IMG/VR virus record: IMGVR_UViG_3300047564_000244 | Span: 1 to 49,571 of that record | DNA length: 49,571 bases | Direction: 5' to 3' (one strand) | DNA from: a virus | In this document: positions 1 to 49,571 of the stretch, piece after piece | How positions within the stretch are numbered: the stretch's first letter is position 1 | How the letters are laid out: each line of letters begins with the position of its first letter | The notes under the pieces: generated by a model | Databases searched by the model: none | What the model was told of the DNA's origin: nothing | Seen by the model: only the letters and a program-made list of their open reading frames with translations | Made by a program: the position numbers and the translations under genes

Positions 1-54
1 TCTGATATTGAAGCTTATGAAAACAAGTGCCTTGTGGAGACGAAAGCAAAATGA
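1..54 (+). CDS. 3' end of an unidentified gene (partial)
   Basis: The first 17 codons are open and end in TGA at 52-54 (last residues LVETKAK). The stop overlaps the ATG of the next gene in an ATGA arrangement, which is how the following small genes are also joined. This makes it likely to be the tail of a real upstream gene cut by the window edge. Too little is visible to suggest a function. Confidence 0.45.
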   Translation, partial: SDIEAYENKCLVETKAK

Positions 55-299
55 ACGAGAAACTAAATGTAGCTATGCGCGACAAGTACTGGGACGAAAG
101 AAACGTAGATGAAAAAATAGATGCGCTCCATCAGGAGCTTGTGCAAACACGGTATCAACTAACAACAGCACTTTCATTGTTAGAAAAATTGTTAAACCAC
201 TCTCACGCAGATGGTTGTGTTGTCGTCCCTATCGATAGGAAAACTGAGCGCGAATATTACCTTCCCGTTTCTTTGCAGCATAACAAGGAGCCAAGATGA
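51..299 (+). CDS. small early phage protein, coiled-coil-like
   Basis: This encodes an 82-residue protein that I do not recognise. I place the start at ATG 51 because GGAGA lies at 36-40 with normal spacing and the start overlaps the upstream stop as ATGA. A GTG at 27 would add eight residues but has no such support. Residues about 18-50 are a charged, Leu-rich helix with a heptad look (IDALHQELVQTRYQL), so self-association is plausible. The stop overlaps the next start at 296, which places the gene in a translationally coupled early operon. No catalytic motif is visible. Confidence 0.7.
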   Translation: MNEKLNVAMRDKYWDERNVDEKIDALHQELVQTRYQLTTALSLLEKLLNHSHADGCVVVPIDRKTEREYYLPVSLQHNKEPR

Positions 300-976
300 A
301 CGACCTACGAAAAGCCGCGCAGCAGGCGCTTGAGGCGCTGGAAAAACTAGCAAAGGTTGAACATCCTTCTCATAAGGTGACATATAAAAAACCTGTGAAT
401 GGTCATATTGTGACTATCTACCCGCACAAGATTGCCGTAGATGCCATAACGCTATTACGCCAAGCCCTTGCCGAGCCTGAGCCACGCAATCAATGTGCAG
501 AAACCTGTGAGCGAGCCACGCTGTGTGCAATCTGTGCAGGCGGAATAACTGAACAAGAGCCGGTGGCGTGGATGGGCATAGACATTGAGGGAAATCCAAA
601 TAAGTTTCGATTGAATTTTTTTGGCGGGGCTATTCCGCTGTTTGTCAGAAACGAAGACAGAACCACGATTGCTGATAATGAAAAAGATGGATCGCCTTGT
701 CCTGAATTTTGGGATTGGTTGCCAAGAGCCTACAACTTCGATGGCGATGGCGTTTTCACAAAATACAACATGGAAGTTGCTTTTCTTGCTGGCAAACAAT
801 TTGCCGATGACGACGACACATCGCAAGAACGTGTCGATGAAACGGTGAAATGTAAACATGAATGGGTTGGGCTGACTGATGAAGATCGTAAAAGTTTTTA
901 CAAAAACGCCTATGCCATATCCGATGATGAGTTGATTGAAAGAGTCGAAGCCAAGCTGCGGGAGAAAAACACATGA
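296..976 (+). CDS. early accessory protein with PVAW motif, function unknown
   Basis: This encodes 226 residues. The N-terminal helix is Ala/Leu-rich (AAQQALEALEKL). A Cys-rich patch around residues 65-85 reads CAETCERATLCAIC and could bind a metal. It is followed by EQEPVAW. Such modular proteins, with an 'AAQQALEALE' head and a 'PVAW' segment, are familiar from phages of Burkholderiales and related bacteria, but their role is unknown. The C-terminus (VEAKLREKN) is encoded by DNA that also contains the GGAGAA ribosome binding site of the next gene. Both ends overlap neighbours by ATGA. The coding call is strong; no function can be given. Confidence 0.75.
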   Translation: MNDLRKAAQQALEALEKLAKVEHPSHKVTYKKPVNGHIVTIYPHKIAVDAITLLRQALAEPEPRNQCAETCERATLCAICAGGITEQEPVAWMGIDIEGNPNKFRLNFFGGAIPLFVRNEDRTTIADNEKDGSPCPEFWDWLPRAYNFDGDGVFTKYNMEVAFLAGKQFADDDDTSQERVDETVKCKHEWVGLTDEDRKSFYKNAYAISDDELIERVEAKLREKNT

Positions 977-1167
977 TTAGCTGGCTATCGAAAAAAACTT
1001 GTGATTGGTTTCATGCTGGCGGTGACATCAAACGTGACCCCTATGACCGAATTAACTGGCAATGCAGAACCTGCGGACGATGGGGTGAGCCTGTTGATCA
1101 ACAAACAGAATGGCTGATAACAGAGGCTGCAATCCAATCCAAGCTAAAGGAGAAGAACAAGTGGTAA
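973..1167 (+). CDS. small protein with a CxxC pair
   Basis: This encodes 64 residues. The ATG at 973 overlaps the previous stop (ATGA), and GGGAGAAAA just upstream serves as ribosome binding site. The middle contains NWQCRTCGRWG, a single CxxC pair that could form half of a zinc site or a redox pair. A few aromatic residues flank it. The C-terminus SKLKEKN resembles the end of the preceding protein, and the DNA encoding it (1140-1156) recurs at 1198-1214. Function is unknown. Confidence 0.65.
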   Translation: MISWLSKKTCDWFHAGGDIKRDPYDRINWQCRTCGRWGEPVDQQTEWLITEAAIQSKLKEKNKW

Positions 1168-1214
1168 ATATCGTAACAGGGCTACGACTGAAAGAAACAA
1201 GCTAAAGGAGAAGA
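1140..1214 (+). repeat. 17-bp direct repeat carrying a ribosome binding site
   Basis: The 17-base sequence CAAGCTAAAGGAGAAGA occurs at 1140-1156 and again at 1198-1214. The first copy encodes the end of the CxxC protein; the second is the untranslated leader of the next gene. A diverged third copy ends the PVAW gene (about 955-972). Each copy contains the GGAGAA Shine-Dalgarno of what follows. The 51 bases between genes (1168-1218) otherwise hold only a 14-codon GTG-initiated frame. Confidence 0.8.
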
Positions 1215-1218
1215 GCGC

Positions 1219-1575
1219 ATGAACACATATCCATTCGCAGGAGAAATCAAAATGGAAAAGGTAATCAAAGACGGTAAGGAAGTGATCGAGTGGGAGGGGA
1301 TTGATCTGACTCAAACAACCACGACATACACCTTCACTCCCCCTGGCAAAGAATGGGCACGTATCGACAAAGACATGAACGTCGTGCATCTAGACATGGA
1401 GCTATGTGCTAAAGGCCCACACAATGCTTACACAGCACTGGCACTTGCTATCTGGAACAAGGCGATTGCACAAGAGCGTGAAGCCTGCGCGAAGGTTTGT
1501 GAGGATCGTGAAAGAGCGAATCTGTACGGCGTGAAGGAATGTGCCGCCGCCATACGAGCAAGAGGTGAGCAATGA
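1219..1575 (+). CDS. small early protein with REACAKVCE / AAAIRARG motifs
   Basis: This encodes 118 residues. The ATG at 1219 follows AAAGGAGAAG at ideal distance. The N-terminal half looks beta-rich (KVIKDGKEVIEWEGI). The C-terminal half contains EREACAKVC and ends ECAAAIRARG, a tail shared by many small phage proteins of unknown role. The same AAAIRARG tail ends the next protein, encoded by an identical 20-base stretch. The gene overlaps the next start at 1572 (ATGA). No enzymatic motif is seen. Confidence 0.75.
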   Translation: MNTYPFAGEIKMEKVIKDGKEVIEWEGIDLTQTTTTYTFTPPGKEWARIDKDMNVVHLDMELCAKGPHNAYTALALAIWNKAIAQEREACAKVCEDRERANLYGVKECAAAIRARGEQ

Positions 1576-1750
1576 CCCAAGAAGAACTACACCTTCAAGC
1601 CGCAGCGTACGCTAACAAGCGCAAGGAGGCGTACTTGGACTATGTGAAAAAAGAAGAAAGGCTGAGCGAAGAAATGCTCGGCTGGATCTGGGTAGCACAC
1701 TACGAAGGGTGGAAGGACGCTATGGAAGCTGCCGCCGCCATACGAGCAAG
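1543..1750 (+). repeat. 20-bp direct repeat at the ends of two adjacent genes
   Basis: GCCGCCGCCATACGAGCAAG is present at 1543-1562 and 1731-1750. In both places it is read in the frame that gives AAAIRAR close to a stop codon. Identity at nucleotide level between otherwise dissimilar genes points to recent duplication or exchange at gene ends. Confidence 0.85.
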
Positions 1751-1763
1751 GGGAAACACATGA
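1572..1763 (+). CDS. small early protein with AAAIRARG tail
   Basis: This encodes 63 residues, mostly helical and Ala/Glu/Lys-rich. The middle carries WIWVAHYEGWKDA and the end is AAAIRARGNT. The ATG overlaps the upstream stop, so it is coupled to the preceding gene. Its tail is encoded by a repeat shared with that gene, so the two may be mosaic variants of one family. The role is unknown. Confidence 0.7.
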   Translation: MTQEELHLQAAAYANKRKEAYLDYVKKEERLSEEMLGWIWVAHYEGWKDAMEAAAAIRARGNT

Positions 1764-2713
1764 GCAAACCTTTACTCTCCCGTATCGCGTCGGGTGAATT
1801 TGATGTTGTTAAAACGCCAGGGAAACACTTTAATTTAAGTTATAGTAAAAATATATCTACTGATGGTGTAGAGATATTTGTTTTGTCTGATGAGTTGTCC
1901 TTGGCCGCGCAGACTTTGCTGAATTCACCTGAAAACGTAGTGCCGAACGATTTATCTACGCTACGGTTACCTTACAACAAAATAGCTATCGAGCTTAAAC
2001 AGACTGAAGAAGTAAAAGCTTTAAGAAGAAAACAATCTTCTACAAAAGAAGATGACCCTAGTCTATACCCAATATCGGTAACTGGAATGTTAATTACCGC
2101 TTATCCTGAGCATGGAAATACAATAACAATACAATCTTATTGGGAGTATGAAGGAATGAACAGTGTTGAAGTATCGATGATATGTTTGATACTCAACGCA
2201 CACGAAGCTATTAAACGAAATACTAGGACGGCAATAATTAAATACCCTTTCACTACGTTAGAGGTAGCGGTTCTACCTTCACCATATATAGTTTCTAGAA
2301 TGCTTGATAAAGATTTGCCAAGCATAAACCTAGACTTTTTTAAAGATCCAGATATTCTTTCTCAATTGATAAAGGAATCTTCAGATGAATTAACCACAAA
2401 TCTATTTGCGGCGCTGATGCTTATTAACTGCAAATCTGGCGTATCTGCAACACGTATATCAGGTAAAACTTTATCCCCTGCGTTCAGTAAAAAACTGAGG
2501 AAAAAACTTTCTTCGCCATCATATACAGTACTGTCAATATCCGAATCAGAATCAGTGACACCTACAGGAGTTGTATCCAGACGTTCAGATATATCAGCTC
2601 ACTATGTGAGAGGACATTTTAAATGTAGAAGAGGGGGTACGTACTGGTGGAACCCTTACATTCGTGGTAAAGGTGAAGTCCGTAAACGGGAAGCATATAG
2701 AGTTGTGGCATGA
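1760..2713 (+). CDS. conserved-looking phage protein of unknown function
   Basis: This encodes 317 residues. I choose ATG 1760 (MSKPLLSRIASGEF) because it overlaps the previous stop as ATGA and follows AGGGGAAA. A longer reading from 1709 would run across the preceding gene. The C-terminal block HYVRGHFKCRRGGTYWW, then NPYIRGKGE, is a motif I associate with uncharacterised phage proteins encoded near replication genes. It could be a small nucleic-acid-binding module rich in Arg and Trp. Base composition is visibly more AT-rich than in the neighbours (many ATA, TTA and AAA codons), which suggests a different recent origin. The stop overlaps the polymerase start at 2710. Confidence 0.75.
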   Translation: MSKPLLSRIASGEFDVVKTPGKHFNLSYSKNISTDGVEIFVLSDELSLAAQTLLNSPENVVPNDLSTLRLPYNKIAIELKQTEEVKALRRKQSSTKEDDPSLYPISVTGMLITAYPEHGNTITIQSYWEYEGMNSVEVSMICLILNAHEAIKRNTRTAIIKYPFTTLEVAVLPSPYIVSRMLDKDLPSINLDFFKDPDILSQLIKESSDELTTNLFAALMLINCKSGVSATRISGKTLSPAFSKKLRKKLSSPSYTVLSISESESVTPTGVVSRRSDISAHYVRGHFKCRRGGTYWWNPYIRGKGEVRKREAYRVVA

Positions 2714-4581
2714 ACCTAATAACATTAGACCTAGAAACTTTTTACAGTCAAGAAGTTTCACTGACCCGACTGACGACGGAGGAGTACGTCCGTCACCCTG
2801 AATTTGAAGTCATCGGTATCGGGGTTAAGATCAACGATGCCCCTGCTTATTGGATTTCAGGGTCGCGTGAAATGTTAAACAAGCATCTGAGATCCCTGCC
2901 TTGGCGGGACTCTATGCTCCTGTGTCACAACACAATGTTTGATGGCTCCGTGCTTGCCTGGACATTACAAATCTCTCCACAAAAATATCTTGACACACTT
3001 AGTATGGCTCGCGCCCTGCATGGTGTGGATGCGGGGGGTAGTCTCAAAGTCTTGGCCGAGCGGTATCAGATCGGGGTGAAAGGCGAAGAAGTTATCCATG
3101 CCAAGGGTAAACGCAAAGCTGACTTCACGCCCGAGGAGCTTGCACGTTACGGTGAGTATTGTGTCAACGATGTCGAGTTGACTTACAAATTGTTTGGGTG
3201 CATGGCCCACAAGTTTCCTGAGTCTGAACTAGACCTCATAAACTTAACCTTAAGAATGTACATTCACCCTGTGTTTACCGTGGATGAGAACCTTTTATTA
3301 GAAAGGCTAGAGGATGTGCGGGCGGAGAAGTCTGAACTTCTTGGTTCGCTAAAAGAAAAGCTGGGGTGCAATACCGAGGAAGAGGTAAGAAAAAAACTGG
3401 CATCAAATAAGCAGTTTGCGGAACTCCTAAAATCTTTTGGTGTAGAGCCACCGATCAAAGAAAGCCCGACCACGGGAAAGCCCACGTTCGCACTGGCTAA
3501 GAACGATGAAGGGTTCCTTGCGCTCACTGAACATGAAGACCCGTTTATTCAGCAACTCTGTGCTGTGCGTCTAGGCACGAAGTCAACTATCGAAGAGTCC
3601 CGCATCGAGCGGTTCATCGACATCGGTAAGCGTAATCAACGACGCTTGCCGATCCCACTAAAATATTATGGCGCACATACTGGACGCTGGGCGGGCCAAG
3701 ACAAGGTCAATTTCCAGAACCTACCTAGCCGCGACAAGAAGAAAAAGACTTTAAAGAATGCCGTTGTGCCATACCCCGGCCACTTCGTCATCAACTCAGA
3801 CTCATCGCAGATCGAAGCTCGCATACTTGCATGGCTGGCTGGGCAGACTGATGTGGTGGATGCCTTCGCTCAAGGCAGGGATGTGTACTCTGAGTTTGCT
3901 ACTAAAGTATATGGGCGCCCCATATCAAAAGAGAATCCTATAGAACGTTTTGTTGGAAAAACATGTATACTAGGACTCGGGTACGGGACAGGTGCGGCCA
4001 AGCTCCAGCATACTTTAAAGACTCAGCCGCCGGGGGCTGTCGTTGATGATGACGAGGCCAAACGCATCGTTGATTTATATCGATCAGAAAACGACAAGAT
4101 CATTGACCTGTGGGCTGACTGTGATGACTTTCTTGAGAATCTTATAAGCTGGCCTAAAAACAAGAAGGACTACTACATAGGAGTTCACGACTGCGTGACC
4201 GCTTGTCCAGAGGGCATACTTTTACCCAACGGCTTTTATCTGCACTACCCCGAGATCACCCGCGATACATCCGAAGCTAAATCTAGAATTGTTTATAAAT
4301 CGCGTAGAGGCCCAGTGTCTGTCTGGGGCGGCTCAATTGTTGAAAACATTGTTCAAGCATTAGCACGGTGTGTCATCGGAGAGCAGATGCTTTTGATCAG
4401 CGAAAGATACCGACCAGCACTGACTGTGCATGATGCTGTTGTAGTTGTTGTACCAGAAGATGAACTGGATGAAGCCGTTGCCTATGTCATAGAATGTATG
4501 AACACTAGACCAAGCTGGGCACCTGGGTTGCCTATCACATGTGAGGCTAAATATGGTTTATCCTACGGAGCGTGTGGATAG
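2710..4581 (+). CDS. family A DNA polymerase with 3'-5' exonuclease
   Basis: This encodes 623 residues, the phage replicative polymerase. The N-terminal exonuclease has Exo I (D7, E9 in LDLETF), Exo II (CHNTMFDG) and Exo III (YCVNDVELT). The polymerase has motif A (SDSSQIEARILAWLAG, near residue 364), motif B (R413, K417, L421, Y425 in RFVGKTCILGLGYG) and motif C (H574-D575-A576). There is no 5'-3' exonuclease domain, as usual for phage enzymes. Two deviations stand out. Leu421 sits where E. coli Pol I has Phe762, and motif C reads HDA instead of HDE. The metal-binding aspartates are intact, so the enzyme should be active. The gene lies in an operon with the nuclease that follows. Confidence 0.96.
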   Translation: MNLITLDLETFYSQEVSLTRLTTEEYVRHPEFEVIGIGVKINDAPAYWISGSREMLNKHLRSLPWRDSMLLCHNTMFDGSVLAWTLQISPQKYLDTLSMARALHGVDAGGSLKVLAERYQIGVKGEEVIHAKGKRKADFTPEELARYGEYCVNDVELTYKLFGCMAHKFPESELDLINLTLRMYIHPVFTVDENLLLERLEDVRAEKSELLGSLKEKLGCNTEEEVRKKLASNKQFAELLKSFGVEPPIKESPTTGKPTFALAKNDEGFLALTEHEDPFIQQLCAVRLGTKSTIEESRIERFIDIGKRNQRRLPIPLKYYGAHTGRWAGQDKVNFQNLPSRDKKKKTLKNAVVPYPGHFVINSDSSQIEARILAWLAGQTDVVDAFAQGRDVYSEFATKVYGRPISKENPIERFVGKTCILGLGYGTGAAKLQHTLKTQPPGAVVDDDEAKRIVDLYRSENDKIIDLWADCDDFLENLISWPKNKKDYYIGVHDCVTACPEGILLPNGFYLHYPEITRDTSEAKSRIVYKSRRGPVSVWGGSIVENIVQALARCVIGEQMLLISERYRPALTVHDAVVVVVPEDELDEAVAYVIECMNTRPSWAPGLPITCEAKYGLSYGACG

Positions 4582-4592
4582 GAGAAATTAGT

Positions 4593-5252
4593 ATGGAATC
4601 AGTTATCAATTGGTCTTACTCTCGTTTAAAAGATTTCATGGGTTGCCCACGTAGACACTACGAAACCCAAATCGCAAAGAACTTTCAACAGCCCTACACG
4701 CAAGCTCTACGCTACGGTAATGCAGTACACAAAGCTCTGGAAAAGTACGCTGTAGACGGTACACCTCTTCCAAACAATTACAAGCGATACCAAGGCTACG
4801 TCGATGGCATCTTGGAGATCGACGGCAACAAGTACCCAGAATATAAGATGGGGCTACTACCTAACCGCAAGGCATGTGACTATGAGGATAAGAACCGGTG
4901 GGTTCGTGGTATCGCTGACATGATCATTGTCGATGGTGACACGGCGCACATCGTGGACTACAAGACTGGCAAGGCCAACTACCCCGATCCTATGCAGTTA
5001 AAGCTCATGGGCTTGATGGTGTTCGCTCACTTCCCAGAGGTACTGAATATCAAGGCCGCGTTGTTCTTCATCATGCACAACGTCATAGTTGACGAAGCCT
5101 ACACAAGGGATCAAACTGATGATCTGTGGGCACACTTCACACCCCACCTTGCTCGGTGGGAAGAGGCTCACGCAACCAATGAATGGGTAGCTAACCCGAC
5201 TGTACTGTGCGGCTACTGTGCCGTGCGAACCTGTGAGTTCAATAGGAGTTGA
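4593..5252 (+). CDS. Fe-S PD-(D/E)XK nuclease, Cas4/RecB-like
   Basis: This encodes 219 residues. ATG 4593 is chosen because GGAGAAA (4581-4587) precedes it; an in-frame ATG at 4572 lies inside the polymerase. Nuclease motifs are H46 (GNAVHKALE), D109 (RGIADMI), D122-Y-K124 (IVDYKTGK) and a following QLKL helix. Cys18 (GCPRR) plus Cys206, Cys209 and Cys214 near the C-terminus match the four-cysteine iron-sulfur staple of Cas4 and AddB-type nucleases. In phages such enzymes process DNA ends during recombination or replication, and the position directly after the polymerase fits that. No CRISPR genes are nearby, so this is not part of an adaptation module. Confidence 0.9.
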   Translation: MESVINWSYSRLKDFMGCPRRHYETQIAKNFQQPYTQALRYGNAVHKALEKYAVDGTPLPNNYKRYQGYVDGILEIDGNKYPEYKMGLLPNRKACDYEDKNRWVRGIADMIIVDGDTAHIVDYKTGKANYPDPMQLKLMGLMVFAHFPEVLNIKAALFFIMHNVIVDEAYTRDQTDDLWAHFTPHLARWEEAHATNEWVANPTVLCGYCAVRTCEFNRS

Positions 5253-5253
5253 C

Positions 5254-5568
5254 ATGCCTTACGTTAACAAACCAAGGCCATACAAAAAAGAGTATCAGCA
5301 ACAAAAAGCTAGAGGTGAACATGCAAACCGCATGGAGCGACAACGAGCTAGACGAGCTGTTGACAAGCGCGGTAAGGATGCTGATCACGATGGTACGGCA
5401 GACGCAAGAGAAGGTAAGGATATCGCTCATCGACGCGCCCTATCAAAGGGAGGTACGAATGGAGATGGATACACAATACAATCTCCAAGTGCGAATAGAT
5501 CCTTTCGCCGTAACTCCAAACGACAATTAGTTTCGGAAACCAGCAAAAGAGAAAGAAAAAAGACTTGA
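5254..5568 (+). CDS. small basic HNH-related phage protein
   Basis: This encodes 104 residues, strongly basic. ATG 5254 follows AGGAGTTGAC and lies directly after the nuclease stop. The segment DADHDGTADAREGKDIAH, then RALSKGGTNGDGY and SANRSFRRN, resembles the core of small HNH-like phage proteins ('DH..pLskGG..n..NRS'). Here the HNH catalytic set is incomplete: the usual DHI/DH pair reads IAHRRA. It may therefore be a DNA-binding relative and not an active nuclease. A second frame over the same DNA is also open but is judged a shadow. This is the last gene before the promoter at 5565. Confidence 0.8.
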   Translation: MPYVNKPRPYKKEYQQQKARGEHANRMERQRARRAVDKRGKDADHDGTADAREGKDIAHRRALSKGGTNGDGYTIQSPSANRSFRRNSKRQLVSETSKRERKKT

Positions 5569-5592
5569 CATATTCAAAGTAGACCTTATAAT
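5565..5592 (+). promoter_or_regulatory. consensus sigma70 promoter
   Basis: TTGACA at 5565-5570 and TATAAT at 5587-5592 both match the bacterial sigma70 consensus perfectly and are separated by 16 bases. The -35 overlaps the last codons of the preceding gene. The start of transcription is expected near 5599. It would drive the non-coding interval and then the helicase to primase genes using host RNA polymerase; no phage RNA polymerase gene is visible in the window. Confidence 0.85.
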
Positions 5593-5598
5593 TTACTT

Positions 5599-5797
5599 GT
5601 ATTCCAGACGGGGGGCGTTTCTCGGCAGTTGGAACGTCATAGTCGTTAGGTGTGAGTGGACACCCCAAAAAACCGCATCAACTAGGCAGCGTTTACAGCT
5701 TTACATAGTGGAGCCTCCTGGCGTGTTAGGTCTAGTCGCATCGTCGGGGATTTTCCCCGACGCGTGCGTGACAAGTTAATTTAGTTATGGATAAGTT
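5599..5797 (+). ncRNA. candidate structured RNA or 5' leader
   Basis: This is the largest gene-free interval on the + arm (229 bases counted from 5569). It begins just after a perfect promoter and has no convincing reading frame. It can form several stems: GGTGT/ACACC around 5649-5664, AGTTG/CAACT (near 5628 and 5679), and a long 3' hairpin (5735-5772). ACTTGT (5595-5600) can also pair with ACAAGT (5771-5776), closing the ends. It could be an independent small RNA or a long regulatory leader of the helicase mRNA. I do not recognise it as a known RNA family. The structure is read by eye, not computed. Confidence 0.5.
5735..5772 (+). promoter_or_regulatory. strong hairpin ahead of the helicase gene
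   Basis: CGTCGGGGA (5742-5750), loop TTT, then TCCCCGACG (5754-5762) form a perfect 9-bp GC-rich stem. GTCGCA (5735-5740) pairs with TGCG-T-GAC (5765-5772) to extend it with small bulges. No run of T follows, so it is a poor intrinsic terminator. It ends 25 bases before the helicase start and could be the 3' end of a small RNA, a processing site or a translational control element. Confidence 0.75.
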
Positions 5798-7180
5798 ATG
5801 CAAGACTATAGTTGGCCCGGAATGTTCAAGCCGTTTGATCACCAAAAGACCACGGCAGAATTCTTAGTTGATAACCCACGGGCTTTCTGCTTCAACGAAG
5901 CAGGTACGGGCAAAACGTCATCGGTCATATGGGCCTGTGACTACCTGATGAACCAAGGCATCCTCAAGCGTGTGCTAATCATCTGCCCCCTATCCATCAT
6001 GTATTCAGCTTGGCAGTCAGACCTATTTAAGACTGCTATGCACCGTAGAACGGCAGTGGCCTATGGATCTGCGAGCAAGCGATCCAAGATCATCAACAGT
6101 AACTATGAGTTTGTCATCATCAACTATGATGGTGTAAATATTGTAGCCAAGGATATTTATAACGCTGGCTTTGATCTGATCGTTGTTGATGAGGCCAACG
6201 CTTACAAGACCTCAACAACATTACGCTGGAAAACACTCAAGGCTTTAGTCCTACCATACACAGGGTTGTGGATGCTGACAGGCACTCCTGCTTCTCAGTC
6301 GCCTGTGGATGCGTACGGGCTTGCCAAGCTAGTCTGCCCAGAGAATGTACCAAAATTTTTTGGAGCATGGCGCGACAGAGTGATGTTCCCCGTTACTAAA
6401 TTTAAGTGGTCGCCCCGCCCCGGCGCTAGAGATGTGGTCTACAAAGTATTACAACCTGCGATCAGATTCACTAAAGATGAGTGCCTAGATCTGCCAGAGG
6501 TCATGTATCAGTACCGTAGCGCCCCCATGACTGGACAACAGCAGAAATATTATTTATCACTTAAGAATGAACTGCTGATCAAAGCAGCGGGTGAGAAGGT
6601 CAGTGCAGTCAATGCCGCCGCTATGCTTACTAAATTGTTACAAATTTCTGGTGGAGCTGTTTACTCAGACAGCGGAGAAGTGTTAGAGTTTGACGTATCG
6701 CATCGCTTGCGTGTGCTTGAAGAAGTGATGGTTGAGACTGAGCGCAAAGTTATAGTCTTCGTACCGTATACGCACACGATTGAGCTTGTTCATAAACATC
6801 TTATCAAAGGAGGTTACACAGCAGAGATTGTCAACGGTCAAGTCAGCGCGGGTGAACGTGCTGCTATATTTTCTAGATTCCAAACAACGGATCATCCACG
6901 GGTGCTTGTTGTACAACCTCAAGCAGCGTCGCATGGCATCACACTTACAGCAGCAGATACGATTGTGTTTTGGTCGCCTGTCATGTCAGTGGAGACGTAT
7001 ATACAATGTGTAGCCCGTATCGATAGAGTAGGTCAGCAACACAAGATGACTGTCATACATCTTGAAGGTTCAGAAGTAGAGAGAAAGATGTACCGTATGT
7101 TGGAAAACAAAATTGATTTACATGAGAAGTTAGTTGAGTTGTATTCATCTGAAATGGAGGCTGAAAATGAATCTGAATGA
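5798..7180 (+). CDS. SNF2-family DNA helicase/translocase
   Basis: This encodes 460 residues. Motifs are Walker A GTGKT (36-40, in NEAGTGKTS), motif II D131-E-A-N (VVDEAN), motif III LTGTPA, and motif VI near residue 402 (QCVARIDRVGQQHK), the SNF2 class signature. Phages carry such proteins next to replication genes; they probably remodel DNA or displace proteins. The start at 5798 gives the typical N-terminus before FDHQKTT, but no Shine-Dalgarno is visible. The only nearby purine run is in an A/T-rich stretch behind a hairpin. The C-terminus overlaps the next gene by 14 bases. Motif II is DEAN where DEAH is usual. Confidence 0.92.
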   Translation: MQDYSWPGMFKPFDHQKTTAEFLVDNPRAFCFNEAGTGKTSSVIWACDYLMNQGILKRVLIICPLSIMYSAWQSDLFKTAMHRRTAVAYGSASKRSKIINSNYEFVIINYDGVNIVAKDIYNAGFDLIVVDEANAYKTSTTLRWKTLKALVLPYTGLWMLTGTPASQSPVDAYGLAKLVCPENVPKFFGAWRDRVMFPVTKFKWSPRPGARDVVYKVLQPAIRFTKDECLDLPEVMYQYRSAPMTGQQQKYYLSLKNELLIKAAGEKVSAVNAAAMLTKLLQISGGAVYSDSGEVLEFDVSHRLRVLEEVMVETERKVIVFVPYTHTIELVHKHLIKGGYTAEIVNGQVSAGERAAIFSRFQTTDHPRVLVVQPQAASHGITLTAADTIVFWSPVMSVETYIQCVARIDRVGQQHKMTVIHLEGSEVERKMYRMLENKIDLHEKLVELYSSEMEAENESE

Positions 7181-7604
7181 TGTTGTCAGTGCATTCATGG
7201 GCATTCGTGGAGAGCGGGAGAAGTTAGCCGCTACGTTTAAGTCCACGGACGAAGCACTGAAGGCACAACAAGTTGTGCTTGAGCAAGAGATGTTGAAGTT
7301 GTGTGCTGAACAAGGTGCAGATAGCATCCGTACCCCAAGCGGCACGATTAGTCGTAAGATTAAGTCACGGTTCCATGTCACTGACTGGAACAATTTTTAT
7401 GAATTCGTGATTGAGCAGAAAGCACCACAACTGCTTCAGAAGCGTGTTCATGAAACAAACTTTGAAGAATTTATGGTGGGGCGTGAGAAAGATGGTTTAC
7501 CCCCCGGCATAAACGTAGCCCGTGAGTACACTGTGACTGTGTACAAACCGACAAGCAGGGACGTGGTAATTACCCCCCCCAATTATGAGTTGTTAACCCA
7601 GTAG
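7167..7604 (+). CDS. conserved phage protein of the replication region
   Basis: This encodes 145 residues. ATG 7167 follows GGAGG at 7156-7160 and lies inside the end of the helicase gene. The N-terminal half is helical and charged (GEREKLAATFK, then DEALKAQQVVLEQEM). The C-terminal half has FEEFMVGREKDGLPPGINV followed by a short beta-like end. Proteins of this layout are common in phage recombination and replication clusters and sit before a putative ssDNA-binding protein, as here. I cannot assign a biochemical role. Confidence 0.75.
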   Translation: MNLNDVVSAFMGIRGEREKLAATFKSTDEALKAQQVVLEQEMLKLCAEQGADSIRTPSGTISRKIKSRFHVTDWNNFYEFVIEQKAPQLLQKRVHETNFEEFMVGREKDGLPPGINVAREYTVTVYKPTSRDVVITPPNYELLTQ

Positions 7605-7617
7605 GAGTTTAGTCAAA

Positions 7618-8442
7618 ATGAGTAATGATCTAGCAGTAGTACTTCAGCAAGCCGCCGTCGTAACCAAAGGTCTTGATGACGATACCAAAGCAGTTGCCGG
7701 TGGTATGCAAAACTTCAGGATCTCCATCGCTGGTGGAACCTTCCGCATGATTGTCAACGGCAAAGAGCAAGCCTCGATTGAAGATCGCAACATGAATGTG
7801 GTCTTTGTGAAGATGGCTCACAACCCATCTCGTACGTACTATGAAGGCACGTACAAGGAAGGTCAAAAATCTTCTCCCGTATGTTGGTCGTCTGACTCCA
7901 AGACGCCTGACGCAGAGGTACAAGACCCGGTGTCGCCTACCTGTGCCGCGTGTCCTAACTCGATCAAGGGTTCAGGCCAAGGTGGTACGGGTACAGCTTG
8001 CCGTATGTCTTGGCGTACTGCGGTTGTCCTGCCTCAACAGCTTGATGGCCCCGTGTATCAGTTGGTGCTTCCTGCAACATCTTCTTTTGGAGAAGAAGAA
8101 AATGGTCGCTGGCCCTTCCGTCCGTATATACAGATGCTTGCGTCCCATAATGTCAGTGCTGGGGCGGTGGTTACCAAGATGCAATTTGATACGAAGGCTA
8201 AGGTTCCGCGTGTACTTTTCTCTCCTTCGGGTGCGGTCGATACTGATGATCTTGAAGCCATCCGCAAGCAAGGTCAGGCACCAGCCGCCATCAACGCGAT
8301 TAAGATGACGGTTTACAAGTCAGACAAGGGCGAGGATAGTGAACCAACCAAGCGTGAGAGTACTCAACGTGCCGAGGTCGCGGCTACTAGCGACGGCACT
8401 GCCTCTGACCTTGTGAAGAAGTGGGCTAAGAAAAGTGCCTAG
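7618..8442 (+). CDS. Cys4 phage protein, possible ssDNA-binding role
   Basis: This encodes 274 residues. AGGAG at 7603-7607 precedes ATG 7618. Cys89, Cys109, Cys112 and Cys128 (VCWSSD, TCAACPNS, TACRMSW) form a likely zinc site. The surrounding region is beta-rich, and residues after about 215 are low-complexity and charged, ending in VKKWAKKSA. This CxxCPN-containing family is frequent in phage replication clusters. Its place between helicase and primase suggests a single-strand DNA-binding or replication accessory role, but that is inference. The end overlaps the next gene by eight bases. Confidence 0.75.
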   Translation: MSNDLAVVLQQAAVVTKGLDDDTKAVAGGMQNFRISIAGGTFRMIVNGKEQASIEDRNMNVVFVKMAHNPSRTYYEGTYKEGQKSSPVCWSSDSKTPDAEVQDPVSPTCAACPNSIKGSGQGGTGTACRMSWRTAVVLPQQLDGPVYQLVLPATSSFGEEENGRWPFRPYIQMLASHNVSAGAVVTKMQFDTKAKVPRVLFSPSGAVDTDDLEAIRKQGQAPAAINAIKMTVYKSDKGEDSEPTKRESTQRAEVAATSDGTASDLVKKWAKKSA

Positions 8443-8749
8443 GGGCTACACTGCGGAGTTCATTAAGGAGCTGGATACCAAGACCGTCAAGGACGGTATC
8501 CAGATTCTCCTTGCCAAACGATGTGTTAAGGCAAAGATTCATACGACCATCGTGGCTAAGTTAATGAAAGTCACCCGTATGACTGTTCACAATTGGTTTC
8601 GTGGGAAGCCCATGAATGAGGACAAAATCCCTACAGCTCAAGCTCTCATAAAAATCATTGATGAAGATTTAGCAAAAGGAGTGCTACCGATAAAGGACTA
8701 CAAGTCCTCAATTGAATACTATAAAAGTCTGACATCTGGCCCCAATTAA
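8435..8749 (+). CDS. small helix-turn-helix protein
   Basis: This encodes 104 residues from GTG 8435, inside the end of the previous gene. Residues about 36-60 (TTIVAKLMKVTRMTVHNWF) look like a helix-turn-helix of the Cro/XRE sort, with an N-terminal helix and a Lys-rich tail. It could regulate phage transcription or act as a replication accessory. The ribosome binding site is weak, so translation is probably coupled. It is the last gene before a hairpin at 8765. It resembles no specific repressor, and no integrase or second regulator is present. Confidence 0.7.
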   Translation: MPRGYTAEFIKELDTKTVKDGIQILLAKRCVKAKIHTTIVAKLMKVTRMTVHNWFRGKPMNEDKIPTAQALIKIIDEDLAKGVLPIKDYKSSIEYYKSLTSGPN

Positions 8750-8764
8750 GTTGGGATTGTCTAC

Positions 8765-8793
8765 GGGCAGGGCTGGTCCCTGCCCTTATTGTC
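8765..8793 (+). terminator. possible terminator or attenuator hairpin
   Basis: GGGCAGGG (8765-8772) and CCCTGCCC (8778-8785) form a perfect 8-bp stem around CTGGT. TTATTGTCT follows, a moderate T-rich tail. It lies in the 53-base gap before the primase-helicase gene and could reduce read-through into it. The same gap lacks a Shine-Dalgarno for that gene. Confidence 0.6.
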
Positions 8794-8802
8794 TCTACTG
8801 CC

Positions 8803-11682
8803 ATGTACGAAAAATTTCTTGAGGCAATACTGCCTAGCCAAGGCAACTATTGTTTGTGCTCCATGAGTGAGCCTAACAGGATGCGGCAAAGGTTTGTCGA
8901 AAATGCATCCTTAGAAGAGTTCTACAAGTTAATTGAAAAAGTAAAGAAGGAGGCACACACTAATGTTTGGTTCGCGTTGTCATCGTTTGAAACCGCTTAC
9001 TCACGAGCAGGGGACGACTCCCTCTATATCAAAAGTTTCTTCCTAGATATTGATGTAGGTAAAGAGAAGAATAGCTACGCATCAAAGGATGAAGCCCAAG
9101 ATGCGGTGATCAATTGGATCGAGAAGGTGAAGCTGCCTGAGCCGACTGTGGTTGATTCAGGTAATGGCTTTCATATCTATTGGATTCTCAAGGAAGAGAT
9201 ACCAACTAAGGAGTGGCTACCCTACGCTCAGAAACTTAAGCAGTTATGCGTAGATCATGGATTGGTGATCGACCCTGCTGTACCAGCAGACAGAGCAAGA
9301 ATCTTACGAGTCCCAGGCACTCTTAACTTTGGTAAGAATTGTGATGCAGTTGACCCACCACTAGCTGAAGTCATTACAGACATCACGATGTACTCACTAG
9401 AGGAGTTTGTGTCCTGTCTCGGTGAGGTCGCTAAACCTGTAGGTGAATTCAACCTCACTCAAGTCAAACGAGGACTTGATGAGGATACTAAAAAACTTCT
9501 TGGCTATGACGACTATGAATTTGAATTTAGTGAACTTGCACAAAAATCTCTCGCAGGAAACGGATGTAACCAAATCCGATGGATCATCGAAAACACAGCT
9601 AGTTGCCCGGAGCCGATGTGGTACGCTGGAATATCTGTCGCCGCTAGGTGTGTTGATGCTGATACAGCAATCCATCTCCTCTCTGAAGGACACCCAAAAT
9701 ACACCCCAGAAGAGACAGAGCGAAAAGCCCAACAAAGTCTTTCCGAAGCAAGATGGGCACACGGCTGCGAAGCATTTGAAGGTCTCAACCCCGGCGGGTG
9801 TGATGGGTGTCCGTACAAAGGTAAAGTCAGATCAAACTCACCAATCGGCATCGTTGCCAGACTTAAGTTGGCAGAGCAAAGTCCTGATGATTCCTCAGAA
9901 TCAGCCAACTCAGAAGAAAAAGGCAGCGAGGTTATACCGAAGGAATTTTTAAAGTTCCCTCCTGACTTATTCCCCTTCATGCGGCCAGCCAACGGTGGCA
10001 TCTATTTTCAGCCAGCCCCAGACAAGAACGGCATCCGACAAGCACCGTATCAAGTCTACCCCTACGACATCATTCCTATCAAACGGCTAACAAGTCCTTT
10101 TGAAGGAGAGTCACTGCAACTGATGATCAGAATGCCGCAAGACGGTGACACGCAGCATATCTTGCCGCTTCGCTATCTGGGTATGCCTGACAAGTACAAG
10201 GAGTTTTTGTACAGCAACGGGATCATGGTCAACGACAAGGGTGTTGCATTACTCAAGGAATATTTTATGAAATGGGCTTCACACTTCATCCACAGAAGAA
10301 AAGCAGAAAACATGCGGATTCAGATGGGCTGGACTTCACCAAGCTATGAATCCTTTGTGTCAGGTGGCATCGAGATCACACCGAAGGGGGACTTTGAGTG
10401 CCCTGTCTCACCGTCATTACGCAACGTGTCGCCTCACATTAGACCAAACGGAACCTACGGTGGATGGCGCACGGCTGCTGAAGAATTTCTTAGGCCAGGG
10501 TTTGAACTGCACAGGCTATCTTTACTGACTGGCTTTGGATCGATACTTGTGCCGATGACAAATATCGGTGGGCTTATTATCAGTTTGTCAGGCGAAAAGG
10601 GGTCAGGAAAGACAGGTGCTCTGCAAGCTGGCTTGAGTGTGTTCGGTGATCCTATAAAACAAAAAATCACAACCCAAGACGGCGCGACTACCAACGGTAT
10701 CTTTCAGAGAGCTACGACACTACGCAATCTTTTAGTAGGCATCGACGAGACATCAAACTTCAAGCCGCAGGTCATATCGGATGCCATATTTAAGCTACCG
10801 ATGAACGAGCAACCAAAGATCAGGCTACAGACTTCATACAACTTAGAGCGCAAGGTGTCGGACGGTTCAAGTCAGCTTGTGCTGATGACAACCAACCAGT
10901 CAAACAAACAAAAACTATTTGCCACAGGCAAAGCCAACCCAGAAGGTGAGCTTCGCCGCTTACTGGAGTTTCATATCAACAAGCCGCCGGGGTTAACAGA
11001 GAGCGAAGGCCAGCACCTGTTCAATCCGTTCAAGGAACACTTTGGTCATGCAGGGCCAATGTTCGTCAAAGCGCTGTACGACTACAACATCGACAACGCT
11101 AAAAAGACAGTCACTGACTGGAAGCTACGTATCCTCAAAGACTTTGTTGATGACACAGGCTACAGCTACTGGACGGGAGGATTGGCGGCAATTCTTGCCG
11201 CTGGTGAGATAGCTATTAAGAGCAAGATACTCGACTACGATCTTGAGGACTTATATCGGTTCGTACTCAAAGAGATGTGGGACATGCATTACCAAGAGCG
11301 TAGGACTAAGAAGTCTTACGAGGACATCATCAATGAGTTCATCATCAACCACATGAATTCAATACTTATGATTAATGATGGCAAAGTGGTGATGGAGCCG
11401 AAGGGCGACAAACTGTTAATCCGCACCGAGGTTCACACAGGCAGGGTGTTCATATCTTCATCTGCCATGAAAGAACACCTCGATAAGTTGCAGATCAATA
11501 TCACAGCCTTTGAAGGCGAGCTATTGCACAAAGGCATCCTCAAGAAGGGTGGCAAGAACATGACTGCGCCCTATAAGCTGCGGTTCGGCGCAGGGTGGAA
11601 GTTCAATGTAGCCAACATTCAAGGCTACGAGTTCAGACTGGATGTGTCTGATCTCTTTGATGAGGACTTGTCCAGTGATTGA
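8803..11682 (+). CDS. primase-helicase: AEP-type primase fused to DUF927-like helicase
   Basis: This encodes 959 residues. The N-terminal third looks like an archaeo-eukaryotic-type primase: D82-I-D84 in FFLDIDVG, H124 in GNGFHIYW, and ARILRVPGTLNFG near 165-180. A Cys-rich linker follows around 255-345 (ends GCDGCPYKGK). The C-terminal half carries a helicase with Walker A GEKGSGKT (597-604), Walker B VGID648-E649 and a sensor-like LVLMTTNQS. The 'IQMGWTS' region resembles DUF927. It should prime and unwind at the phage fork. The start MYEKFLEAILPSQGNY fits the family, although no Shine-Dalgarno precedes it and a hairpin does. Confidence 0.88.
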   Translation: MYEKFLEAILPSQGNYCLCSMSEPNRMRQRFVENASLEEFYKLIEKVKKEAHTNVWFALSSFETAYSRAGDDSLYIKSFFLDIDVGKEKNSYASKDEAQDAVINWIEKVKLPEPTVVDSGNGFHIYWILKEEIPTKEWLPYAQKLKQLCVDHGLVIDPAVPADRARILRVPGTLNFGKNCDAVDPPLAEVITDITMYSLEEFVSCLGEVAKPVGEFNLTQVKRGLDEDTKKLLGYDDYEFEFSELAQKSLAGNGCNQIRWIIENTASCPEPMWYAGISVAARCVDADTAIHLLSEGHPKYTPEETERKAQQSLSEARWAHGCEAFEGLNPGGCDGCPYKGKVRSNSPIGIVARLKLAEQSPDDSSESANSEEKGSEVIPKEFLKFPPDLFPFMRPANGGIYFQPAPDKNGIRQAPYQVYPYDIIPIKRLTSPFEGESLQLMIRMPQDGDTQHILPLRYLGMPDKYKEFLYSNGIMVNDKGVALLKEYFMKWASHFIHRRKAENMRIQMGWTSPSYESFVSGGIEITPKGDFECPVSPSLRNVSPHIRPNGTYGGWRTAAEEFLRPGFELHRLSLLTGFGSILVPMTNIGGLIISLSGEKGSGKTGALQAGLSVFGDPIKQKITTQDGATTNGIFQRATTLRNLLVGIDETSNFKPQVISDAIFKLPMNEQPKIRLQTSYNLERKVSDGSSQLVLMTTNQSNKQKLFATGKANPEGELRRLLEFHINKPPGLTESEGQHLFNPFKEHFGHAGPMFVKALYDYNIDNAKKTVTDWKLRILKDFVDDTGYSYWTGGLAAILAAGEIAIKSKILDYDLEDLYRFVLKEMWDMHYQERRTKKSYEDIINEFIINHMNSILMINDGKVVMEPKGDKLLIRTEVHTGRVFISSSAMKEHLDKLQINITAFEGELLHKGILKKGGKNMTAPYKLRFGAGWKFNVANIQGYEFRLDVSDLFDEDLSSD

Positions 11683-11869
11683 GGAGCCAGAGTGGATTCT
11701 GCCCTACGAGTTTATGGAGGTAGGTGAAAGCTTTTTTATACCTACCGTCCACATCGCTAACACCCACCATGTCATTGACGAAACATCTAAGCGGGCAGGT
11801 GTGCGGGTGAAGTGCTACACCATCGTAGAAGATGGTGTGCTGGGGGTACGATGTTGGCGGCTGGCTTAG
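11675..11869 (+). CDS. small conserved phage protein with GVRCWR end
   Basis: This encodes 64 residues. I take GTG 11675 as start because GAGGA (11662-11666) is correctly spaced; an in-frame ATG at 11642 lies deeper in the primase. The layout 'GESFFIP ... G(V)xxxx ... GVRCWR' matches a widespread family of tiny phage and plasmid proteins with unknown function. It is the last gene of the rightward arm, and its TAG (11867-11869) overlaps the stop of the opposing giant gene. Confidence 0.75.
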   Translation: MIEEPEWILPYEFMEVGESFFIPTVHIANTHHVIDETSKRAGVRVKCYTIVEDGVLGVRCWRLA

Positions 11870-14800
11870 TCTGGCTCAATACCGTACGCGGCAACGGACT
11901 GTACAAAGGCTGATTTCAACTTGTTCTGGTTATCAATCAAAACGCGGACTTGGTCTTGCCTTTCTTTGATCGTAAGGTTTGTATTAGTCCTTGTTTTGTT
12001 GGCAAGCTCACGCAACTTGTTTAACTGCCCGTTGAACTTGTTGTAGTAGTCAATAACTGACTTGTCGTAAGGATGTTCTTGGAAATAGTCAGCTATCCGT
12101 TCTGCATCGCCGCTTGAAGTATAGGCACGATACCGCCGCTCTAAGTTCTTAATCTCTTTCTCAACTTCACTGAACTGCCGTGCGTCGTAGTTAGATGGAG
12201 CCTTCAGATAGGCATCAAGCAAGAGCGTATCGGTCTTGAAGTCAAAGTCTCGGTTACCGGCAATCGTATGCGCCGTGTTGTAGCTCCATGATGCAAGCCG
12301 TGACACACCATCAAGATAGTTATTGGAGAAGAAGTACATTGTGTTGGGAGACACATCGATCTTGCCATCTGACATGTTGTACAACAAACGAGCAGCGTCT
12401 TTGAAAAACTCTGGGATGTTATCCCCGCCTGTGTAGGCATCGTTATTTCGTGACTGCCTGTTGTTGTAGATCTCGCGGCCAAGGCCGTCCATGTTCATCG
12501 CCCACTCAAAGAGAGGCTTCAATGCACTGGGGAGTACGGAATCAAGGGCGGCTTCTACGGGGTGCTCAAACTTGTTAATCTTAGAGATTGGAATAGGCAT
12601 GAAGGATTCAGCGCCAGCATCTAAGACGTTGTTTATGAACTGACCAAACGACTGTGAACCCGATGCAAAGGCTGCGATCTGAGCACCTACCGATGCAAAA
12701 GCGCCAGGACCAAACCCCCAAGGTATTTGCAAGACAATATCTTTGCCGCCTGACTGTATGCCTGTATTAAACCTTGCATTACGCACCCATCGTGCTGCGT
12801 CGTCCGTAAGAACTTTGTTCCTACCTTCATCGTCATCGCCAGCCATAGCTGCTGCCATCATAAACGTAGCCGCACCAACACCGAATAGGGTTGCCGACAC
12901 AGCCGCAGCACTCTTAGTTCTGTTGCGATATTCTTTGACAAGCTTGTTGATGTCAGCGTCCGTTAGCTTACCAACGTCCTCGGCTTCTTTCTTAACTATC
13001 TTTTTGAGTTCTTCGTCGGATTTGAAATAGTCAAGGGCTGGAGACAAGGCTTCGTAAGCGCGTACTGCGCCTGTGGCTGCTGGCCTGAAGAACATGAAAA
13101 ACGCGCCAAGTTCTTTACCCCTGATGCCTGTTTTTTCAAAGTTAGCAAGGTTTTTAGCGTAAGCAACAGCTTCAATTTTTGCTTGTTCAATGGGCATACC
13201 TTCAGCTACAAACTGATCCCGCATCGTACGGTAAGCGGCAATGCGAGTGGACATTTCAAACATGTCGAGCCACGCATCAAAGAACTTGTTAGCCCCACTC
13301 AGCGACTTGATGATTCCATTTCGGTCTGCTGCGTTGACTGCATCTGTCAAGTTATCTTTGATAGTAATACCTTGCAGATAAGCTACCCGCCCGCCTAGTT
13401 CGTAGTAATCGTTTAGATCTTTGTAGAAAGGATCACTCTTAGCAAGACGTGCCATTTCAGCTTTATTACCGCGACTGAATGCAAGCGAGTACTTAGCGGT
13501 TTTAGTAAAGCCATTCTTAGCTAAGATCCCCGCCATTTCAGACATTACTTGCAGCCCACGTTTGCCCGAAGTCTCAGCACCAAGTACCCCTGCATAGGTG
13601 AACAAGTTACGCAGGAAGTCCATTGGAGCAAACGCTGGGTTGTAGCGGGTATGCATTTGCCCAAACATGCTGGTTGCTTTACCTAGACTATCAATAAACC
13701 AATTGTCATCACGTAGGGGTCGCTTGATAGCCTCAAGTAATTGCTTATCGTTTATTTCATAAATCTGAATCTTACCGTCTGGCAAGTAATGAAATATGTT
13801 TTTTACACCGCGTTTAAGTTCTTCATTAAGTTTGTTATCAAACCTTTGTTCAAACGTAACAGTCTTAACCGGCTTACCACTAATTATCTTTGAGTCTATA
13901 AGATTCTTAATAGAAAGCGTGACCCCAGCTTCATGCCTACCAAGTCGCATAGCAGATTTACTAGCCTCGTTTAGGATGTTAAGGATTGGATTATCCGCAT
14001 CACTAATACGACCATCAAAAGCTTCTTGTTTGTCTTGAAGATCCCCACCAACGTTTTGCCCAAAGTAATCTAATTGATAGTCAGAAGGCCCAGTATCAGG
14101 TCTACCCTTAAACGGGAAGTAAAACTTAAAGTCATAGAAATCAACTAAGTTCTGTACTGGCGGTGAAAAGTAGTTTGATTTTTTGTTAAGGTCAATCGTT
14201 GTCTGTTCAATCTTTTTAAGTGTGTCTATTAGTTTACTAGCCTTAGCTACATTCCCGCCTTTAAACGCCTGACCAAATGCTTCTATTTGATCTAAGCTGT
14301 ATGGGCCTAGTGTGTTGTAGGCTTCATTGTTCATATCAAACAGTGGAGAAGTCTTGACCCCTTTTGCAGCAACAAGAGCTTCTAATTTAGCAAGTAGTTT
14401 TTGAGCTTCTTGTTTAGCAGCAGCATCACCTAACTTATTTCGGTCTATTTTGATTACGTCTTTCATGATGCTGTCACGGTCTCTAACTGCTTGGTTATCA
14501 GCTAAAGGCACTTCCCGCAGATACTTAATTTTTCTACGTTCTGGGTCATGCAAGTGAATTGCATACATGTGTAAGCGAGCTAAAGCATCTTGTACTGTGA
14601 TGCCCATAGACTTAGCTAAATCGGCCAACATGTCGTTGGCCTTACTGATGTCTGTATAAAAGTATTTTTGGTATGCGTTTTCTGCGCGGCCTGCTGATGT
14701 AGCTAAGGCTGTACCTAAGTTGTTTTGGTCTTTGCCAAACGATATTAACTTGCCAACTCTACGTAAAATATTGTTTATACGATCAATTCTATACCTATAG

Positions 14801-17800
14801 TTCTGTGCTTGCTCAATAATTCTTGTACGACCGTCTTTATTAAAGGCATCTTTAAGAGCACGAGTTTTTGTGGCAAGCGTCGGCTTTTCAGCTTCCATCT
14901 TCGATACAAAACGGTCGCCTGTTTCTTTGATTGTTTTATCAGCCTCAGCATCGGTTATTTGCAAAGACTTATCAAATTCTGGTATGGCTTCCGGCACACT
15001 AAGAATTTGTTCAAAGTTTGCCATAAGGTCAAACAAAGCATTTTGTTCGTTTAGTTCTATGTTGGCTACGTCAGTCTGCGCGGCAGAAGTGTCATCTCTA
15101 CCAGCAATAATGGCAGCATCTACAAGACGATTTATTCTTGACTCATACTCTTGTTTAGATATTTTTTGCGGTTTTTCGCTGGGGCGTTTTTCTCCTTTCT
15201 TACGCCCACTTTTACCATATTCAATCTGTTGAACTTCTATGTCTGGTATTTGGTACTCTTCTTCAGCAATAGCTTCTAACTCTTCAAGTGCTTCTACGTT
15301 TTCTATTGAAGGTTCAACTCTTTCTTCAACAGTATCTCTTAAAGCTTGAATGCTGTCATACAACTCACGTTTTCTAGTAGGTACAAATTCTTTTGGAGTA
15401 ATACGTAATACTTTTAAAAGTCCTTTTATACCTAGTAAATCAGCTATCCTATCAACTAAAGTACTCCATGTACTCGGCAATTTTGTTGTGGGTATAGGCG
15501 ACGGCATCTTACGTAAAGCAGTCTGCATATTGGGGTCAGACAAACCGTAAGATATAAACTCATACACGTTTTCAAACGCGTTTGGAAAGCTACCTTTAAT
15601 ACCAGGATTTCTTTTTGCCGCGTTGTATATTTTAATTATGTCTTGAGCAGCACGTTTTTGAATATCTGACATGCCAGCTCTATCACCCTTAAGATATTTA
15701 TACATCATCTTAACGGTAACAGCATGAACAAGCTCGTGCATTAGGGCGGTTTCATTTAGCGCCCTGTCAGTAATAGTAAGAGTATCTGTGCGGGGATCGT
15801 AATCCGCAATAAAGGTACTGCTTTTTCCTTCTGATCTTAAAATACGCTCCGCTTCTTTACGGGTAGTCGTATCTTTAGATAATGTTGGTATATACCTAAT
15901 TTTTGTGTCGATGCCACCTAAGTCGCGTATCAGTGAAGCTATGCCTCTGTTAATAGCTCCAGATAAACGAGTAGCCCCAGTAACAGCTTGTAAAAATGAA
16001 GTGCCTGTATAAGGCTGTTTTCTTTTATAGCCTTTAGCTGAACTAGCTAAATAATCAACTACTGTTTTTAAATCACCTTGCTTAACTGCCGTTGAGATTT
16101 CGGTAGGCAGTTCAGTACCAGCCATACCAAGTTTTTCAGCTTGTATTTCACGTTGAGCTTTTTCGTATGCGCTTTCCGCCTTACCTTCATCTAGTTCTTT
16201 TTGAGTTACTTCTTCAGCACCTGAAGACTCATTGTAGTTTTGTATTGCATCAAAACCTTTGATGATTTGTTGACCCGTTACTTCACCTTTAAGAGGGGCT
16301 TCACTAAGATAGGCTTGCTGCTCATCTTCAGTAAGATCAGCAAACGAGGGCAGATTTAATTTGCGAAGCTTTGATTCAATCTTACGATTTATTTCATAAG
16401 CTGCTATTGAATTGGCTACTATATCTGACCTTTCTCCAGCTTCGTCAGTAAAAACTTTTTTCTTGTCACGGTAATCAGATAATTTAGCTAAGGCTTTGGT
16501 TGCGCCCGCTGGAGTAAAATCTTTACCCAAAGCATCCATAAAAACTTCGCGTTCATCAGCGGTTAACTTACCGCCCTTTTCTACACCAGCCTTTTTTTCT
16601 TCAAGCGTTAAATCACGAAATAGCTTTGGTAGCCCACGAGTTTTTAAATCTTTTGACCCTCTTTCGGCGGCGTCTTCATAAAGAATAGCCACGCGGTCTC
16701 GCTGCTGAGCGTACCTTGGTTCATCAAACGGCCTTAGTATTTCTGATGCAAAGTTAAAGTCTTCTGGATCTACTGGTTTGTTGCGCCTTAATTCATCTCT
16801 TACTGAGTTAACAAAATCTAACTCTTCCTCAGACAAAGTTTCTTCAATTTCTTTTAAGCGAGCTTCTTCGCTAGCCTTGATTGAAAGAGCGCCTTTGTCT
16901 TTTGCAGCTTTTTTTCTAGCTTCAAGAGCAGCTTTAGCCGCAGCTCTTTTATCGCTTAAGTCTTTTGGTTTAGTTTCAACAACGGGTTCGGTTGTGGTTG
17001 CAGCGGCACCTGCCACTGCTGCTCCTTGAGCAGGCGCTTCTTCTCTTGCTTCTTCTTTTTGCTGGGCTTCAGGGGACGTAACGACACTGAGGGTTCCTTG
17101 TTGAGTTGCAGGGGCTTGTTGTTGGGCTAATGCAATGTCAGGTTGTTGCGCTCCCACTCCAACCTGCTGAGAAGCATCTGTAGCACTCCCCATTCCGTCG
17201 GTAGAAGGTGGTGCAGCTCTTCCGGTAGTGGTTTCACCTCCGGGTCTGACAGATAGATCAGTGCCTGTTCCACTTGGCTGTTGGTCAACTTGGTCAAGTT
17301 GCTCACCTTGTTTCTCCTCTGTAGCTGGTTTAGGCGTCAAAAATTTAGTCAGCGCATTGACTAATTCTTGGTTATTTTTGGCGCGTAAAAAACCTTTAAC
17401 TTGCGTTTCAGGCAAGCCTAAAAGACGAAGACTATTCTTGATCTCATTCTTAACGCCCCTTTCTTTTAGGGCTTCTGGGTCAATAGTGAACCTTTCTAAG
17501 TCTTTGAGTGTAGTTTGAACTTGTGCAGGATCAAGATCTTCAAGCTTTAACTTCTTAGCTTTCTTCTGGGCTTCGTCAGTTTCTTCAGTCGTCGTTTCTT
17601 GTTCTTGGTCTTTTAACGTACGACGAAACTCTTCAGCTTGTTGGTCACGCGGCGTAGTCCCAGGCAATGCACCCAACCCAGCACCGAGTCCCGCACCTGC
17701 CAAACCTTCAAGAGCTGCTTGGCCTGCAACCCCTCTAAACGTAGGAACGTCAAAGCCTGCGCGTTGCAGTGCAACATTCTCAGCTAATTGTTCTTGACCA

Positions 17801-18681
17801 GCCTGCGCCATTTCAGGCACAGCTTCAGTAGCTCCTGCGGTAGCCGAACGGCGTAATAGCCCAGGTGCCGCAGCCTCAATCCCTTCTTGAGCCGCCTTCT
17901 GAGTAAAGCGTTTCAGGAGAAGATCTTCAACACCGATCTTACCGGCTATACCACCAAGCACCGTACCCGCTAAAACTTGGCCCCAGTTTTCTCCTGTGTA
18001 GGACTGAGCTTCACGAGCTTTACGCTCGGCGACTTTAGGATCTTCCCCAGAATCTGTGAGTGCGCCTTTAACAGCTTCGTAGATCGTGCCTTTGACAGTA
18101 CCAGCACCCATTGCCCCGCCGAGTCCAGTCTGTACTGCACCGACACCTGCTGCTCCTAATCTGGCAACTGAACCAAGAAGACCACCGACAACAATCGGTG
18201 CGGCAGTGCCAAGAGCTTGGGAGAGCATATCAACAGGCGCAGTAGCAAAGGCTTGGACTGCGGCAACAAGCTGATCACCAATGCCTTTATCTTCGGCATC
18301 TTTCATGATCTGAGCTATCTTTTTCTGATCGTTTTTAGCCTGTGCTGAATACAACTCACCGAGCATATCCTCCATGCCACGGTAGGCTTGCGATACAACA
18401 TTATCAGGCCCAAAAGCATCCGCAATCATGCGGATACCCTGCGCGGCACCGCGTGCTATACCAATAGGTACGTCTGCTACTTGGCGTAAGAAGGACTGCT
18501 TTTCTGGCGCTGGTGTAGCTATTTGCTGATCTAAAGCAGCAAATTGTTTTTCTCTTTCTTCAGCTCGTTTACGGCGTATCTGTTGTTGAACAAAACCAAA
18601 TAATTGTTTTTGAGATGCGTTTTCTGGTCCTTCTATTTCATAGATTTGACCATCAGGGGCTTCAATTTCATAGATACGCAT
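11866..18681 (-). CDS. giant polyvalent virion protein with zincin motif
   Basis: This encodes 2271 residues, probably carried in the particle and ejected with DNA. It starts MRIYEIEAPDGQIYEIEGPE. Residues about 150-200 are Gly/Ala-rich and hydrophobic (VVGGLLGSVARLGAAGVGA). About 455-605 is low-complexity Gln/Thr/Ala. A metalloprotease signature H982-E-L-V-H986 follows, with E1041 (NVYEFISYG) as possible third ligand. From about 1670 (RYNPAFAPMDFLRN) the protein resembles the large polyvalent protein domain LPD38. A membrane-like segment lies near 1925-1948 (AAAVSATLFGVGAATFMMAA). It is the last gene of the late operon. The middle part of the gene is more AT-rich than either end. Confidence 0.85.
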   Translation of the reverse strand: MRIYEIEAPDGQIYEIEGPENASQKQLFGFVQQQIRRKRAEEREKQFAALDQQIATPAPEKQSFLRQVADVPIGIARGAAQGIRMIADAFGPDNVVSQAYRGMEDMLGELYSAQAKNDQKKIAQIMKDAEDKGIGDQLVAAVQAFATAPVDMLSQALGTAAPIVVGGLLGSVARLGAAGVGAVQTGLGGAMGAGTVKGTIYEAVKGALTDSGEDPKVAERKAREAQSYTGENWGQVLAGTVLGGIAGKIGVEDLLLKRFTQKAAQEGIEAAAPGLLRRSATAGATEAVPEMAQAGQEQLAENVALQRAGFDVPTFRGVAGQAALEGLAGAGLGAGLGALPGTTPRDQQAEEFRRTLKDQEQETTTEETDEAQKKAKKLKLEDLDPAQVQTTLKDLERFTIDPEALKERGVKNEIKNSLRLLGLPETQVKGFLRAKNNQELVNALTKFLTPKPATEEKQGEQLDQVDQQPSGTGTDLSVRPGGETTTGRAAPPSTDGMGSATDASQQVGVGAQQPDIALAQQQAPATQQGTLSVVTSPEAQQKEEAREEAPAQGAAVAGAAATTTEPVVETKPKDLSDKRAAAKAALEARKKAAKDKGALSIKASEEARLKEIEETLSEEELDFVNSVRDELRRNKPVDPEDFNFASEILRPFDEPRYAQQRDRVAILYEDAAERGSKDLKTRGLPKLFRDLTLEEKKAGVEKGGKLTADEREVFMDALGKDFTPAGATKALAKLSDYRDKKKVFTDEAGERSDIVANSIAAYEINRKIESKLRKLNLPSFADLTEDEQQAYLSEAPLKGEVTGQQIIKGFDAIQNYNESSGAEEVTQKELDEGKAESAYEKAQREIQAEKLGMAGTELPTEISTAVKQGDLKTVVDYLASSAKGYKRKQPYTGTSFLQAVTGATRLSGAINRGIASLIRDLGGIDTKIRYIPTLSKDTTTRKEAERILRSEGKSSTFIADYDPRTDTLTITDRALNETALMHELVHAVTVKMMYKYLKGDRAGMSDIQKRAAQDIIKIYNAAKRNPGIKGSFPNAFENVYEFISYGLSDPNMQTALRKMPSPIPTTKLPSTWSTLVDRIADLLGIKGLLKVLRITPKEFVPTRKRELYDSIQALRDTVEERVEPSIENVEALEELEAIAEEEYQIPDIEVQQIEYGKSGRKKGEKRPSEKPQKISKQEYESRINRLVDAAIIAGRDDTSAAQTDVANIELNEQNALFDLMANFEQILSVPEAIPEFDKSLQITDAEADKTIKETGDRFVSKMEAEKPTLATKTRALKDAFNKDGRTRIIEQAQNYRYRIDRINNILRRVGKLISFGKDQNNLGTALATSAGRAENAYQKYFYTDISKANDMLADLAKSMGITVQDALARLHMYAIHLHDPERRKIKYLREVPLADNQAVRDRDSIMKDVIKIDRNKLGDAAAKQEAQKLLAKLEALVAAKGVKTSPLFDMNNEAYNTLGPYSLDQIEAFGQAFKGGNVAKASKLIDTLKKIEQTTIDLNKKSNYFSPPVQNLVDFYDFKFYFPFKGRPDTGPSDYQLDYFGQNVGGDLQDKQEAFDGRISDADNPILNILNEASKSAMRLGRHEAGVTLSIKNLIDSKIISGKPVKTVTFEQRFDNKLNEELKRGVKNIFHYLPDGKIQIYEINDKQLLEAIKRPLRDDNWFIDSLGKATSMFGQMHTRYNPAFAPMDFLRNLFTYAGVLGAETSGKRGLQVMSEMAGILAKNGFTKTAKYSLAFSRGNKAEMARLAKSDPFYKDLNDYYELGGRVAYLQGITIKDNLTDAVNAADRNGIIKSLSGANKFFDAWLDMFEMSTRIAAYRTMRDQFVAEGMPIEQAKIEAVAYAKNLANFEKTGIRGKELGAFFMFFRPAATGAVRAYEALSPALDYFKSDEELKKIVKKEAEDVGKLTDADINKLVKEYRNRTKSAAAVSATLFGVGAATFMMAAAMAGDDDEGRNKVLTDDAARWVRNARFNTGIQSGGKDIVLQIPWGFGPGAFASVGAQIAAFASGSQSFGQFINNVLDAGAESFMPIPISKINKFEHPVEAALDSVLPSALKPLFEWAMNMDGLGREIYNNRQSRNNDAYTGGDNIPEFFKDAARLLYNMSDGKIDVSPNTMYFFSNNYLDGVSRLASWSYNTAHTIAGNRDFDFKTDTLLLDAYLKAPSNYDARQFSEVEKEIKNLERRYRAYTSSGDAERIADYFQEHPYDKSVIDYYNKFNGQLNKLRELANKTRTNTNLTIKERQDQVRVLIDNQNKLKSAFVQSVAAYGIEPD

Positions 18682-18690
18682 AGCAAACCT

Positions 18691-20601
18691 TTACTGTGCA
18701 GGTCTTGTACCACGAAGTTTAAACCCAGAAGTATCGCCACCAACATCACCTATTAAAGGCGCATATGTGTCATCTATACCTTGAATTATTAATTTCTTAC
18801 GAGCCATTAAATTGTTTTTCATTTTTTGTTGATCTGGATTTAGTTTGCCGCCTTGCATAACTTCAAACTCAGATAATTTATTAAGTTGAGCGTCAACTTC
18901 TTTTGTAGCATCAGAAATCTCTTGCCTTCTAAGCCCCATGTAACGTGCTTTAGCTTGATCGTCTCTGTATTCTTTTCTTCCTTCTTCAGCTTCTCTTCGT
19001 GATCTTTCAGAAGCAGCAGTTTGCTCACGAGTAGCTTTAATTTGCTCTTCCCCAAGATATTTTTTGAGACGTAGTCCTTCTTCAGTAAGGGCAACACTTT
19101 CATAACTTTGGGCAAGATCAATAGTGGCTTTAGCCATACTATTTTTAGCAGCGTCAAAAGCTGTTTGTTTTCTCTCTACATTTTCGTAGGCTGCTGCTGA
19201 TTTAGTACGCGCCGCAGTTTGCTCAGCTACAGCAAGATCACGTTGGAGCTTATCGTACTCTTTACGCTGTTTTTGAAGATCTTTAACGTCTTGTGCAAAG
19301 CCTTTCATAGCTTCGCTAGCACCCTTACCAATATTTGCAAAAGCATATGGGGATGTACCACCCATGATTGCTAGACCAGCTTCAAGTAATCGTAAGTTAG
19401 CCGCTTCGCTACGATCTCCTTTTAACGCTTCTTTAGCTTCTTCAAGTTTAAGAGATTGTTTTTGAAAAAACTCAGGATCAACCCCTGCCGCTACGTCGGC
19501 TGCTTTCATCCTTTTAACTTCTTGTTCTGCTGTAGTTACTTCCGGTAATTTCATTAAATTACGTACTTGCGATTCAGCTCTATCCATGTAACCCGCATAC
19601 GGCTGCGCATCCATTCCTTCTACCACAGGTCTTACCTGCGCTGATGTCGGTGTTGAGGTAGCGGCAGGTTTGGCAGTAGATGGTTGTTTTGTTTTATCTT
19701 GCGGTTTTGTTTCAGCTCTAGGAGAAATGATAGAAGACAAATTAACCGCAAATGGCTCATCTCCTCTACTGGCAACAATACTTCCAGGCTGTATTGGCAT
19801 GTCTGGACGAGGACCAATTACACGAGAAGGTTGAGCTACTGAAGTAGTATCTAAAGGACGCCCAAGATAAGCCCCTTGGCCTTGAGCACCTGCAAGAGCC
19901 ATCAGACCAGCAGTTCTTGTTGATGAATCTTGGCTAGATCTAGGTAAAGTGATAGCCCCTTCTCCCCCGCCTAATGGCATTTGTGCGCTTGGTAATTGGG
20001 AAGTAAAAGCACGCGGCCTAGGGGATAAAGGAGTACCTTGAAAACTAACTTTTGGAGGAGGTAGGCTTTCTCCAGGAGTATTTGCTATGTTAGCGTCGTA
20101 ATAGTTTGAAAGTTCATCATAATTCAAAGTAGGATTAACTTTTCTAGCTGATGCTATCCATTTTTCTTTTGTATCACCGCCCTTAGAGAACGCAATCATG
20201 CCGCCATCAGCATAGTCAAACATGTTGTCAGGCACGGGTAGGCCGGAGATGCCACGCTCCATCGCAGGTGAGGGCACTTGGTTATTACTGATGGCAACCT
20301 GACCACCGTAGGCCATACCGACTGGAGCTTGTTGCGGTGCAGCAGGTGGAGGCATAGCGGGTTGTGGGGGCGGTGCCATCCCAGTGTCTTGAGCGACTGT
20401 CGTGCCAGACGGTGGTTGAGTGTTTGCAGCGACAATCCGTTGGATCGTCATCATCGCCATGAGTGCAGTCGTGGGGTCAATCTTCCCCGCAGCAGCGTCC
20501 ATCTTCAGGCGTTGCACGTTAGATCCGTAGGTGGCGACAATGTCACCAACCGTACGATCTGCGGTCCTATTGACCGCTTTTTCTAGTGTCCGAAGGCTCA
20601 T
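18691..20601 (-). CDS. large virion protein with coiled coil
   Basis: This encodes 636 residues; GGGGG precedes the ATG. The N-terminus is helical (MSLRTLEKAVNRTADRTVG). Residues about 60-130 are Pro/Gln-rich, followed by YADGGMIAFSKGGD, a Gly-rich signature often seen in phage internal proteins. About 350-600 is a long charged coiled coil rich in Ala, Glu, Lys and Arg (TAASERSRREAEEGRKE). I cannot name a homologue. Position between the giant protein and a Gln-rich protein suggests an internal or ejected virion component. Confidence 0.75.
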   Translation of the reverse strand: MSLRTLEKAVNRTADRTVGDIVATYGSNVQRLKMDAAAGKIDPTTALMAMMTIQRIVAANTQPPSGTTVAQDTGMAPPPQPAMPPPAAPQQAPVGMAYGGQVAISNNQVPSPAMERGISGLPVPDNMFDYADGGMIAFSKGGDTKEKWIASARKVNPTLNYDELSNYYDANIANTPGESLPPPKVSFQGTPLSPRPRAFTSQLPSAQMPLGGGEGAITLPRSSQDSSTRTAGLMALAGAQGQGAYLGRPLDTTSVAQPSRVIGPRPDMPIQPGSIVASRGDEPFAVNLSSIISPRAETKPQDKTKQPSTAKPAATSTPTSAQVRPVVEGMDAQPYAGYMDRAESQVRNLMKLPEVTTAEQEVKRMKAADVAAGVDPEFFQKQSLKLEEAKEALKGDRSEAANLRLLEAGLAIMGGTSPYAFANIGKGASEAMKGFAQDVKDLQKQRKEYDKLQRDLAVAEQTAARTKSAAAYENVERKQTAFDAAKNSMAKATIDLAQSYESVALTEEGLRLKKYLGEEQIKATREQTAASERSRREAEEGRKEYRDDQAKARYMGLRRQEISDATKEVDAQLNKLSEFEVMQGGKLNPDQQKMKNNLMARKKLIIQGIDDTYAPLIGDVGGDTSGFKLRGTRPAQ

Positions 20602-21728
20602 TTTGGACCCCCGCCAAGCATGTTATACAGCCCAATCCCTGTCAAGCCCAAGCCAGTCAACTGACTAGCAAAGCTCGGTGGGGGTGTAGTTGCCGTTTGT
20701 GTTGATGCCTGCATGGGGATACCCCGCAGTAAGTTAGAGAGTTGGCCCACTTGCGTCTGCCCATACTGCGCTTGATCCATAAGCATACCGCGTTGTGCGT
20801 CCATCTTCTGTTGCTCGACAGCGCGTTGTAAATCACCAAACGCGCCTTGTGTCTTAAGCGTATCAAGTTCTGCTGCACGCTGTTGTGTACCAAGCTGACC
20901 AAACGTACCTGCTAAACCTGTAAGCCCTTGCGCCGCTCCCAATCTGGTTTGGGCTGCTTGTTGTTGTGCTGCTTGATTAGCTAACTGCGACTGTAAGTTT
21001 TGACCTGCACCAAGTTGTTGCACACCAAGTGAGGATTGTAGATTTTGTACATCCACACCCATTTGTGCTGCGCGATCTCTTTCAAACTGTTGCTGTGCGT
21101 TTTCAAACGCAGACTGTAGACCTTTAGCTTGAATATCCGCTAACGTGTTCTGCAACCCTGTTTCCCGTTGCCCTTGCAGTAAAGCTTGTCTTGCACCGCC
21201 ATAAGTGCCTTGCCGCGCCGCAGATAGATTTTGACCGAGCTGAGCCTGTTTAGCAGCAGTTAGTGCCGCTGTCTGCTGTCTATCAACAACAGCCTGCATG
21301 TACGGAGACATGTAATTTTGAGCTTCAGTAGAACTAAACTGCCGAGCTGGACCCATTTGAAAGGTCGTTAAATCAGGGGCAGCAACGCCTAAACTTTGGA
21401 AATTTTGTAATGCTTGCAGCCCTGACCCCGCTGCTTGCCCAGCTTGCGTACCCAGTCCATATTGTTCGGGCGTTGCACTCATTGCTCCTAACTGCTGCCC
21501 AACTTGCGTCTGAAACGGCGAAAGTCCTGCAACACTACCTGCACCCATCAGCCCCGCTTGAATGACTGGTGAATATTGGGCTTGATAGGCAGCTTGACCA
21601 CTTAAGCCACCTGGATAGATAGCCGATATACCCCGCTCTATAAGCCCAGGTTTACCTGCTTCACCCGCATAAAACGGTTTAAGTACGTCGGGAATATCGC
21701 TCTGTAAAACTTGTGTCGTCGTAGTCAT
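20598..21728 (-). CDS. Gln/Ala-rich virion protein, ejection-protein-like
   Basis: This encodes 376 residues, very rich in Gln, Ala and Gly and almost free of charged clusters. Segments such as AARQGTYGGARQALLQGQRE and the surrounding alpha-helical Gln-rich stretches resemble internal or DNA-ejection proteins of podoviruses. The C-terminus is Gly/Leu-rich (TGLGLTGIGLYNMLGGG) and may contact membrane. Its stop overlaps the next gene start by four bases. Identification rests on composition and position only. Confidence 0.7.
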   Translation of the reverse strand: MTTTTQVLQSDIPDVLKPFYAGEAGKPGLIERGISAIYPGGLSGQAAYQAQYSPVIQAGLMGAGSVAGLSPFQTQVGQQLGAMSATPEQYGLGTQAGQAAGSGLQALQNFQSLGVAAPDLTTFQMGPARQFSSTEAQNYMSPYMQAVVDRQQTAALTAAKQAQLGQNLSAARQGTYGGARQALLQGQRETGLQNTLADIQAKGLQSAFENAQQQFERDRAAQMGVDVQNLQSSLGVQQLGAGQNLQSQLANQAAQQQAAQTRLGAAQGLTGLAGTFGQLGTQQRAAELDTLKTQGAFGDLQRAVEQQKMDAQRGMLMDQAQYGQTQVGQLSNLLRGIPMQASTQTATTPPPSFASQLTGLGLTGIGLYNMLGGGPK

Positions 21729-21738
21729 GACTATTTCC

Positions 21739-24669
21739 TCAAGCAGGCATCAAACGACCCGTATCTACTTCGGGCGGTTGTCTTGTTGTGCCATGCCGAG
21801 CCTTCCTAACTCGATCCATCATGGCGTAAAGTTTCTTAGACCCAGCGTTACTGGAGCCGTTACCTAGATCTGCAACAACGTCGGCAGGGATCACAAACTC
21901 ACCATCAGCGAGACGCGCCTCTTGAACACCCTCGATGGTAGCAGGCACACTATCACTCATACCATCCCCTGCGCCATTTATTGTGCGTGGTTCGTTAGCA
22001 GGTCCAGTGGCACCTCCGGCAACCATAGCGGCTATATCACCGCCCCCAGCGAATCCAACTGAGCCTAGCGTACGTAGAAAAAGTTGTCTAAATCGTTCGC
22101 GGTCTTCTTCAGTTCTAGCATTTGCCATTGCTTGTTGAAGCTCAAACTGATTCATCTCATCAGCAGCTTTGACCCCACCCATACCAACCGCAGCCGCGCC
22201 AGCAGCCATAGTAGGCGTTACTTGCTTACCAAATACCGACCCTTGTCCGGCGGTGAAGGCTTCCCTCGCACCTGGAGCACCTGTGGCCGAACCCATAGCG
22301 CCTTGCCCCACGGCTTGTATATTTTCTAAAAACTGTCCGGGCATTTGTGTAAGTGGGACATCGGCTATTGACTTGAATGTATTAACTGCGGGGGCTGCTC
22401 CACTACCCACCACATTTGCCGCCTGATCTGCAAACGCAGGATTCATCGACGTATCTATTTGCGGCACCGTAATATCTGGAGTTGGAGCGTTTGCAGCAGC
22501 GCCCGCCCCCTGTGCCAAACTACCCATGCCATAAGACATTAAGCCTGACATCAAACCACGTTTGAAATCAAACCCTTTACCCCCACTAACTGCACCCGAT
22601 AACCCGCTAATCAGGGCTTGAGCACCAAGACCAATACCTGTAAACGGCAGTACAAACGGTAAGACTTTGCCAACACCTTTTAATAACTTCTTCCAACTAA
22701 AGTATTCAGGTAATCCTGTCTGGGGGTTTATAGTACCCGCACCACCTGCGGCTTGTAGCATCTGAGCTTCTTCGGGGCTAATGTGAGCTAGCATCGTGTC
22801 GCCAAACCGACCTTTCTGTGCCATCTCTTGGGCATAGCCTTTCATGGCAATACTGCCCAGCCCTCGACCGACACCACCCCCTTCCGCAAAGTTTCGACGT
22901 TGCCGAGCTAATAACCCTTGATAAGCACCGACGTTATCTTCAGGAGTCATTTGAGCAAGTCGTACAGCTTCTAGTCCTTTAAGCTCAGGACCAAACAAAA
23001 CATTACGGGGAGTTTCAAATATTTTTTGTGCGCGGGCAGTTTCTAGAGTGACTGGAGTAATTCCAAAATCAGCTAAGGTGTACGCTTTTTCACCTGCCAT
23101 AACGTCACCGCCGTCAACAAACGCTATTGGCCCACCTTCACGCCCAACCACAACTTCGTCTTGTTTAGTGCCGGGTATATCCGTTGCGGTCGTACCCTGC
23201 CCTGTTGTAGTTACAGTTGACGCAGAAGGAAACATCGCTCGGGCAGCTATAAGATCATCAGCTGTAATCCCGTAATCTTTCATCGCACCTGCTACATCCT
23301 GCGGCCCCAAACCTAAGTCCAAAGCAGCAGCAATATTGCCGTAGTATGTTTTAGGGTCCATGCCTTGTGCTCTAGCTGCGGCAAGTCCACCTTGGCTAGG
23401 TGCTGTAAACCCAGGGGAGGTGTATGAAAGCGCAGGAGCCTTACGTGCTTCAGGAATAGCTAACAACCCCTTACCTTTAGCAACTGCGGCATCATAGTCA
23501 GTCAACGTGAAATCAGGAAACCCCACTCGTTGACCACGCAACGCATTATTAGCCAGTGAAACTGTCTGTTCAGGGGTTAGCCCACGGTTGCGTGCATACT
23601 CAAGGATTCTTTGAGAAGCTAACGTATCATCAGCATCACCAGCATAGATAAAATTACGAAAAGCTTCCTCGGGTGTCGGTGCTCGCCCCATTGTGTAAGT
23701 TGGCATTGCTCCAGCCGAACCTGTTTTAGTACCCCCTAGTACTTGTTGATACGTACTAAGTGACGGACCTTTTGTAGGCATCACAAGCATATCGGCATAC
23801 TGCCCCGCAGTTCTTAATTGCGCCGGGAGTTTAGAAAAATCTACACGTTCGGCTGTTGTCGTAGATAATTCTTCTGGAGCGGTTGTACCTGACGATATAG
23901 TTTTAGATAACCCTGAAAGTCCTTTAAACCCTTGTTCTGCCGCAGACTTAACAGGCGCTGTAGTGTAGAGCTTCCCGCCGATGGGTACTTGTGTTGTAGT
24001 AACAACTTTATTATTAACTTTAGTCGTTACTTTTGATGGCTCAGGGGGCGTAAAGTTAGTTAATCCTGTAGGATCATAAGCAAATGTATTTGCAGCCGCA
24101 GCAAGTTGGTTGGGAGTAAGCGTTGTAGGGTCAACGCCTAATTTTGATAATGCTTGCTGAAGCCCCTGCTCTTGCATCGTTGCTTGACCGGCAGCGTAAG
24201 AAACCACCCCTGCGGGGGTGTCTAATGTGCTATCTGACCCTACCAAATAATCTATAACGTCTTCAGGAAGTGTTAACCCATTACCGTAGTTGCGAAGATC
24301 TTCGGTGGTTATATTTGGGTCATTTCTTGCAGATACTGTATTTTTAGCAACTTGAAGCGCAGTTGGGTCTGAAAACGCCAGCATCTCACCGGCAGTAATA
24401 TTGTTATCACCTAACTTAGTAAGCGTGTTTGCAATAGCTTTTTCATTTTCAACCGCTTGGTTAATAAATTTTGACGCGTTATCAGGTTCTGTAAACCCTC
24501 TACCTAAAGCGGCATTGATAGCTTGCTGTGCTACATCTTGCGGGATACCTAAATTTGCAGCGTAAGCAAGTAGTTCTGCTTCTCGCGCATCTAGCCCTGC
24601 TTGTGAATAGATACCCCTAAACTGGGCAGCGGCGGCGGTAGCTAAATCGTTAAATGCGTCTGATGCCAT
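21739..24669 (-). CDS. large virion protein with C-terminal 'DGEFVIPADVV' module
   Basis: This encodes 976 residues. The N-terminal 600 residues are Ala/Thr/Leu-rich with repeated short helices and loops (for example GIPQDVAQQAINAALGRGF, and GLTPEQTVSLANNALRG later). A Gly-rich hydrophobic stretch lies near 670-720. The C-terminus has RLADGEFVIPADVVADLGNG followed by a basic helix, a module repeatedly found at the end of phage structural proteins. It is probably an internal virion or tail-hub protein. No enzyme motif is seen. Confidence 0.75.
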   Translation of the reverse strand: MASDAFNDLATAAAAQFRGIYSQAGLDAREAELLAYAANLGIPQDVAQQAINAALGRGFTEPDNASKFINQAVENEKAIANTLTKLGDNNITAGEMLAFSDPTALQVAKNTVSARNDPNITTEDLRNYGNGLTLPEDVIDYLVGSDSTLDTPAGVVSYAAGQATMQEQGLQQALSKLGVDPTTLTPNQLAAAANTFAYDPTGLTNFTPPEPSKVTTKVNNKVVTTTQVPIGGKLYTTAPVKSAAEQGFKGLSGLSKTISSGTTAPEELSTTTAERVDFSKLPAQLRTAGQYADMLVMPTKGPSLSTYQQVLGGTKTGSAGAMPTYTMGRAPTPEEAFRNFIYAGDADDTLASQRILEYARNRGLTPEQTVSLANNALRGQRVGFPDFTLTDYDAAVAKGKGLLAIPEARKAPALSYTSPGFTAPSQGGLAAARAQGMDPKTYYGNIAAALDLGLGPQDVAGAMKDYGITADDLIAARAMFPSASTVTTTGQGTTATDIPGTKQDEVVVGREGGPIAFVDGGDVMAGEKAYTLADFGITPVTLETARAQKIFETPRNVLFGPELKGLEAVRLAQMTPEDNVGAYQGLLARQRRNFAEGGGVGRGLGSIAMKGYAQEMAQKGRFGDTMLAHISPEEAQMLQAAGGAGTINPQTGLPEYFSWKKLLKGVGKVLPFVLPFTGIGLGAQALISGLSGAVSGGKGFDFKRGLMSGLMSYGMGSLAQGAGAAANAPTPDITVPQIDTSMNPAFADQAANVVGSGAAPAVNTFKSIADVPLTQMPGQFLENIQAVGQGAMGSATGAPGAREAFTAGQGSVFGKQVTPTMAAGAAAVGMGGVKAADEMNQFELQQAMANARTEEDRERFRQLFLRTLGSVGFAGGGDIAAMVAGGATGPANEPRTINGAGDGMSDSVPATIEGVQEARLADGEFVIPADVVADLGNGSSNAGSKKLYAMMDRVRKARHGTTRQPPEVDTGRLMPA

Positions 24670-24677
24670 GATTTATC

Positions 24678-25445
24678 TCACGTAATAGTTACAGTTGGCG
24701 CATAACCAGCTAGTGTAAGAGACTTTGTTGGGTTAATTACGAATCGGTTAGGAATAGCAGAAACCCATGACAGCGTTGCAATTACAGAAGGAATGGCCGG
24801 TCTACTTGGACTAGACGAAGTAGGTAACGTTTGGATACTAACAGCGACATTGTCAGTTTTCCACATGATTTCTACGTAGTCTCTGGCGTTTAACTCTGTA
24901 AAAAAATTAAGTGCGGCAATTAAGTGCCCGTCTACACCACCATGACTGTTTGGCACGGAGTATCTAGAATTTGAATTCGCTATGTTTGTACCGTTTTTTC
25001 TAAACCAAATATCTATGTCATGAATTTGCGAATCAGTATTAACGAATTGAATACTAAATTGAAGATTATATAAACCGCTTACATAAGGAGTAATTCTTGA
25101 ACTATCCTCAACAAAAACTCCGTTTGAATAATCAGTTGTGTTGTACGTTACTGGATAAGCAGTTGTTGTATTCGCAGCAATTTGATCAGTGCTATCTTGA
25201 AACGCGCCGTAGGGTACAACCAGTCCAGATCCAAACCCCGAAAGCGTGCTTGCGGTTACACTGTCCCCGCTAAAAGTCCCCCCAATAAACTGATTAGCAC
25301 GATAAGACTGTGACTCGTTAGGGGACAAAGAATCAAGACGGTTAAAGTACAAACGCAACGTACGAACAAGTTCATTTTGCTGCCGCACATCATATTGAGG
25401 GGCGGGTAGTGGTAGCGCAGGTGCTCTAAAACCAACAAGCGCCAT
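24678..25445 (-). CDS. tail/virion protein with C1q-like jelly-roll
   Basis: This encodes 255 residues. AGAGG precedes the ATG. After a helical head (QNELVRTLRLYFNRLD) the protein turns beta-rich. The segment SGLYNLQFSIQFVN, then DIDIWFRKNGTNI, HGG and RDYVEIMWKTD follows the pattern of C1q/TNF-like jelly-roll domains found in marine phage tail proteins. Such domains usually form trimers exposed on the particle. It lies directly after the tail nozzle gene, consistent with a tail appendage. Confidence 0.75.
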   Translation of the reverse strand: MALVGFRAPALPLPAPQYDVRQQNELVRTLRLYFNRLDSLSPNESQSYRANQFIGGTFSGDSVTASTLSGFGSGLVVPYGAFQDSTDQIAANTTTAYPVTYNTTDYSNGVFVEDSSRITPYVSGLYNLQFSIQFVNTDSQIHDIDIWFRKNGTNIANSNSRYSVPNSHGGVDGHLIAALNFFTELNARDYVEIMWKTDNVAVSIQTLPTSSSPSRPAIPSVIATLSWVSAIPNRFVINPTKSLTLAGYAPTVTIT

Positions 25446-25447
25446 GC

Positions 25448-27364
25448 TTACCTCTTACCGTCCGGTCTTACATCAAGTCGAAGCGAACCTAACTGCCACT
25501 GCACCCCAAGATCTTCAGACGCAACTTTTAAGGCCATTTGCCTGCCACGAGCGCGAATAAACACCTGCTCGGTGTATTGATCTAATGTAGCGCTGCTGGA
25601 TATAACATTTTGAGTATCCGAAGCCGTGTTTGCATAAGCACTTCCTGAGAACCGCTTAGGACGCATAGTTACGGTTACTGTAGGAGATGCGGCAGTAGAC
25701 TCCGTAAAATTCATGTCAGGCAAAAGTCTGCGAGTGAGCATAAATTGTTCACCGTCACCCAAGTCAAAATCAGATGATTGAATGTATGAAACCATCGGGG
25801 CGTTGTCATCGTTAACCCCTAACTCATGCTCATACTCATATCCAATTGTTTCATTTTCACCTGTCTTACAGGCAATAGGATTTCCTCGGGTAGCCGTATC
25901 AAGCCAAGCCGTACGTACAATGCTGCCGTAATACCAAGCGTTTTCTAAATGATTAAAAATAACGTAACGATTATTCCAAACTGAATCCGCACTAGGGTAA
26001 AACCACCAGATTTCAGTAAACCCTTCATTCGTCCCACAAACTATTTGATCAACTTGATCAAAATTAATATCTTGAAACACATATTGTCTCAATGTGCAGG
26101 GTAGTGTTTGAACCTGACCGGAATAGACATAAAACTTATCCTGCCCCATCCAGTAAGTGACGTTATTAGCTGTGGCTACTGCACGCGACCCGATGATAGA
26201 AATGTTATCAGCAAGTTCTTGAAGCCCAAACACATCAGTTGTACCAAGATACTGCAAAGAGTACATACTAGAATTCGTCCATACCAAGATCTCTTGGCGT
26301 GTTGCTAAAGCCCGTATGATGGCTGAACCGCGAGACACTCGTATAAATCCAGCAGAAGACGTTGTCGAGGGTGTCCAATTCTGAGGTTCATCTTGATTAG
26401 CCCAACGAATAAGTAGGGGGTCATAGTCAGTAGACAAGCCTGCGTAAGGTTGGCACCCAAAAGCTAAGAGGTGTTTATCGTTCTGGGACACAAGTGTCTG
26501 CATAGCGGCATTAGGTACGTCGCTCGCACCGGTAAGTGAGGACAGTAATACTGCTCGTGTAGAAAGTGATGTAGTGGGCGAAGCTAGCGTACCGCGCTCC
26601 CAGTAATAAATAGCTCCCTTGCGGATGTTCATCACAAGGTCGTTGTCAAAATTATCGAACCACCAATCTCGCTGTAAAAAATTAATTGGCGTAGGGCTAC
26701 TTAAACCCCAGCCAGAACCACCCCAAAAACCTACCCCCCATCCATACCCATAAGTTGTTACGAGATATCCCGAAGCAATAGCATATTTAGCAGTGACCGT
26801 ACCGCCCCCAGGAGACCCAGAAGCATCCGTAGCGTTTGCGGTTACTAATGTGATGGAGTTAAGATTTGTATTAGACCTTGCTTGAATCGTGTAAGTATCA
26901 TTATCGATTCTTGTGATTTCATAGTCTTGGTTAAGCACATCAGCCGTAATATTTCCGCCAAGTCCGGTAGCCCCACTAAAAGTAACAAAATCCCCAGTTA
27001 CTGCACCATGCGCCACGTCCGTTACGGTAATTGTTGAAGACCCATTGATAGCAGTAAAAGGATCAGTTAGTGTTGCGGTATCCCGCAGTGGCGTGATGTT
27101 ATAAAACTGCCCACCAGTCTCGATATAGACGTGATTATTCGTACCAAGCGCTAATAGGTTGTCACTGAAAGAAGTGACCCAATTGAAGAGTTGTCGGCAT
27201 GTACCAAAAAAGAAATAAGGAGTTACCTTCTCCCACCCACCTAGTTTTTGTGGATAGCCTGAGAAGAACCGTACTTTGTCGCACTCATACCAACCACCTT
27301 CGCCAGAATAGCTAGTCTGGTCCCTGTTAACCCCTGGACGAAAATTGAGTTTGAGGAATGGCAT
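25448..27364 (-). CDS. tail nozzle / DNA-stabilisation protein, P22 gp10-like
   Basis: This encodes 638 residues. I use ATG 27364, preceded by GAGGTG, in place of the in-frame TTG one codon earlier. The N-terminus PFLKLNFRPGVNRDQT and the C-terminus SLRLDVRPDGKR are hallmarks of this podovirus tail family. The middle is rich in Trp, Tyr and Gly (TYGYGWGVGFWGGSGWG) and in short beta repeats, as expected of a propeller-shaped tail tube protein. It would seal the portal vertex after packaging and guide DNA out. It follows the lysozyme gene by three bases. Confidence 0.8.
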   Translation of the reverse strand: MPFLKLNFRPGVNRDQTSYSGEGGWYECDKVRFFSGYPQKLGGWEKVTPYFFFGTCRQLFNWVTSFSDNLLALGTNNHVYIETGGQFYNITPLRDTATLTDPFTAINGSSTITVTDVAHGAVTGDFVTFSGATGLGGNITADVLNQDYEITRIDNDTYTIQARSNTNLNSITLVTANATDASGSPGGGTVTAKYAIASGYLVTTYGYGWGVGFWGGSGWGLSSPTPINFLQRDWWFDNFDNDLVMNIRKGAIYYWERGTLASPTTSLSTRAVLLSSLTGASDVPNAAMQTLVSQNDKHLLAFGCQPYAGLSTDYDPLLIRWANQDEPQNWTPSTTSSAGFIRVSRGSAIIRALATRQEILVWTNSSMYSLQYLGTTDVFGLQELADNISIIGSRAVATANNVTYWMGQDKFYVYSGQVQTLPCTLRQYVFQDINFDQVDQIVCGTNEGFTEIWWFYPSADSVWNNRYVIFNHLENAWYYGSIVRTAWLDTATRGNPIACKTGENETIGYEYEHELGVNDDNAPMVSYIQSSDFDLGDGEQFMLTRRLLPDMNFTESTAASPTVTVTMRPKRFSGSAYANTASDTQNVISSSATLDQYTEQVFIRARGRQMALKVASEDLGVQWQLGSLRLDVRPDGKR

Positions 27365-27367
27365 CAA

Positions 27368-27949
27368 TCACCTCATCAATGCGGCTTCTGCCGTTCTGCG
27401 GCGCGTGAGACCCGGAAGGACTCGACCGGCAGCTTTGTTCCACAACATACATTGGTCTGCTGCACCGTCCCAGTCCCCCGCGTCAATACGTTTTTTGAAC
27501 GTGGAAACCCGATAGTTCCCTAGGCCACAATTGTAGACCCAGCTTGTCACGGCGGCAATGCGTCGCGGTAATGCAGTTTGAATCTTGGGTGAAAGCTTTA
27601 CCAGACCTCGGACAAAATACTCCACATGATGATCCAGCGCATCTTCGCACTGCTCAATCGTCCAAATGGTGTCGGGATTAATCTCAGGTCCGGTTGCTCC
27701 CCAGCCAATCGTCCAAGGATGCCCACGGGTTCCGGGGTCTGGATAGGCTTTGACTCTTCCATCAGGCAGACGTTTTGCTAGCCCTTCAAAGGGTTTGATC
27801 AGATGCTCCTTGGCTATCTGCTTCGCGGCGTCCAAGGAGTTCAAGGATTCTTCTGGTTTGCTCGGCAATGATTCGTCGCTGCTCTTCAATGAACCGTAAT
27901 TGCGTCTCAACATCTGCACGTATTCTGACAAGTTCAATGAATTGCTCAT
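27368..27949 (-). CDS. endolysin, GH24 lysozyme
   Basis: This encodes 193 residues. It cleaves the glycan strands of peptidoglycan at lysis. The catalytic triad is E55 (KPFEG), D71 (AYPDPGT) and T80 (PWTIGWGAT). The later WVYNCGLGNYRVSTFKKRI and GLTRRRTAEAAL are typical GH24 features. The spacing between D71 and T80 is longer than in T4 lysozyme, as in many phage 'YPDPGT' enzymes. A 45-residue Ser/Leu-rich N-terminal extension has no signal peptide, so release probably depends on the neighbouring holin-like proteins. Confidence 0.92.
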   Translation of the reverse strand: MSNSLNLSEYVQMLRRNYGSLKSSDESLPSKPEESLNSLDAAKQIAKEHLIKPFEGLAKRLPDGRVKAYPDPGTRGHPWTIGWGATGPEINPDTIWTIEQCEDALDHHVEYFVRGLVKLSPKIQTALPRRIAAVTSWVYNCGLGNYRVSTFKKRIDAGDWDGAADQCMLWNKAAGRVLPGLTRRRTAEAALMR

Positions 27950-27952
27950 GGT

Positions 27953-28438
27953 TCATGTCTTACGGTATTTCTCTATGCTTCTTCCAACGAACCAAAAACT
28001 TATAACCATCGTGAACAACCCAAAATCATCTTCATCCCAACACTTAGTTACAACTTCAGTCCATGCCGCACCCGTCTGAAATGCCATAACAAGCGCACCC
28101 GTCTTGACTGCCGCATACATAAAGAAGAGGCACCAAGTGATGCCCGGACGAACCAACGCCGAGATAGCAGCCACAAACCAACCCGCTGCTTTAGCCGTTT
28201 CAGCCTGCTCTTGAAACGCGCTTTTGATGGTATCAAGCTGCTGAACGCTGTAGTCAACATACTTCTCCTCCATCTTGAACTCACCGCGCATTTTCTCAAG
28301 ATCAGTCTGAAGTTGGAACATACTCAGTTCATGCTGGCGTTCGTTCTTTTTGTCCAAGAACTTTAAGACTTCAGGGGCAAGCCTGAACAAGCCACCGAAG
28401 ATGGAGCCAAGTAAACCGCCACTGAGCAGATCAAACAT
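27953..28438 (-). CDS. holin-like three-helix membrane protein
   Basis: This encodes 161 residues. The start MFDLLSGGLLGSIFGGLFRL is an amphipathic Gly/Leu helix. It is followed by a charged coiled coil (KNERQHELSMFQLQTDLEKM) and membrane segments at about 86-102, 104-122 and 138-152 (the second contains RPGITWCLFFMYAAVKTGAL). The layout resembles the 3TM holins encoded beside phage lysozymes. It sits immediately before the lysozyme gene, which supports a lysis role. The exact family could not be checked. Confidence 0.7.
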   Translation of the reverse strand: MFDLLSGGLLGSIFGGLFRLAPEVLKFLDKKNERQHELSMFQLQTDLEKMRGEFKMEEKYVDYSVQQLDTIKSAFQEQAETAKAAGWFVAAISALVRPGITWCLFFMYAAVKTGALVMAFQTGAAWTEVVTKCWDEDDFGLFTMVISFWFVGRSIEKYRKT

Positions 28439-28440
28439 GA

Positions 28441-28857
28441 TTACCCCTTAGCCGTTACGATGTCTTGGCCTTTTTTGACCGTTACCTTGCTGCCTTCAAC
28501 GTCTACCTGCATGGGCTGTTCGGCACGGTCTAGCTTGTCAAGACGGTGGATCAAATCTTTGATGACTTCAAACTCAGGCTTTTCCTGCTTTGGCGCAGTT
28601 CCAGCGATACCGTTGAGCATTTGAATAAGTGCAGTAAGTGAAGCGCCAAGCAAACCCATAACAGCAGCAATTTTTTCGCCGTCTAAAAAGAGGGACGCAC
28701 CAACACCCACGAGTACGATTAGGAAGATATACAGTAAGCCATCTTCGCCAATCGCTTTGCCAGCAACTTCTTTGGCCGAATCTTGTGCTTTAAGCTCTTC
28801 AAGCCGAATCCTAGCCTGCGCCTTGAGGACCGCTAACTCGTGGGTTTTGTCGTCCAT
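28441..28857 (-). CDS. small membrane protein of the lysis cassette
   Basis: This encodes 138 residues. A charged N-terminal helix (HELAVLKAQARIRLEELKAQ) precedes two membrane segments at about 40-58 (LLYIFLIVLVGVGASLF) and 63-85 (AAVMGLLGASLTALIQML). A cytoplasmic-type tail follows with repeated basic and acidic residues. It could be a second holin, an antiholin or a spanin-like partner. The start codon directly follows the stop of the 53-residue gene upstream. Confidence 0.7.
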   Translation of the reverse strand: MDDKTHELAVLKAQARIRLEELKAQDSAKEVAGKAIGEDGLLYIFLIVLVGVGASLFLDGEKIAAVMGLLGASLTALIQMLNGIAGTAPKQEKPEFEVIKDLIHRLDKLDRAEQPMQVDVEGSKVTVKKGQDIVTAKG

Positions 28858-29019
28858 TTACTGCTCTGCTTTTACTTCAGGGGCGACTTGAAGCTGTGGC
28901 GATACTTGCTCTTGAATAGCTTGTACGATTTGAAATACTTCGCCATAAGGCCGTGTGCCTAGATACCCCATGATGTTGTTCATCAGGGAAAGTTTTACGG
29001 TTACGTCTTGATCGTTCAT
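28858..29019 (-). CDS. 53-residue phage protein
   Basis: ATG at 29019-29017 starts a 53-codon frame ending in TAA at 28860-28858, which touches the ATG of the next gene. The protein starts MNDQDVTVKLSLMNNIMGYL and continues with RPYGEVFQIVQAIQEQV, a helix pattern I have seen in tiny phage proteins of lysis and tail regions. Its start overlaps the upstream gene by four bases. Without it there would be an unexplained gap in an otherwise gap-free operon. Function is unknown. Confidence 0.75.
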   Translation of the reverse strand: MNDQDVTVKLSLMNNIMGYLGTRPYGEVFQIVQAIQEQVSPQLQVAPEVKAEQ

Positions 29020-29336
29020 GCTTGGCTCCAAGGTAGGGGTGGTGTTGTGATTGGCGGGTCAATCTGATTCTGGATCTGCTGCGCCACTGCTGCTTCGGCT
29101 GAGTCTTTGTCCACACCGTTGGCCCAGCACCAGCCCAAGACTTGATCTTGAGTCAGGTTGGCGTAAGGCGTAAAAGCACCTTGCGTTACCGGGAATGAGC
29201 AAGTGCTGTAGACGCTGCCGGTGTAAGTGCCATCAGTGCCTGTGCATTGCCAATGTGCTGTGACTACATAGTCTGCACCTTCAGCAGTTTGAGGGATGCA
29301 GTTGAGTGCGGAGATTGTCCAGTTGTAAGTGATCAT
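29016..29336 (-). CDS. small phage tail-region protein
   Basis: This encodes 106 residues. ATG 29336 (MITYNWTISALNCIP) follows AAGGAACCC, so I prefer it to the in-frame ATG 29354. The pattern 'W.I..L.......AHW......DG.Y..SVY', then FTPYANLTQDQVLGWCW, and an NQI-P end matches a common, uncharacterised family found near tail fibre and lysis genes. It is beta-rich at the N-terminus and helical at the C-terminus. It could be a fibre-associated or chaperone protein. Confidence 0.7.
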   Translation of the reverse strand: MITYNWTISALNCIPQTAEGADYVVTAHWQCTGTDGTYTGSVYSTCSFPVTQGAFTPYANLTQDQVLGWCWANGVDKDSAEAAVAQQIQNQIDPPITTPPLPWSQA

Positions 29337-29711
29337 GGTTGGGTTCCTTCCCACCAGCGGTGGATATATTTAGGATCAAGGTACTGCTCTTCGGTCTTGG
29401 CTTGCTCTACCATCAGAGGTCTTACATCTGCTTCAGTAGTCAAAACAATAGCGTCAATGTGTGTAGCCGTTTTTAACTGCAAATTGAAGTCTTGCGCCAG
29501 AAGCGGTGAACCGATACTTGTCTCCGTCTGCAACGACGATGATTGGGTTTTTCAACCCGTTTGCCGCAATATGCTCTGCGACTGCCCGTTGCCTATCAAA
29601 CTCGGCCCACTTGTTATCCAGCACCGATTCAGTTTCAGAGATCATAATGTCAGCCAAAGCAACCGTTTGCTTTGTATATCCGAAATCATTCTCTGCGGTT
29701 AGCATCTTCAT
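29333..29711 (-). pseudogene. ParB-like domain gene interrupted by a frameshift
   Basis: The 5' part (29711-29454, 85 codons) contains AEHIAANGLKNPIIVVADG, then KYRFTASGARLQFAVKNGYTH, the ParB/sulfiredoxin-like N-terminal fold. It stops in TGA exactly where family members continue. A second frame over the same bases continues as THIDAIVLTTEADVRP and runs to TGA at 29333 (end YIHRWWEG). The frames join if two bases (AC) are added in the short ACACAC run near 29456-29462. Alternatives are a +1 recoding event or two separate proteins. The second frame has only a TTG start without a ribosome binding site. The start at 29711 overlaps the tail fibre stop. Confidence 0.7.
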
Positions 29712-32614
29712 TTGGCTTCTAACTCCGCAACACGGGTACGCAATGATTTTACTTCTGCGATGAGGTTGGCAATGATCTCAGCACTGGAGTAATCCATGCC
29801 TTGCATCTCTTCACCGTCCTTCTCACCAGTTGCGACTTTAGTTCTACTGACCTCTTGTACCTCGTGAGCAATCAAGCCAACAAAGGTGGAGCCATCAGCC
29901 TTCCATGTGCCTTCAACGGGCTTGAGGCTGTCAATGTACGCACCAGAGGTGGTGATCGGGCCTGTGATGTTTTTGAGGCGGTAGTCGGATGAGGTGTTGT
30001 AGGTGACTGCGGTTGTGCCATTTTGAGTGATGGAGCCAATAGTTGATCCATTAAACAAAAAATCAAGATATTTCTCACCGGCTCCTGTACTGCTTGAGTG
30101 CCCTATAATTTGCCTTGAGTAAACCCCACCGCCTGCTTTTGCTTCAAGTACAATACCTGATGCAAATCCAGATAAACTCGTCGTCCCCACCAGCAAGTTA
30201 CCGCTGGAGTCGATACGGGCGCGTTCGGCTGCGCCAACATAAAAATAAATTGGCTTGCTTGCTGAGTTTGTTCCAATCTGCGTGCCAGTTGAATCACTAC
30301 GCAGAAAAGACCCGTGAGTATTGTTTTGCACTTGCAAAGCAACGTCTGAAGCGTTCGCATAAACGTGCAGACGCTCACCCGGCGAACTCGTCCCAATACC
30401 GAGGTTGCCGGAGGAGTCGAGGCGCATACGTTCTATTTCACTTGCTGACCCAGAAGCATTATAAAATGCAATACTTGTATCTAGCGTAGTATTACTTCCA
30501 GAGTAAATAGCTTTAATCATTGCCATGTTTCTTACAACAGCACTAGCGGCTCTTGGGTCCTCAGCAACAAAGGACAGCGTCCCGATGTCGCCGTTTGCCA
30601 TATCTGTTGCAGCCGTACCAATATTGACACGAGCATTTGTTCCACGCAACGTAAGCGCAGGAGTTCCAGTCATGTCGCCCGTAGTCGGCGAACTCGTCCC
30701 AATACCCACGTTGCCAGCAAAATAGTTCGCCGCTGTCCCGCTGGCGTAGATGTTCCACTTGTTCGTGCCGCTGGAGACAAGGCTGGTGATGCCGTAGTTG
30801 TTTGTGGCCGTTGTAAGGTCACGAATATAGACGCCACTTTGCGATGTCAAGGTGTCTGACACGCCAGCTTTTGCCGGATTTACAACATCAACCCCCCTAT
30901 ATTCAGCGTAAGTAATACCAGAGCCATTGCTGAATGTGATTGGGCCAACAGCAATACCAGTGCCATTATTGGTCGCCGCAGTGGTAAGAGTCTGCGAAAA
31001 ACTTGCTACTCGTTGTGTTGTGCCTGCTGTAACAGCCCCTGACACAGTAAGTGCATTTACTTGGTTCGCAGCACCACCCACCCCCATATACCCATTCACT
31101 TGCACAGTGTCGGTAGAGGCATCGCCAAGGGTTGTGTTGCCTGTGATGTTGGCATTGCCATCTACGGACAGCTTGTTTGTCGGAGAACTCGTCCCAATAC
31201 CCAGGTTGCCGGAGGCATCCAGCGTCATCGCCTGAGTAAACGTAATAGCATTACCTGCTGTGCCGGAGGGGGCGGTGGACCAAATATGAGCACCTAGCCA
31301 CTGTAAATAGCTGCTTGCCTCTCCATTAACACCGTACTTAAAACCACTATTGACATATGCGTTGCTAGTTAAATAAATAAGGCTTGGACCACCCAATGAA
31401 CCAGCATTAAACAGCCCCATTCCAGGAGCCAACAACTCGATAGCCCTGCCTTGACTCCACGCACTCGGAGTCACACCGACACCAAGGTTGCCGGAGGAGT
31501 CGAGGCGCATCGTTTCCGACCCGTTGTTGCTCCAAGCCAGCGTATTAGTAGTTGGCAAATACATCCCATTACCAGCTGTGACGTTGCCTGTTGGAATCAA
31601 TTTGGTGGCGGTTGCCGTGCCAGTTGTCGCCAAATTCGTCCCATCAAACGTCAGCGCACTCCCGCTTGTCGCCACCTTGGAGCCATCAAGGTACAGGACT
31701 CCGTTGGCGGTGCCGCCTGAGAGGACAGGGTTAGCAGTTATAGAAACAACGCCTGTGGAATCAGCAATACTTGCCGCAGCCGTACCGTCCTTGGCTTTGA
31801 TGTTGGTGACTTCGATGTTGGTTGCGTCTATGGTAGTGACAGCAAGATTACTGATGGTTACTACACCACTACCTTTGGGAGTTATATTGATACCGATATT
31901 GGTATCGTCACCTGTGGCCGATAACGTTGGCGCATTACCTGTTGCAGCATTAGCAAGCGTAAGTTCATTAACTGCCGATCCGGTCGCCGTAACCTTAAGA
32001 AGCTCATTACCGTTGGTGTCGTTAATACCGGTAATGACTTTGGGAGAAGTCATTGATAATGTTGTGCCGTCTGATGTAGCGTTAGCTATACCACCAAGAA
32101 CCCCAGCATTGTTGTACTGGACTTGTGTGTTAGACCCGCCAGTTACACCACCAGCTTTGACAAAATCAGAGCCATTCCAAACACAAACAGCGCGTTCTCC
32201 AGGAACAATAGTTACCCCAGTTGTATACGTAGGAGTTACCGAATTAGTGGCTCTAAGAACAATATTCTGACCACCTGTTGTTTCATTAACAACAATATAA
32301 GTTTTACTATAGTCAGTTAGCGTACCGCTACTAATTGCCCAAGCTGGAGCAGTGATGTTTCGAGTAACAGTTCTGGAGCCTGTGCATCGTAAAACAGCGT
32401 ACTGAGCTGTAGTAGCCCCAATATTGTCAGCAATAGCTGTGCCTTCCGTAGAAGCAAGTAATACATCAGCATCGGTACTTAGATCTAACGACCCAGCAAT
32501 TGAAATATCTAAATATTCGGTTAGACCGTAGTTGACAACATCCCCCCACGTATTAGGTTCCGTACCGGTAACTGGAAGAGGAAGGTCTAAAAGGGTCGTA
32601 CGATTGATAGTCAT
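29708..32614 (-). CDS. tail fibre with C-terminal S74 self-cleaving chaperone
   Basis: This encodes 968 residues; AGGAG precedes the ATG. The N-terminus (MTINRTTLLDLPLPVTGTEP) is the usual virion-attachment head. The centre is beta-rich with repeats of the type MRLDSSGNLGIGTSSP. The C-terminus carries the intramolecular chaperone of endosialidase type: S876-D-Y-R-L-K881, then GLIAHEVQEV and a final coiled coil (LIAEVKSLRTRVAELEAK). In this family the chaperone trimerises the fibre and cuts itself off before the serine, here leaving about 93 residues as the released part. It determines host recognition. Confidence 0.93.
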   Translation of the reverse strand: MTINRTTLLDLPLPVTGTEPNTWGDVVNYGLTEYLDISIAGSLDLSTDADVLLASTEGTAIADNIGATTAQYAVLRCTGSRTVTRNITAPAWAISSGTLTDYSKTYIVVNETTGGQNIVLRATNSVTPTYTTGVTIVPGERAVCVWNGSDFVKAGGVTGGSNTQVQYNNAGVLGGIANATSDGTTLSMTSPKVITGINDTNGNELLKVTATGSAVNELTLANAATGNAPTLSATGDDTNIGINITPKGSGVVTISNLAVTTIDATNIEVTNIKAKDGTAAASIADSTGVVSITANPVLSGGTANGVLYLDGSKVATSGSALTFDGTNLATTGTATATKLIPTGNVTAGNGMYLPTTNTLAWSNNGSETMRLDSSGNLGVGVTPSAWSQGRAIELLAPGMGLFNAGSLGGPSLIYLTSNAYVNSGFKYGVNGEASSYLQWLGAHIWSTAPSGTAGNAITFTQAMTLDASGNLGIGTSSPTNKLSVDGNANITGNTTLGDASTDTVQVNGYMGVGGAANQVNALTVSGAVTAGTTQRVASFSQTLTTAATNNGTGIAVGPITFSNGSGITYAEYRGVDVVNPAKAGVSDTLTSQSGVYIRDLTTATNNYGITSLVSSGTNKWNIYASGTAANYFAGNVGIGTSSPTTGDMTGTPALTLRGTNARVNIGTAATDMANGDIGTLSFVAEDPRAASAVVRNMAMIKAIYSGSNTTLDTSIAFYNASGSASEIERMRLDSSGNLGIGTSSPGERLHVYANASDVALQVQNNTHGSFLRSDSTGTQIGTNSASKPIYFYVGAAERARIDSSGNLLVGTTSLSGFASGIVLEAKAGGGVYSRQIIGHSSSTGAGEKYLDFLFNGSTIGSITQNGTTAVTYNTSSDYRLKNITGPITTSGAYIDSLKPVEGTWKADGSTFVGLIAHEVQEVSRTKVATGEKDGEEMQGMDYSSAEIIANLIAEVKSLRTRVAELEAK
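30403..31510 (-). repeat. repeated DNA within the tail fibre gene
   Basis: A 25-base stretch (GGTTGCCGGAGGAGTCGAGGCGCAT on the + strand) is identical at 30403-30427 and 31486-31510. Partial copies occur near 30700 and 31190. They encode the MRLDSSGNLG-type repeat and could support recombination that lengthens or swaps fibre segments. Confidence 0.8.
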
Positions 32615-32623
32615 GAATTGCTC

Positions 32624-33259
32624 CTAAGCCGCTACAGGCAACCAATTTGGCGTCTGTGAAGTATCTATTGCACCCCACCCAGGGGATTGCGAATCATTAA
32701 TATTGGTCCAGTTGGGGGTCTGCGAGTCATCTATATTGGTCCAGTTAGGATTGTTAATTGTAGGCGCACTACCTACTAAACTCAACGTGCCAGAGCCAGG
32801 ACGAACAACTAACCCCCTAACAGGTGTGGGAGCCACTCCTGTGATCTGAAGCGCCCCAACCGGAGGGGTAATAACACCCCCAACAACTGATGTGGGCGCA
32901 ACACCAACAAGAGCAACTGTACCGACTGTAGGCACAATAACTGTGCCCCGTACAACAACCGTAGGCGCAGACCCCACAATAACCGCCCCACCTGTTGGTG
33001 TAACAACCGATCCAATAACAGAGGTGGGTGTCTGTCCAACAAAAGAAAGCGATCCACTAGACGGTACGATACCTTGATCAACTAGAGGTGCTACACCGGC
33101 AAAATTTGCCGTTCCTGTAGTGGGTACAACGCCAGCATCATTAGAGGGGGCATAACCTACTGCACTGATAGCTCCAGTATCGGGAGTAATGAGGATACCA
33201 ACCCCCCATTCATACGACCCCCAAGTACCTCGGCCCCAACCTGTTTCTGTAGTCGCCAC
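32624..33259 (-). CDS. tandem-repeat tail protein
   Basis: This encodes 211 residues from GTG 33259, preceded by GGGGGT. About seven copies of a 22-residue unit make up residues 25-165; the unit follows P--G-----G-APT-V-G-V (for example VPTVGTVALVGVAPTSVVGG). The C-terminus has three copies of an 11-residue Trp unit (PNWTNIDDSQT, PNWTNINDSQS, PGWGAIDTSQT) and ends PNWLPVAA. Repeats of this sort suggest a fibrous or surface-exposed beta structure. It lies just before the tail fibre in transcription order, so a fibre or spike accessory is likely. Confidence 0.75.
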   Translation of the reverse strand: MATTETGWGRGTWGSYEWGVGILITPDTGAISAVGYAPSNDAGVVPTTGTANFAGVAPLVDQGIVPSSGSLSFVGQTPTSVIGSVVTPTGGAVIVGSAPTVVVRGTVIVPTVGTVALVGVAPTSVVGGVITPPVGALQITGVAPTPVRGLVVRPGSGTLSLVGSAPTINNPNWTNIDDSQTPNWTNINDSQSPGWGAIDTSQTPNWLPVAA

Positions 33260-33273
33260 CGCGACCCCCTAGT

Positions 33274-33735
33274 TTAAGTTAGGGTAAATACACCCGTTGC
33301 AGCAGGAAGCACTGTCAACGTGTTAGGGGAAGAAACCGTGAACTGCGAAGAGGAAAGTTGGCAGAAACACACAAGCTTACCGTTAGCTAACGTAGCAGCC
33401 GATTGAAAAATCACAGCATATTTAACGTTAGTTAAAGAAGCACCAGAAGCCGTGAACGTCAGCCCAATCGTCGAGTAAGTAAACTTCATCTGCTTAGCAG
33501 ACGCTCCAGTTGTCCACTGCCCCGTTGCCGGTACGAGTGCTTTACCACCAGAGACATAACCTCCAGTGGCTGCGATCTCGTTAGTAAGTGAACCAAAGGT
33601 ACTTAACGTAAACGTTGAAGTGTTACTTGCGCTTGTAAAAAGCGCCATCCTAAAGTTGTTAACACCAAGCTGAATCGTCCCATTGCCGATATAGCGTTTG
33701 GCGTCGTTGTAGAGCTGCCATGCGGAAGCGGCCAT
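33274..33735 (-). CDS. phage structural protein, beta-rich
   Basis: This encodes 153 residues; AAGGAG precedes the ATG. The protein starts MAASAWQLYNDAKRYIGNG and continues with FRMALFTSASN, a phage structural pattern of alternating Thr/Ser-rich strands. It shares the 'F(R/K)(M/I)ALFTS/YT' theme and the Gly-Gly 'GGYVSGGKAL' element with the protein at 34609-35037, so the two may be paralogues. Probably a tail-associated subunit. Confidence 0.7.
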   Translation of the reverse strand: MAASAWQLYNDAKRYIGNGTIQLGVNNFRMALFTSASNTSTFTLSTFGSLTNEIAATGGYVSGGKALVPATGQWTTGASAKQMKFTYSTIGLTFTASGASLTNVKYAVIFQSAATLANGKLVCFCQLSSSQFTVSSPNTLTVLPAATGVFTLT

Positions 33736-33736
33736 T

Positions 33737-34612
33737 TCAATACTCCTTAATATCGGCGTTCGACGCCCCAGTAACTAAGATTTGATGAAGCATTCCGCCG
33801 TAGATTTGAAGTTCCATTTCATCGCCCATGAACTTAATCAGGTCGATAAACTCCCTTGCTTGCGAGACCATCCAAGGATGACAGTAAAAGAGCTTTCCGC
33901 CAACTTTTACCGGCACAACAGGAAGACCGTCGTTTTCTGCTTGCGCGTAAGCGTGATGCTTACCGTCTTCTAAACAAGAGTCGCATCCAAAGATGTGAAA
34001 CCGCTTAAACCCTAACATTCTAAACATAGGGATGGCCCGAAGCAATGCCGTCGAACCCCCAGGCACCGCATACCAATTTCTGTACTCGGTTGCCAAAATC
34101 TCTTGGATCTCTTCTGCACTGGTGTGCCAGATATAAGTTTGCTCTTTAGGCATCCCTTCAAACACAGTTGGGTGACATTGTGAAGAGAGAAAATACTTAC
34201 AGGTAGGAATGATCGATGTCAAAAAGCGTTTGTTGAACTCACGACCGTCAACCATAAAATAAGCAGAAGGTAAAAGGCCGTGATCAATACAGAATTGATA
34301 CGCATTATTTAACGTAATAAGTTTTACGCCTTGTTGCCGTAGCTGTTTGATTGTGCCTATATGTTCGGCAAGTGAGGGTCCGCCCCCAACAATCATGACT
34401 TCAACATCATTCGTAGGATGGGGAACAATCTGTTGAAACCCCAATTTGATGTTGTGCGATACGTTAGTTTTGAGAACTTCCAAGTCAATATTTAACGACC
34501 CCTCCATCTCCACTTCTTCAGCAGCAACCCAAGTTTCATCATCCTTGGGAGGGATCGGAGCAATTACAACGGTTGGTGGTTCGGAAAAGAATCCGACAGG
34601 GGTACCCATCAT
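33737..34612 (-). CDS. MptE/DUF115-like enzyme-fold protein in the tail module
   Basis: This encodes 291 residues; ATG 34612 overlaps the upstream stop. After about 65 variable residues comes VMIVGGGPSLAEHIGTIKQL, a Gly-rich Rossmann-type loop. KLITLNNAYQFCID, SAYFMVDGRE, PGGSTALLRAIPM and FHIFGCDSCL follow. This order matches the DUF115/MptE-like family, which includes pterin pyrophosphokinases and Maf-type flagellin glycosyltransferases. In a tail operon it might modify virion proteins or nucleotide-like substrates, but the substrate cannot be inferred. Family assignment is by eye and moderately sure. Confidence 0.7.
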   Translation of the reverse strand: MMGTPVGFFSEPPTVVIAPIPPKDDETWVAAEEVEMEGSLNIDLEVLKTNVSHNIKLGFQQIVPHPTNDVEVMIVGGGPSLAEHIGTIKQLRQQGVKLITLNNAYQFCIDHGLLPSAYFMVDGREFNKRFLTSIIPTCKYFLSSQCHPTVFEGMPKEQTYIWHTSAEEIQEILATEYRNWYAVPGGSTALLRAIPMFRMLGFKRFHIFGCDSCLEDGKHHAYAQAENDGLPVVPVKVGGKLFYCHPWMVSQAREFIDLIKFMGDEMELQIYGGMLHQILVTGASNADIKEY

Positions 34613-35037
34613 GAAAGCCTTATTAGTGCGCCGGTGCTGGTATTGGGGGGAAACTCAACGACAAACGTAGTTGTCGAAGTCTTATCTGAACCAAAATCAA
34701 GAACACAAATTGCTGGATTGCCAGTTGTTTCCCGATAAATCAAAGCACCCCGAGCAGTGAAAGCACCACTCCAAGAAGCATTAGAAAAGTCAATATAAGC
34801 AATACCTGTGGAACTATCAATAGCAAGTGAAGGAGTGATGGCTTCTCCACCCGCCGTATACCCCGTAGCCACAACCTCGCCAGTAGTCGTATAAGCCGTT
34901 GTGGTTTGATCAAGGGTGGCATCGTTGGTGTACAGCGCGATCTTAAAGGTCTGTGTCGTACCCGAAGAAAAATCAAAATCCCCCTCAAACAATTGCTGCT
35001 TGAAGGAGTTGCATGTGTAGTTTCCAATAAAGGCCAT
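34609..35037 (-). CDS. phage structural protein, beta-rich
   Basis: This encodes 142 residues. FKIALYTNDATLDQTTTAY and EVVATGYTAGGEA follow a pattern common in podovirus collar or tail proteins. The C-terminal half repeats Ser/Thr-rich strands. It resembles the protein at 33274-33735 in overall theme. Both ends overlap neighbours, so it is translationally coupled with the DUF115-like gene and with the adaptor gene. Confidence 0.7.
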   Translation of the reverse strand: MAFIGNYTCNSFKQQLFEGDFDFSSGTTQTFKIALYTNDATLDQTTTAYTTTGEVVATGYTAGGEAITPSLAIDSSTGIAYIDFSNASWSGAFTARGALIYRETTGNPAICVLDFGSDKTSTTTFVVEFPPNTSTGALIRLS

Positions 35038-35741
35038 TAGTTCACCGACATCCTGACCTGACCAGACCTGTAAGCATCGCGGCGATCCATACCATCACCA
35101 AGACGCTTAGCAAGAATCATGGCTTCTTCATATCGTTTCATATACCCAGCAATGACATCAGCCTCACCCTTCATAAAGGTATAACCCTCAACCAAAGAGC
35201 CATAGAGAAGCACCGAATCAAAATTATCGCCAAGCCAAGTCGTGTTTGCTGTAGTGATGGATTCTGGGTAGTAGAAGTAGTGAAGTTCAGCCGTGTAATT
35301 AGCCAGAGGCGTCGGGCCTAAAAGTAAAGTATCTTGGTCAAAAAGCGCGTAATACTTAGGAATCCCAGTCGTTGTTGGATTAGGATACGAAGCGCGAATA
35401 TAGCTAACATCCTTATTGAGTAAATACTCGTACTCACTCGTTGTTGGGTTAATCACAGCTAGTTCATACACCGCCAAAAAATCAGATGGGGGTACAGTAG
35501 ACGCAGTAGGTAGTTGGAAGTATCGATTCCCTGCGGTCATCTGCCCAGTAACATTTTTCCTAAACTGCGGGAACTGTACCGAGTTATAGATGCGCTGTTC
35601 AGTTTGAGTAATGAACGTATCAATCTGCTGTTTGGCAGTCAACGTCGCTGTACCCGATCCAGACGAATCAGCGCCAGTAAACGACGGAAAGTCGTTCTCC
35701 AGATAACCTTGAATCGTTTTGAAAAGGGTAGCGTAGTTCAT
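35037..35741 (-). CDS. head-tail adaptor-like protein
   Basis: This encodes 234 residues. It begins with a helix (MNYATLFKTIQGYLEND), then TQTEQRIYNSVQFPQFRKN and a beta centre, and ends LLYGSLVEGYTFMKGEADVI followed by Arg-rich helices. This fits the podovirus adaptor/connector type (P22 gp4-like in role). It would sit under the portal. The start codon overlaps the stop of a 48-residue gene. Confidence 0.75.
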   Translation of the reverse strand: MNYATLFKTIQGYLENDFPSFTGADSSGSGTATLTAKQQIDTFITQTEQRIYNSVQFPQFRKNVTGQMTAGNRYFQLPTASTVPPSDFLAVYELAVINPTTSEYEYLLNKDVSYIRASYPNPTTTGIPKYYALFDQDTLLLGPTPLANYTAELHYFYYPESITTANTTWLGDNFDSVLLYGSLVEGYTFMKGEADVIAGYMKRYEEAMILAKRLGDGMDRRDAYRSGQVRMSVN

Positions 35742-35887
35742 TAGCCCATCTTCTTAGAAGCACCTGTACCCTTTGTGGCGCATCCGGTTCCCCGAATCTT
35801 TACCGTCTGGGTGTTAGGTATGTTGTTTGGGTAACCGTTATTTGTGTTTTTAACGGGCACCGGTGTTGGCATTTTGCTGTGTTTCAT
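35741..35887 (-). CDS. 48-residue basic phage protein (KxRGTGxATKG motif)
   Basis: ATG 35887-35885 to TAA 35743-35741. The ATG overlaps the upstream stop (ATGA) and the TAA overlaps the adaptor ATG (TAATG), so it fills the gap exactly. The end VKIRGTGCATKGTGASKKMG matches a 'K-RGTGAATKG' motif I know from tiny proteins of phage structural operons. It is rich in Lys, Asn and Pro and has no cysteine cluster. Function is unknown; a nucleic-acid-contacting virion part is possible. Confidence 0.75.
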   Translation of the reverse strand: MKHSKMPTPVPVKNTNNGYPNNIPNTQTVKIRGTGCATKGTGASKKMG

Positions 35888-36090
35888 TTCGCCCCCATCT
35901 TGTATTTGAAAGAAGGTGATTTCTGATTAGCAATCTTAGCCATGTTCCGACCTAGCGTCTTCATTTCGGCGTTAGTCTTACCGCCCTTACGGAGTTTGGT
36001 CAGTGGGGCACCTTTGTGCTTGGCTTTCTCATGCTTGTGTACTGCACCAGCAATCATTTTCTTGTCTTGGGCTAAGTCTTTCTTGTCCAT
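35884..36090 (-). CDS. small Lys-rich phage protein
   Basis: This encodes 68 residues with MDKKDLAQDKKMI at the start. Two ATGs stand side by side (36093 and 36090); AGGAG is better spaced for the second. The protein is about a quarter Lys, with GAPLTKLRKGGK in the middle. Such 'MDKKDLKQDKKM' proteins recur in phage morphogenesis operons, but no role is known to me. It belongs to the block of small basic genes. Confidence 0.75.
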   Translation of the reverse strand: MDKKDLAQDKKMIAGAVHKHEKAKHKGAPLTKLRKGGKTNAEMKTLGRNMAKIANQKSPSFKYKMGAK

Positions 36091-36099
36091 CATAGACTC

Positions 36100-36522
36100 C
36101 TATGTAACATTTACAGTAACAGTGCCTAGCGTGATGCCCAGCACAAGATTGTTCGGCGTTAGACCTGTGTCATAAGATCTTGCCCCACCCACAGGTGCCC
36201 ATCCCCACTGAATGATTCTACTACCTCCAGAGGGGTCTCCGCTACCTAGTTGCGTCGTCGTTGTATTGATCTGCAACCCGTTTAGACCGGCAACGCGATA
36301 CGTCGTATCAGGACGAGGATTCCGCAACGCCTGTGGATCGTCCACAGGATACATACCAAGCTGCAACTGCGGTTGATCTTCTTCCCAACAAGTAGGGCAG
36401 ACAATGATGTTGACGTTCTTAGTCTTGATAACAAGACCACGCAATTCTTTCAGTTTGTAGCGAAAGCCGCACCTATCGCACTGCGATATGGCCCACTTAC
36501 CCGATGCAAACCGATTAGGCAT
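36100..36522 (-). CDS. zinc-ribbon phage structural protein
   Basis: This encodes 140 residues. Cys15-x2-Cys18 (QCDRCGFRYKLKELRG) and Cys42-x2-Cys45 (CPTCW) form a zinc ribbon at the N-terminus. The second half is Gly/Thr-rich and beta-like (SGGSRIIQWGWAP). Proteins with this head are frequent in podovirus neck regions. It may stabilise a collar interface. Two bases separate it from the preceding adaptor-type gene. Confidence 0.75.
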   Translation of the reverse strand: MPNRFASGKWAISQCDRCGFRYKLKELRGLVIKTKNVNIIVCPTCWEEDQPQLQLGMYPVDDPQALRNPRPDTTYRVAGLNGLQINTTTTQLGSGDPSGGSRIIQWGWAPVGGARSYDTGLTPNNLVLGITLGTVTVNVT

Positions 36523-36523
36523 A

Positions 36524-37234
36524 TCAGTAGAACAACTGCCGTGGTGCGATCCGCAAGGGGGCTTTCTCGCGGTCTTCGTCTAACGCAAGCCTTAACTGTT
36601 CGTCATACATCTCTTTCAGCATCGGTATGCGCTGCGCGGCCTCGGGAATCTTCAGTGACAAGTAGTACGACAACCCAGCAGCCAAGCAGTTAATGAACCT
36701 AAATGGCACATCCTGAATGTTGGCTCCGCCGCCAGCATCCTGCATACGACGTAATCGCCAGTACACAAAGGTGTAAAAATTATCTTGATCTGGCGCAGGC
36801 CAGACGTTGATCGTAGGGTACGCAATTCCAGTAGGTGTCAGTACCCCTGACTGCCTATTGATCCAAACCTGAATGGGTCTGCCTTGGGCGTTCTTGTTTG
36901 GTATCGTGGCGTAGGTATCGACTGAGATACGCGTGATATTGATATCCGTCTGAGGGATTCCAGTCTGCGTACGAATAACCTGCTCAATGAGGTCTACTGT
37001 ATCTACCGGCAAGTTGTAAACAATCGTACCCGTGGTCATGGCGATCTGGCCCTGCTCAATCGTCCACAGGTTGATACCCCGGTTAGCCCACTCAGTAAAC
37101 ATCAAATTCATGGAACGACGAGCCGTACGGTGTTCGTACCCAGTACGCACCTCAATCCCGCACCGCTCAAATGCCTCTTCAATAATCTCGTTTAGATCGA
37201 GATTAAAGACTGTCGTGCCTGAAGTTGTTGTCAC
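36524..37234 (-). CDS. neck / head-completion-like structural protein
   Basis: This encodes 236 residues. It opens with LNEIIEEAFERCGIEVRTGY, then RRSMNLMFTEWANRGINLW, an arrangement typical of podovirus neck proteins, and ends with a charged helix (DEDREKAPLRIAPRQLFY). The centre is beta-rich, with INVWPAPDQDNFYTFVYWRL. It would join portal and tail. The start overlaps the stop of the small EF-hand-like gene by four bases. Confidence 0.75.
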   Translation of the reverse strand: MTTTSGTTVFNLDLNEIIEEAFERCGIEVRTGYEHRTARRSMNLMFTEWANRGINLWTIEQGQIAMTTGTIVYNLPVDTVDLIEQVIRTQTGIPQTDINITRISVDTYATIPNKNAQGRPIQVWINRQSGVLTPTGIAYPTINVWPAPDQDNFYTFVYWRLRRMQDAGGGANIQDVPFRFINCLAAGLSYYLSLKIPEAAQRIPMLKEMYDEQLRLALDEDREKAPLRIAPRQLFY

Positions 37235-37488
37235 TTCATCCCTCGGAGCGTTTTAGCAAGCCTAGCTCTTTGCCCAAGTTTGCCCGGAGCCTTAGTAGCT
37301 TTATCAAGCATCTTCGCAGGAATCGGCTTTTTACCTTTAATACCAAGCTGTTCACGAAGTGCTCCCGGTTTCTTAATTGCAGCTTGAATAAACTTACCGC
37401 TTTTAAAACCTTCTACACCACGACCTTTGAGAATGTCCGCTTTGGTCACATCCCCATCGCCTGTTAAATCAGGAAACTTTTTAGCCAT
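37231..37488 (-). CDS. small basic protein with EF-hand-like loop
   Basis: This encodes 85 residues. Residues 7-18 (DLTGDGDVTKAD) carry Asp/Thr at positions 1, 3, 5, 7, 9 and 12 of a calcium-binding EF-hand or dockerin-type loop. The rest is basic and Lys/Gly-rich (KKPGALREQLGIKGKKPIP). 'KFPDLTGDG-VT-ADILKGRGV' recurs in phage structural operons. It may use calcium during assembly or entry. One base overlaps the following small gene. Confidence 0.75.
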   Translation of the reverse strand: MAKKFPDLTGDGDVTKADILKGRGVEGFKSGKFIQAAIKKPGALREQLGIKGKKPIPAKMLDKATKAPGKLGQRARLAKTLRGMK

Positions 37489-37733
37489 TATCTGTACCTC
37501 GCGGTCTTAGCAGCAATGCCTTTTGGTTGTTTGACGAATTGCTTTCCCGAGCGTTTTCCAGCGCGTTTAGCTCTTGTTGTCGCAGCGTACTCAGCAGGTG
37601 TAAGAGCATTGATTGCCGCCTCTGGGAGATACCGCTCGCCAGTTGCTTTTGAACCCTGTGTACTAGGTTTGCCACTCTTGGTTCTCCATTTCTGGTCAGT
37701 CCAATTCTTCAGACTCTGCTGAGGTGCTTTCAA
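37488..37733 (-). CDS. small basic phage protein
   Basis: This encodes 81 residues if TTG 37733 is the start, overlapping the upstream stop (TTGA). Longer readings run out of frame through the neighbour without a ribosome binding site. The protein has SLKNWTDQKWRTKSGKPS, then GERYLPEAAINALTPAEYAA and a very basic end. This 'W-QKWRTKSGKPS ... GERYLP' order is a recurrent small phage protein. Function is unknown. Confidence 0.7.
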   Translation of the reverse strand: MKAPQQSLKNWTDQKWRTKSGKPSTQGSKATGERYLPEAAINALTPAEYAATTRAKRAGKRSGKQFVKQPKGIAAKTARYR

Positions 37734-38008
37734 TCTCGATAACCCCCGCCCTTTTGCTTGTACTTCATAGCAAGCATCTGAGCTTTCCTCGCGGACCATT
37801 GCCCCGGCGCACCACCTTTACCACCAGCTTTAATGCTGTTGAACAATGCTTTACGCATCCCCGGCTTGGTGTAATTGCCAGCTTCGTTCACGCGGGACTC
37901 GCCGCCTTTAGAAAACGCCGTGAAATCGGTGTCATCCCGCCTAGCTTTGGTAACCGGCTTGGGCATCTTGGAGGCGCGAATCGCCCCCATCCCGCGTGAG
38001 GCCATCAT
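37730..38008 (-). CDS. small basic phage protein (MASRGMGAI family)
   Basis: This encodes 92 residues from ATG 38008, one base after the preceding stop. A longer frame to 38083 overlaps the upstream gene and lacks support. It begins MMASRGMGAIRASKMPKP and ends GKGGAPGQWSARKAQMLA plus a Lys/Gly tail. This is a conserved small protein of phage structural operons in my memory, with unknown role. High Lys/Arg content suggests contact with DNA in the capsid. Confidence 0.75.
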   Translation of the reverse strand: MMASRGMGAIRASKMPKPVTKARRDDTDFTAFSKGGESRVNEAGNYTKPGMRKALFNSIKAGGKGGAPGQWSARKAQMLAMKYKQKGGGYRD

Positions 38009-38009
38009 C

Positions 38010-38303
38010 TCAGCAGCTCTTTGCTTTCCCGCCTTTGCGGTAAGCCATCCCACCACCAGCCATCTTGTTACCGGCCATGACAACCATCTTGCCTTTGGTC
38101 TTGCCTTTCATAGCAACACCATCACGGCTAGGAGCTGCGGTCTTAACTGCGCCCATCTTGCTTGCGGACATGCCGCCCATGTTCATCTTTTTCATCGTAA
38201 ATTCCTTTCCAACGGATTGAGGGACATCAACTTTCTTTGCGAACTTCGGATTGTTCGCTACTGCCTGCATGAACCTTCTCTGCTTCTCGCTGACTGCTGG
38301 CAT
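38010..38303 (-). CDS. small phage protein (MPAVSEKQRRFM family)
   Basis: This encodes 97 residues. ATG 38303 follows AAAAGG; a GTG one codon earlier is less likely. It begins MPAVSEKQRRFMQAVANNP and contains VPQSVGKEFT, a signature of a widespread family of tiny phage proteins. The C-terminal half is Met/Lys/Gly-rich with low-complexity MGGMSASKMGAVK. No function is known. It overlaps the membrane-anchored gene upstream. Confidence 0.78.
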   Translation of the reverse strand: MPAVSEKQRRFMQAVANNPKFAKKVDVPQSVGKEFTMKKMNMGGMSASKMGAVKTAAPSRDGVAMKGKTKGKMVVMAGNKMAGGGMAYRKGGKAKSC

Positions 38304-38305
38304 CA

Positions 38306-38554
38306 CTATCCTTTTTTAGCGAGGGCATCAATCTTTGCTTCAAGCCGTTCAAAGCCTGTATCAAAGCGTTCCATAATCTTTTCAAGGTCCGCACGAACTT
38401 CTGCACGAGTGATGTGATCACGAGCGATTTCCTCCCTCGTTTTGTTTAGTAGGATCTGGATGCGCTGCTGTTCCTCATGCGAGTTCTTAAGCATGAACAT
38501 CACAAGCCCTACTAAGATAGACGTAATGAGATTCCAAAGAATAATCGGATCCAT
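38306..38554 (-). CDS. small membrane-anchored coiled-coil protein
   Basis: This encodes 82 residues. An N-terminal membrane helix (ILWNLITSILVGLVMFML, about residues 4-22) is followed by a charged coiled coil (EEIARDHITRAEVRADLEKI) and ends in KIDALAKKG. The topology would place the coiled coil on one side of the membrane. It might be a spanin-like or superinfection-type protein, but its position within structural genes leaves this open. It abuts the endonuclease VII gene. Confidence 0.7.
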   Translation of the reverse strand: MDPIILWNLITSILVGLVMFMLKNSHEEQQRIQILLNKTREEIARDHITRAEVRADLEKIMERFDTGFERLEAKIDALAKKG

Positions 38555-38968
38555 TTAGCACTGCTCCGCCTTAACTTTATACGCATCCCACTCAGGAGCA
38601 TCTGCTGAAGCATAAAGATACTGGGCGGCAAACTCCAACAACATTGGGTCATCACGGAAATGCCCTAACCCTCTATTACAGTGATTGCAGAGCATCCCTC
38701 TTACTTCTCCGGTTACATGGTCATGGTCTACAACCAAAGGCCCGTTATCCCCACAAATAACACACTGTGTAACCGTGGCTTTTATATCCGCTAAAGCTTC
38801 GTCTGTAATTACATCACGAAACCGCCCACGACAGTTTGCATTTCGATACGTTGCACGACAACTACGGCACCAGCTATCTAAACCGTTACGCTTTTTGTTG
38901 TGTGGAGGGAAGAACTCAATTGTTTCTGGTTTTTCCTCTTTACAGCGTGTACAGGCTAGCATTTCCAC
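38555..38968 (-). CDS. endonuclease VII-like HNH nuclease
   Basis: This encodes 137 residues. The N-terminus has a Cys cluster (CTRCKEEKPETIEFF and WCRSC). The catalytic core CVICGD, LVVDHDHVTGEVRGMLC and NHCNRGLGHFRDDP is the recombination endonuclease VII pattern (T4 gp49-type). Such enzymes resolve branched DNA so that packaging can finish. Its location among virion genes fits, although some such HNH genes are mobile. ATG 38968 overlaps the end of the upstream gene. Confidence 0.9.
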   Translation of the reverse strand: MEMLACTRCKEEKPETIEFFPPHNKKRNGLDSWCRSCRATYRNANCRGRFRDVITDEALADIKATVTQCVICGDNGPLVVDHDHVTGEVRGMLCNHCNRGLGHFRDDPMLLEFAAQYLYASADAPEWDAYKVKAEQC

Positions 38969-39216
38969 GCCTTTAACGACAACGCTTTGCGCGTTGGTCG
39001 CCCTTTTTCATCTTTCATTGGCCCAGGCATCCCACTCATCCTTGCACAAAAAGACTTACGCCGGTTAGCATCTTTCTCGGTTTTTGGGTTTGGAGCGGGG
39101 GGTTTAAGCCCAGGCTTACCCGGATTAGCTGCGTTATATGAAGCTCTGCCTTTGGCGTTGAGTCCGCCTTTTTCAGATTTACCTTCTTTACGCTGCCATG
39201 CCGGAGTCTTAGCCAT
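38956..39216 (-). CDS. small basic phage protein (SPAWQRKEGKxxKGG-type)
   Basis: This encodes 86 residues. It starts MAKTPAWQRKEGKSEKGGLN, continues with KGRASYNAANPGKPGLKPP and ends FCARMSGMPGPMKDEKGRPT plus RKALSLKAW. This is a highly recognisable, conserved small protein of phage structural regions with no known function. Both termini overlap neighbours, by 8 and 13 bases. Confidence 0.8.
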   Translation of the reverse strand: MAKTPAWQRKEGKSEKGGLNAKGRASYNAANPGKPGLKPPAPNPKTEKDANRRKSFCARMSGMPGPMKDEKGRPTRKALSLKAWKC

Positions 39217-39520
39217 AGAAGATCACCATTGACGTAGTGTTTGTAACAGTGCCATGCAGCCCAACAGAAGCCAAAATACCTTCGCCGGGGAGTGGGATGA
39301 TGGTATACCCAGCATTGGCTTTTGCCGCTGTATTAACTGTTAACAAAACTGGACCCGTTGCGCTTCCATCACGAATAACGACAGACCCAGCATCAGTGCC
39401 ATTTACTGCATAGATCGTTTTGATCCTTGCGCGTGGAACCGCCAAACTGTTTTGGTTTAAAAAATCACCAGTCGAGGTTAGCGGTTGGGTCGCAAAGACA
39501 TCATATTGCATCGTCGCCAT
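39209..39520 (-). CDS. small beta-rich virion protein
   Basis: This encodes 103 residues. The layout (QYDVFATQPLTSTGDFLN, a beta centre, IPLPGEGILASVG, then IFYG) is typical of small decoration or tail subunits. It follows the 57-residue gene with overlap. GGAG eight bases upstream supports ATG 39520. No specific family is recognised. Confidence 0.65.
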   Translation of the reverse strand: MATMQYDVFATQPLTSTGDFLNQNSLAVPRARIKTIYAVNGTDAGSVVIRDGSATGPVLLTVNTAAKANAGYTIIPLPGEGILASVGLHGTVTNTTSMVIFYG

Positions 39521-39674
39521 TCTGCTGCTCCGGTTTTTCTTGCTCCATCTTCTGAAGCAAGTAATCGACCATATCTATTGCACCGTTAGCTTGCTGGAGC
39601 ATCTCAAACAAGTTTTGCCGTTTGGCTATGGCTTGTTGTCTGACTTCCAGCAAGGTTTCTTTGGTTAGTTCCAT
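39501..39674 (-). CDS. 57-residue helical phage protein
   Basis: ATG 39674-39672 starts in the TAATG overlap with the previous gene, and TGA lies at 39503-39501. The protein is one long helix (ELTKETLLEVRQQAIAKRQN, then LFEMLQQANGAIDMVDYLL) with an acidic/Gln tail. It fills what would otherwise be the only sizeable gap between the two virion genes. A coiled-coil assembly role is possible. Confidence 0.75.
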   Translation of the reverse strand: MELTKETLLEVRQQAIAKRQNLFEMLQQANGAIDMVDYLLQKMEQEKPEQQNGDDAI

Positions 39675-40276
39675 TAGGTGGGCTGAGCAGCGTAGAGCGG
39701 AATCCAGTAGTTGGTAGCACCAACCTTAACGCGAAGACCGCCGTAAGCAGTGCCCAAAGTCGTACCAGCTACCAGCATTTTTCCTGCCCCAGCCGTCAAA
39801 CCTTGGATGTTCATGAAAACACCGTTGGTATCGACCGTGCCCGCGCCCGTACCGTTGACCGAAGCGTAGATAAGTGACGTTGTCGTACCAGTAGAGTCAC
39901 CGGAAGCACAATTAAGTTCAAGCTCTAGGGGCGCATAAGTACCGGAAGTAGTACCTGCCGAAAGGCTTAACTCAGCAACAAACGCCGAACCAAGACCGGT
40001 CGTGCGGCCCGAAGCGCCGTAGGTGACTTCAGCTTTTAGAGCGTTGGAGAACGACCCCAACGCCACGTTGGTAGACATCGAAAATTTAGTACGACCGCCG
40101 TCTGCGCCCGCGCCAGACATCGTGGTGTCAACAACCAAAGGCTGATACGTGCCGCTGGTTGCAGTGTTTGTGGTGGTGATGGTATTACCGGATTCAGTAA
40201 TTGCAAGGGTGCCGATGAAGCTGCCCTCAAAGCCGTTATCCGACTTTACTGGCCCGGAGAAGGTTGTACGTGCCAT
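39674..40276 (-). CDS. capsid decoration or head-fibre-like protein
   Basis: This encodes 200 residues; GAGG precedes the ATG. The start ARTTFSGPVKSDNGFEGSF is a common beginning of small phage head proteins. The rest is Thr/Gly/Ser-rich beta structure with a duplicated 'TSGTY-PL' element (residues about 40-46 and 108-115). It would bind to the capsid surface. A 94-base leader with strong hairpins precedes it. Confidence 0.7.
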   Translation of the reverse strand: MARTTFSGPVKSDNGFEGSFIGTLAITESGNTITTTNTATSGTYQPLVVDTTMSGAGADGGRTKFSMSTNVALGSFSNALKAEVTYGASGRTTGLGSAFVAELSLSAGTTSGTYAPLELELNCASGDSTGTTTSLIYASVNGTGAGTVDTNGVFMNIQGLTAGAGKMLVAGTTLGTAYGGLRVKVGATNYWIPLYAAQPT

Positions 40277-40297
40277 GTAATCCTCACATGCGATATC

Positions 40298-40355
40298 GGT
40301 GTATTAGTCTGCATGTCGTCAGCCGGGACTGTCTAATACACCGGGCTAACCCCGG
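40298..40355 (-). promoter_or_regulatory. leader with two mutually overlapping hairpins
   Basis: Arms GGTGTATTAG (40298-40307) and CTAATACACC (40333-40342) pair perfectly over 10 bases. CCGGG (40341-40345) and CCCGG (40351-40355) form a second stem around CTAAC. The two structures share bases 40341-40342, so they cannot both form completely. This lies between the HNH gene and the decoration gene and could be a terminator, a processing signal or an attenuator. Confidence 0.65.
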
Positions 40356-40370
40356 AATATCAGTGTTTTA

Positions 40371-40973
40371 TCAGGTTGTGAGGGGTGTGTCAACCATGCG
40401 ATTGTATTTAAGCAAGTTGTCTTTTTGGGTTAAAACTTGCAAGTTCCAAGGCACATGAAGCCCGCATACGTTTTCACCATGAAGGGGGACAATATGATCC
40501 ACCGCATGACGTTCTCCAGTAGCACGGCTAAGTTCAATAGCTAGCCTGTATTTCAACCTGATTTCCATTTTGTGAGTGTCCGTCAACCATTTAGGCGTGG
40601 CATCCCTAAATCTTCGACGACGTAAGCTAGTCATTTCTTTATACATATCAGGGTTGTTGACCTTATGAGTTTTTTTATATCGGCGTTTATCCTCGTCTGG
40701 TCTTGCCTGTGCCCGCGCAATGACGTTTTCTTTGTTTGCTTCGTAATACTTTCGCTTAGCTTGTTGCCCCGCTTCTGATTTGTTGTAGTCGCGGAAGTAA
40801 TCGGCTCTGGTGGTATTGGCTTTTTCCCATTCAACTTTCAAACATTCAACGCATGAGCCTTTAGTTTTGCGCGGTGCAATGTGCCCATGCTTACAAGGCT
40901 CGCCAGTGAAGTAGTACTTGGCACCTGTGGCTTTAGCTTCTTGTCGGGTTTTGGGTAAATTTGTGGTGTCCAT
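40371..40973 (-). CDS. free-standing HNH endonuclease
   Basis: This encodes 200 residues. AAGGAG precedes the ATG. CKHGHIAPR and SCVEC near the N-terminus form a zinc finger. A basic coiled linker follows, and then the HNH core HAVDHIVPLHGENVCGLHVP, WNLQVLTQKDNLLKYN. These are marks of homing-type HNH enzymes. It interrupts the head genes between the capsid protein and the decoration gene, with a terminator before it and a structured leader behind. It is probably mobile. Confidence 0.9.
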   Translation of the reverse strand: MDTTNLPKTRQEAKATGAKYYFTGEPCKHGHIAPRKTKGSCVECLKVEWEKANTTRADYFRDYNKSEAGQQAKRKYYEANKENVIARAQARPDEDKRRYKKTHKVNNPDMYKEMTSLRRRRFRDATPKWLTDTHKMEIRLKYRLAIELSRATGERHAVDHIVPLHGENVCGLHVPWNLQVLTQKDNLLKYNRMVDTPLTT

Positions 40974-41000
40974 TCCATCTCCTTAGTTACGATACGGAGA

Positions 41001-41006
41001 ATTATA
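41001..41006 (-). promoter_or_regulatory. possible -10 element for the HNH gene
   Basis: Read on the - strand this is TATAAT, 28 bases before the HNH start. No convincing -35 hexamer lies 16-18 bases upstream, where the sequence is the T-rich tail of the terminator. It may be a weak promoter that lets the HNH gene be expressed separately. Confidence 0.4.
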
Positions 41007-41017
41007 TCATGTACCCC

Positions 41018-41046
41018 ACAAAAAGAAAAGCCACCCGAAGGTGGCT
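41018..41046 (-). terminator. intrinsic terminator after the capsid gene
   Basis: On the - strand AGCCACC, loop TTCG and GGTGGCT form a perfect 7-bp stem with a stable tetraloop, followed by TTTCTTTTTGT. It lies just after the capsid protein stop (41077) and is the clearest Rho-independent terminator in the window. Confidence 0.9.
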
Positions 41047-41076
41047 CTTCCAAACCAAGCTAAATCCTTGATTTTA

Positions 41077-41985
41077 TTATGCTCCGGGCGAACCAAACAT
41101 CCCAAGCGGATCAGACCAACCGAACGAATAACGCTCGCGGCTCTTGTACCGAACGTTTCCGGTATCGAAATCGCCATCCATTCCCTGTGTCAAAGGTGCG
41201 CGGACAAAGTGCTTCATACCATTGGGCACGTCAGTCGTAAGGAACCAAGCATCCGTATCCGTCAAGAAGTGGTTAATGGCGTAACCCTCGGGGATCGAGC
41301 CATTGTTCTTCAAGGCGTTGATCGTGTTGTCTGCCGTGTCAACGCGCAGTTCCGTTTCCAAAATACGAGTTGCAACGAACTGCAATGCAGACGGGATGAT
41401 CAGCTTCTTCGGCTTAGCTGCAATCAACAGACCACGTTCGTCAGTCCAAGCTGCAATCTGAATAACCGCTGCTTCCAACGATGTTTCAGAAAGGTCAGCC
41501 GCAACTGCGGGCGTGTTGCTGTTGGTGCCACCAGAGATCAAAGGATGTGCTGTCGAGAACAGAGCAACTCCATCACCGCCCGTGTAGGCAGTATTAAAGC
41601 CGTTGTTCAGAACCGCAGCAGCTTTGGTCTGCTTGGTGTATGCCATAGCGCGAGCTAAGGACTTGGTGTAGCGATTAGCCAGATTGTCGTACAGGTTGTC
41701 CTCGATAGCCTCTTCGGTTAGCGAGAATCCTAAGACAATAGTCTCATGGACGTAACGAGCGGTCCAAGCTTCTTGCGCGTTATCGTAGGCCATCGCGCTG
41801 CCTTCGTTCTTGACCGGTGCGGCCGAGAATCCAGACAGTTTGGTTTCCTCTTCAAACGAACGCTCGGAAGTCTCGGTTTCGTAGATTTCCTTGTGCTCTT
41901 CGCCATAGCGAGCGTACTCCAAGCCGAACAATGCGTTCAGGCCGGGGAGAAGCTCTTTCAGTAGTTGTGCGCGTGAAATAGCCAT
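41077..41985 (-). CDS. major capsid protein, Mu gpT-like HK97 fold
   Basis: This encodes 302 residues; AGGGGAAA precedes the ATG. LLKELLPGLNALFGLEYARY opens it. Acidic and aromatic helices follow (TARYVHETIVLGFSLTEEAI), then the characteristic ALFSTAHPLISGGTNSN and PKKLIIPSALQFVATRILET. The end FGWSDPLGMFGSPGA is typical. These features match the Mu-type major head subunit group. The position after scaffold-type genes and the terminator behind it support the role. Confidence 0.88.
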   Translation of the reverse strand: MAISRAQLLKELLPGLNALFGLEYARYGEEHKEIYETETSERSFEEETKLSGFSAAPVKNEGSAMAYDNAQEAWTARYVHETIVLGFSLTEEAIEDNLYDNLANRYTKSLARAMAYTKQTKAAAVLNNGFNTAYTGGDGVALFSTAHPLISGGTNSNTPAVAADLSETSLEAAVIQIAAWTDERGLLIAAKPKKLIIPSALQFVATRILETELRVDTADNTINALKNNGSIPEGYAINHFLTDTDAWFLTTDVPNGMKHFVRAPLTQGMDGDFDTGNVRYKSRERYSFGWSDPLGMFGSPGA

Positions 41986-41997
41986 TTAGTTTCCCCT

Positions 41998-42873
41998 TTA
42001 CGCAAGCGCAGTAGCGTACTGATAGCTATGCCAGCCTTGGTTCCACTTAACGAGAACTTCAGGGTACCCAATAAAGGTAAACTGAGAACCCGCAGTAGCA
42101 GCCGTAAGCGTTTTAGCTACAGTAACGGTAGTGCCGTTAACATTAGTAACATAGTTGTAGTCACCGGGTTGTCCACCAGCCGAAGCCGCAGCACAAACAA
42201 CAGCCATACCAGCCTGAAGTCCAGTAACAGCCGCATCCAAAGTAATCGTGGTGCTAGAAGAAGTTCCAGTACCAACTACAGTGTATGCAGTCTCAGGTAC
42301 AACATTTACCACACGGAAGGGCAACGAACTGCTGGCAACGCGAACGTTACCTGTGCCATCCGTTGGGCCATCACCCGACACAGCCATCTTGGAGTTACCC
42401 GTAGTCGTGCTACCAGCAACGCCGGTAACTGCATACACGTTAGTTCCAATGAACGACTGGTTAGCGTAGCCAACCGTAGAAACAGTGTTGCTCTCGCTGG
42501 AAGTTTGACCAACCATAACGACTTTAAACAGAGCAGACGGATCATCGATGACAAATGCCAGGATGTCGTTTGCAGCAGTGCTGGCAGGATAGTACTGCGA
42601 GAACTGAAGCTGCTTAGTCGTTGGGTTCGTAAACTGACAGCCAACAAACACGCCAATCGCACCAGCGATCACCGAAGTGGGGCTGGAAGCGGCGGAGTAA
42701 GACGTTTTAATCAGAGTTCCGTCTGTCTGAAGCTGAACTAGATCCCCATAAAAAAGATCCGTGTTGTAGCTTCGGGCAATAGGGAACTGTCGCGTTGCTC
42801 CAGCGTACGGTAGGCCATTAAGTTCATTAATAGCTTTAAAACCGTAAGGAGCATCAATGACAGGATAAGCCAT
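41998..42873 (-). CDS. capsid-associated structural protein
   Basis: This encodes 291 residues; GAGG precedes the ATG. It starts MAYPVIDAPYGFKAINELNG and continues with beta-rich segments and a Thr/Gly-rich C-terminal third that ends VLVKWNQGWHSYQYATALA. Proteins with a 'PYGFKPIN' start are encoded beside the major capsid gene in many podoviruses and are probably minor capsid or decoration proteins. The assignment rests on context and the motif. Confidence 0.7.
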   Translation of the reverse strand: MAYPVIDAPYGFKAINELNGLPYAGATRQFPIARSYNTDLFYGDLVQLQTDGTLIKTSYSAASSPTSVIAGAIGVFVGCQFTNPTTKQLQFSQYYPASTAANDILAFVIDDPSALFKVVMVGQTSSESNTVSTVGYANQSFIGTNVYAVTGVAGSTTTGNSKMAVSGDGPTDGTGNVRVASSSLPFRVVNVVPETAYTVVGTGTSSSTTITLDAAVTGLQAGMAVVCAAASAGGQPGDYNYVTNVNGTTVTVAKTLTAATAGSQFTFIGYPEVLVKWNQGWHSYQYATALA

Positions 42874-42890
42874 TTTTGACCTCGTTTAAG

Positions 42891-43340
42891 TTAAGTTCCT
42901 TTACCGAACGAAACCTTGGTACGCTTCTCTGCGAAGAGTGGCATACGGGAATCGCTCTCTTTCATAAAGTTGTTGTCTACAGCGTCCATGTTGGATTTGG
43001 CAACATTGTTGAAGTGATCGGTACGTTGTTTAACGAACTCTTCAGGCATCTTGCAGAGCAACAATCCGTCAATCTCGATGTTGTCTTTAAACCGGCTGTT
43101 CTCATCGCGCATAAACATAAGGTTTGGCTGCTCTTCAACCCTTACCGGCTCCCAACCTTCTCTGAGTTTGGCAGAGATATTCTTGGGGTCAGCCTTACCA
43201 AGCGAGGACACACGCACCCAGCGGGGTACATATCCAGGCATTGGATCGACTTCAGGTAGGACATCCGCACGCTTCCACTGTTTAGGGCGAGCTAACTTCT
43301 CACGGTTCTCAACTTCTCTGGATAAACGATTTTCAGCCAT
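42891..43340 (-). CDS. small structural or assembly protein
   Basis: This encodes 149 residues. ATG 43340 follows GGAG at seven bases; the in-frame GTG at 43346 lacks this. The start AENRLSREVENREKLARPKQ, then MPGYVPRWVRVSSLGKADPK and REGWEPVRVEEQPNLMFM, fits a family found next to scaffold genes in many marine phages. It is charged and partly helical. The start overlaps the scaffold stop. Function is unknown. Confidence 0.75.
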   Translation of the reverse strand: MAENRLSREVENREKLARPKQWKRADVLPEVDPMPGYVPRWVRVSSLGKADPKNISAKLREGWEPVRVEEQPNLMFMRDENSRFKDNIEIDGLLLCKMPEEFVKQRTDHFNNVAKSNMDAVDNNFMKESDSRMPLFAEKRTKVSFGKGT

Positions 43341-44250
43341 TTGCACGCTCCAATTTCATTTGTTCCCTCACATATTGCTCAGGAGTTATTCCCATCTTTT
43401 TGATGACGTTAAGCTGGGATTGATTAAGTTTGACTTTTTTGGAAGTCGTACTACGAGAAACGGGAGCCACAATCGTAGCTGGTCTTTCTGTACGTGCTGG
43501 AGGTGATTTTGTCTCAGGCTCAGCAGGTTCATCGCCCCATTCATACTCGGGGAATCTTTTACGCATCGTCTTATCAACGATTTCCCAGTACTCGTCAGAA
43601 CCCTCAAATGCTGCACCGCGTTCCCTAAGCAGTTTGTTGTTTAGGCCAAGTGCGGCAGCGGTCATTTCGTCATCTGATCCAAACCACGTATTTTGTCTAC
43701 GCCATGAATCAGTTTTTGGGTCCAATCTCGGAGCCTGTGGCTGCGAATTAGGTAAATTTACTTCAGTTCCTTGCGGTTGTACAGGGGGTTTGTATCCTTT
43801 TAACCGCTCAAGTCTATAAGATGCTTCAGTTAATTGCTTTTGGGCTTCTAATAATTTATCAGAATCTCCCGCTTCATAAGCTTCTTTGTAGGCTTTCTCA
43901 GCGTTTTTAAGTTCTAATTCCACAGCATTTTTAGCTGTGCTTACTAAATGCCCTTCGTTTTCAGTCACTTTAGAACGTAGCGTTTTAATCTCGTTTTGCA
44001 ACTGCTGCGCCATTTCAATCGCAGTTTGCTGCTCACGCAACGCACGTTCTTTCTCACGACGCTCGTCGTGCCAGACTTTCTTCATCTGCTTGAGGCGAGT
44101 TTTGACTTTCTCGGAATACTCTTCGAGTTCGTCTTCCTCAAGCTCCTTGACTAGCTCTTTGGGTAAGGGTTCCCGCCCACGATCTTCGGGAGGAGTGTCG
44201 TCTTCAATCTCGATTTCAAACTCGGTGTTGGCGTTTTCTTGCTCAGCCAT
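43333..44250 (-). CDS. scaffolding protein
   Basis: This encodes 305 residues, acidic at the N-terminus (TEFEIEIEDDTPPEDRG). A coiled coil follows (ELEEDELEEYSEKVKTRLKQ and later REKERALREQQ). The C-terminal half is Pro/Arg-rich and ends in a basic helix (KKVKLNQSQLNVIKKMGITP, EQYVREQM). Position, charge pattern and length fit a capsid scaffold: a helical rod with a basic C-terminus that binds the capsid protein. No protease gene is adjacent. Confidence 0.8.
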   Translation of the reverse strand: MAEQENANTEFEIEIEDDTPPEDRGREPLPKELVKELEEDELEEYSEKVKTRLKQMKKVWHDERREKERALREQQTAIEMAQQLQNEIKTLRSKVTENEGHLVSTAKNAVELELKNAEKAYKEAYEAGDSDKLLEAQKQLTEASYRLERLKGYKPPVQPQGTEVNLPNSQPQAPRLDPKTDSWRRQNTWFGSDDEMTAAALGLNNKLLRERGAAFEGSDEYWEIVDKTMRKRFPEYEWGDEPAEPETKSPPARTERPATIVAPVSRSTTSKKVKLNQSQLNVIKKMGITPEQYVREQMKLERANG

Positions 44251-44261
44251 TTTTAAACCCC

Positions 44262-44663
44262 TTATGCGCGACTAATACCGCGAGGATCTTCTACAACCCC
44301 CTCGACAGAGTCATCGTTAATGATGCGAAAGTCACGACCGTGAATTTTCAGTCGTGTACCCGCGTGCGGACGTACCAATACAAAATCACCCACTTTGCAA
44401 TACGGCCCAGACGGGAATCGCTTCTCATCTTTGTACGCATCCGGCCCCATCTTGATGACAAAAAGCACCGTCGTCAGTAATTCTTCGTGGTGCATCGTGA
44501 CATCGGCTTTAATCAAGCCATTATCAAACTTATCGTCAATCTCTGGGATCGTGCATAATATTCGATAACCTGATGGATCAGGGAGTTGTCGCGCTTTTTC
44601 TTCGGCGGTTTCAGGCAATACCGTCGCAGAGCCGCTTGTAGACCCTACTAGGAGTTCACTCAT
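44262..44663 (-). CDS. GroES-like co-chaperonin
   Basis: This encodes 133 residues from ATG 44663, which overlaps the upstream stop; a GTG at 44672 would add three. GYRILCTIPEIDDKF, then GLIKAD, LLTTVLFVIKMGPDAYKDEK, KVGDFVLVRPHAGTRLKIHG and FRIINDDSVEGVVED lie in GroES order. Residues about 55-65 (VTMHHEELLTT) replace the mobile loop that touches GroEL. Phage versions (such as T4 gp31) help the host chaperonin fold the capsid protein. It sits two genes before the capsid genes. Confidence 0.85.
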   Translation of the reverse strand: MSELLVGSTSGSATVLPETAEEKARQLPDPSGYRILCTIPEIDDKFDNGLIKADVTMHHEELLTTVLFVIKMGPDAYKDEKRFPSGPYCKVGDFVLVRPHAGTRLKIHGRDFRIINDDSVEGVVEDPRGISRA

Positions 44664-44856
44664 CGTCGTCACTCATCCTTTCTAACATATCGGCAAGATA
44701 TCCTTGCGCCACTGAAATTCCACGCATCACACCGCACTGAAAGCGATAATCCGCGTGGTCCTTTGCCAGCCCTTGCGCTAGAACTTCGGCTAAATGCTTC
44801 TGTTCATCGACACAACGACTAATCAAATGTCGTAAAACTTTCTCGGTTTCGTTCAT
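44656..44856 (-). CDS. small helical phage protein
   Basis: This encodes 66 residues. ATG 44856 overlaps the portal stop (ATGA) and follows AAGGGAA. It is a helix-rich protein (RHLISRCVDEQKHLAEVLAQ) with YRFQCGVMRGISVAQGYLAD, which resembles other tiny proteins found after phage portal genes. No function is known. Its stop overlaps the co-chaperonin start. Confidence 0.75.
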   Translation of the reverse strand: MNETEKVLRHLISRCVDEQKHLAEVLAQGLAKDHADYRFQCGVMRGISVAQGYLADMLERMSDDDE

Positions 44857-47369
44857 TTAGTTCCCTTCTTAGGTTCAACAGCCTTAGCAGTTGTCTGTTC
44901 GCGTTGTTGCTGCATCGCAGCAATATTCCTAGCGATATCAGCACCAATTCGTGTGCCCTCTATCTCATTACGAACAGCTTCGACACCTGCTTGGAACTCC
45001 TGCTCCATCTGGTCTTTGGCGATCTGAGCACCCAGTCGGGCACCGTCAATCTCCATCTGTGACTGAATCCGCATACGCTCGGTCTCGATCTGGGCTGCTT
45101 TAAGTTGAGCATCCGTCTGATCTTTAGCTGCCTTGCGTTGCAATTCTTGGGCCTGAAGCTGAAGTTCTTGTTGCTGCATCTGCACAATCGGATCTTGTGC
45201 CTGCTGTTGAGCTTGCTGTTGTTGAAGCATCGCCTGATTAGACTGCAAGAGTTTCTGTGCTCCTGCGGCTGCAAGTCTGGAGATCTCGACCTCCATCTCT
45301 TCGGGCAGTTCTTCGTTGGGTGCAGGGTAGGGAACCCCGAGTTTATCTTCGATGTTTTTACGATATTGAAAGGCAAAGTGTTGGGCAATGTGCGCCATAA
45401 ATGCTGCTTGCATAGCCTGAGCGTTTGGACTCTGACCAAGAACTTGAGAAGTAATCGGATCTTGCAGTGCTGACATATGCACTGTGATGTGTGCGGCGTG
45501 ATCTTGATAGATAAACGCCTTGACCGGCTTGCCTTGGAACATGTCCATGTTCTCAGATACAGGGTCAGTCGGTTTCATATCATCTTCCATCGGCACGAGC
45601 TTCTCGGCATTTTTGATACCAAGCACCTCTAACATCTGCCTGTGAAGATATGGTAAGTCGTATAACTGCGGCGCAGTAGCAGCCAACTGCATAACTGCTT
45701 GGTACTGCACAACCTTCTGACTCATTGTCGCTGCGTTCGGATCACTGACCGGAATTACATCGACGTTGTCATAGTCAGATTTCTTAGCCCTGGGGCGACC
45801 ATCAATCGGCTCGTAGTCGTAAGTCTCAGGTGTGTAATCAGCAATGATGGTCTTTAAGAGCCGGAACTCCTGCTTCATCGAATAGTGAATCCGCGCCTGA
45901 ACAGCCGACATCACCTTCAGTGTGCGTTCTAGTATCGCTAGCGTAGTCCCAACCGGGGACTGAGCCGACATATCAGAGACTTTAAGATCAGCAGCAGAGG
46001 CGAACCTGCGCCCCTCGTCAATGATCTTGTCCATGAGCGCAGCCAACACCTGCGACGGCTCCTTGTACGGAAGCGGCATGATGTTGTCTTTGAGAGCACC
46101 CGAGGCTATATCCACATCGCGCCATTCAGCCGGAGCAAACGGCGTGTCATCGCCCTTAGTCCGCATCCCCTTGGTTTTAAATCCACCTGGGAGATTGGCA
46201 AGTGAGCCTGCATCAACAAGCTGTCGAAGAATTGATGTCCCCGACTTAGCAAACCCACCGATGAGGTGGATAAGCCCAAAGGCATAAAAGCCAAAGCCTG
46301 GAATATAGGGGTAGTGTACGAAGTGCTGGCGTTTTCTCTTTAACTCGTCGTCAGGGTTCCAATTACGCCTAATCGCTAAGATCTTACTGTTTGATTTCTC
46401 AATGGTAATAACGTACGGAACAGCCAGCCCAGTCTCTTTACCATCTTCATCTTTATCAGGAAAGCCTGGGAGATCTAAGGTGACGTGCATTTCTAAGAGC
46501 TTGTACCGGTTATCAGTAGTTGCCCTGAACCCCATCTTTTCTGCAATCTTTTTCTCTACTTCATCAAGCGAATCGCTAGGATCTTCAAGCTCTACGTCAA
46601 CGTAGAACCCACTGTCCATTAACCGCTCCAGCTCATTTTTAGTCTTACGCATAACATGCGTAACACGCTCGGCTGTCTCAATATTAGACGCCCCATAAGG
46701 AACTACAAGATCATCAGCGGAGACATACATCGCCGTCTGTCTATCAAGCCCTGGGTCAAAGTAGATTTTCTTAAACGCATTACCCGCCAGCCCCAGTCCC
46801 CACAGCATCTTCTCGTGCTCAGGTCTGTACTCAATCATCACATCAGTAAGCTGGTGGTTCATATCTGCCTGCACACGCACAGCAGACTCTTTCTTCTCTT
46901 TAGTTTCTTCACCAATAATCTTGGTACGTACCGGACCTTGCGCTGGAAATGTCTCCATGATGGTCTCAGCCTGAAACTTCACCACAGCTTCTGTCAGCAA
47001 GGGGTGGTACACACCACAAGCCCCCGGCCAAGGCTCCGTGCGGTCCTCAACTTTTAGTCCTAACAGATCCAACCCATCGACATAAGTCTGCATCCAGTCT
47101 TTGCGGGACGAGATGTCATCTTCAAAATCACTACACAGATCTTCAGCAAGGGTGGCTAGCTCCTTGGGGTCCATGTCTTCGGCAAGGTTGTCGTTAAACC
47201 CTTCCTCTTCTTTTTCTTTGCCAATCACAATCTCTAGACCACCAAGACCCACTGATACTGACTCAGGATCTTCAATCTCAATCTCGATATCTGGCTCCAT
47301 GACCAGACCTTCGTTCTGCAACCCAAGGGGTGCTTGATTTAGTGCTTTGTCAAAAAAGCTTGTAGCCAT
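44853..47369 (-). CDS. portal protein, P22-like
   Basis: This encodes 838 residues; AAGGAT precedes the ATG. The N-terminus is acidic with EIEIEDPESVSVGLGG. The body includes WMQTYVDGLDLLGLKVEDRT, EPWPGACGVYHPLLTEAVVK, WGLGLAGNAFKKIYFDPG and FVHYPYIPGFGFYAFGLIH, which mark this portal family of podoviruses. The C-terminal 150 residues are Gln/Ala-rich coiled coil (QQQQAQQQAQDPIVQMQQQ), equivalent to the P22 barrel. Twelve copies should form the DNA channel that terminase drives. Confidence 0.9.
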   Translation of the reverse strand: MATSFFDKALNQAPLGLQNEGLVMEPDIEIEIEDPESVSVGLGGLEIVIGKEKEEEGFNDNLAEDMDPKELATLAEDLCSDFEDDISSRKDWMQTYVDGLDLLGLKVEDRTEPWPGACGVYHPLLTEAVVKFQAETIMETFPAQGPVRTKIIGEETKEKKESAVRVQADMNHQLTDVMIEYRPEHEKMLWGLGLAGNAFKKIYFDPGLDRQTAMYVSADDLVVPYGASNIETAERVTHVMRKTKNELERLMDSGFYVDVELEDPSDSLDEVEKKIAEKMGFRATTDNRYKLLEMHVTLDLPGFPDKDEDGKETGLAVPYVITIEKSNSKILAIRRNWNPDDELKRKRQHFVHYPYIPGFGFYAFGLIHLIGGFAKSGTSILRQLVDAGSLANLPGGFKTKGMRTKGDDTPFAPAEWRDVDIASGALKDNIMPLPYKEPSQVLAALMDKIIDEGRRFASAADLKVSDMSAQSPVGTTLAILERTLKVMSAVQARIHYSMKQEFRLLKTIIADYTPETYDYEPIDGRPRAKKSDYDNVDVIPVSDPNAATMSQKVVQYQAVMQLAATAPQLYDLPYLHRQMLEVLGIKNAEKLVPMEDDMKPTDPVSENMDMFQGKPVKAFIYQDHAAHITVHMSALQDPITSQVLGQSPNAQAMQAAFMAHIAQHFAFQYRKNIEDKLGVPYPAPNEELPEEMEVEISRLAAAGAQKLLQSNQAMLQQQQAQQQAQDPIVQMQQQELQLQAQELQRKAAKDQTDAQLKAAQIETERMRIQSQMEIDGARLGAQIAKDQMEQEFQAGVEAVRNEIEGTRIGADIARNIAAMQQQREQTTAKAVEPKKGTK

Positions 47370-47378
47370 GATCTATCC

Positions 47379-48902
47379 TTAATAGTAGGCGTATTGGTTT
47401 TTACGCCTAAACATTGCTGGTTCTTCAGGCTCATCAGACGGCAGTCTAATAAATCCACCGTTACGAAAACGCATCAAAGCCTGGGTCGTGGAGTCAACTA
47501 AATCATCGTTTGAACCGCTGGGGAAGTCATTGCATTCTTCCATAACTTCTTTAGCCCAACGTTTATCGGGCGCCCAGACGATCCCAGATGAAAATAAATC
47601 GGTTACTGAATTGACCCTAGCAATCTTATCCTGTCCTTTGCTTGGCGTGAACTCTTGTACAGGCACGCCCATGCGTCGGATTTCTTGGTAAAGCGCAGAC
47701 CCGTTGGACTTTTTCTCAACAATAAAAGTATCCGGTTGCCATTCTTTGTATTCTTCAAACACCATCTTCTTTAACTCGGGGTACTCCATCCGCTTCTTAA
47801 TAGCATTAAGTAATATGATGTTGTAGTTGTTGACTTCTTCGTTTAAGAACACGCCCCATATAGTCAAAGCGTTGTAGTCAGCTCTATTATTAGTTTCTTG
47901 TGCTGCATCCAGGGACATAATGATGTATTCGCACTGGGGAGGGTCGTCTTTCTCCCAAATATTCCACCATTCACGCTTAATTAACGCGCCTTCTTCAGCC
48001 GTCGGGTCCTGCATATACTGGGCCTGCCAGTATCGTGGATCAAGTGAGGCTTTCTTGGCATTTAATTCTTCTACGGACCAAAATTCAGGCCAAAGTGTGT
48101 TGCCACTTGGCAAAATGGCAGGGAATTCAACGATCTCCCACTGTTCTGCATCTTCATTCTTAGACATGTGGTTAATAACCTGACCGGTTAGATCAAGTTT
48201 CGACCATCTAGTCATCACAATAATAATAGCGCCCCCAGGCATAAGACGCTGAATAGGACCAGACTGAAACCACTCCCAAGCGGGAAGAAAAACGTCTGCT
48301 CTTCCTTGTTTAGCCTCTTGTTCGGAATGAGGATCGTCAATAATAAAAAGGTCAGCCCCCCTACCAGCAAGAGCACCCCCAACACCAATAGCAAAATATT
48401 CGCCATTAAAGTTAGTACCCCATCTAGAGGCCGATTTTGAGTCTTGTTGTAACTCGATCTGCGGGAAAATTTGCTTATACGGGTCACTTGCCACCAAATT
48501 TCGGACTCTTCTACCGAAATTTACGGCTAAATCAGCCGTATGGGAAGCCATAATGATCTTTTTATGTGGATACTTACCTAAAAACCAAGCTGGAGCTAGG
48601 TAAGAAATGAGTTCTGACTTGCCGTGGCGGGGTGCAATGTTCACAACTACCCGCTTTTTGACCCCGTTGGCTATATCTTCAAAGATTTTAGCCAGCCTTT
48701 TGTGGTGTGGGCCTACTTTATAGCCTGGGTATACGTGGTCTGCGAAGGCTAATAGCTTCTTTTGCCCTAGCGATTGGGCTTGCTTGGACTCCCAGAACTC
48801 TAAATCCCGCAAAATCTCCCGTTTTTCGTCTGGAGATGCATGAGGCAATAGTCTTCTAAGGGCCGCTATCTTCTGAGGTGTTAGTTTCAGTTGGTTCGAC
48901 AT
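47379..48902 (-). CDS. terminase large subunit
   Basis: This encodes 507 residues from ATG 48902 (TTG 48905 is the alternative). The ATPase has Walker A NIAPRHGKSE (about 87-96) and Walker B LFIIDDPHSE (about 185-193). The nuclease has MSLDAAQE (about 326-333), DTFIVEKKSNG and NDDLVDSTTQAL (about 466-476), the RNase H-like acid residues. It cuts and packs phage DNA through the portal. The start lies inside the small terminase gene, so translation is coupled. Confidence 0.96.
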   Translation of the reverse strand: MSNQLKLTPQKIAALRRLLPHASPDEKREILRDLEFWESKQAQSLGQKKLLAFADHVYPGYKVGPHHKRLAKIFEDIANGVKKRVVVNIAPRHGKSELISYLAPAWFLGKYPHKKIIMASHTADLAVNFGRRVRNLVASDPYKQIFPQIELQQDSKSASRWGTNFNGEYFAIGVGGALAGRGADLFIIDDPHSEQEAKQGRADVFLPAWEWFQSGPIQRLMPGGAIIIVMTRWSKLDLTGQVINHMSKNEDAEQWEIVEFPAILPSGNTLWPEFWSVEELNAKKASLDPRYWQAQYMQDPTAEEGALIKREWWNIWEKDDPPQCEYIIMSLDAAQETNNRADYNALTIWGVFLNEEVNNYNIILLNAIKKRMEYPELKKMVFEEYKEWQPDTFIVEKKSNGSALYQEIRRMGVPVQEFTPSKGQDKIARVNSVTDLFSSGIVWAPDKRWAKEVMEECNDFPSGSNDDLVDSTTQALMRFRNGGFIRLPSDEPEEPAMFRRKNQYAYY

Positions 48903-49446
48903 CAATTATGTCTTGAGCATCGGCGTATTTGGTGAGTCGCTCAAGTTTTTCCAGCTTAGCCAACAGATCTTTTTCCACCTGATCGATGGGTTTGACCTGC
49001 ACCGTTAATTCTGATCGACGCTTGAAGGCATCTACGCCATCAACTTCGCCTAATGCTTTCAATGCCGCAATAACATCCTTGGCACTTCCTGATTCAGTCT
49101 GTTCAACAAGCTTATTAACAACAAATATTTTAAAGTCAGCAAGATCCCTAACAATCATTTGATCATATTGGGACACCATACCAGCTAGGTATGCAAGGGT
49201 TTCATTCTTGTAATTACTAAATTGAATATGTCCTCTGGGGTCTTCAACCATTTTCTTAGCCAATGCGCGAGCTTCGTCTTTATCTTTATCGCTGGGATGT
49301 ATTGGTTTGCCTTGGAGATCTGATATAAGTTTTATAGTTCTCGCCCTGACTTCCAATTCTTCTTTTGGAGTCATAGGGGGTAAGGCTTCTGCTGCGTTGG
49401 CGGGCAGGGGGATATTGGGTTCTATGTCTAACATATATGTTGGCAT
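48856..49446 (-). CDS. terminase small subunit, probable
   Basis: This encodes 196 residues. MPTYMLDIEPNIPLPANAAE at the start and MTPKEELEVRARTIKLISDL with a helical centre are what I associate with this type of small terminase. The C-terminal half has SELTVQVKPIDQVEKDLLAK and an acidic tail. It precedes and overlaps the large subunit, and it is the first gene of the leftward operon. No ribosome binding site is visible. The role is assigned mostly from position. Confidence 0.75.
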   Translation of the reverse strand: MPTYMLDIEPNIPLPANAAEALPPMTPKEELEVRARTIKLISDLQGKPIHPSDKDKDEARALAKKMVEDPRGHIQFSNYKNETLAYLAGMVSQYDQMIVRDLADFKIFVVNKLVEQTESGSAKDVIAALKALGEVDGVDAFKRRSELTVQVKPIDQVEKDLLAKLEKLERLTKYADAQDIIDVEPTETNTSEDSGP

Positions 49447-49571
49447 AGGTTCGTAATGTAAACGTATGGTACCTAAAAGACAAGGGGGGTGTTTCTATAT
49501 TTGAAAAATTATAAATCGTTTGTGCAAATTATGGGGTGTAGGGGGGTGCGAGCGAGGCGGCCGATCCAGGG
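49447..49571 (-). promoter_or_regulatory. upstream region of the late operon
   Basis: These 125 bases hold no gene. On the - strand there is a TATAAT (49513-49508) but no good -35, so any promoter here is weak or uses other factors. Runs of C (six at 49488-49483; others near 49534 and 49541-49546) flank it. I see no tandem binding sites or terminal repeats. Confidence 0.4.

Follow-up and report, generated by a model that had tools for sequence, protein, structure and literature searches.

In T-even phages, the tail-fibre adhesin gp38 carries hypervariable segments that lie between conserved coding motifs, and these motifs let the segments swap. In mycobacteriophage Island3, the 3' ends of the neighbouring genes 67 and 68 have about 60 bp in common, their products have 18 related C-terminal residues, and recombination between the 3'-end copies explains gene gain or loss; short conserved boundary sequences are cited alongside this case in the section of the paper considered here (PMC3029335). 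Cluster K mycobacteriophages contain start-associated sequences (SAS, consensus GGGATAGGAGCCC), which are short repeats found directly before the starts of genes of differing phamilies and accompanied by inverted repeats in about half of the cases, according to the part of the account consulted (PMC3203893). Mosaicism of phage proteins at the level of domains has also been described, with fragments common to otherwise unrelated proteins and with ongoing shuffling (excerpted from PMC10684548), and Rad52-like recombinases of temperate E. coli phages are reported, in the excerpt considered, to carry out a relaxed homologous recombination that makes mosaics and tolerates divergence (PMC3945230).

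We have analysed a stretch of viral DNA of 49,571 nucleotides (IMG/VR virus record IMGVR_UViG_3300047564_000244, hereafter the window) that contains an array of small genes with repeated ends. These genes adjoin replication genes and carry the translation start of the next gene, whereas gp38 is a tail adhesin. The array is like the Island3 case in having two adjacent small genes with a common 3' end; the Island3 section considered deals with one event in closely related phages, whereas two parallel families were found here in many contigs, and the window array adds an internal anchor, which would permit the exchange of cassettes smaller than a gene, and has the ribosome binding site (RBS) of the next gene in or beside the repeat (PMC3029335). 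SAS are not described as coding anchors or exchange points in the part of the account consulted (PMC3203893), whereas the window repeats are coding and have another sequence: comparison of the SAS consensus with them revealed differing sequences. Domain mosaicism is strongest in receptor-binding proteins, endolysins and polymerases in the portion of that work considered, whereas the window families are built from short pieces of small proteins with anchors conserved at the DNA level (PMC10684548); a fragment common to otherwise unrelated proteins was likewise found here. The likeness to the Rad52-like system, as described in the excerpt, lies in homology-driven mosaic formation (PMC3945230), and the scan of window proteins revealed no Rad52-like recombinase. 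The principle is therefore already known, but the sub-gene cassette scale was not found in print: a search of 5.39 million open-access papers with the anchor peptides gave eight, none of them a phage paper by title, and subject-level searches gave no account of the two families among the matches listed.

The initial annotation of this DNA had described a 17-base and a 20-base repeat at gene ends, and both were confirmed in the sequence as exact copies: the 17-mer CAAGCTAAAGGAGAAGA at 1140-1156 and 1198-1214, and the 20-mer GCCGCCGCCATACGAGCAAG at 1543-1562 and 1731-1750. In shuffled sequence, allowing up to three mismatches, the chance expectation was 0.00 matches for the 20-mer and 0.19 for the 17-mer, and two such matches to the 17-mer occurred in 2 of 100 shuffles. 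All genes of the array are encoded on the plus strand. Both 20-mer copies are read as GCC GCC GCC ATA CGA GCA AG. (AAAIRAR) at the 3' ends of the tandem genes 1219-1575 and 1572-1763, whose products end in AAAIRARGEQ and AAAIRARGNT, respectively. The first 17-mer copy is read as C AAG CTA AAG GAG AAG A (KLKEK) at the end of gene 973-1167, whose product ends in KLKEKNKW. The repeats at 1140, 1543 and 1731 thus stand at gene ends as proposed, but the one at 1198 is in another frame and comprises the stop of a micro-ORF and an RBS. A GGAGAA motif was indeed present in both 17-mer copies (1149 and 1207), and the diverged copy said to close the upstream gene was recovered as GCCAAGCTGCGGGAGAAAAACACATGA, the terminal sequence of gene 296-976, with 13 of 17 bases equal to the 17-mer. 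From 973 to 2713 every stop overlaps, or sits just ahead of, the following start, and a GGAG-type sequence occurs in the tail a few bases before that start. The proposal that the repeats double as ribosome binding sites was borne out for the 17-mer, which carries GGAG; the 20-mer alone is not an RBS, since the Shine-Dalgarno-like stretches AGAGGTGA and AAGGGGAA start in its last bases and extend past its end.

The repeats are the right-hand anchors of two modular gene families, which we have designated A and B. Genes of family A consist of an N-module, a left anchor (EREACAKVCE), a cassette and a right anchor (AIRARG), and genes of family B of an N-module, EWVGLT, a cassette and EAKLKEKN; in both, the stop overlaps the next start. 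Left anchors measure approximately 25-35 nt, cassettes roughly 12-45 codons and right anchors approximately 20-35 nt. Alignment of 31 chosen family A sequences gave the layout MxREDIIRMAREAG, variable, ERFAALVAAAEREACAKVCE, variable, CAAAIRARGxx, and 29 chosen family B sequences gave MxxRExxQxALxAL, variable, EQEPVAW, variable, PLYTAPPxREWVGLTDEE, variable, AIEAKLKEKNT. The families were counted in 295 loci, obtained by searches with the 20-mer, the 17-mer and the polymerase, together with the window; pair, cluster and seam statistics rest on the same set. In it, 145 of 161 AIRAR-type tails were accompanied by an EREAC-like anchor and 220 of 257 KLKEK-type tails by a WxGL anchor. Conversely, the strict tail A was found in 127 of 190 EREAC genes and the strict tail B in 211 of 347 WVGLT genes, several of the others having variants of the tail. 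No EREAC gene with a KLKEK tail and no WVGLT gene with an AIRAR tail occurred in this set. A natural A-B fusion was observed in a later contig (L299, 5653-5750, minus strand), in which one frame runs from AIRARG into a family B module (WVGLT...KLKQKN).

The window contains one complete mosaic gene of each family. The family B gene (296-976, 226 aa) was recognised by its EWVGLTDED and VEAKLREKNT motifs, by alignment with 28 family B proteins and by its patchwork matches. Its left anchor EWVGLTDED (860-886) is followed by the cassette RKSFYKNAYAISDDELIER (887-943) and by the right anchor VEAKLREKNT with the stop (944-976), which includes the diverged 17-mer copy and provides the GGAG for the gene at 973. 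This next gene (973-1167, 64 aa) has the family B tail KLKEKNKW and no EWVGLT anchor, and its product gave weak matches to phrog_36039 (0.13) and to NCBIfam HVO_0758 (0.027) and no Pfam match. The family A gene (1219-1575, 118 aa), identified by alignment with 30 family A proteins, comprises the N-module MNTYPFAGEIK...NKAIAQ (1219-1473), the left anchor EREACAKVCED (1474-1506), the cassette RERANLYGVKEC (1507-1542) and the right anchor AAAIRAR, which is the first 20-mer copy. It is followed by a 63-aa gene (1572-1763) with the family A tail formed by the second 20-mer copy and no EREAC anchor.

The repeats had been seen as junctions for small accessory genes, but the interval between the two 17-mers corresponds instead to a recurrent unit of a 14-codon micro-ORF, of which 25 further distinct sequences were found in the loci collected here. 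The upstream frame stops at once in 18 of the 25 units. Fourteen of these 18 have a GTG start, the 14 codons VVNIV(T/I)GLRLKE(T/S/P/L)S, a stop and then the RBS of the next gene, while three continue the same frame into KLKEKNQ, and the remaining one is L060. The other seven units are read through in the upstream frame as GGEYxNGATxERTxLxxEN. In the window, the candidate micro-ORF (1161-1205, VVNIVTGLRLKETS) would start at a codon overlapping the upstream stop and preceded by the GGAG of the first 17-mer copy, and would end directly before AGGAGAAG. Since this 14-codon frame is followed by a stop and by the RBS of the next gene, the second 17-mer copy represents the micro-ORF stop (AGC TAA) and the RBS for the gene at 1219, and not the end of a KLKEK gene; translation of the micro-ORF is presumed from its sequence.

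The initial annotation had suggested searching phage databases for the two repeats, and both proved to recur widely. The exact 20-mer was found in 101 stretches of IMG/VR contigs, and in these loci all 105 copies, read in the AAAIRAR frame, were followed by a stop within 24-54 nt. The 17-mer was found in at least 120 stretches of IMG/VR contigs; among the matches listed, 142 of 153 copies had a stop seven or eight codons past the KLKEK start, and in 134 of those 142 the frame was open for at least 30 codons upstream. A looser pattern, consisting of EREACA, 36-66 bases and AIRAR(G) with free gap length, gave at least 120 matches. Among the matches listed from newly fetched loci, all 119 were in frame despite the free gap length, 97 of the 119 had the stop three codons past IRAR, and 107 of 118 distinct matches showed an NTGA stop-start overlap.

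Comparison with these contigs resolved window positions 1-2760 into segments with differing best partners, most borders lying near starts and anchors. The best partners were L034/L062 for 812-882 (97%), L195 for 860-957 (99%), L172 for 1132-1214 (98%), L034/L062/L078 for 1219-1307 and 1351-1506 (84-87%), L016 for 1474-1562 (95.5%), L060 for 1580-1721, the N-part of the 63-aa gene (91%), and L219 for 1781-2760 (79%). Within the family B gene, matches on the left (L034, L062, L044) end at 882-885 and the match on the right (L195) begins at 860, so that they overlap in the left anchor; the rest of the gene gave no match to L195 outside 860-957. The family A gene showed the same arrangement: its N-module has nucleotide matches of 83-90% in L021, L034, L062 and L078, where it is joined to other cassettes, and these end at 1506, while the cassette matches begin at 1474 (1474-1562, 94-95.5% identity in L016, L017, L035, L046, L050 and L056, with another N-module). 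Positions 1474-1506 (EREACAKVCED) are thus common to N-module partners and cassette partners. L195 additionally contains window positions 1-58 (100% over 58 bases), and its 860-957 cassette stands in the other order relative to them, which may be read as a further sign of reshuffling.

The locus was also compared among relatives of the conserved neighbouring gene, which codes for a DNA polymerase A (2710-4581; PF00476, E 1.1e-32). The polymerase search led to 80 contigs being kept, and 20 of these were examined by inspection of their printed ORFs. Two of the 80, L218 (99%) and L219 (96%), had polymerase identity of at least 96%, and both carried different small genes upstream, again with KLKEK-type and AIRARG-like tails (in L218 the variant EILARGEKLT); the expectation that the repeats would accompany variable genes in related phages was therefore upheld in the closest relatives. 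Different small genes were also found upstream of the polymerase gene in L053 (97.7% over 266 aligned residues), a contig fetched by the 20-mer and hence guaranteed to have such a tail. In L053, the polymerase gene follows directly on AAAIRART and its stop; at this place the window contains an additional 317-aa gene (1760-2713; phrog_10678, E 6e-8), which is present in L219 and absent between the last tail and the polymerase gene in L053 and L218. Altogether, tails were seen in five of the 20 polymerase relatives examined (L218, L219, L220, L227 and L268), and in three of the 18 with an identity of 75% or less. A 41-base match to window positions 1128-1168 was noticed in L222, further upstream.

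In order to follow the parts separately, each gene was split into N-module, cassette and the 90 bases past the stop, and comparisons were made between different contigs, cassettes being regarded as the same at 85% nucleotide identity or more. After exact duplicates and genes with incomplete flanks were dropped, 152 distinct genes of 190 were compared for family A and 186 of 210 for family B. Family A gave 223 same-cassette pairs, of which 143 differed on both sides, seven matched on both, eight matched downstream only, one upstream only, and 64 were intermediate on at least one side. For family B the 285 same-cassette pairs were distributed as 207 different on both sides, six matching on both, eight downstream only, 14 upstream only and 50 intermediate. 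As a control, the same loci were searched for other ORFs coding for 80-400 aa, and these were treated in the same way (2702, reduced to 2425 distinct); here 936 of 1684 same-segment pairs matched on both sides and six differed on both, two of these six being family B genes missed by the exclusion pattern. Gene pairs in these counts are not independent, and removal of duplicates lowers the class matching on both sides, the control having been handled alike. Cassettes assort almost freely in both families, with a residual linkage seen as matching N-modules in 12 of 223 (A) and 24 of 285 (B) same-cassette pairs. The sample held 77 cassette clusters of family A and 115 of family B, and the seven clusters present in 8-17 contigs were each combined with 5-8 N-modules and 4-14 downstream sequences. 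The moving unit, which had been expected to be an accessory gene, is thus often a cassette of about 12-45 codons that extends from the internal left anchor to the gene-end repeat.

The position at which identity changes was then read from pairs sharing one part. In family A, the 44 pairs that share the N-module and differ in the cassette had an identity of 0.75-0.93 up to the EREAC anchor and of 0.56 at 24 nt into it, against 0.54 for unrelated pairs, whereas in the 93 pairs that share the cassette and differ in the N-module, identity stayed close to that of unrelated pairs as far as the left anchor and stood at 0.90 from the first anchor base onwards. At the family A right anchor, the 72 cassette-sharing pairs reached the unrelated level by 18 nt in, approximately at the end of IRAR, and the 72 pairs sharing the next gene rose above that level from about the first base (0.72 against 0.63 over the six bases that precede the anchor, and 0.84 against 0.67 over the first six within it). 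In family B, the 91 N-sharing pairs reached the unrelated level 12 nt past the start of WVGL, and in the 137 cassette-sharing pairs identity rose at WVGL; the N-side identity of only about 0.7 in this family probably results from the gap-free comparison of positions. Identity therefore switches inside the anchors, and short shared sequence at gene ends is flanked by unrelated parts on either side in different genomes, as in other boundary mosaics. Next genes also move between the families: 13 of 214 downstream clusters occurred after both A and B tails, and the first 45 bases after AIRARGNT and its stop in L054 were identical to those after KLKEKNT and its stop in L015 and L017. The idea that the repeats are junctions at which small genes are swapped with their translation signals kept was supported.

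Anchors are conserved at the DNA level at many positions. Codon tables were prepared from loci not selected by the repeat concerned, with codon usage in the same genes as background. Within EREAC, GCG reached 0.93 (background 0.24) and TGT 0.91 (0.41), and within WVGL, CTG reached 0.93 (0.23), GTT 0.80 (0.21) and GGG 0.78 (0.25). For the right anchors, the values were 0.91 (0.30) for GCA and 0.85 (0.11) for AGG in family A, from 53 genes among which, owing to the way the sample was drawn, none has the exact 20-mer, and 0.97 (0.24) for GCC in family B (44 genes). GCA and AGG were also found in 98 and 96, respectively, of 118 genes of the loose-pattern sample, which does not have that exclusion but requires AIRAR residues and GAG-CG in the left anchor. 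Other positions are near background, among them the Asn of KLKEKN (0.52 against 0.54), the Cys before IRAR (0.59 against 0.59) and the Ala before IRAR, and the Leu of KLKEK is encoded in part by CTG and in part by CTA. Since the left anchors have no RBS role, such a role alone is insufficient to account for the conservation of anchor DNA. Recent common origin through exchange can explain it, and the predicted helices and the ribosome binding site are other possible causes.

We consider it probable, at about three chances in four, that these genes are reassembled by homologous recombination at the short anchors in their coding sequence, and that selection retains products whose frames and starts are intact. 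According to this proposal, the modules of the small genes would always come in one order (start, N-module, left anchor, cassette, right anchor and a stop overlapping the next start, of the ATGA type), and the repeats would be recombination seams within coding sequence. Phages would meet by co-infection, and recombination between short anchors, presumably carried out by recombination enzymes, would swap cassettes, N-modules and next genes; selection may act on cassette diversity. The right anchor would carry, or lead into, the Shine-Dalgarno sequence of the next gene, and most products would be intact and translatable because both anchors are in frame and that sequence lies in or after the right anchor. 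The switch of identity inside the anchors in the contig comparison fits an exchange by homologous recombination within the sequence held in common. The window proteins scanned include a PD-(D/E)XK exonuclease and an endonuclease VII, but none could be recognised as an annealing protein. Joining could alternatively have been illegitimate and at random positions, only joints that keep frame and start surviving selection and the anchors playing no guiding part. This would suit the next genes, which swap between A and B tail contexts with little in common beyond the Shine-Dalgarno stretch and ATGA, a common sequence too short for one-step homologous recombination to explain such swaps well. We regard it as unlikely for the array in general, given that left anchors are shared at the DNA level by otherwise unrelated genes (GCG and CTG at 0.93) and that identity switches inside them.

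Three further explanations appear much less probable. Assemblers might have joined unrelated fragments at short repeats, and it is true that the pair statistics rest on metagenome contigs only and that the pieces are short and repeated. Nevertheless, the longest exact common run in pairs differing on both sides had a median of 53 nt in family A and 47 nt in family B; it was shorter than 77 nt in 109 of the 143 pairs of family A and in 171 of the 207 pairs of family B, and it reached 127 nt or more in three and two, respectively. Moreover, for family A genes in the 80 loci with a listed metagenome number, 15 of 84 complete combinations occurred in at least two metagenomes (four were recovered from three to five), and six family A pairs differing on both sides connect two such recurring combinations. 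Given this recurrence across metagenomes in family A, chimeras explain a small part at most, and they are very improbable as the general cause. Vertical inheritance, with anchors as conserved helices plus RBS and cassettes as fast-evolving loops, would involve no special exchange. A protein constraint is likely, as the two predicted helices that hold the family A anchors enclose most of the cassette; yet the same cassette, at 85-100% nucleotide identity, was found in unrelated N-modules and before unrelated next genes, including 18 (A) and 15 (B) such pairs at 100% cassette identity, which control genes from the same loci rarely showed, and same-cassette pairs with unrelated flanks recurred in independent samples in family A. 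This explanation is accordingly hard to maintain. A site-specific or integron-like system that recognises the anchors and moves cassettes could be imagined from anchors that are short, repeated and DNA-conserved. Their variation, with at least 12 forms of the 12-mer coding for IRAR, and the use of unrelated anchors in the two families speak against it, and the 28 window proteins put to Pfam included no integrase, no transposase, no other dedicated recombinase (in this one record) and no reverse transcriptase as in a diversity-generating retroelement; such a system seems very improbable.

The mosaic proteins tested gave nothing significant in Pfam, PHROGs, NCBIfam or PADLOC, and a protein of contig L366 gave a weak match to phrog_29405 (0.0039). 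The structural model of the 1219-1575 product had a mean pLDDT of 66.7 and was confident only from about residue 71. It showed a long helix (residues 70-98, with the left anchor at 86-96) and a short helix (105-114, with the right anchor from 109), most of the cassette (97-108) being placed at the turn between them, and it had no PDB match below E 5. The model of the 296-976 product had a mean pLDDT of 67.2, and its best matches in a viral library were uncharacterised proteins of uncultured phages, with E 5e-3 and above and low TM-scores. One may conjecture from the model that a variable tip borne on constant helices would be suitable as a binding loop. As the array adjoins replication genes, its proteins are probably early accessory proteins, and we would guess that the mosaic proteins meet variable host targets. 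Several other window genes were noted. The endonuclease VII gene (38558-38968, minus strand; PF02945, E 4.6e-17) lies amid apparent virion genes, and its product is perhaps a homing-type or resolving nuclease. Beside the exonuclease and helicase genes, 7618-8442 (plus strand) codes for a 274-aa protein (phrog_27714) with a CxxC pair and no PDB relative by sequence, for which a single-strand binding or annealing function is a guess. Also among the replication genes, 7170-7601 (plus strand) matched phrog_13900 (E 9e-22), labelled minor head protein, a label that may be wrong.

No isolated relatives were found in the phage collection, either by megablast with window positions 1-6000 or by tblastn with two window proteins and one L366 protein. 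A search of genome_contigs with an exact family B pattern of 23 bases yielded no match; a family A pattern yielded seven, corresponding to one isolate, Macromonas bipunctata DSM 12705 (Comamonadaceae), and six MAGs labelled Comamonadaceae (one), Burkholderiales (one), beta proteobacterium (two), Armatimonadota (one) and Bacteroidetes (one). In the isolate, contig 62 (L414) has a family A gene at 5621-5881 (minus strand), and ORFs nearby resemble plasmid partition proteins (ParA-like sequence, by eye); family A may therefore not be confined to phages, or may sit on a phage-plasmid. Genes were gathered by anchor scans and one polymerase search, so that abundance and diversity in this collection are not unbiased.

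More tentatively, and somewhat against the odds, the array may be part of a combinatorial library of uncultivated phages, perhaps of Burkholderiales, in which DNA-conserved coding anchors are kept as recombination sites and pooled cassettes are recombined. If so, cassettes would be dealt between constant parts, each product having a working translation start, and the library would amount to a viral equivalent of combinatorial receptor diversification, achieved through ordinary homologous recombination. Whether mosaic junctions of phages arise from short homology or from random joining followed by selection is an old question, and single junctions have often been the basis of the argument. The two families described here offer hundreds of junctions that can be compared, of two independent kinds and with a readable seam, frame and start, which makes the question testable by statistics and by a simple cross. 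The finding also suggests that many small orphan genes of phages are a recombined set of parts, for which classification by cassette would serve better than one by whole protein. Should the cassettes prove to be binders of host factors, their pool would be a candidate list of modules for host takeover or counter-defence.
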